Virus record (IMG/VR): IMGVR_UViG_3300042090_001979 | Span: 1 to 27,599 of that record | Source: a virus | Direction: 5' to 3' (one strand) | DNA: 27,599 nucleotides | Shown here: piece after piece, positions 1 to 27,599 of the stretch | How positions within the stretch are numbered: position 1 is the stretch's first letter | How the letters are laid out: every line of letters starts with the position of its first letter | Made by a program: the position numbers and the translations under genes | Notes under the pieces: generated by a model | What the model saw: only the letters and a program-made list of their open reading frames with translations | What the model was told of the DNA's origin: nothing | Database searches by the model: none

Positions 1-351
1 GAACCCCGCCGCGTAGCCCTGGTCCGGCGTGCCCAGGAACAGCTGATAGGTGACGCCCTTGAAGCTGTAGGCACCGAGCGAGTTCTTCAGCGGCGTATTG
101 TTGAAATAGATCGACTGTGCGCCGTTCACGAGGCCCCCGATCGGCCCCTCGCTCAGCAGGTCGATGATCGTGACAATCGCCTTGGACTGCAGCGTGTTCG
201 GCGCCTCGACGCCGCCGGCGCTGCCTTTGCCCTTGCCACTGCCGGCGCCCATCGCGCGGCCGTGATGGATGACGTGCGATTTAAGCGGCTTGAACGCGCT
301 CGTCCGGCTCGGCGTGGCGCCGGGATCATGACCAATGGCGAAATGGCTCAT
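1..351 (-). CDS. Tail tip / host-specificity protein J, N-terminal part (runs off left edge)
   Basis: The first 117 codons of a lambda gpJ-like central tail tip protein, which forms the baseplate hub and contacts the host receptor. The glycine/lysine-rich start MGAGSGKGKG (after a short leader), then VEAPNTLQSKA, LLSEGPIGGLV, a YFNNTPLK element and an LGTPDQ element all follow the pattern of gpJ N-termini. The frame stays open to base 1 and the rest of the gene (normally over 1,000 residues) lies outside the window. The ATG at 351 shares ATGA with the stop of the upstream I-like gene, which fixes the start and suggests translational coupling. The receptor-binding C-terminus is not in view, so host range cannot be judged. 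Confidence 0.9.
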   Translation of the reverse strand, partial: MSHFAIGHDPGATPSRTSAFKPLKSHVIHHGRAMGAGSGKGKGSAGGVEAPNTLQSKAIVTIIDLLSEGPIGGLVNGAQSIYFNNTPLKNSLGAYSFKGVTYQLFLGTPDQGYAAGF

Positions 352-1139
352 GAGCCAGGCCCGGTGATCGGGTTATCGAAGCTGCCGCCGCTCATCGGGT
401 TGCTATAATCGCCCTGATCCGAGCCGTTCAGCGCGACCGCTTCGTAGCCGGCCGAAATGACGACGGACCCCACGCGGATTTTCATGCCATAGGCGATCGG
501 CACCGGCCCGCCTTGGCCGACGGTATTGAGCGGGCCTGAGAGCAGGAAGCTTACATTCGGTCGCGGCGGTTTGGGTGTCGTCGTCAGAATGTCGCCGATG
601 CCGCCAAGCAAAAGGCCGAAGCCGAATAGCCCGAGCGCACCGGCAGTGACGCCGAATAGCGTGTTTCCGAGCGTCAGGCCGAGTGCGCCGGTGACGAGGC
701 CGCCGGCGCCACCGACGCCGGTGGCTGCCGCTGACCCGGCGGCGGCTTCGACACCGAGCGCACCGCCGGCCGTGAGCACGGCCGCGGCGATCAATATGAC
801 GCCCAGCAGTACCTTGATTAGACCGCCGGAGCTTTTGGCGCCCGCGGCGACCGGGATAATATGGAATTCCGGCCGCGCGCCGAAGCGGATGCGCAGCATG
901 CGCTCGTCGAGATCCACGCCGTCTTTCATGGTTCCACGCACGACGCGGAAGCAGCCCTTTTCGAGTGCCTGCCGGAAGCCTGGCTTGTTCGCCATGAGCG
1001 CGTAAATCGCCGACGAAGGCGTACTGCAGCCCCAATCGAACGGCCCGCCGAATTCCTTTTTCAGCGCGCCATGCAGAACGATATGCGTGGTTCCCGGTGG
1101 CGCCTCCGGCCGGCGCACACGTTTAGCGTTTGCTGGCAT
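348..1139 (-). CDS. Tail assembly protein I-like (lambda gpI family)
   Basis: A 263-residue protein placed between K and J, the position of lambda gpI, a tail tip assembly factor. The N-terminal part (HIVLHGALKKEFGG, then an FRVVRGT strand and RMLRIRFG) resembles the ubiquitin-like fold of this family. Residues about 100-185 form a long Ala/Gly-rich hydrophobic stretch, typical of the family and perhaps membrane-active. The C-terminal part (GPVPIAYGMKIRVGSVVIS) is the usual family ending. The start at 1139 overlaps the end of K by 17 bases and the stop overlaps the J start by 4, so it belongs to the same coupled unit. The family call rests on motif pattern and position; its exact action in tip assembly is inferred from lambda. 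Confidence 0.86.
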   Translation of the reverse strand: MPANAKRVRRPEAPPGTTHIVLHGALKKEFGGPFDWGCSTPSSAIYALMANKPGFRQALEKGCFRVVRGTMKDGVDLDERMLRIRFGARPEFHIIPVAAGAKSSGGLIKVLLGVILIAAAVLTAGGALGVEAAAGSAAATGVGGAGGLVTGALGLTLGNTLFGVTAGALGLFGFGLLLGGIGDILTTTPKPPRPNVSFLLSGPLNTVGQGGPVPIAYGMKIRVGSVVISAGYEAVALNGSDQGDYSNPMSGGSFDNPITGPGS

Positions 1140-1911
1140 GCCGCACCCAATATTTGACCATGTGATTCCAGGAGTTGAGCGGCTCGATCATCGAGAGCCG
1201 GCCCGCCTTGTGGTGCAGCACCTGCTGCTCGCCGACATAGATCGCGCCATGGATGACGCGCGGCCGCAACGCGCGGCCGTCGGCGGCGACGACGGGGCTA
1301 GCCACCAGGCCGACATCGCCGATGCGCACGTCATCGTGCCGCACGGGCTCGAAGCCGGCGTCGCGGAAGCCATGTTCGTAAAGATCGGCGTCCTCGTCGA
1401 GCCACCACTCCCAATCCCTTGGGAAATCCGGCAGGTCGACACCTTGCGCGACTTCGTAATAATCCTTGATCAGCGCGTAGCAGTCGCCGCGGCCGTCGGA
1501 GCCACCCGGACCGTGCCGGAACACGCGCTCCACGAGCGGCGGGGTTTCGATGCCTGGACCCCAGAACCAGGGTTTCGTGGCCATGGTCGCGCTGCTGACG
1601 CAGAGGCCCCATGGTACGTTCATCGCCGCCTGCTGGCGCATATCCATGGACGACGGATAATTCGGCTTCACGCGTTGGCGTGGCCGCGCCCCGTGGCTGT
1701 GCACCACGGCCAGAAGCGTGCCGGCGATCTGGTATTCCGCCGCGTCATCGGCGCAGTCGAAGAAATTCTCCGGGTCGGGATGACGGTTGGGCAGCGCGAT
1801 GAAGCCGTCAGCGGTAATGATGCCGCAGGCTTCTTTGGGGAAGCACTCGACCGCGTGCAGCTGTATTGCCGCTTTCGTCGCTGCCGCAGTGAGAATACTG
1901 AGATCGGTCAT
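1123..1911 (-). CDS. Tail tip protein K: JAMM (MPN) peptidase + NlpC/P60 domain
   Basis: A 262-residue lambda gpK-like tail tip assembly protein with two hydrolase-like domains. The N-terminal JAMM-type part has KEACGII (Glu27), VVHSHG (His71, His73) and SSMD (Ser87, Asp90). The spacing between the second His and the Ser is 13 residues where the usual JAMM motif has about 7, so there is a small insertion in the metal-binding loop. The C-terminal NlpC/P60-type part has RGDCYALIKDYY (Cys144) and VIHGAIYVG (His221), the expected Cys/His pair for cleaving cell-wall peptides. It follows L after a 39-base gap whose sequence repeats the L leader. It probably acts at the tail tip in assembly or in crossing the cell wall. 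Confidence 0.94.
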   Translation of the reverse strand: MTDLSILTAAATKAAIQLHAVECFPKEACGIITADGFIALPNRHPDPENFFDCADDAAEYQIAGTLLAVVHSHGARPRQRVKPNYPSSMDMRQQAAMNVPWGLCVSSATMATKPWFWGPGIETPPLVERVFRHGPGGSDGRGDCYALIKDYYEVAQGVDLPDFPRDWEWWLDEDADLYEHGFRDAGFEPVRHDDVRIGDVGLVASPVVAADGRALRPRVIHGAIYVGEQQVLHHKAGRLSMIEPLNSWNHMVKYWVRHASKR

Positions 1912-1948
1912 GCCGACCTTGGGCGCGCGGCTTGGTCGCCTGCGAAAG
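1909..1948 (-). promoter_or_regulatory. Repeated gene leader, copy at K
   Basis: The last 40 bases up to and including the K ATG match the 40 bases ending at the L ATG (2692-2731) at 32 positions with no gap. The central ten bases GCGCGCCCAA are identical, and ACCAA is shared. The leader contains a weak AAGG ribosome-binding site. Two genes of unrelated sequence sharing a leader points to a functional or duplicated control element, comparable in idea to start-associated sequences in some mycobacteriophages. Confidence 0.6.
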
Positions 1949-1950
1949 CC

Positions 1951-2694
1951 TTAGCCGCCCGGGTTCAGTGCGACGCCCGGGAACGCGCGCGTGGGGAGCG
2001 GGGTGGACACGCCGAAGCGCGCGACGCAATCGCGCAGCCGCCGGCCGCACTGATCCAGCGCTGGATTTTCGGTCGAGACCGTGAACGCGGTGAAATAATC
2101 GCTGCCGGTGTAAGGGCAATTCTGCTGGATGAAGGTGCCGGTGCCGACGTCCCATACGCGGTAGCTGCGCGTGCAGACGCCTTGCAGGACCTGGCGGAAC
2201 GGAAGCTGCTTGCCCTCCTGGTCGGTCACGGCCGCGAGTTCCAGCTCGACGAAATTCTTGTCGGCGTGGCTTTTGCGGTCGACGCGGAAAATAGCGGGTT
2301 CCGACGTCGCGGTTGGATCGGCGTAGACTTGGCCATCGAGGAAGCAGGTAAAGGTCTGCACGTACGTCACGGTGGCGCCGAGCAGATCGTTGTTCGCGAT
2401 CACGAGCGCCATCGCATAATTAGTGCCGCCGGTGGGGCCCAGCACGTTGCTGATGCGCATCTTGGGCGATGGCAACGGACCCCGGCCATTCCATTCCAGC
2501 CCTTCGATGTCGATTGGCAGCGTCAGGTAGGTAGTGTCCGCCATGACGACGCCGCCGCTCCCGCTCTGCGTGAGCGGACCCGGCGTGAAATGATAGATGG
2601 TCCCGCCGATCAGCGTACAGTCGATCGTGAACAGATCGAGCAGCGGGTAGCCGGGCGCGAGTTTCTGAATAAGTTGCGGGAATTGAACGGACAT
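1951..2694 (-). CDS. Minor tail protein L (predicted Fe-S tail tip protein)
   Basis: A 247-residue lambda gpL-like minor tail protein, part of the tail tip complex that nucleates the tail tube. The opening (a QKLAPGYPLLDLFTID element), the central strands with EGLEWNGRGPLPSP and MRISNVLG, and the FLDGQVYADPTA segment fit the family. Four cysteines in the C-terminal third (Cys174, Cys193, Cys216, Cys223) have the layout of the four cysteines that hold a [4Fe-4S] cluster in lambda gpL, so a cluster is likely here too. In lambda, L directly follows M. Here 2.6 kb of cargo lies between them, and a terminator hairpin sits 57 bases before this start. The leader is shared with K. Confidence 0.94.
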   Translation of the reverse strand: MSVQFPQLIQKLAPGYPLLDLFTIDCTLIGGTIYHFTPGPLTQSGSGGVVMADTTYLTLPIDIEGLEWNGRGPLPSPKMRISNVLGPTGGTNYAMALVIANNDLLGATVTYVQTFTCFLDGQVYADPTATSEPAIFRVDRKSHADKNFVELELAAVTDQEGKQLPFRQVLQGVCTRSYRVWDVGTGTFIQQNCPYTGSDYFTAFTVSTENPALDQCGRRLRDCVARFGVSTPLPTRAFPGVALNPGG

Positions 2695-2731
2695 GCCCAG
2701 CTTGGGCGCGCCGGTTGGTTCCCGGCGGAAG
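2692..2731 (-). promoter_or_regulatory. Repeated gene leader, copy at L
   Basis: Forty bases ending in the L ATG, 32 of 40 identical to the leader of K. Immediately before the ATG the sequence GCCCAAGCTGGGC can form a 5-bp hairpin that would overlap the ribosome-binding region. No strong Shine-Dalgarno is present, so the hairpin and the shared motif may set the level of L. Confidence 0.55.
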
Positions 2732-2750
2732 TATCGCCGAAACGCAAAAA

Positions 2751-2777
2751 CCCCCAGGCCCGCGGGGGGCCTGGGGG
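2751..2777 (-). terminator. Intrinsic terminator before L
   Basis: A perfect 11-bp stem (2751-2761 with 2767-2777) with a 5-base loop. On the minus strand it is followed by TTTTTGCG, and on the plus strand by a shorter GTTTG. It would stop minus-strand transcription coming from M and the cargo just before L, K, I and J unless it is bypassed. Confidence 0.85.
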
Positions 2778-2784
2778 TTTGCTG

Positions 2785-3329
2785 CTAGAAAGGTCGGCTC
2801 AAACGTCTGACGTCCGCCATGCTCATACCGGTTTCATGCGCGGCATCGGAAATCGATGGGTAGAGTACGCCCCTGACGATGCAGGGGCGAGCGCACCGAT
2901 CGATCTCGACTTCGGGCGGTTCAGGAGCCGCTTCCTTGGGTGGTGCAGTGTTGGTGGGCGGGGGCTGGCTAGACGTGTCTTCGGCAGCTTGTATCTACTC
3001 CACCCATTCGAACGTCGATGCGTGGCCGTTGACCTGAAACGCAGAGGGCTCTGCCCCTTGCTCTAGCATGCCCTCCAGGTCGGCAATCGCCAATTGTATG
3101 AGGGCACGGAACGACGGTGTGGACCATTGCTCGCCCAATCCATGGCCATTGCCAGCTTGGCGATGATCATGTCTGGGCTGCGGGCTGGTGTGCCGACGAT
3201 AGCGATTTCTGCCTCGTCGGCCAGACGCATGTAACGATCTGCTTCGGGCGCGTTGACTTTTGAGTGTGCCCAGAGCACCTTGTTGGTCGCCGCCTGGGAC
3301 AGGCGGCTAGGGATGTCATGTTGGTGCAT
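2785..3329 (-). pseudogene. Broken small gene beside the DUF262 cargo
   Basis: The intact-looking start MHQHDIPSRL at 3329 has a good AAGGA ribosome-binding site six bases upstream. The frame reads sensibly to AKLAMAMDW and then turns into poor sequence ending at 3063. Restoring one base in the GGG run at 3134-3136 returns the natural continuation GEQWSTPSFRALIQLAIADL through EWVE, which meets an amber codon at 2995-2997. The same frame then stays open to a TAG at 2785, encoding a Pro-rich linker and a segment (RGVLYPSISDAAHETGMS) that resembles a NUMOD1-like helix-turn-helix. No usual start codon lies directly after the amber. The simplest reading is one decayed gene with a 1-base deletion and a nonsense codon. 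Two adjacent small genes, or a sequencing error in the G run, are alternatives. The function is not recognised. Confidence 0.6.
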
Positions 3330-3343
3330 GATTGATCCTTCAG

Positions 3344-3369
3344 AGCCCGGCAGCACGAACTGCCGGGCT
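3344..3369 (-). promoter_or_regulatory. Hairpin in the leader of the broken companion gene
   Basis: A perfect 10-bp inverted repeat, AGCCCGGCAG with CTGCCGGGCT, around a 6-base loop. It ends 15 bases before the ATG at 3329 on the minus strand. There is no T-run on either side, so it is more likely a leader structure or protein-binding site than a terminator. A second, 7-bp hairpin (CCGCTGC / GCAGCGG, 3395-3412) lies just upstream. Confidence 0.45.
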
Positions 3370-3559
3370 TCCTGATGAGTTACCGATTCCTCGGCCGCTG
3401 CGCATGCAGCGGGACGACCGAAAGCCGTTTCTGGTGGTCAAATAGAAAATACCCACTATGCAACGAATAGCAAGAGCACCGATGCACAATCTTGGTTGGC
3501 GGCCTTAGGATACCGGCCCTGTTTACCATCAAAGCACCAGAAAGGAGAGGTAGCCCAAC

Positions 3560-5266
3560 TTGTTCGATCCAACTTTGAACGGTGTTATGGCACAGGTCGA
3601 GGCGGGTAGGATCGTCCTGCCCGCAATGCAGCGTCCGTTTGTCTGGAGGGACGATCGTATTGCGAGGCTGATCGACAGCCTGTTACGCGGATTTCCCATC
3701 GGGACTACGCTCCTATGGAAAACGGCAACGATGCAGCGCTTCCGGCGCTTCCAGAAGGACGTTCAATCGGATGCTGGTATCACCGTAGACTTCGATAGCG
3801 ATGACTCGTCTGAACGGTACCTTGTGCTTGATGGTCAGCAGAGACTGACCAGCCTGTTCGTAGCGCTCGCTGGCACCTATGATGGAAGAAAATTGTTTGT
3901 CGACACGCTTAGCGGCGTAAAGGGTGACAAGGACGCTGGCGACGCCTATTGGGACTGTCGATTCCTTACTGAGAAAGATGCGGCCGCTCTCAACGCCTGG
4001 CCACGGCCAGAGGGAGATAAAGCCGGGACGACGATAAGAACCGTATTCGTAAAATTTCAGGACTTAACAAAACTTCCCGCCGCAAAAGCAGGCGTCATTG
4101 CGACCAAGAGGGCGGCTGATTTGGGATTGGACCCCGCCTCGACGGAACGAATGACCGTGAGCTACCTGCAGTGCGCGACCGTGCTCGCAAGTAAGACTGC
4201 GCTTCAAGTGCATCTTATAGATGAAGATGCGTCCGAACCGATGCCTATTGAGGAAATCCTGGAAATATTTGTCCGGGTCAATTCTGGGGGGTTAGTGCTC
4301 CAGAAGTCGGACCTCTTGATGAGCCTATTGGACCTTAAGTGGAATGACATCCAGCCCGAACTCTACAGATCAGTGAACGAAATCAACCGCGAACGTCCAT
4401 TTACTATCACGCGCGATGACGTCTTAAAAGGCCTTTTGCTTGTTAATGGTTCCGACACGCGTTTTGACCGCTTGGTCGCCGATCGTGGTCGAGTCGAAAA
4501 GCTCGCGATTGAGCTTCCAAAATTGCTCCCTGCGGTATTGGCGGCCTGGAAGTCGTTGACCGCACTACTGATGGATGGATGCAAGATTACGTCGGAGCGG
4601 TTTTTTCGCGGCGGACACAATTCACTATTGCCGTTTGTTCTCTATTTTGTATTGAATCCTACGCCAAGCCCTGCGGAACGGCGGCGCCTCGTTGTCGCTG
4701 TGTACGTTGCGCTTATGAGTGGCATCTTCGCAGGTGCTGAGGCTCGAATGGGCGTGTTTGCTCGTAACGAATGTAAGGCGGGCCAACAATTTCCCCTGCA
4801 GAAGCTAATGCACTTCGTTGCGCAGCAATATGGGATCAACTCGCTCGAGACGCTCCTGGGGCGTCACCTTGATCTGACGTTAAACATTGCTCACGGTGGC
4901 ATTACGCTTAACAACAACCCAGACAATCTGCAGCGAGACCATATATTCCCCCGCGCGACTCTCGAAAAAGCGGGAACGTCGCCAGACCAAACTAACCATT
5001 ACGCCAACTTCCATTTTCTGCGCGGGAAAGATAATCTGAACAAGTCCGATACACCACCTCACGAGTGGTTCAAGAAGCCCGGAGAACAGCCGGCGTACTC
5101 GGACGAGGATTTAAAGGAGCGGTTGCTCACCTGGGATCTGTTGCAGCCTGGTAATTTCCCGAATTTGCTTTCGGAGCGGACAAAGCTGATACATGGACGC
5201 GCCGAAGCACTTTTCGGGATCAACGCAACCGACTTAGAGGCGCTATTCGCGCCGCCCACTGCATAG
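3560..5266 (+). CDS. DUF262 + HNH/DUF1524-like protein (GmrSD-type defence family)
   Basis: A 568-residue protein combining the two parts of GmrSD-type modification-dependent restriction systems. The N-terminal DUF262 part has VLPAMQRPFVW (residues 19-29), the nucleotide-binding signature LVLDGQQRLTSL with DGQQR at 91-95, and FVRVNSGG near residue 240. The C-terminal HNH/DUF1524-like part has DHIFP (Asp460, His461, Pro464) and the Asn-rich KDNLNKSD near 490. Members use NTP hydrolysis by DUF262 to drive DNA cleavage by the nuclease part, often against modified phage DNA; the target here is unknown. The start chosen is TTG at 3560, preceded by AAAGGAGAGG nine bases away; the next in-frame ATG is codon 10. 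It is the only plus-strand gene within the phage operon, convergent with the M gene, and of visibly lower GC than its neighbours, which suggests recent acquisition. No terminator is evident after it. Confidence 0.92.
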   Translation: MFDPTLNGVMAQVEAGRIVLPAMQRPFVWRDDRIARLIDSLLRGFPIGTTLLWKTATMQRFRRFQKDVQSDAGITVDFDSDDSSERYLVLDGQQRLTSLFVALAGTYDGRKLFVDTLSGVKGDKDAGDAYWDCRFLTEKDAAALNAWPRPEGDKAGTTIRTVFVKFQDLTKLPAAKAGVIATKRAADLGLDPASTERMTVSYLQCATVLASKTALQVHLIDEDASEPMPIEEILEIFVRVNSGGLVLQKSDLLMSLLDLKWNDIQPELYRSVNEINRERPFTITRDDVLKGLLLVNGSDTRFDRLVADRGRVEKLAIELPKLLPAVLAAWKSLTALLMDGCKITSERFFRGGHNSLLPFVLYFVLNPTPSPAERRRLVVAVYVALMSGIFAGAEARMGVFARNECKAGQQFPLQKLMHFVAQQYGINSLETLLGRHLDLTLNIAHGGITLNNNPDNLQRDHIFPRATLEKAGTSPDQTNHYANFHFLRGKDNLNKSDTPPHEWFKKPGEQPAYSDEDLKERLLTWDLLQPGNFPNLLSERTKLIHGRAEALFGINATDLEALFAPPTA

Positions 5267-5306
5267 CGAATCCAACTGTCTCTCGGTACTGCCCAGTTTC
5301 GAAGCC

Positions 5307-6056
5307 CTAAGTGGACAGGATAACCAACGAGAAGCTGATATTCGCCTGGTTCGCGTCGGCCGGCGTCGGGCACAGCATCGACAGCACGGTGCCCGCGGCG
5401 CCCGAGTAGGCGAACGAGCTATAAGTGGCGCCCGTGCCCGACCAGCTGATTGTCGCGATCGCGGTCTCGGCGCCGCCGACGATGGCCTGTAGTACCCATT
5501 CCGAGGTTTCCGCCGGCGCCACGCCGGAGAAGCCGGCCGAACCGACAAGGTTCGCGGCGATCGTGAAGGCGAACGGAATGATGACGTCTATCTGCTGACC
5601 GCTGCCAGGTAACCCCGAGACGATATACGGGATGACGAATTCCGTGCCTATCGTGCCGCCACCACCACTGCCGCCGCCGCCGCCGGACGGCAGTGCGTTG
5701 GCCGGCGTGTAATCCAGCGTGAGCTGCACGCCGTTGCCATAATAGTTCGCGCCATCGAACGTGCCGAGCGTGTAGCCGGTCAGCGTCCATTGGCGCACGA
5801 CGCTGTCGCCCGGCACCTGATAGAGGAACGGGATGCCGCCGATGTTGGCGTCGAAGAATTCCTGGATCGGCGCCCAAAGCGTGCCGGTGATGGCGGTCCA
5901 GCTCAAACTCACCGTGCGGCCGATATAGTTGATGCCGTCCGGCGTGCGCTGCACATAGCCGTCGCCGAAGTTGGTCGTGAGCAGGCGTGCGGTGACCTTC
6001 GCGCTGAAGCCGTCCTGGCTGGGCGCCTGCGGCGGATCGAACGTCGATATGGTCAC
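5307..6056 (-). CDS. Minor tail protein M-like
   Basis: A 249-residue protein whose first 110 residues fit the phage minor tail protein M family: TTNFGDGYVQRTPDGIN, VSLSWTAITG, IQEFFDANIGGIPFLYQVPG, QWTLTGYT and GVQLTLDYTP. In lambda, gpM closes the tail tip between H and L. After a Gly-run linker near residue 130 there is an extra beta-rich C-terminal half (EFVIPYIVSG to the end) that lambda M lacks, possibly an added surface domain. It starts at GTG (6056), and the GTGA overlaps the stop of the tape measure gene, so it is translationally coupled. Its stop lies 40 bases from the stop of the convergent DUF262 gene. Confidence 0.92.
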   Translation of the reverse strand: MTISTFDPPQAPSQDGFSAKVTARLLTTNFGDGYVQRTPDGINYIGRTVSLSWTAITGTLWAPIQEFFDANIGGIPFLYQVPGDSVVRQWTLTGYTLGTFDGANYYGNGVQLTLDYTPANALPSGGGGGSGGGGTIGTEFVIPYIVSGLPGSGQQIDVIIPFAFTIAANLVGSAGFSGVAPAETSEWVLQAIVGGAETAIATISWSGTGATYSSFAYSGAAGTVLSMLCPTPADANQANISFSLVILST

Positions 6057-9000
6057 GAGCTTTGCCCCGCATAGCTGTTATACAGCATGCCCCCAGGCCG
6101 TTGCTGCCGCAGAAGGACGTTTTTCACGGCCTCGGTCGCCATGGTTTCGAATTGTTTCTGGATTTGCTTCATGTTGTCCTGGTCGACACCGCCGCCGCCG
6201 TTGCCGCCGCCGGCCGCGTTGTATGTGATCGGAGCATGCACGAGGATTTGCGGGCCGCCCGCGCCACCGCCGGATTTGATGCCCAGGCTGCCATCGGGCA
6301 GCACGGTCAGTGGCATGGCCGCCTCCGGGCCTGCCTCGCCGGCGACATTGGAGCCGCCGCCGGCGTCCATGAACGGCGTTGGGCCCGAGAAAATGCCGCC
6401 CGCCGCGTGATAGTTGATGCGGCCGAAAGGTCCCCACACGCCGCCGGCTGCTGCACCGAAAATGAGATCGGAAATAGACCCGCCCTCCGCGTCGCTCGCC
6501 GCACCGCCTGCTGCAGCCGCAGCCGCGCCCCCCACGCCACCGTAGCCGATCGAGCTATCGAATATCCCCGAATACAGGCCTGGATTGACGATATTCTGGC
6601 TGTTGCCGTTGCTACTACCAAACAAACCAAGCGCGCCAAGAAAGCCTCCGGCCGGGTTCGGGTTGCCCACGTCGTTCAGCGACGTGCCGAACCAGCCGCC
6701 GATCGTTTTTGTGAAAAGCGACTCCAGCGGCTGCTCGACGGTCAGCTTCAGGATGATCTGGCTGATGCTTTGCAGCAGCTCGCCCATCGTTTTCTTGAAA
6801 CGCTCTGTCGAATATGACGCGTTCTCGAAGCTGCTGAAGATCGCCTTGCCCATGTTGTCGAACGCCGTCGTCGCCGCGGAGGCGGACTGCGCGACATCGT
6901 TGGTCGACTGGATGGCCGCGAAATTCTGGTCCGCCTGCGCGTTGAAACCGGTTGGGTTGGCCGCATACGACAGCGGGTTGGCCTGCTGTTGCTGCTTCTC
7001 GTAGTCGTACTGGCCGATCTGATATTGGCGGTCGTAGTCATCCGTGATCGGGAGCCCGGTGAGGAACTGAGACCGTTGGGTGCCCTGCTGGACGGCGTGC
7101 TGCGCGGTCGCCGCCGATTGCTGTTCCGCACCGAGCGCAGCCGCGAGGTTCAGTTGCGCCTGTTTATTTTCCTCGGCCACCGTGGAATTCGTCGCCAGCG
7201 CTTCCTTGTGCGCCGCGATTGCGGCCGTTGCGCGCGCGGCGGCATCGCCGCCTTGCAGAATGGCTGACGCCATCTGCTGGCTGTCCTGCGTCTGCTGGCG
7301 CGTCGCGGCCTGGCTGCTGGTAATCTGTTCGGTCAGTGTGCGTTGCGCCTCGGCGGCGCGCTGCGTCGCTTCAGCCGCGCCGACCGGCGATCTCGGGTTC
7401 TGGTTAATGCCAGCCTCGAGTACGCGCTGAGCGCCGGTCTGGCCGCTCGCGATATCCTGCAATACCTGCGGCTCGATCGCAGTGCGGCCGTAGCTGCCAG
7501 CCTGCAAATCGGCGATCGAAAGGCCATAGCCAGCCCGCTGCCGCGCGAGCGTGGCCTGGATATTCGCGTTGACGGCCGGATCAGCATAGCCGGCGGCAAG
7601 CCGGTCCTGTGGCGACGCGAAGCCGAGGCCGGCCGCGTAGCGCGCGCCCGTCGGACTCGCGAGATGCGACGCATCGCCGGTGGCGATGAACGCGGGCAGG
7701 CCCGGATCGTCCGGGCCGGTGTTGTAGGCAATCGCCGCGCCTGGCGCGCTGCCGGTCCTGGCATAATTGTCGCGCAGCGCGCTCAGCATGGCGCTGATCG
7801 CCGAGCTGCGGCTACTCGGACTGACCTGCGACGCGTACTGGCCGGTCAATCCGAACTGGCGCGTGAGCGGCAGCTCCGGATGGTCGGTAGCCCCCTCAAG
7901 ACGCGGAATCGTCAGCGCGTATCCCGTCAGATCGTTTGGCAGCCCGAGCTGCGTCGCCTGCCGCGTGATTTCCGCGGTGTCTGATTGCGACAGCGGATTA
8001 TGCTGCGCCAGGATCGGGTTGAAGCCGGGCTGATTGACGATCGGCCCGATCGCCTGCAAGCCGGCGCGCGTGGCCACCGGCTGGCTGGCGACGTAATTAT
8101 CCCAGGCGGCCGACTGGTTGCTGCTGTAGGCGGCGCTGTAGTTTTTCGCCTCGAAGTCGGCGTGGCCGGCCTGCTCCTCCAGCTTGGCGATGCCATCGAT
8201 CAGCTTGTTCAGCGCGGCGACGGCTTCCGGTCCCTTTTCGGCGGCGCGGCCGAGTGCATCGGCGTATTGCCTCTGCAAGTCGATCGAGCGTTCGATCGAG
8301 CCGTCGCCACCGCCGAATTCCGCCGCGCCTTCGCGCAGCTGCGACGCGCCGAGAGCCTGAGATGCGTGGGCTCGCTGATCGACCGCACCTTGCAGGTCGG
8401 ACGTGACGGCGCCGGTCAAGCGACGCTGCCGGTACTGGTCGAGCGACAGTCCCCCGCGTTCTAGCGGGCTCAGGGCCAAGTAGGAGTTCTCGACCGAGGC
8501 GCCGAAGCGCGCGCCGGCGATATCGCTCTCGTCCAGGCCCGCGCCGCTGGTGGCGCTCAAGACGCGCTGGGCGCCAGCGCTCTGCCGGTCAATCTCCTGG
8601 AGCACCTGCTGTGCCGCGTTGGCCGCCTGCTGGCGATACACCGCGAGAAACCGCTTGCTATCGTCCTGGGTGAGGAAGCCAGGGCCACCGGAGTTGGCGT
8701 CGTTATTCAGCGCCTCGTTCAACGTGATTGGCGAGGCGCCCGAATAGAGCGCCCGCGGATTGCCGACGTTGTTCTGGCTCATAAACCGGATCAGCGCCTG
8801 CAGCTCGCCGCGCTGGCTTTCCGGCTGGCTCAACAGGTAGCGTTGCTGGTTCGCTTCATCGAGGTCAGCGCCCCCAGGCGTCTGGTCGATGGTCTGCTGG
8901 CCGCGCAGATGCGACAGCGCGTTTCCGTAGCGCGCTTGGCCTTCCACCGTGCCATAGGCACCGACGAACGTGCCGAGCGTCGAAGGGTCCTGCAGCCGCC

Positions 9001-10327
9001 GCAGCGTGGCGCTGGTGGCCTGGTAATCGCCCAGGCTGCGGTCGCCGAACTGGCCCAGCGTCTGCGCCGTGGCTTCCGCGTTGCGGAGCGCCGTGTCAGC
9101 GTCCAACGGCCGATTATCCTCTCGGACCGGCTGCGGCGTGTAGAGGTTGAACAGATTGCCGATTTCGCGGCCCTGCGCGCGGCCGAACGCGCCGATGCCG
9201 CCGAAGTAACCGGTGGCGCGCGATTCCCGATCGTATTGATCCTGGATATCGGCTTCGTTGCTGCCGAATGTGCCGTCGAACAGATGGTTGTAGCCGCGCC
9301 CGACACCGCTGTTCTGGACGTAGCGCTCGATGCGCGCGAGCGGGCGCCGCGCCGCTTTCGCGTATTCGCTGTCCGGGTTCTGCTGGAAGTATCGGAACGC
9401 GGAAAGGCGATCATCCTCGCTCGTGAACTGCGTGTCGGACGCGAGCCCGAGCGTGCCCGCGAGGCCGCTGCGCTGGCGGCTGTCCAGCCCGCTAAAAACA
9501 TTCCCATAGCGGCCGAGATTGTAGTAGCCGAACAGATCCTGATATTCGGCATCGTCTAGCGCGTAGCCGCGCTCGTCACGCGCGACCTGCCCATAGGTGG
9601 CGGAATTCTGCCGTTGCGCGCGCTGTGCCAAATTGATTTGGCGCCGCGTCTCGACCGGAATGTAATCCTGATTGTTGATCCCATAGAGCGTGTTCGGATC
9701 AGTGACGCCCAGGATCGAGCTCTCGGTCTGATATTTGCCGATGCCGTCCGCGGTGCCGCGCAGACGCGAAACGACCGTGCCCAGCACGCTGCCGGCATCG
9801 TTCGACGTGAGCCCCGCCAAATCGACGCCGAGACCCTGGATCTGCGCGCGCACCTGCTGGCCGGCGAGCGTCTGGTTCTGCAGCGCCTCGGTGATGCGCT
9901 GCAACGCCAGCGTGGTCTGGCCGGCGGACAGACCGAGCAGCGCCGCCTGCGACGAGAAAGCCTCGATGCCGGCGGCGCCAACGCCGAACTGCTCGCCCAG
10001 GGCCTGGACATGGCCGGTGGCATCCGACAGCGCCGCGAAGCTTTCGCGTGTGCCATCCAGCTTGGTGCGGGCAGCGTCGAGGCTGTCCAGCATGCCGTCG
10101 ATGGACTGCGCCGTGTCGGTGAACTGGCGGCGCATCTGCGCGATGCTCTCGCCCATATCGCGCGCGACGGCGATGTAGCGTTGCGAGCGCTCGATCAGCC
10201 GGTCATGTGCATCGGTGACCTGGTCCGACGAAGAACGTAGCTGATCGAGCGCCTGCGCCGCCGTAACGACGGGGCTGCTATCAATGGCAAACGAAAGGGC
10301 CGCGACGTCCGAGGCAGAACCGCTCAT
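6053..10327 (-). CDS. Tail tape measure protein (H-like)
   Basis: A 1,424-residue tape measure protein that sets tail length and is ejected with DNA into the cell. The N-terminus is a long helical region (AAQALDQLRSSSDQVTDAHD onward). Near residues 800-900 there is a segment like a soluble lytic transglycosylase: IPRLEG (candidate catalytic Glu near 811), QFGLTGQYA, and IAYNTGPDDPG near 867 in place of the usual AYNAGPG. It may be active or degenerate. The lambda-like C-terminal part has the FSSFENASYSTERFKKTM block near 1165 and AGEAGPEAAMPL near 1328. At roughly 3 bases of gene per 1.5 angstrom of helix-spanned tail, a long flexible tail of about 200 nm is expected. The ATG at 10327 follows the G-T gene by 40 bases with no clear Shine-Dalgarno. 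Confidence 0.95.
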   Translation of the reverse strand: MSGSASDVAALSFAIDSSPVVTAAQALDQLRSSSDQVTDAHDRLIERSQRYIAVARDMGESIAQMRRQFTDTAQSIDGMLDSLDAARTKLDGTRESFAALSDATGHVQALGEQFGVGAAGIEAFSSQAALLGLSAGQTTLALQRITEALQNQTLAGQQVRAQIQGLGVDLAGLTSNDAGSVLGTVVSRLRGTADGIGKYQTESSILGVTDPNTLYGINNQDYIPVETRRQINLAQRAQRQNSATYGQVARDERGYALDDAEYQDLFGYYNLGRYGNVFSGLDSRQRSGLAGTLGLASDTQFTSEDDRLSAFRYFQQNPDSEYAKAARRPLARIERYVQNSGVGRGYNHLFDGTFGSNEADIQDQYDRESRATGYFGGIGAFGRAQGREIGNLFNLYTPQPVREDNRPLDADTALRNAEATAQTLGQFGDRSLGDYQATSATLRRLQDPSTLGTFVGAYGTVEGQARYGNALSHLRGQQTIDQTPGGADLDEANQQRYLLSQPESQRGELQALIRFMSQNNVGNPRALYSGASPITLNEALNNDANSGGPGFLTQDDSKRFLAVYRQQAANAAQQVLQEIDRQSAGAQRVLSATSGAGLDESDIAGARFGASVENSYLALSPLERGGLSLDQYRQRRLTGAVTSDLQGAVDQRAHASQALGASQLREGAAEFGGGDGSIERSIDLQRQYADALGRAAEKGPEAVAALNKLIDGIAKLEEQAGHADFEAKNYSAAYSSNQSAAWDNYVASQPVATRAGLQAIGPIVNQPGFNPILAQHNPLSQSDTAEITRQATQLGLPNDLTGYALTIPRLEGATDHPELPLTRQFGLTGQYASQVSPSSRSSAISAMLSALRDNYARTGSAPGAAIAYNTGPDDPGLPAFIATGDASHLASPTGARYAAGLGFASPQDRLAAGYADPAVNANIQATLARQRAGYGLSIADLQAGSYGRTAIEPQVLQDIASGQTGAQRVLEAGINQNPRSPVGAAEATQRAAEAQRTLTEQITSSQAATRQQTQDSQQMASAILQGGDAAARATAAIAAHKEALATNSTVAEENKQAQLNLAAALGAEQQSAATAQHAVQQGTQRSQFLTGLPITDDYDRQYQIGQYDYEKQQQQANPLSYAANPTGFNAQADQNFAAIQSTNDVAQSASAATTAFDNMGKAIFSSFENASYSTERFKKTMGELLQSISQIILKLTVEQPLESLFTKTIGGWFGTSLNDVGNPNPAGGFLGALGLFGSSNGNSQNIVNPGLYSGIFDSSIGYGGVGGAAAAAAGGAASDAEGGSISDLIFGAAAGGVWGPFGRINYHAAGGIFSGPTPFMDAGGGSNVAGEAGPEAAMPLTVLPDGSLGIKSGGGAGGPQILVHAPITYNAAGGGNGGGGVDQDNMKQIQKQFETMATEAVKNVLLRQQRPGGMLYNSYAGQSS

Positions 10328-10367
10328 GGACGGCAGGCGCAGGCGCCCCGGTGCCCGCGTCCACCGC

Positions 10368-11131
10368 CTACTTGCGTTTGTTAACCGCTTTCAGGAACGT
10401 GGCGTCAATACTTTGCAGGATGCCAAATTCCCAATCCCTCAGTTCGAGGCCGCGCAACCGGCACCACGCGAGTATCTCGGTTGGTGGAATCGATAGCATG
10501 GTGCCCATGCCGCCGATTGCGCGGCCGGCATTCAGCTCCCAAAACCAGTTCCAGAGATACGATATTTCGTGCGGCAATTCCACCGGCGGCACACCGTCAG
10601 GGTGATCCCTGCCGGTGGCACGCTTGTATTGCTTGACCGCGTCAGCCTGAGTGCCCCCTTCGGGAAGGGGGCGCATCAGTTCGAATTGATGCTCGGCCCA
10701 CCAAATCAATCGGCGGCCGAGAGAGCCAAAAAATTTCCTTCCGAATTCACCCACACAAAGGCCATCTGCAACAGCCAGGTCCAGCGTCGGTCGCCCCACA
10801 ACGTTTTGGCATTTTCCGTGGTGAACGGGAACGGCTTGCCGTCCAGTTCGGTGAACGACCAGCCGACCGTGACGGCGCACATGAGTTTTTCCATGTCGCC
10901 GCGACGCTCATCCTCTGTCTGCTTGATGTCGCGGCCGGCCAGGCGCGCGATATTTGCCTGGATGGCGCGCTGCACCCCGCGGTATTTCTCGCTGTTGGAG
11001 CCCATCAGCCTGATCGTCACGGGCTTGCTGTCTTTGTCGGAAATCTGCGCGCCGGTCGTGGGATTGCGCACGACAAAATTGACGCCCTCCTCGGAGCGGG
11101 CGGCAGTATCAAGCATAGCAACGTCGAACAT
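10368..11131 (-). CDS. Tail assembly chaperone G-T (-1 frameshift product)
   Basis: The G reading frame continues into the overlapping T frame by a -1 shift at 10727-10736, giving about 254 residues. The T part (after the shift) reads LGRRLIWWAEHQFELMRPLP, ELPHEISYLWNWFWELNAGR and SIPPTEILAWCRLRG. It is Trp-rich, and its own frame has no good start or ribosome-binding site. In lambda, gpG and gpGT coat the tape measure and recruit the tube protein during tail assembly, and their ratio depends on frameshift efficiency. The location, directly upstream of the tape measure and downstream of the tube protein, is exactly that of G/T. Confidence 0.85.
10706..11131 (-). CDS. Tail assembly chaperone G
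   Basis: A 141-residue protein made when the ribosome does not shift. It starts with MFDVAMLDTAARSEEGV and contains TIRLMGSNSEKYRGVQRAIQ and VTVGWSFTELDGK, a pattern typical of siphophage tail chaperones of the G family. It covers the tape measure protein before tube polymerisation. The start at 11131 has a clear AGAGG six bases upstream. The last ten codons after the slippery site are read only in this product. A long structured leader with four GGCTCTGC-type repeats separates it from the tail tube gene. Confidence 0.86.
   Translation of the reverse strand: MFDVAMLDTAARSEEGVNFVVRNPTTGAQISDKDSKPVTIRLMGSNSEKYRGVQRAIQANIARLAGRDIKQTEDERRGDMEKLMCAVTVGWSFTELDGKPFPFTTENAKTLWGDRRWTWLLQMAFVWVNSEGNFLALSAAD
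10727..10736 (-). promoter_or_regulatory. -1 ribosomal frameshift (slippery) site for G/GT
   Basis: On the minus strand the run AAATTTTTTG reads in the G frame as A-AAT-TTT, a canonical X-XXY-YYZ heptamer, and overlaps a second heptamer T-TTT-TTG. A shift of -1 here joins G to the T frame, which is open to 10368. The G stop lies about 20 bases downstream. Confidence 0.82.
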
Positions 11132-11149
11132 GGGAATCCTCTTTGCGGG

Positions 11150-11212
11150 GCTCAGGAAAAGGGGCAGAGCCATGGGCTCTGCTGCTATATCCGGTAGGCA
11201 GAGCCCCAGCAG
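11150..11212 (-). repeat. Repeated GGCTCTGC hairpin region ahead of G
   Basis: Four copies of GGCTCTGC or its complement lie in about 60 bases between the tail tube terminator and the G start. One pair forms the hairpin GCAGAGCC-CAT-GGCTCTGC, and two more are direct repeats (GGGGCTCTGC, GGGGGCTCTGC). No gene fits here. It could be a regulatory leader, a recombination remnant or a protein-binding site. Confidence 0.6.
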
Positions 11213-11245
11213 AGCCCCCAAGATACAGCAATCTGCTCTAAGAAA

Positions 11246-11268
11246 GGGGCTCCGCCGCGCGGAGCCCC
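11246..11268 (-). terminator. Intrinsic terminator after tail tube gene
   Basis: A perfect 10-bp GC-rich stem (11246-11255 with 11259-11268), 3-base loop, followed on the minus strand by TTTCTT. It starts 8 bases past the tail tube stop and would lower transcription of the G, H and later genes relative to the tube gene. Confidence 0.82.
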
Positions 11269-11275
11269 GCGCCTA

Positions 11276-12532
11276 TCAGGCCTGGCTGTCCTGGATGACA
11301 ACCGTGGTATCGTTGGCCTGTGGCACGTATAGATTTTCCAACGCCATGAAGTTGAACGAGCGCGTGATGGTGCGGTCGGTATCGTTCTCTGTGCCCGACG
11401 ACAGTTTGATGCGCGGCAGGTAGATCGAGAAGAAATTCGCGCTGACGGTGCCGGTGTCGGTCAACAGCATCGACAGATCGAGCTCGACCTCGTTCAGATA
11501 GTCGGACAGCATGCTGTCCTCCGTCATCATGCACGAGAACGAACCCTGCGCGGTCAGGCGGCCGAGCACGACATCCGGCGCGATATTCGAGCCGATCACG
11601 GGATCAGCCTGCGTCTGCGCAGCAACTTGGAGCGACAGGCTGTTCACGTAGGCGATGCGCTTGCCCTTGTAGAACAGCGCCCCGCCGACGGCCGTCAGTG
11701 ACGTCGTTTCGGAAAGCGGAGCCGCAGCCGTGTAAACCTGCGTGCTGCTGACCACCTGGTTCTGGCCCGTGAAGCTGGACGAGAAGGTCGCAAAGCCAGA
11801 GGCCGGAATGTTGAAGCTCGCCTGCGTCAGGCGGCAACCGGTCGACACATGGCTTTCGCCGACATCGCTGAACCATTCCTCGAAAGTAAACGACGGCACG
11901 ATCTGGCCGGTCGCCGGCATGATCAGCTTCTTGTTGATCACCGTGATGGTGATCGTCTGACCGGTGATCCATGCAGCGAGCGCCTCCAGCGAATTGACGC
12001 CGGCCGCCGTGAAGCTGTTGGACGTTGGCAGCGCGATGACGCGCAGGTTTTCGCCGCCATCGGCACTTTCTGGCGCGCCCGTCAGGCCGGTGATGTCGAT
12101 CATGTCGCCGAGGCACAGGCCGCCGGTCTCGAAATTCGACGCGACGCTCGCGACCGTGATGGTGCCATCCTCGTTCAGCGTGGCCGTCGTATCGGTCAGC
12201 GCGGTGAAGGCGACGCCGGCGACGAAGTTGTTGCGCAGCAGGGCTTCCCAGAACAGCGTATAGCTCGCCGGCGACAGGTTGCCGGAGATCACGCCCTGCA
12301 CGGCGCGCGGGCCCTGGCGGGCATCGCGCGTCTGCTGCGACGGGTTGATTTCCTGGCTGGCGATCAGCTGCGTGGTTAGGTTGAATACGGCGCTGTTGCG
12401 GCGCAGAAGCGTGCCCGGAACGGTGCCGGCGGCCGGCACCTGGCCATACGTGGTTTCCGGTGCGATGGCGACGGTCTTATTGACGCCGCGCGCGTAATTA
12501 CCGGACGTGCTCGAGATGGTCGGCGTCGTCAT
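11276..12532 (-). CDS. Major tail tube protein
   Basis: A 418-residue tail tube protein, the V-position gene, which polymerises around the tape measure. Family features include the N-terminal VAIAPETTYGQVPAAGT, ASQEINPSQQTRDARQG and VQGVISGNLSP. The core strands SFTFEEWF, ASFNIPASGFATFSSSFTG and the C-terminal MALENLYVPQANDTTVVIQD are usual for tube proteins of this group. The insert at about residues 110-190 (TLNEDGTITVASV to ITGQTITITV) looks like an added beta-rich surface domain, which explains the length above the 200-300 residues common in the family. It is well expressed by context: AGAGGT ribosome site, its own terminator, and a 12-base gap from the preceding gene. Confidence 0.9.
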   Translation of the reverse strand: MTTPTISSTSGNYARGVNKTVAIAPETTYGQVPAAGTVPGTLLRRNSAVFNLTTQLIASQEINPSQQTRDARQGPRAVQGVISGNLSPASYTLFWEALLRNNFVAGVAFTALTDTTATLNEDGTITVASVASNFETGGLCLGDMIDITGLTGAPESADGGENLRVIALPTSNSFTAAGVNSLEALAAWITGQTITITVINKKLIMPATGQIVPSFTFEEWFSDVGESHVSTGCRLTQASFNIPASGFATFSSSFTGQNQVVSSTQVYTAAAPLSETTSLTAVGGALFYKGKRIAYVNSLSLQVAAQTQADPVIGSNIAPDVVLGRLTAQGSFSCMMTEDSMLSDYLNEVELDLSMLLTDTGTVSANFFSIYLPRIKLSSGTENDTDRTITRSFNFMALENLYVPQANDTTVVIQDSQA

Positions 12533-12544
12533 GCTAGAAACCTC

Positions 12545-12958
12545 TTATGGGTCGGAACCGAAAAATTCGGCGACGACAGGAACGGTGATCCAGTCCGTGT
12601 CCACCATCGGTGGCTTCTCGCTGGAATTGCTGATGGTCACATTTAGATTGGTCCCCAGTGCTACCGTCGTGCCGCGCCCGAGGATCGTGAGCATCTGGCC
12701 GGCCATCTGCCCCGCGGTTTGCCGCCCCTCGATGGTCGGCCGCATGATGGTCACTGTGTAGCTGCCGCTGATCTTGACGACCGCGTCACGGCCGAAGCCG
12801 GCGGCGACACGCTGGTAGGCCGACAGTTTGCCGACGACGTACGGGGTGGTTTGGTTGGGCTCATAAAACGAGCCGTCGTCGACATGGATATCGCCGAAGC
12901 CGGTGACGGTCTGCAGCAACGTGTCGAAGGCAGCATTGACCATTTCCTGCGTGATCAT
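12545..12958 (-). CDS. Tail terminator-like protein (U position, DUF4128 type)
   Basis: A 137-residue protein in the place of lambda gpU, which caps the tail tube and joins the head. The opening MITQEMVNAAFDTLLQTV, the GKLSAYQRVAAGFGRDAVVKIS stretch read as strand-turn-strand, and the Gly/Gln-rich AGQMAGQMLTILGRGTTVALG helix resemble phage tail terminator proteins. The start shares ATGA with the stop of the preceding gp10-like gene. Family assignment is by pattern and synteny, not by a unique signature. Confidence 0.78.
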   Translation of the reverse strand: MITQEMVNAAFDTLLQTVTGFGDIHVDDGSFYEPNQTTPYVVGKLSAYQRVAAGFGRDAVVKISGSYTVTIMRPTIEGRQTAGQMAGQMLTILGRGTTVALGTNLNVTISNSSEKPPMVDTDWITVPVVAEFFGSDP

Positions 12959-13383
12959 TGCGGGCTCTCGGTAATGCGCTGGCAGGCGTTCGCCGCGATT
13001 TGCGGGATCTCGGAAATCACCTGCTCGACCATGTGGCGGCCGGCCTGATGATAGGTGCGCCCGAGCTTGTCCTTCCCGACGAAGCCGTAATTGATGCGCC
13101 TTGCATAGACGACCGGGTTCAGGATGATGACGGTGCGAGCCATGTGCACATCCGTCACCGAAAAGCCGACAGAGTCATCGTCGCGCACGGGCAATTGGCT
13201 GCCATCCGAGACAGCAATCCAATTCGAGCGCAGATAGCCGGTGCGGACCGGCGTCACTTCCTTTAGCCGCGCGACGATGTCCTGCACGGTAGCATCGAAC
13301 ACGGCGTTCATGCGCACGCCAGCCTTGCTAATGAAGGCATCGATTTGCGTACTGAACGGATCGGTGGATGCAGCGCCGCTCAT
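12955..13383 (-). CDS. HK97 gp10 / lambda Z-like neck protein
   Basis: A 142-residue protein with the typical layout of the HK97 gp10 family: an N-terminal helix (DATVQDIVARLKEVTPV), the RTGYLRSNW motif (residues about 45-55), a beta part with VVYARRINYGF, and a C-terminal helix (RHMVEQVISEIPQIA). These proteins attach the tail to the connector. The start is taken at 13383 because ATGA overlaps the upstream stop at 13380; a slightly earlier in-frame ATG exists at 13401. Confidence 0.82.
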   Translation of the reverse strand: MSGAASTDPFSTQIDAFISKAGVRMNAVFDATVQDIVARLKEVTPVRTGYLRSNWIAVSDGSQLPVRDDDSVGFSVTDVHMARTVIILNPVVYARRINYGFVGKDKLGRTYHQAGRHMVEQVISEIPQIAANACQRITESPQ

Positions 13384-13970
13384 CGGGCCTGGACGATCCA
13401 TTCGACGAGTTCGGCCGCGGCGGCGAAGACCGGGTTCGCGTTGACGATGGCGCGCTCGTCGCCATTGATGACGAGCTTCTGCGTCGCCGGATTTGGTTGC
13501 GCCGTGTCACGCGCGGCGATGCGGATGCGGAGATCTCGCGCCATGATGTTGTCGCCGTCGACCATCCGCTCCGGATAGACTTCGACGATCGCACGCAATT
13601 GCTGATCGGCCGCCCACGTGAAGGTCACCGCCAAGCCCGCCGGCGCATCGCTCGTCAGCGCCGGCGTGAATGGCACATTATCAAAACCAGGCGTCGCGCC
13701 TGCGGCGATGGCGCGCGCCCGCGTGGCGGTCTGCACGGTGACGGTCTGGCCGGCGATAGTGATCGTATCGCCGACCGAGAGAACGCCCGTGGCCGTGCCG
13801 CAGTCGATCGATAGCGTCGTGCTGCCGACCGGCACATCGGCGTTCAGCACCGGCGCGGTAAAGATTGGCGGGATGGGGCCCGCCGGCGCCGGCGTGATGC
13901 TGCGCAGCGTGATCAGCGCACCACGCCGCGCGATTGCCGCCTGCACCAGGTTGGCAACCTTGCGCGCCAT
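13380..13970 (-). CDS. Unidentified neck / head-tail protein
   Basis: A 196-residue protein starting MARKVANLVQAAIARRG at 13970, chosen because TGATG overlaps the stop of the connector gene. The middle (PVGSTTLSIDCG, LSVGDTITIAGQTVTVQTAT, NVPFTPALTS) is a beta-rich module with the recurring 'sudden value, time, limit' pattern seen inserted in many phage structural proteins. The end (ERAIVNANPVFAAAAELVEW) is helical. By order it sits where lambda-type genomes keep a head-closure protein. No family is recognised with certainty. Confidence 0.75.
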   Translation of the reverse strand: MARKVANLVQAAIARRGALITLRSITPAPAGPIPPIFTAPVLNADVPVGSTTLSIDCGTATGVLSVGDTITIAGQTVTVQTATRARAIAAGATPGFDNVPFTPALTSDAPAGLAVTFTWAADQQLRAIVEVYPERMVDGDNIMARDLRIRIAARDTAQPNPATQKLVINGDERAIVNANPVFAAAAELVEWIVQAR

Positions 13971-14578
13971 CAGATGGTGCGCCGGTAGAAGCGCAGCAGG
14001 CGCACCGCGCTCGGCGGGCACGTCGCCGGCCCCTGTTGCCAGAAGGTTTGCGACAGCACGCCGCTATAGCTCTCGCCGGTGGCGTTGAAATCCACGCCGG
14101 AGCCATCGAGCATCGCCTTGATCGTGTATCGCGTGGCTTGCAGGATCGGATTCGGCAGCGTTGGATAGCCGGCCGTATAGATCACCTGCACGAGCTGGCG
14201 GCCGCGTGGGAACCGGCACAAATTATAGATGATCGGCGCTTTCGGATCCCAGGTGACGCCCTGGATATCGAAGGGCACCGGTGGCTGGCCGGGATACATC
14301 AGGTTGATCGCCGACACGCCCGTGATCAGCTGATTGCCGACCACCAGCGTGGTGGACCCGACGCTATCGCGAATTTCGGTGTAGACCTGCTGGCGCGGGT
14401 CCCATCCGAGTTCGTCGATGACGGCGTCCGTCGCCGTCTCAATCGCCGCTGTGACCTGGTCCGGATCCTCCGTGCCATCGAGATTGAGCCAGCCGGAAAC
14501 ATCCGTCTGAGTCAGGATCAGCGTCGGCGCCGGCGTGGACGTCGGCGGCGCGGCGGGTGGGCTGCCGGTGCCCGACAT
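13970..14578 (-). CDS. Head-tail connector, gp6-like
   Basis: A 202-residue protein of the phage gp6-like head-tail connector type, which adds a ring under the portal after DNA packaging. After a Pro-rich N-tail come the helix EDPDQVTAAIETATDAVIDE, a WDPRQQVYTEIRD strand, and the VQVIYTAGYPTLPNPILQAT pattern that is characteristic of these connectors. The C-terminal SAVRLLRFYRR helix completes the fold. It overlaps the upstream gene by one base (TAATG) and the next by one base (TGATG). Confidence 0.84.
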   Translation of the reverse strand: MSGTGSPPAAPPTSTPAPTLILTQTDVSGWLNLDGTEDPDQVTAAIETATDAVIDELGWDPRQQVYTEIRDSVGSTTLVVGNQLITGVSAINLMYPGQPPVPFDIQGVTWDPKAPIIYNLCRFPRGRQLVQVIYTAGYPTLPNPILQATRYTIKAMLDGSGVDFNATGESYSGVLSQTFWQQGPATCPPSAVRLLRFYRRTI

Positions 14579-14964
14579 TACTTCGCGGCCGGTTTCTTGA
14601 CGGTGACATCGCCGATCGGCGCCTTGACCGCCTCGGCAGCTTCTTCGGCCGCGGCCACGCGCTTGCGCAGGTAGGCAACCGATTTGCGGCCATCGACATC
14701 CGTGACGCCGAGCTCTTTCAGCTTGCCGAGCAGGATGTCTTTCTCGTTGCCGAGCGTGGCGACGGCGCCGGCTTCCGCATCGGCAATCTCAGCCGCGGCC
14801 ATGTCCTCGTCGGTGGCGTGGCGCGCGCGCGTGTTCTTCACGATCGCATTCACGATGTCGGCCGGCGCGTCGCCGGTATCGACGATGCCGTGCGAGTCGC
14901 CTTCGAATTGGTATTCCTTGTAGGCGACGGCGGTGACGTTCGCCGGGAGTTTCAGTTTGGCCAT
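14578..14964 (-). CDS. Small structural-region protein (FI position)
   Basis: A 128-residue protein, rich in Ala, Glu and Lys, directly after the capsid gene. It opens MAKLKLPANVTAVAYKEYQF, has a helical middle (DEDMAAAEIADAEAGAVA) and a helical LKELGVTDVDGRKSVAYLRK segment that looks like a small DNA- or protein-binding helix pair, then an acidic-basic tail. Length and place match lambda gpFI, a DNA packaging helper, but no sequence signature proves this. It has a good TAGGAG ribosome site, 7 bases before the ATG. Confidence 0.72.
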   Translation of the reverse strand: MAKLKLPANVTAVAYKEYQFEGDSHGIVDTGDAPADIVNAIVKNTRARHATDEDMAAAEIADAEAGAVATLGNEKDILLGKLKELGVTDVDGRKSVAYLRKRVAAAEEAAEAVKAPIGDVTVKKPAAK

Positions 14965-14999
14965 GGGAAGTCTCCTAAAAGCCGTAGTCGGCGGCGCAT

Positions 15000-15024
15000 C
15001 GCTAAGCGCGCCTGGTCCCCGGCG
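15000..15024 (-). promoter_or_regulatory. Third, partial copy of the repeated leader
   Basis: CGCCGGGGACCAGG followed by CGCGC and TAGCG resembles the leaders of K and L (CGCCGGGAACCAACC in L). As at L, it directly follows a coding-strand terminator hairpin. Here it is about 35 bases upstream of a start codon and not adjacent to it. Confidence 0.4.
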
Positions 15025-15043
15025 CGTGCCTCACCAACAAAAA

Positions 15044-15064
15044 GGGGCGGCACGCGGCCGCCCC
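15044..15064 (-). terminator. Intrinsic terminator after the major capsid gene
   Basis: An 8-bp perfect stem (GGGGCGGC with GCCGCCCC, 15044-15051 and 15057-15064), 5-base loop. On the minus strand it is followed by TTTTTGTTGG. It lies 24 bases beyond the capsid stop and would give the capsid mRNA its own 3' end. Confidence 0.85.
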
Positions 15065-15088
15065 TTCCATGTCGTTCGAATCTACGCC

Positions 15089-16582
15089 TTAGCCGGGCGT
15101 AATATTCGTAATGATCGCGATTCCAACCGGGAAGTAATGTTGCAAAACTTCATCGCTGTAGACGCCGTATTGGTACGAACGGGTGGTCTGGACCCACTCG
15201 CGCTGATAGTAGTCGCGGCGCGTGAGGATTTGTCGCACGTTGTTAACGTTGTTCATCGGGTAGGGCAGCTTGTCGATCTCGAACACGATCGTGCCGGGCG
15301 GCATGTAGGGATGCAGCATCAGCGGGATTTCGTTCGCGCCATTGGCCGCGCCGGCGAACATGTTGAGGTAGCCCTTTGGAAGGCCACCACCCATGATCTG
15401 ACCAGCCTGGACGTTGAACACGAAGCGCGTCGACGTGTTGCTGCCAGCGCCACCAAGAAACTTGGTCTTGATGGTCTGCATTTCCTGCGACGAAACCCAG
15501 ATGCGCGACGGGGCCGCGCGCAGCGTGTCGTAGTACCAGCGCAGGACTTCGTCGAACTCGACGACGCCGCCGTACCCGTCGGCCGTCAGCGTGGAGCCGG
15601 GGTTGAGCCCGTTCCAGTAGGCGGTCGTGGTCTTGGCGTTCAGCGTCAGCAGCCCGTCGAACACGAGGCTGTTGGTGCTGTTGTCCGTGGTCAGTGCGGT
15701 GCTCAGGAAACCGGACGCCGTGAGCGTGGTGATCACCACCTGGCTGTAGTTCGTGATGGCGCCGAGCTGCTCGTTGCCTGCTGCGCCCCAGAACCAGGCA
15801 TAGCCGGCCGCACCCTGCTTCGCCGCGACGTTGGCCGTCACGGCATTCACGTTGTTTCCCGCAGTGATGGCGATGGTCTGGTTGGCAGATCGGATCGCCG
15901 CGCCACCACCATAGATGACGCTCGTGCCGTCCACGTTGTTGCGGGTGATCGTCGCCGGCACGCCGGTCGTCAGGCCGGAGTTGGAAACGCCGTCCATCGT
16001 CAACGCGACGCAAATCACCGACAGCGTACTGCCGCCGGCAAGCGTGCCGCCGCTATTGGCCTGCGTCAGGACCGGCTGCGCCGTCGTGCCGAGACCCTGC
16101 GAGGAGCAGCCACCGATAATCAGGTGTTCCTCAGCGATCATCAGCGCCTGAAGGCCCGAGTTCGCCGCGCGAGCGCGCAGGTCGTCGTAGCCTTCCGCCG
16201 ACAGCTCGGCTTCTTCGGTGACCGACGCTTCGATACCGATCGTGCGGAACGCCGCGAAGAATTCCTGAGTGGCAACCGACAGGTTTCCACCGCGCTGGCC
16301 CTCGCCGATACCAACCGACACTTTGGTCGTATTGATACCCGTAACGGCTTTCCAGTTAGCCTGGATTCCCCCGGTGGCCTTCACGCGGGGCATTTCGTTG
16401 CGGATCGGGCTCAGAACCGGATAGAGGTTCTTGGCCGGCGCTTCGAGGTTATAGGTCTGCAGACCAACGGTTGCGCTGGTCGGCGAAACGAACGTATTGC
16501 TCTTGGCCAGGTCGCCGGGATTGCCGGCCTTGAACATGGCCTCTCGCAGGATCGCGAGAGTGTTTTGGGTCTGGGCGTCCAT
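15089..16582 (-). CDS. Major capsid protein (HK97-fold)
   Basis: A 497-residue capsid protein that builds the icosahedral head. Typical features are the N-arm FVSPTSATVGLQTYNLEAPA, the PVLSPIRNEMPRV turn, EASVTEEAELSAEGYDDL in the E-loop region, the spine and peripheral domains, and the C-terminal RQILTRRDYYQREWVQTTRS. Between about residues 185 and 300 (ATITRNNVDGTSV through AITNYSQVVITTL) there is an inserted Ala/Gly/Thr-rich beta domain absent from HK97 itself and probably exposed on the capsid surface. The start has AAGGA nine bases upstream and the gene is bracketed by two terminators, as expected for the most abundant phage protein. The long N-arm suggests scaffold-dependent assembly. 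Confidence 0.95.
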   Translation of the reverse strand: MDAQTQNTLAILREAMFKAGNPGDLAKSNTFVSPTSATVGLQTYNLEAPAKNLYPVLSPIRNEMPRVKATGGIQANWKAVTGINTTKVSVGIGEGQRGGNLSVATQEFFAAFRTIGIEASVTEEAELSAEGYDDLRARAANSGLQALMIAEEHLIIGGCSSQGLGTTAQPVLTQANSGGTLAGGSTLSVICVALTMDGVSNSGLTTGVPATITRNNVDGTSVIYGGGAAIRSANQTIAITAGNNVNAVTANVAAKQGAAGYAWFWGAAGNEQLGAITNYSQVVITTLTASGFLSTALTTDNSTNSLVFDGLLTLNAKTTTAYWNGLNPGSTLTADGYGGVVEFDEVLRWYYDTLRAAPSRIWVSSQEMQTIKTKFLGGAGSNTSTRFVFNVQAGQIMGGGLPKGYLNMFAGAANGANEIPLMLHPYMPPGTIVFEIDKLPYPMNNVNNVRQILTRRDYYQREWVQTTRSYQYGVYSDEVLQHYFPVGIAIITNITPG

Positions 16583-16698
16583 GACGACACATCCTTATGT
16601 GATACACGGCCGCGACCCGGGCGGCGTTTTCGGGTCAGGACCGGTGGCTCACGCCGGAGGTGACGAGCCGACAGCGCATGGCTGCCTGAATGACAAAA

Positions 16699-16722
16699 GG
16701 GACGGGCCTTTCGGCCCGTCCC
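16699..16722 (-). terminator. Intrinsic terminator between scaffold and capsid genes
   Basis: A perfect 10-bp stem (GGGACGGGCC with GGCCCGTCCC), 4-base loop TTTC, followed on the minus strand by TTTTGTC. It lies 43 bases after the scaffold stop and 117 bases before the capsid start, so the capsid gene probably needs its own promoter or read-through. Confidence 0.88.
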
Positions 16723-16764
16723 TCCGTCAACACCTAGTTATGCGAAATATTCTGTTCCGTGTGA

Positions 16765-18120
16765 TTACGCAGGACGGAAACGCGGCTCCGGGTTCTTCTG
16801 CGCCGCGCGCACCAGGATAAGGGCGCGGTCCTCTTGCGACATGCCGTCCCAAACCTTCTGCAACTCCGCGTCGGACGGGCCAGCGCCCGCTGCCTGGACC
16901 TGCGCGGTGTTACTCACGCCCTTGGACGGCAACGGCAGGTCGAGGATTTTCTTCAGGCCATCGCCCATCGCAATGACCGTCTTGCCCAGCTCATCCTGGC
17001 CGCCGGTCAGCTTCTCGACGTTGCCCGCCAGCTTCTCGACCGTTGCCAACAGCGTCGCGACGCGCGGGTCCTCGGCCGGCGCACCCGCCCCGCCATCGCG
17101 ATGACCACCATCGGCCATACGCTTGGCAAGGCCGGTGAGACCCGTCGCCTTCGTCACACCGGATGGCGCCGGACTCGGCTGCGCGTTCGGATCGGTGCCG
17201 GTATCGCTGGCGCCACCCTCGCTGCCGTCGCCGTCGCCTTCGACCAGTTCGATGATATGCTGCATCTGGATCATGGCCGCGGCCAGGATGCGCTGCATCA
17301 CGGTAAAGGGATCGTCGCCGCTCGTATCGAAATCCGCAGTGCCGCCATCGATATTCGCATCGCCGCCGCCGGCGTCGCTGCCGCCGGCGTTACCGGCATC
17401 GCCTGAGCCGGCGGAATTGTCCTGCGACGGGCCCGGTTCGCTGACCGGCGCATCGCCGGACTTGTCGCCGCCATCAGGCTTCTTCTTCGGCGGCGGGAAC
17501 GCCTTGGCCAGTTCACCGCCATCGCCGAAAATCTTCGTCAGCGCCTGGTCGGGTACGCCCGCAAACTGCAGACCCTCGATGCTCAGTTCGACCGCGCGCT
17601 CGGCGATCGTGGCCGGATCGACCGCCAGCTTCGCCAGATCCTCGGGCAGCGTCGTTTTTACCACGACCTGGTTCTCGTGATCGTCGGCGATCGGCACGCC
17701 GATCAGGCTGACGCCGTCCGGCAGCACTGCATTCGGCTTCAGCAGATCTTCCTCGGCCGGCTCGCAATGCTCGTTGACCGCTTTGTGCAGCGCCAAGTGG
17801 CCGAAGGCCATGCAATGATCGAGCAGCGTGCCGACTTCCGGGCTGACTTCCGCGCCGGATTTCTCCAGCTCGCTGGCATGCTGGCCCATGTGATGCACCA
17901 GGCGCGCAACATGGCCGACGGTGCCGAGATCCTTGTACAGAAGGTCGTCGGCGGGTGCGGCTTTCGCCAGCGCGCCGGCGACTTCGGATTCGAAAGCGTC
18001 GCCGAATTCCTTGAAGCTCTTGGCAAGCAGCTCATCGCGGTTGTCACCGCCAACTTGATTGATCTCGCCAACGCTCTTTTGCAGCGCCCCGAGCATCGCT
18101 TCGAGATTAAGCTTCGACAT
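16765..18120 (-). CDS. Scaffold-like protein
   Basis: A 451-residue protein directly before the capsid gene, the place of the scaffold (lambda Nu3). It is helical at the N-terminus (MSKLNLEAMLGALQKS; FKEFGDAFESEVAGALAK) with a histidine-rich helix (VHHMGQHASELEKS). Residues about 213-275 are a low-complexity Gly/Asp/Ser linker. Residues about 348-400 form a coiled-coil stretch (LATVEKLAGNVEKLTGG) and the C-terminus is basic with ENPEPRFRPA-type ending, as in scaffolds that bind capsid through a short tail. The start MSKLN at 18120 has AAGGA seven bases upstream. The same frame is open upstream to 18348, so a longer 527-residue form starting with a capsid-like segment is possible. Internal virion protein is an alternative role. 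Confidence 0.75.
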   Translation of the reverse strand: MSKLNLEAMLGALQKSVGEINQVGGDNRDELLAKSFKEFGDAFESEVAGALAKAAPADDLLYKDLGTVGHVARLVHHMGQHASELEKSGAEVSPEVGTLLDHCMAFGHLALHKAVNEHCEPAEEDLLKPNAVLPDGVSLIGVPIADDHENQVVVKTTLPEDLAKLAVDPATIAERAVELSIEGLQFAGVPDQALTKIFGDGGELAKAFPPPKKKPDGGDKSGDAPVSEPGPSQDNSAGSGDAGNAGGSDAGGGDANIDGGTADFDTSGDDPFTVMQRILAAAMIQMQHIIELVEGDGDGSEGGASDTGTDPNAQPSPAPSGVTKATGLTGLAKRMADGGHRDGGAGAPAEDPRVATLLATVEKLAGNVEKLTGGQDELGKTVIAMGDGLKKILDLPLPSKGVSNTAQVQAAGAGPSDAELQKVWDGMSQEDRALILVRAAQKNPEPRFRPA

Positions 18121-18348
18121 GACTTGGTCCTTACGGTGTGAGGCGGCATGACCGTTGGTCGCGCGGGCTGACCCGCGCGTGGCCTGGTCCCGCCGTCCAG
18201 CCGCAAACCGAGTAAGTTTTTTTCGCCATCCGCCGGCGGCAGTGTCAGGCACGAGATTGAGCGGCGCGCCCTCCAGGTCGTACCGCTGCAGGCCCGTCGT
18301 CGGTGACGAGGGCGATACGAAAGTTGAGCCGGCGCCGGCGTCGCTCAT
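18121..18348 (-). other. In-frame leader with a capsid N-arm-like segment
   Basis: Seventy-six codons in frame with the scaffold start, beginning at an ATG whose ATGA overlaps the stop of the giant gene. Residues 8-39 (STFVSPSSPTTGLQRYDLEG onward) match the major capsid N-arm (starting NTFVSPTSATVGLQTYNLEA) at 16 of 32 positions. The second half is Arg/Ala-rich and not protein-like. It could be a longer scaffold isoform carrying a capsid mimic, or the remnant of a duplicated capsid 5' end. A separate 8-bp GC-rich hairpin (18160-18179) lies within it. Confidence 0.6.
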
Positions 18349-21300
18349 CTCGGGGGAATGCCTGGATCGCCCTGCGGCTGGCTGGGCGGCTGCGGCTGCT
18401 TCGTCGGGGTCTGCGGGCCGGCCGCGCGGCCGGGTGCCGTGCGCGGCGCCAGGGCGCGGTTCAGCGCGCGGCCCGCCTGTCCGCTGTCATGGCCGTCGAA
18501 ATACTGACTGATGCTCGATGCGGCGTCGTATATGTTGCGGCCGATCGCTCCACCGGCATAGCCGCCGGCCGCGCCCGCCGCGATCGTGCCGACGCCGCCG
18601 CCCCCTGCCCCCACGCCGCCGCCGATAATGCCACCGGCGATGCTGCCGAGCGTCTCGGCAACCTGCTCGCCCGTGCTGAGCTGCGGTGGCGCGTTGGGTG
18701 GCGCCTTGCCGCCGGCGACACGATAGGCTGCCTGGGCAGCGCCCTGGCCGACCACGCTGCCCGCCGCGAACCCGGTGATGCCGCCGAGGCTCGATCCCAA
18801 CGCCTTCGCGCCGGCCTTCGCGCCCTGTGCGGCGACAGTGCCCGCGGCGGCCGGAACACCGCCGGAGGCGAATGCGTTGCGGACCGCGCCGATCAGTTTG
18901 ATGCCGCCGGCTTCCTCCGGGAAGAAGCGGCTCAGGATGCTGCTGACGAGCTGGCCGGCGCCATAGGCACCTGCCTCACCGGCGATGAAGCCGCCGGCGT
19001 CACTGGCGACGCGCGTCGGATTGTAATTCGACGAAGTTGCCGGCGCGGTCTTTTCCTTTGGGCGGTTCAGGCGTGTGACGCCTTCCTCGACACCTTCGCG
19101 CGCCAGGCGCGCGCCGGCGCTGCCGCCCGCGGTCCACTCGCCCCCGCCGTCCTCGCCGCCCGGGATGCGCGCCTCGTTCGTGATCGCATCGACCGCGTCA
19201 CCGAGCAGGCCCTTCACCATCGCCGGCAAATCGTCGATGTGCAGCTTCTGCACGCCGCGGCGCCGCTCCAGGTCGTCGAGTTCCTTTCCGGCATGCGCAT
19301 CGAGCACGCTCGCGAAATGCGAAACGTCGACGTTCTTGATCGCCTCGCGCGCGCTCTGCTTGCTGCCGTTCTTCGCGATATCGTGGATCGCGTTGCTCGC
19401 CGCGCGCACCGATTCCTTCATCGGCAGTCCGTGCGTGCGGTGCAGGATGTGGGCGTAGGCCTCCAGCGCGGTCGCGATATCGGTCGGATCGTTCCGGCCA
19501 TCCATGCGCAGCGTCATGGCGAGGTTATTCGCCGGGCCGATCGACGTCTCGCGCAGTGCCCTTTTGTCCCACGGCGCCTTACTGCCATTGGCGTCGACGC
19601 CGCTGCTCTCGGGGAACAGTCGCTTGGTCGCCGGCTCCGGCGGCGTGTCTCCGCCGACCGGCGCGCCGCCGCGGATCTTCGTGTAGAGATCCTTCAGATC
19701 GCTGTCGGCGACACCCTTCTGCTTGCCCACGAGCGCGACGGCGCGCACCAGGTTCGTGCGCTGCGTCTCGTCGCGCGGCGGATGCACGCTCATGACGCGA
19801 TCGACTTCGGCGTGCAGCTCGTCCTTCACCTGCGCTTGCGTGGCGTTCTGCTCGGCGAAATCGCTGTCCTTGCCGGTATGGAACACGCCGGCATGGTTCG
19901 CCTTCTGGCCGCCCGTCGCGTAGCCGGTCAGCAGGCGATAGGCCTGCTTGGTTTTCAGGATCGGGCTCTGGTAGCTGCCGACAACGGAGCCGAGCGCGCC
20001 ATAATACCGTTCCGCATTCGATGGGGAGCCGTTCGCCAGGAACTGCTTCTCGATATGCTGCTGGACCTCGTCGCCGATTTTGTCCTTCGAGCTGTCGCCG
20101 TTCGGCCGGAAGCGGAGCTGGTGGCCTTCCTCGACCTGGATCGTGTGCGAGCGGTCGCGCAGCTCGTTCACTGCACCGCGGACTGCATTCTTTGTATCCT
20201 GCGACAGGCCAGGGATGTCGCCGAGCTGGGCGTTGCGGTTACCGCCGCCTCCGTCGCCTTTCCCCTGCTGCTCCTGCACCTTGCTACGTACAGCCGAGAC
20301 CCTGGCGCCGATATGCAATGGCTCGCCCGCCGCCATGGCATCCTTGTAGTGCTCGCCCCACAGCAGGACGCGCTCGTTTTTGTCACCGTCCGGATCCGGC
20401 ACCGACAAACCGACGAAGCCGCCGCCGGATTTCGGATCGACGTGCTTCTCGATCCTGATCGTGCGCGGAAATTTCGAGCGCGGCTCGCCCTTATCGTAGC
20501 CGAGCTGGTGCGCGACCTGGTCGCGGCCATAGCGATACGCGTCGCGCGCGGCCTCGCCGGCGACATAGGCCAGCGGGCTGCCGACGAGCAGCTTTTTCGG
20601 ATCGACCACGTATTTGCCGCTGCCCTCGGCCGTCTCGCGCATCGTCAGTGCGCGCGCCACGTCGCGGCCAGCATGATAGACGGTATCGGCAGCATGGCTG
20701 ACGTGCTCGGCGCCGGCCTGCGCGACGCTACGGATCGCGTTGCCGACCGGGCTGCGCAGGAACGCATGCACGGCATCGCGGCCACCGGCGGACGCGCGAT
20801 CGACGTCGCGCAGCAGCGCGCGATAGACGAGCTTCGGCATACGGCCAGGCTTCGCTTCCGGCTGCGCCATGACGCGATCGCGGAACGCGACGGCGTGCTT
20901 GCCGAGGCGGCGCTCGGCAAGCGCCGCGTGCGCGACGGCGATCTTGTGGTAGGCTTCGGCGCCAGCGACTTCGCCGGCGACCAGGTGCCCTTTCAGCACG
21001 AGCGCCGCGGCTTCCTCGGCATTGAGCCCCTTCGGGATCTTGCCGCGTTGCGCCTCTTTCAGCGAGGCAAGCAGCTGACGCGACAGGATCACATGGCGCA
21101 GCGCATCGACCTCTTTATCGTGCGCGTCCTCGAGCATGCGCGCGGCGACGAGCACACGCTTGCTGGCGCCGACCGCGTGCTCCGGAATGACATTGTTGCG
21201 GCGGCCAAGCAGCGCCTGCGCAGCCAGGAGGCGGTGGCCGCGCCCCTCGAATTTGGCGATTTGCCGCTCGCGCGCGGCTTCGACCGTCTGCTTGCTGGCG

Positions 21301-23450
21301 CCGAGCTGCTTTTTGATGCTCGCATCGACTTTCTTGCCCGCACGGGCCTCGGCTTCGCTGCGCGCTTTGATGTGCAGTGGCTGCAGCTCGGCCTGCGTCG
21401 CCGGTGGCACCGGCTGACCCGTCACCGGCGATATAACACCGGACGGCTTCGCGCGGTGCGTATCAAGCGCCTTCTGCGCCTTCGTCACGGCGCCGGCAGC
21501 CGCCGTCTCGGTTTCCTGCGCCTTCGTGTAGGCGGCGCCGGCGGCGGCATGCTCGGCATCGTTGCCGGCGCGATCGAGAACAGCCTTGGCATCGGACACG
21601 CCGCGTTTGGCGGTCTCCAGCCCGGCCTCGGCTTCCTTCACCTTGCCGTCTAGCGTTTCGAGTTTCTTGTTGTGCGCGGCCAGCTGATCGTCGACCGCGT
21701 CGATCGACGTCTGGCGCGTGCGCATCCAATGACGCGCGGTTTCCTGCTGCGCCGGCGTCATTTCCGCGATCGCGGATTCGAATTCCTGCGGCGAGGCACC
21801 ATCGACGGCTTTCAGCACCGCGTCGCGCGCCACCTGGTCGGCCTTACCGACGGCGCCGCCGGCCTGCGCGCGAACCTGCCCGATGGTTGGCCACTGTGAT
21901 GGCTTGCCCGGGCCCGGCACGCGGAATTCGTTGATTTGCGACAACGTGTTGGCCAGGCGGCCATTCACTTCGCGGCGCAGTTGTTCCTTGATATGCTGGT
22001 CGTGCGAGCCGGCATAGAGCGCCAGCCGGCGCGTTTCGGTTAGATATTCAGGATCCTTCGCCATGTGCTCGGCGATCGCGGCCGGGCGGCCGGTTTTCAG
22101 TTTCGCTTCGAGCGCCTTGTGCTCGGCGATCATGTCGGCGACGTGGCCGGTGCCCAGGTCCGAGCGTGCTGCGGCCAGTTTCTGATCGACGCGGCCGGCA
22201 CTACGCTGCACGGCCTGCGAGAGCGCGCGGATATTGCCGTGCTTCAGCGCCAGGTAGGCGGCAGCACCACCAGCCAGCGCGCCGGCGATGCCGGCACCGA
22301 CCGTCACGGCATTTGCACGGCTGGCGAAGCGCCCACGGGAATCGCGGTAGGGATCGCCGTGGCGCGTGCCCAACACTGCATGCGCGCCCTCGGCGGCGCC
22401 CGCCGCGCCAAGGCCGACGGCCGTCGCCGCTGCCGCGGGGAATAGGCGGCGAGCGATCTGCGCGTAGAAGCCACGTTTTTGCAGCGTGTCGCTCGGGGCA
22501 TATTTCGCGAGCAGATCGGCCACGCCATCGGCATCGGCGCGTTTCTGGATGGTGCGATAGGAGAACGCATCCACGCCGGCGCCGATCTGCTCCGGATCGA
22601 GCGGCGTCCCCACGATCGGCGCGGTCAGCGCGGCGCCAGCGCCGAATGAGAGACCGGCGCGCACGCCGGCGTGACGCAGACGCGCGACCACAGGGTTCGG
22701 ATGATCGCCGGCCGCGTGATCGATGCCTTGCAGGATGATATGCGCGCCGTGCGCAGCGCCCCATCCGAAGCCATGGCCTGCCTTCTCGCCCACTGATCCG
22801 ACCCCTCGCGTGAAAACGCCGGCAGCGCGATAGAACGAGCCTGGTTCGATCGGCTTTCCAACCGCGCGCGCGATTGGGCGCACGACACGCTCGGCGGCGC
22901 CGGCGGTTGGATAGGCAACGGTGGCCATCGGGATCGAGACGCTGTAGCGCCCGAGCAGCTTGCCGGCCTGAATGATTTTCGTGCCCGCGCCGCTGCCGGC
23001 GCCGCGGCGGATCAGCGGCAGAACGAGTGCCGCGCCAGCCGCCGTACCGAGCGCATTGCGCAGCCAGAAACCGCGCACTTCGTTGCGGCGCTCCGGAACA
23101 ATGTCGCTCGTCAGCGCGGCATACGCGGGGTTCGCGCGTTGAAGCTGGCGGTGCGCTGCGGCCGTGCTGGGCAGCGCCATGGCGATCGGAGCCTTGGAGC
23201 CGGAAAACTTACCCCCGTTGCCGCGGGGATGCTTTCCTTCATCGAAAACCTTAGCCAGCTTGCCCAGGTGGCGATCGACATTCGCCCACGCGGCAACCGT
23301 GCGTTCATCCTCGCTCGCGCCGTGGTAGCCGTGCGCGAAACGCTTCTTCAGGTCAGTCAGCTTCACGCGGTGGTCCGGGGTGGCCTCGTTGTGCTCGCGC
23401 ACACGCTTGGCGAGTGCCGCGATCAGTTCCGCCGAAAATTTCGGAGGCAT
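18345..23450 (-). CDS. Giant (1,701-aa) virion-associated protein, probable ejected protein
   Basis: A 1,701-residue protein beginning MPPKFSAELIAALAKRV at 23450, chosen because TGATG overlaps the protease stop; an in-frame ATG at 23501 would add 17 residues. It contains three short tags common in phage virion proteins: HPRGNGGKF (residues 74-82), YRDSRGRFAS (near 368) and RIPGGEDGGGEWTAGG (near 1425). At least four Gly/Ala-rich hydrophobic segments lie in residues 130-400, and two more in the C-terminal 190 residues (IAGGIIGGGVGAG). A long Ala/Lys/Glu coiled coil covers about 585-660. There is no recognisable enzyme motif. The mix of helical, membrane-active and coiled-coil parts resembles internal proteins that are ejected ahead of the DNA, or polyvalent proteins, but in a lambda-like order this place is normally empty. 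It is larger than the tape measure protein. Function is inferred, not shown. Confidence 0.85.
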   Translation of the reverse strand: MPPKFSAELIAALAKRVREHNEATPDHRVKLTDLKKRFAHGYHGASEDERTVAAWANVDRHLGKLAKVFDEGKHPRGNGGKFSGSKAPIAMALPSTAAAHRQLQRANPAYAALTSDIVPERRNEVRGFWLRNALGTAAGAALVLPLIRRGAGSGAGTKIIQAGKLLGRYSVSIPMATVAYPTAGAAERVVRPIARAVGKPIEPGSFYRAAGVFTRGVGSVGEKAGHGFGWGAAHGAHIILQGIDHAAGDHPNPVVARLRHAGVRAGLSFGAGAALTAPIVGTPLDPEQIGAGVDAFSYRTIQKRADADGVADLLAKYAPSDTLQKRGFYAQIARRLFPAAAATAVGLGAAGAAEGAHAVLGTRHGDPYRDSRGRFASRANAVTVGAGIAGALAGGAAAYLALKHGNIRALSQAVQRSAGRVDQKLAAARSDLGTGHVADMIAEHKALEAKLKTGRPAAIAEHMAKDPEYLTETRRLALYAGSHDQHIKEQLRREVNGRLANTLSQINEFRVPGPGKPSQWPTIGQVRAQAGGAVGKADQVARDAVLKAVDGASPQEFESAIAEMTPAQQETARHWMRTRQTSIDAVDDQLAAHNKKLETLDGKVKEAEAGLETAKRGVSDAKAVLDRAGNDAEHAAAGAAYTKAQETETAAAGAVTKAQKALDTHRAKPSGVISPVTGQPVPPATQAELQPLHIKARSEAEARAGKKVDASIKKQLGASKQTVEAARERQIAKFEGRGHRLLAAQALLGRRNNVIPEHAVGASKRVLVAARMLEDAHDKEVDALRHVILSRQLLASLKEAQRGKIPKGLNAEEAAALVLKGHLVAGEVAGAEAYHKIAVAHAALAERRLGKHAVAFRDRVMAQPEAKPGRMPKLVYRALLRDVDRASAGGRDAVHAFLRSPVGNAIRSVAQAGAEHVSHAADTVYHAGRDVARALTMRETAEGSGKYVVDPKKLLVGSPLAYVAGEAARDAYRYGRDQVAHQLGYDKGEPRSKFPRTIRIEKHVDPKSGGGFVGLSVPDPDGDKNERVLLWGEHYKDAMAAGEPLHIGARVSAVRSKVQEQQGKGDGGGGNRNAQLGDIPGLSQDTKNAVRGAVNELRDRSHTIQVEEGHQLRFRPNGDSSKDKIGDEVQQHIEKQFLANGSPSNAERYYGALGSVVGSYQSPILKTKQAYRLLTGYATGGQKANHAGVFHTGKDSDFAEQNATQAQVKDELHAEVDRVMSVHPPRDETQRTNLVRAVALVGKQKGVADSDLKDLYTKIRGGAPVGGDTPPEPATKRLFPESSGVDANGSKAPWDKRALRETSIGPANNLAMTLRMDGRNDPTDIATALEAYAHILHRTHGLPMKESVRAASNAIHDIAKNGSKQSAREAIKNVDVSHFASVLDAHAGKELDDLERRRGVQKLHIDDLPAMVKGLLGDAVDAITNEARIPGGEDGGGEWTAGGSAGARLAREGVEEGVTRLNRPKEKTAPATSSNYNPTRVASDAGGFIAGEAGAYGAGQLVSSILSRFFPEEAGGIKLIGAVRNAFASGGVPAAAGTVAAQGAKAGAKALGSSLGGITGFAAGSVVGQGAAQAAYRVAGGKAPPNAPPQLSTGEQVAETLGSIAGGIIGGGVGAGGGGVGTIAAGAAGGYAGGAIGRNIYDAASSISQYFDGHDSGQAGRALNRALAPRTAPGRAAGPQTPTKQPQPPSQPQGDPGIPPR

Positions 23451-24055
23451 CAGGCCGCCTTTTTCCAGAGCTGCGCGAAAGTGGGCGGCGCTGGTGTCCA
23501 AATCTCCGCAAAAGTGCGGGCGCGCCCGTGCAGCGTCAGCGTCGTGACGGTGCCATCGACCTTGACCAACTCGGCAATGCGCGCGCTCGTGATGCAGGGG
23601 CGATCGACGAGGCTGATTTCTTCGATGCGCGGCGTGTAGCGGATATGGCCCGGCAGGTTCGGGTCATTCCATTTGCGCAGGTAGCCGCCACCGATCGAGG
23701 CGCCGGTATAGGTCCCGGTCAGGCACTTGCGCCAATCCTGATCGTCGCTGACGTAGATGCAGAGATCCACGGCCTTATCGAGATCATGGAACTTCATTTC
23801 GCGCACGACACCGGACGCGGAATCGCGGCGGTGCATCGCGCGGATATTACCTTTCGACAGGCCACCGGAATTGCGCAACTGCTCGGCCGACCATGCCTCG
23901 AATTGCGGCACAGCCGACGCGTAATCCATGACCTCGCGCGCGCGGTCGGGCTCCTCGCGGGCGGCGCGCAGATAGACGAGGCGTTGCTCCTCGTCGATCT
24001 TGATCATCGGAACGAAGAAATCGAGGCGCTCCGCACCGCCGGGCTGGAAGTGCAT
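23450..24055 (-). CDS. Prohead protease (XkdF / S78-like)
   Basis: A 201-residue protein resembling the phage XkdF/prohead protease group, which trims capsid and scaffold during head maturation. It has the N-terminal strand pattern (QRLVYLRAA), SKGNIRAMHRRDSA with His75, the KAVDLCIYVSDD strand, and TPRIEEISLVDRP with Ser148. This is the His/Ser pair of the herpesvirus-protease-like fold. The GTYTGASIGGGYLRKW segment is usual for XkdF. The start at 24055 is 3 bases after the upstream stop, and its stop overlaps the giant gene by one base. Lambda's homologous place is gene C. The C-terminal 45 residues (after ITSARI) are an Arg/Trp-containing tail of unknown role. Confidence 0.82.
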   Translation of the reverse strand: MHFQPGGAERLDFFVPMIKIDEEQRLVYLRAAREEPDRAREVMDYASAVPQFEAWSAEQLRNSGGLSKGNIRAMHRRDSASGVVREMKFHDLDKAVDLCIYVSDDQDWRKCLTGTYTGASIGGGYLRKWNDPNLPGHIRYTPRIEEISLVDRPCITSARIAELVKVDGTVTTLTLHGRARTFAEIWTPAPPTFAQLWKKAA

Positions 24056-24058
24056 GGC

Positions 24059-24805
24059 CTAGCCTTTCACGCGCTTCAGGCGCGGGTTGCGGTTTTTCGC
24101 GCGCTTGCCGGCGCCACGCGCCGCAGCGGCGAGGATCGCACCCGCTTCTTCGTGGCTGATGCCTTCGCGGCGAGTGATGCCGGCCTGTGCGGGTGCGAAA
24201 GCAGGATGGGCAGCCTTCGCCATCGCCGGCGTGGCCGGGCCGCTCTTGGCTTTTGACCAGCGGGCCTTGGCCGCGGCGCTGCGTTCCTTGCGCTGGCTGT
24301 CGCTCAGCCCGTGCGCCACGCCGACACCACCAGCCGCCGCAAGCCCCAGCTTGAAGCCATGGCTGGCGAACAGGCCGGCGAGCTTGGCGCCGCTGCGATG
24401 CGCGGCTTCGGCAGGCGGGGTGTCCGTGGGCGCGTTCAGACGCCCTGACGGCGCGGTCTCGGCTTGGATGCGCGGCGCGGGACCGCGCATCCGGAAGCGA
24501 GCGGGCGCCGGAACGCGCTTGATGTCCGCGCCGGGGCGGATAGGTGTGGCGTGGCGTGCGACAACGTCGCCGACCGAGTGATTGCCCAGCGCCGCCTTCG
24601 CGCGCTCCAGGAAGGCGGTGGCAAAGCCCTTGCGCAGGCTCTCGCCTTCGGCGCGCGCCCATTTCTGGAGGGTCTGGACGACGGACAGCGCGCGCGACGG
24701 GTCGCCCAGCGCCGGCAGCAGGCGCTGGATGTCGGCCGCGAGATAGGCGGCGTGATTCGCCATCTCCGGCGCGGTGGCGAGTTTTTCGAGTGCGGCCAGG
24801 TCCAT
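24059..24805 (-). CDS. Unrecognised phage protein, first gene of the visible operon
   Basis: A 248-residue protein starting MDLAALEKLATAPEM at 24805. It is helical at the N-terminus (HAAYLAADIQRLLPALGDPS, VVQTLQKWARAEGESLRKGF), Pro/Arg-rich in the middle, then has a hydrophobic helix (KLGLAAAGGVGVAHGL) followed by a strongly basic SQRKERSAAAKARWSK tail that could bind DNA or RNA. The open frame continues upstream to 25192 but that part is not protein-like, so the start at 24805 with GGGGGA five bases upstream is preferred. It sits where a portal gene would be expected but is far too small and lacks portal features. Function not recognised. Confidence 0.65.
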   Translation of the reverse strand: MDLAALEKLATAPEMANHAAYLAADIQRLLPALGDPSRALSVVQTLQKWARAEGESLRKGFATAFLERAKAALGNHSVGDVVARHATPIRPGADIKRVPAPARFRMRGPAPRIQAETAPSGRLNAPTDTPPAEAAHRSGAKLAGLFASHGFKLGLAAAGGVGVAHGLSDSQRKERSAAAKARWSKAKSGPATPAMAKAAHPAFAPAQAGITRREGISHEEAGAILAAAARGAGKRAKNRNPRLKRVKG

Positions 24806-24810
24806 GAAAT

Positions 24811-24833
24811 CCCCCGTCATGGCTTGACGGGGG
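24811..24833 (-). promoter_or_regulatory. Hairpin that hides the ribosome-binding site of the first gene
   Basis: A perfect 9-bp stem CCCCCGTCA / TGACGGGGG with a 5-base loop, ending five bases before the ATG at 24805. The only Shine-Dalgarno (GGGGGA) lies inside the stem, so folding would block translation. On the plus strand the same hairpin is followed by GTTTTCTT and would act as a terminator for rightward transcription. Confidence 0.7.
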
Positions 24834-24892
24834 GTTTTCTTGGTCCCCGGTGGAAGGAGAGCCGTTACGCGCGATAGCTGCGGGCGCCTGGT

Positions 24893-24947
24893 CCTACGCC
24901 ATGCCCGGACCGAGGCATCGCCTGTCGACGGACCCGCATGGCGTAGG
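24893..24947. repeat. Inverted repeat upstream of the operon
   Basis: Two perfect 12-base arms, CCTACGCCATGC (24893-24904) and GCATGGCGTAGG (24936-24947), separated by 31 bases that carry a smaller AGGC/GCCT stem and two GGACC copies. It is about 90 bases upstream of the first phage gene and could form a cruciform, an RNA structure or a protein-binding site. Confidence 0.6.
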
Positions 24948-25447
24948 GCTGCACGGGCTACGTTGCCGAATCGAACACGCCGGCGCAACGACGGGCGATG
25001 ATCTTGCTCACGCGAAGGCGCGGGAGATCGCGGTTCACAGCGGTGAATGTCTTTGACAGAGAAGTGCCGAAACGTTCGGTCCAAATCGGAAAAACTTTTC
25101 CACCCTTCAGGAACGGACGGAGAATCCTTTGCATTGGCGATCGCGACCGAACTCAAGAAGGCGTACGCCGCCTGCTCAGTGGCAGGGGGCACGTTGTTCG
25201 CTAAACGTTCACGTCGTAGCGTTGGGGGCCGCGATCCCCCCGCCCTTCGTGCAGAATACCTCGCTGTCAGATTTGGGCTAAAGCCGCGGCCGCGGAGACC
25301 GCCAACGTGGGGACCGTGCGTCGCACGACGGAGATTCAGTCACTTGGCACGCTAAAGCCGTTGGGGTAGTGTCTCACTTTGATTTTCCACTCCTGGTGGA
25401 AACCAAGCAGGACGACCGAAGTCGCCGACGGCTGCTTTGCGCCGAGA
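24948..25447. other. Gene-poor stretch between phage operon and flank
   Basis: No convincing complete gene. A plus-strand frame from 25047 has a good-looking 18-residue piece (GESFALAIATELKKAYA) that resembles the start of small alphaproteobacterial DNA-binding proteins, then degrades. Two neighbouring near-palindromes, CCGAAACGTTCGG (25067-25079) and GGAAAAACTTTTCC (25088-25101), may be operators or promoter parts. No terminase or portal sequence is visible here. Confidence 0.5.
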
Positions 25448-25589
25448 CTGTGTAAAAACAAGGTTGCCGCCGGCCACCACGAAATGATCTATCAAAACTG
25501 CGTCCTCGGCACGCAGAAAGATTCAATCTAGATATGCGCGGCGTCAGCATAGTTGCTAATTACCGTTGCGGTACGGCGTTTTTACACAG
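25448..25589. mobile_element. MITE-like element with 12-bp terminal inverted repeats
   Basis: CTGTGTAAAAAC (25448-25459) and its exact complement GTTTTTACACAG (25578-25589) bound 142 bases with no coding potential. Ends of this kind (CTGTGTAAAAA) occur on insertion sequences in rhizobia and relatives, from general knowledge. No clear target-site duplication is seen. It may be a non-autonomous copy or an insertion-sequence remnant. Confidence 0.5.
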
Positions 25590-25643
25590 CCTGCGCCCAT
25601 CTCGGTCGCTGATGCGAGGTAGGTTTATGCCAAAAAGCGGCGG

Positions 25644-25877
25644 TCAGGTGCCTATCATGTTCCCGTAGCGTAGCTCCAGGTCCCGAAGGCGCTCCCTTGA
25701 AAGCTCCAAGGACTCACGAAAGAGGTCCAGTACCTCCTGGAAGCGGGCCATGTTTTGAACATGCCCTCTTTCGATCTGTTCCAACACAAGCGCTTCTTGC
25801 CGGGCGACCCTTTTCTCACCCTCAATGATATGGCGCCGTTCCATGGCGATCGCATCTGCTGGCGACCAGCTACTCAT
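25644..25877 (-). CDS. Small coiled-coil hypothetical protein
   Basis: A 77-residue, mostly helical, charged protein (MSSWSPADAIAMERRHIIEG; EALVLEQIERGHVQNMARF; FRESLELSRERLRDLEL). It is predicted to be a single long coiled coil with no membrane part. The start at 25877 follows the stop of the small upstream gene directly (TAA-ATG), with GGAGG 11 bases upstream inside that gene, so translation is coupled. The family is not named with certainty; it looks like the small host-type proteins of Bradyrhizobium and relatives. Confidence 0.75.
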   Translation of the reverse strand: MSSWSPADAIAMERRHIIEGEKRVARQEALVLEQIERGHVQNMARFQEVLDLFRESLELSRERLRDLELRYGNMIGT

Positions 25878-26006
25878 TTAGGCAACTTCCTCCCGCGAGT
25901 ATTCGCCAATATGGACAACGGTCGAGTCGACTATGGGTGCGCCAGTAAAACGGCAATCGCAACAGCCCAAACCGCCCGCCAAAGCCACCCACCAGCGCCA
26001 CGACAT
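25878..26006 (-). CDS. Very small protein coupled to the coiled-coil gene
   Basis: A 42-residue frame starting MSWRWWVALAGGLGCCDCRF and ending GEYSREEVA. The first 15 residues are hydrophobic and could be a short membrane segment or signal, followed by a CCDC cluster (a lipobox-like LGC is present) and a polar tail ending in VDSTVVHIG. The stop is immediately followed by the ATG of the next gene. The ribosome-binding site (AAAGG, 14 bases upstream) is weak, so the call rests on its protein-like sequence and the exact coupling. Confidence 0.5.
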   Translation of the reverse strand: MSWRWWVALAGGLGCCDCRFTGAPIVDSTVVHIGEYSREEVA

Positions 26007-26071
26007 ACGATTGTCTGGAACCTTTCCGGCCGTCCTGCGTTCCCATTTGATCGCACAACAAGGCTAAACTC

Positions 26072-26116
26072 AGGCCGGCGCATTCCAACCCCCCGGTTGC
26101 CGCCGGCCTTTTCTTT
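26072..26116 (+). terminator. Possible plus-strand terminator
   Basis: AGGCCGGCG (26072-26080) pairs perfectly with CGCCGGCCT (26101-26109) across a 20-base loop, followed by TTTCTTT. The loop is long for a terminator. No plus-strand gene is recognised just upstream, so its target is uncertain. Confidence 0.4.
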
Positions 26117-26138
26117 GCCTAGGCCGCACACGTTGCCA

Positions 26139-26294
26139 ATGAATACCTACCGTTTGGCCGCTCTGGCCTCGGGCCGCTGGGGCATCGAGTGGCTTGTGGA
26201 CGGCCAAAGCCAAGGGCTGGCTTGGGGCTCGTATGCTGACATCCTAGACGCGATAGACGCCGCCTATGAGCTTGTCATGATGGAGAACGCGTAA
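26139..26294 (+). CDS. Small hypothetical protein
   Basis: A 51-residue protein, MNTYRLAALASGRWGIEWLV followed by DGQSQGLAWGSYADILDAID and AAYELVMMENA. It reads as a three-stranded sheet and one helix, a compact fold. No strong ribosome-binding site is present before the ATG; the open frame upstream (from 25755) is not protein-like. The sequence is protein-like but unrecognised. Confidence 0.5.
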   Translation: MNTYRLAALASGRWGIEWLVDGQSQGLAWGSYADILDAIDAAYELVMMENA

Positions 26295-26446
26295 GGCGGC
26301 ACAGCGCTACGCTTAGGTAAGCCGCCACACAAGCTGCAGCCCTTCGCCATGGGCCGAAACCGCAGTCCCGCGCGCCTTGCACGTTCGCAGTACAGCCCCA
26401 ACCCGCTTCCGTAATCGCCCATTTCTTTTTTCGATCGCGTCGGCAG

Positions 26447-26471
26447 CGAACGATTGATCTGCGGCGGAGTT
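26447..26471 (+). promoter_or_regulatory. Possible EcfG-type stress promoter for the CsbD gene
   Basis: CGAAC, 16 bases, then AGTT resembles the alphaproteobacterial general-stress (EcfG) consensus GGAAC-N16/17-CGTT with one change in each box. It lies 33 bases before the CsbD ATG. A short CTGCGG/CCGCAG hairpin overlaps it. Confidence 0.4.
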
Positions 26472-26503
26472 GTTCCACCGCAGCAAACTTTTTGGAGGCG
26501 GCA

Positions 26504-26755
26504 ATGGACGGTAATCGGATTGACGGCGGATTTCGCGAGACGGCCGGCAGGGTACAGGACGCTGTTGGCGGGCTGACCGGCGATGCGGCCACCCAGGTGC
26601 GCGGCAAGATCAATCAGGTGAAAGGCCAGGCACAGCGGGCCTACGGGCAGGCGGCGGACGAAGCTCGCAGCTTCACCGCGGAGAACCCAATGATGGCACT
26701 TGCGACGACCCTCGGCCTCGGAGTGGTTTTGGGGCTGCTTATCGCGCGGCGGTAA
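26504..26755 (+). CDS. CsbD-family stress protein with C-terminal membrane helix
   Basis: An 83-residue protein. The N-terminal half follows the CsbD family pattern: GGFRETAGRVQDAVGGLTGD, then VRGKINQVKGQAQRAYGQA. The C-terminal helix (MMALATTLGLGVVLGLLIARR) is a membrane anchor like that of DUF883 proteins, which associate with the inner membrane or ribosomes. CsbD-like genes are commonly part of general stress responses, though their biochemical role is unknown. The ATG at 26504 has GGAGG five bases upstream; an in-frame TTG at 26492 is less likely. It belongs to the host-like flank, not to the phage operon. Confidence 0.88.
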   Translation: MDGNRIDGGFRETAGRVQDAVGGLTGDAATQVRGKINQVKGQAQRAYGQAADEARSFTAENPMMALATTLGLGVVLGLLIARR

Positions 26756-26760
26756 TCAGT

Positions 26761-26796
26761 CCCCGACACCCTCGAACCTGGTCGAGCGTCTCGGGG
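26761..26796 (+). other. Nested stem-loop after the CsbD gene
   Basis: CCCCGA pairs with TCGGGG, and inside it CTCGA pairs with TCGAG, six bases past the CsbD stop. There is no T-run, so it may be an RNA 3' stabiliser more than a classical terminator. Confidence 0.4.
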
Positions 26797-27109
26797 GCAC
26801 ACACCCTGAGGCCGGTGCGGCACAGCCGAAGGCCCGGTTATCCGACGCAGCGCTTTTCCCAACGTGGTCGATGGCTTATGTGGACACGCCATCCAGCCGC
26901 GGGCGACATCCGCTCGCGCATTTGTCGTTTGAGGCCGCGCTGACCCAAGGTGCGACATGGGAAGCAGCAGCCTTACTCGACGCACTGCGCCACGTTGTCG
27001 TGGCGAGGACGAAGCTCGACGTGACCTGAATCGAGGCGGCGGCGGAGCTATCGCGCCCCATCGCTGCCCGAGAAAGGGCAAATACCTGCTCGATCACCCA
27101 ATCCATCGG

Positions 27110-27394
27110 CTGCCCGTCGCCATCACCGTGACCGCGGCGAACGCCGCCACGGCGCAGGTGCATGGCCGGATGCCGGTCATCCTCGAACCGGCCCCCGGCC
27201 TGCCTGGCTTGGCGAGGCCCAGGCCAGCCGGTGGACCTGCTGGCCCGGCCGCCGCGGGTACGGTGCGGCTTTGGCCGGTCAGCAGGGCCGTCAACAGTGT
27301 GCGGAACAACGGGCCGGACCTGTTGGACGGGATCGATGATCCGCGCGCGCCGCCGCCAAGCGATGCCCGGCGGGGGAGTATCCGGCTTAGGTAG
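27110..27394 (+). pseudogene. SRAP (YedK/HMCES-type) gene remnant, C-terminal part
   Basis: The frame 27110-27394 contains VHGRMPVILEPA, then GTVRLWPVSRAVNSVRNNGP and DDPRAPPPSDA, the usual C-terminal signature of SRAP proteins, which cross-link to abasic sites in single-stranded DNA. The active-site His of the (I/V)H-x-RMPVI motif is kept. Between them, the stretch that should read as PAWLGEAQAS and then VDLLARP is split across the other two frames, so several small indels are present. The N-terminal half, with the catalytic Cys2, is missing upstream. This is a dead gene in the flank. Confidence 0.65.
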
Positions 27395-27455
27395 TGGCAG
27401 CGTCGGAGGCAGAGCCCACCCCGTGATCGGCAAGCCGTCCCCCTGCCATTTCGTT

Positions 27456-27599
27456 TTAGATGTTGGTTTGTTCCGCGAAAGGCACATCCTCGCCCGGTTT
27501 ATAATAAAGGGCGGCGCATTGTCCGCATAGTACGCCTTCGGTTACCTGTAGGTCGTCACGAAACGCATCGTTGATGAAATCGATGGTGTCGAGATGTCG
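27456..27599 (-). CDS. C-terminal end of an unknown gene (runs off right edge)
   Basis: The last 47 codons of a minus-strand frame open to the window edge: RHLDTIDFINDAFRDDLQVT, then EGVLCGQCAALYYKPGEDVP and a short tail to a TAA. The CGQC pair suggests a metal-binding or zinc-ribbon element. The protein-like composition supports a real gene, but only its end is visible and the family is not recognised. Confidence 0.35.
   Translation of the reverse strand, partial: RHLDTIDFINDAFRDDLQVTEGVLCGQCAALYYKPGEDVPFAEQTNI

What the first reader, a model, noticed from the sequence alone, without database searches (positions are those of the whole stretch)
2785..5300. DUF262-HNH defence cargo placed antisense inside the tail operon
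Seen: the lambda-like order H-M-L-K-I-J is broken exactly between M and L by a plus-strand, lower-GC gene with DGQQR and DHIFP motifs and by a broken minus-strand companion. Known: DUF262 + DUF1524/HNH proteins include GmrSD-type restriction systems acting on modified phage DNA. Inferred: this is a superinfection-exclusion or defence moron carried by the prophage, expressed from its own TTG start with a strong ribosome site while the tail operon is silent. Tail M-L gaps are an unusual cargo site, since an opposing gene there could interfere with late transcription.
Basis: partly seen in the sequence, partly recalled or inferred. Interest (0 to 1): 0.78.

Follow-up and report, generated by a model that had tools for sequence, protein, structure and literature searches.

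The report
BrxU-type restriction gene in tail operon
A bacterial virus carries, backwards between two of its tail genes, a foreign gene for a DNA-cutting enzyme of the BrxU/GmrSD kind that bacteria use against viruses with chemically modified DNA; relatives have an empty site or a different backwards gene there, so the spot looks like a slot for swappable cargo.

Summary
A 568-aa plus-strand gene (3560-5266, TTG start, good ribosome site) sits between tail genes M and L of a lambda-like minus-strand tail operon. It is full-length HEC-05/BrxU-like: PADLOC HEC-05 E 1.3e-63, PDB profile hit BrxU E 4.4e-35, Foldseek E 2e-15, VIA-align Z 17.4. It keeps the QR, DGQQR, FxxxN and D-H-N-N motifs. A near-identical phage contig (L002) joins M directly to L, so the whole 2.57-kb block (2736-5306) is an insertion. 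A more distant relative (L003/L004) carries a different antisense gene at the same junction, next to an intact version of the small gene that is broken in the window and the same terminator. Among 79 M-L junctions, other inserts look mainly co-directional and structural. Best reading: a 'reverse moron', a modification-dependent (type IV) restriction nuclease carried as cargo, probably protecting the carrier cell from rival phages with modified cytosines. Family and placement are shown. Anti-phage activity, specificity, expression and lysogeny are inferred; no integrase or repressor was seen. Reverse morons in tail operons (HK97 gp23) and prophage-linked GmrSD are already known, so this is a new member of known kinds at a newly mapped, apparently swappable site.

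The parts
3560..5266 (+). DUF262-HNH (HEC-05/BrxU-like) nuclease gene, TTG start, 568 aa
   Evidence: PF03235 E 8.7e-28; PADLOC HEC-05 E 1.3e-63 over residues 5-552; BrxU 7p9k E 4.4e-35, Foldseek 2.1e-15, VIA Z 17.4; conserved motifs; purifying selection across the family
3540..3550 (+). ribosome binding site GAAAGGAGAGG, 9 bases before TTG
   Evidence: sequence
2736..5306 (.). whole inserted block absent from the near-identical relative L002
   Evidence: L002 1-1266 = window 6573-5308 (94%), L002 1272-4006 = window 2735-1 (97%), 5 bases between
2785..3329 (-). remnant of a small co-directional gene; frameshift near 3135 and in-frame TAG at 2995-2997
   Evidence: intact 164-aa homologue at L003:6724-7218 in the same place
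3342..3413 (-). stem-loops just upstream of the small gene, also present in L003
   Evidence: RNAfold of both sequences, stems kept with a compensatory A-U to G-C change; two lineages only
2748..2780 (-). intrinsic terminator between the small gene and L, pointing in the late-transcription direction
   Evidence: scan (number found in the region is no more than shuffles give, but the same stem recurs in L003 with compensatory changes)
5307..6056 (-). minor tail protein M (249 aa, with an extra C-terminal domain)
1951..2694 (-). minor tail protein L

Best explanation
The insert is a reverse moron: a foreign gene for a single-chain, BrxU-like (HEC-05) type IV restriction enzyme, placed on the opposite strand between tail genes M and L. 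Expected working, by homology: the DUF262 (ParB/Srx-fold) half binds and hydrolyses NTP and senses modified DNA, and the C-terminal His-Me (HNH) half cuts it, so a cell carrying this phage degrades the DNA of rival phages with modified cytosines, while this phage (presumably unmodified) is spared. The gene has its own ribosome site and lies antisense, so it could be made from its own promoter while the late operon is off. The forward terminator before L would isolate small-gene transcription, and late transcription would have to read through it by antitermination. Shown: gene, family, fold, motifs, insertion, empty site, alternative cargo. Inferred: expression, anti-phage activity, modified-cytosine target, lysogeny, antitermination.
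For: Full-length HEC-05 match, and HEC-05 is equated with BrxU in PMC11411939. BrxU is the only significant PDB match by sequence and by fold (VIA Z 17.4 against 6.1 for the next, SspE). QR 24-25, RLIDS 36-40 (BrxU RLFDS), DGQQR 91-95, F237-N241, and D460-H461-N483-N492 in the window protein, nearly all invariant in 10 homologues. pN 0.13-0.20 against pS 0.74-0.84. Two chromosomal homologues sit beside candidate defence genes (L014: PDC-M11A E 3.6e-135 with an integrase-like ORF nearby; L008: PDC-S15 E 5.8e-91). Empty site in L002 and different antisense cargo in L003 at the same junction. HK97 precedent for reverse morons.
Against: No activity data. The nearest homologues are untested, and the match to BrxU is only about 22% identical, so the target modification may differ. 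The HNH half is modelled poorly (pLDDT under 50 in 452-464 and 480-510), Pfam finds no GmrSD_C domain, and BrxU N485 has no clear counterpart. No promoter-like site was found before the gene. No lysogeny gene was seen in the record.
Confidence: 0.7

Rival explanations
1. Passenger: the gene was picked up by illegitimate recombination and does nothing for this phage, being only a transient insertion.
For: Seen in one phage only; absent from L002 at 94-97% identity; foreign GC3; the neighbouring small gene is already broken.
Against: The reading frame is intact over 568 codons, with family-wide conservation and all motifs; a different antisense gene occupies the same slot in L003, which suggests the slot is kept for cargo.
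Confidence: 0.13
2. A DUF262-HNH nuclease with another target: phosphorothioate DNA (SspE/DndI-like) or unmodified competitor DNA, possibly working in lytic inter-phage competition and not in lysogeny.
For: SspE and DndI are the next fold matches (Z 5.6-6.1); DUF262 proteins sense several modifications (PMC10952713); no lysogeny gene in the record.
Against: The BrxU match is far stronger (Z 17.4; E 4.4e-35).
Confidence: 0.1
3. The antisense transcript, not the protein, is the functional product: reading on past 5266 without a terminator, it would pair with M and tape-measure mRNA of self or kin phages, as BTP1 STnc6030 does at its tailspike gene.
For: No plus-strand terminator was found after 5266; precedent of an antisense RNA excluding superinfection (PMC7067206).
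Against: Protein conservation across phyla without any tail operon; in L003 a quite different gene occupies the slot.
Confidence: 0.04
4. Assembly chimera: a bacterial gene wrongly joined into a phage contig.
For: Single metagenomic record; no second phage carries the same gene at M-L.
Against: Two independent joins would be needed, both inside the M-L junction; the insert also holds the small gene and terminator that L003 has in the same place.
Confidence: 0.03

Closest known systems
[quoted passage not shown]
   Same: single chain, DUF262 then HNH domain, DGQQR and DHI(Y/F)P motifs, fold match over most of the protein; works without a partner in known cases
   Different: about 22% identity; here on a phage inside a tail operon and not in a BREX locus; activity unknown; N485 not matched
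Eco94GmrSD / GmrS+GmrD
   Same: QR, DGQQR, FxxxN and D-H-N-N motifs (PMC4619093); the original gmrSD is thought to lie in a cryptic prophage
   Different: Pfam GmrSD_C not detected here; the closest characterised relative found is BrxU
HK97 gp23 'reverse moron' and gp15/gp22 morons with terminators
   Same: extra genes with terminators between lambda-like tail genes, one on the opposite strand
   Different: between I and J (gp22/gp23) or before H (gp15), small proteins; HK97 M and L are contiguous
BTP1 STnc6030 antisense RNA (PMC7067206)
   Same: product made antisense to tail-region genes that excludes related phage
   Different: a non-coding RNA; here a conserved protein gene

Membership tests
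GmrSD/BrxU (HEC-05) family | DUF262 (GmrSD_N) domain with DGQQR | tested here: met
   PF03235 98.2 bits, cut-off 33.2; D91-R95 invariant
GmrSD/BrxU (HEC-05) family | QR pair and FxxxN motif | tested here: met
   Q24-R25, F237 and N241 invariant in 10 homologues; motif list from PMC4619093
GmrSD/BrxU (HEC-05) family | C-terminal His-Me/HNH (DUF1524) with E/D-H-N-N | tested here: met
   D460, H461, N483, N492 invariant and aligned to BrxU DHIYP..N..N; but no Pfam GmrSD_C hit and low model confidence there
GmrSD/BrxU (HEC-05) family | same overall fold as BrxU | tested here: met
   Foldseek E 2.1e-15; VIA Z 17.4 over 430-436 residues; rmsd about 20 A, so the domain arrangement is not reproduced
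GmrSD/BrxU (HEC-05) family | cleaves modified DNA, NTP dependent; protects against phage | not testable with these tools
   needs bench work
Moron (reverse) in a tail operon | extra gene between phage genes that are contiguous in a relative | tested here: met
   L002 empty site
Moron (reverse) in a tail operon | distinct base composition | tested here: met
   GC3 0.597 against 0.76-0.85
Moron (reverse) in a tail operon | own promoter and terminator | tested here: inconclusive
   terminator only for the forward small gene (2780-2748); no promoter-like site before the gene and no plus-strand terminator after it
Prophage-encoded defence | carried by a temperate phage and expressed in the lysogen | tested here: inconclusive
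   no integrase or repressor among the proteins scanned; the record may be a fragment

The most novel reading that the evidence does not exclude
In this phage group the M-L junction is a standing cargo dock: stem-loops, a small protein and a read-through terminator form a fixed module, and an antisense gene next to M is exchanged (restriction nuclease, lipoprotein-like exclusion factor, or nothing). The small protein may regulate the divergent cargo gene, and its loss in the window would leave the nuclease unregulated.
Probability: 0.2. Interest if true: 0.6.

Novelty: new member of a known kind. Interest (0 to 1): 0.42.

Why it matters
It shows a BrxU-type enzyme, known from bacterial chromosomes and plasmids, moving on a phage, and maps a specific slot (between M and L) that can be scanned for unknown anti-phage genes. 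L003's unassigned lipoprotein-like cargo is an immediate candidate.

Tried and rejected
Close relatives of the nuclease in viral contigs: none by single-sequence scan; the profile scan gave 49 distant ones, none beside an M or L gene. Small-gene relatives: only L003/L004; none in annotated phages or in two samples of bacterial classes (these empty answers had no positive control); no Pfam or PHROG. I had thought its C-terminus resembled NUMOD1 from memory; no search supports this. L003's 209-aa cargo: no family, no phage hit, unusable single-sequence model (pLDDT 29). The host was not found: the best relatives of L in the sampled bacterial classes are only 43-46% identical. Rfam found nothing in the window. 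A search for HEC-05 together with PADLOC found no paper. I did not fetch Gifsy-2, a prophage of a pathogen that carries virulence genes, as a moron yardstick, and used HK97 instead.

Full report
What is there. The window is a 27,599-base virus record from a public virus collection. Its tail genes run on the minus strand in lambda-like order: tube, chaperone, tape measure, M, L, K, I, J. Between M (ending at 5307) and L (starting at 2694) lie 2.6 kb that do not belong to the standard set. The main item is a plus-strand gene, 3560-5266, 568 codons from a TTG preceded by GAAAGGAGAGG. The start is well supported: homologues in other genomes begin with ATG or GTG at the aligned position. Its GC3 is 0.597 against 0.76-0.85 for the tail genes.

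What the protein is. Pfam gives GmrSD_N (PF03235, E 8.7e-28). PADLOC gives HEC-05 over residues 5-552 (E 1.3e-63), with other HEC-05 models below and SspE and PD-T4-2 weaker. A profile of ten homologues finds one significant PDB sequence, 7P9K/7P9M (E 4.4e-35), with one stretch over DUF262 and a weak second one over DHIYP...PHEW. Foldseek names these entries as BrxU (E 2.1e-15), and VIA-align gives BrxU Z 17.4 over 430-436 residues, SspE about 6, DndI 5.6 and ParB 4.7. The rmsd is about 20 A, so the domains match but their relative placement does not, and the HNH end of the model is poor. Published text equates HEC-05 with BrxU and says that it works alone (PMC11411939). The defining motifs listed for GmrSD (PMC4619093) are all present and invariant in the ten homologues: Q24-R25, D91-GQQ-R95, F237...N241 and D460-H461-N483-N492. 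Pfam's GmrSD_C model does not hit, and BrxU N485 has no clear counterpart. I file it as a BrxU/HEC-05-type member by sequence and fold, with activity untested.

Where its relatives live. Fourteen genome loci in Proteobacteria, Planctomycetota, Chloroflexota, Acidobacteriota, Spirochaetota, Myxococcota and others carry homologues, most of 50-80% identity over nearly full length. The nearest rows to the window copy are a gammaproteobacterium, Paraburkholderia and Acidiphilium, but the forks are weakly supported. Two of these copies sit beside PADLOC candidate defence genes. Substitutions against relatives are mostly silent (pN 0.13-0.20, pS 0.74-0.84), so the protein is under selection across the family; this does not prove function in this phage.

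The insertion. Contig L002 matches the window at 94% up to the end of M and at 97% from just before L, with five bases between. The block 2736-5306 is therefore present in one phage and absent in a close relative. Contig L003 (L protein about 67% identical to the window's) has at the same junction a different minus-sense ORF of 209 aa (L003:5974-6603; GC3 0.478 against 0.747 for its L gene) with a lipoprotein-like start, then a small co-directional gene, then a terminator, then L. L004, near-identical to L003 where they overlap, begins inside this block, upstream of the small gene. The window keeps the small gene as a wreck (frameshift near 3135, TAG at 2995-2997) and the terminator at 2780-2748. 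Stems before the small gene and in the terminator are kept with compensating changes between the two lineages. So the junction has three observed states: empty, nuclease, lipoprotein-like.

How unusual it is. Among 79 loci with both M and L, the window included, 48 have gaps under 100 bases. In the others, the gap ORFs that I could read are mainly co-directional and look structural; apart from the window and L003, only L023 has a possible short antisense ORF that I noticed. None of 49 distant viral relatives of the nuclease lies beside M or L. But reverse morons in tail operons are known: HK97 has gp23, annotated as a reverse moron, and gp22 between I and J, and gp15 before the tape measure, with terminators. 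An antisense RNA in the tail region that excludes superinfection is also known (PMC7067206), and gmrSD was suspected to lie in a cryptic prophage.

How it probably works. By analogy with BrxU (PMC8565348; PMC12409352), DUF262 binds and hydrolyses NTP and senses modified DNA, and the HNH domain cuts it. The carrier cell would then be protected from phages with modified cytosines. The antisense position with its own ribosome site would let the gene be expressed while the late operon is off. The forward terminator before L should need antitermination in the late phase, as in lambda; this is from general knowledge and untested here. No promoter-like site was found before the gene, and lysogeny genes were not seen among the proteins scanned.

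Verdict. Observation confirmed; interpretation partly supported. A real, well-placed new member of two known kinds (BrxU-type enzyme; reverse moron) at a slot that appears swappable. Interest 0.42.

Noticed in passing
L003:5974-6603 (minus): Different antisense cargo at the same M-L junction: 209-aa protein with a lipoprotein-like start, low GC3, no match in Pfam, PHROGs or annotated phages; a candidate exclusion factor.
   Followed up: partly
window 2785-3329 (minus); L003:6724-7218: Small conserved gene with upstream stem-loops and a terminator, intact in L003 and broken in the window; no known family.
   Followed up: partly
window 5307-6056 (minus): M here and in L002 carries a glycine-rich linker and an extra C-terminal domain of about 110 residues that L003's 119-aa M lacks.
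   Followed up: no
window 18345-23501 (minus): 1718-aa alanine/glycine-rich protein of no known family, followed by a 527-aa unassigned protein, upstream of the head genes.
   Followed up: partly
L029, L030, L041 M-L gaps: Insertions of 2.4-3.1 kb between M and L that hold co-directional, apparently structural genes; L043/L044/L074/L075/L077/L101/L104 share a short protein starting (S/T)TIVTR(A/S)GKG there.
   Followed up: no
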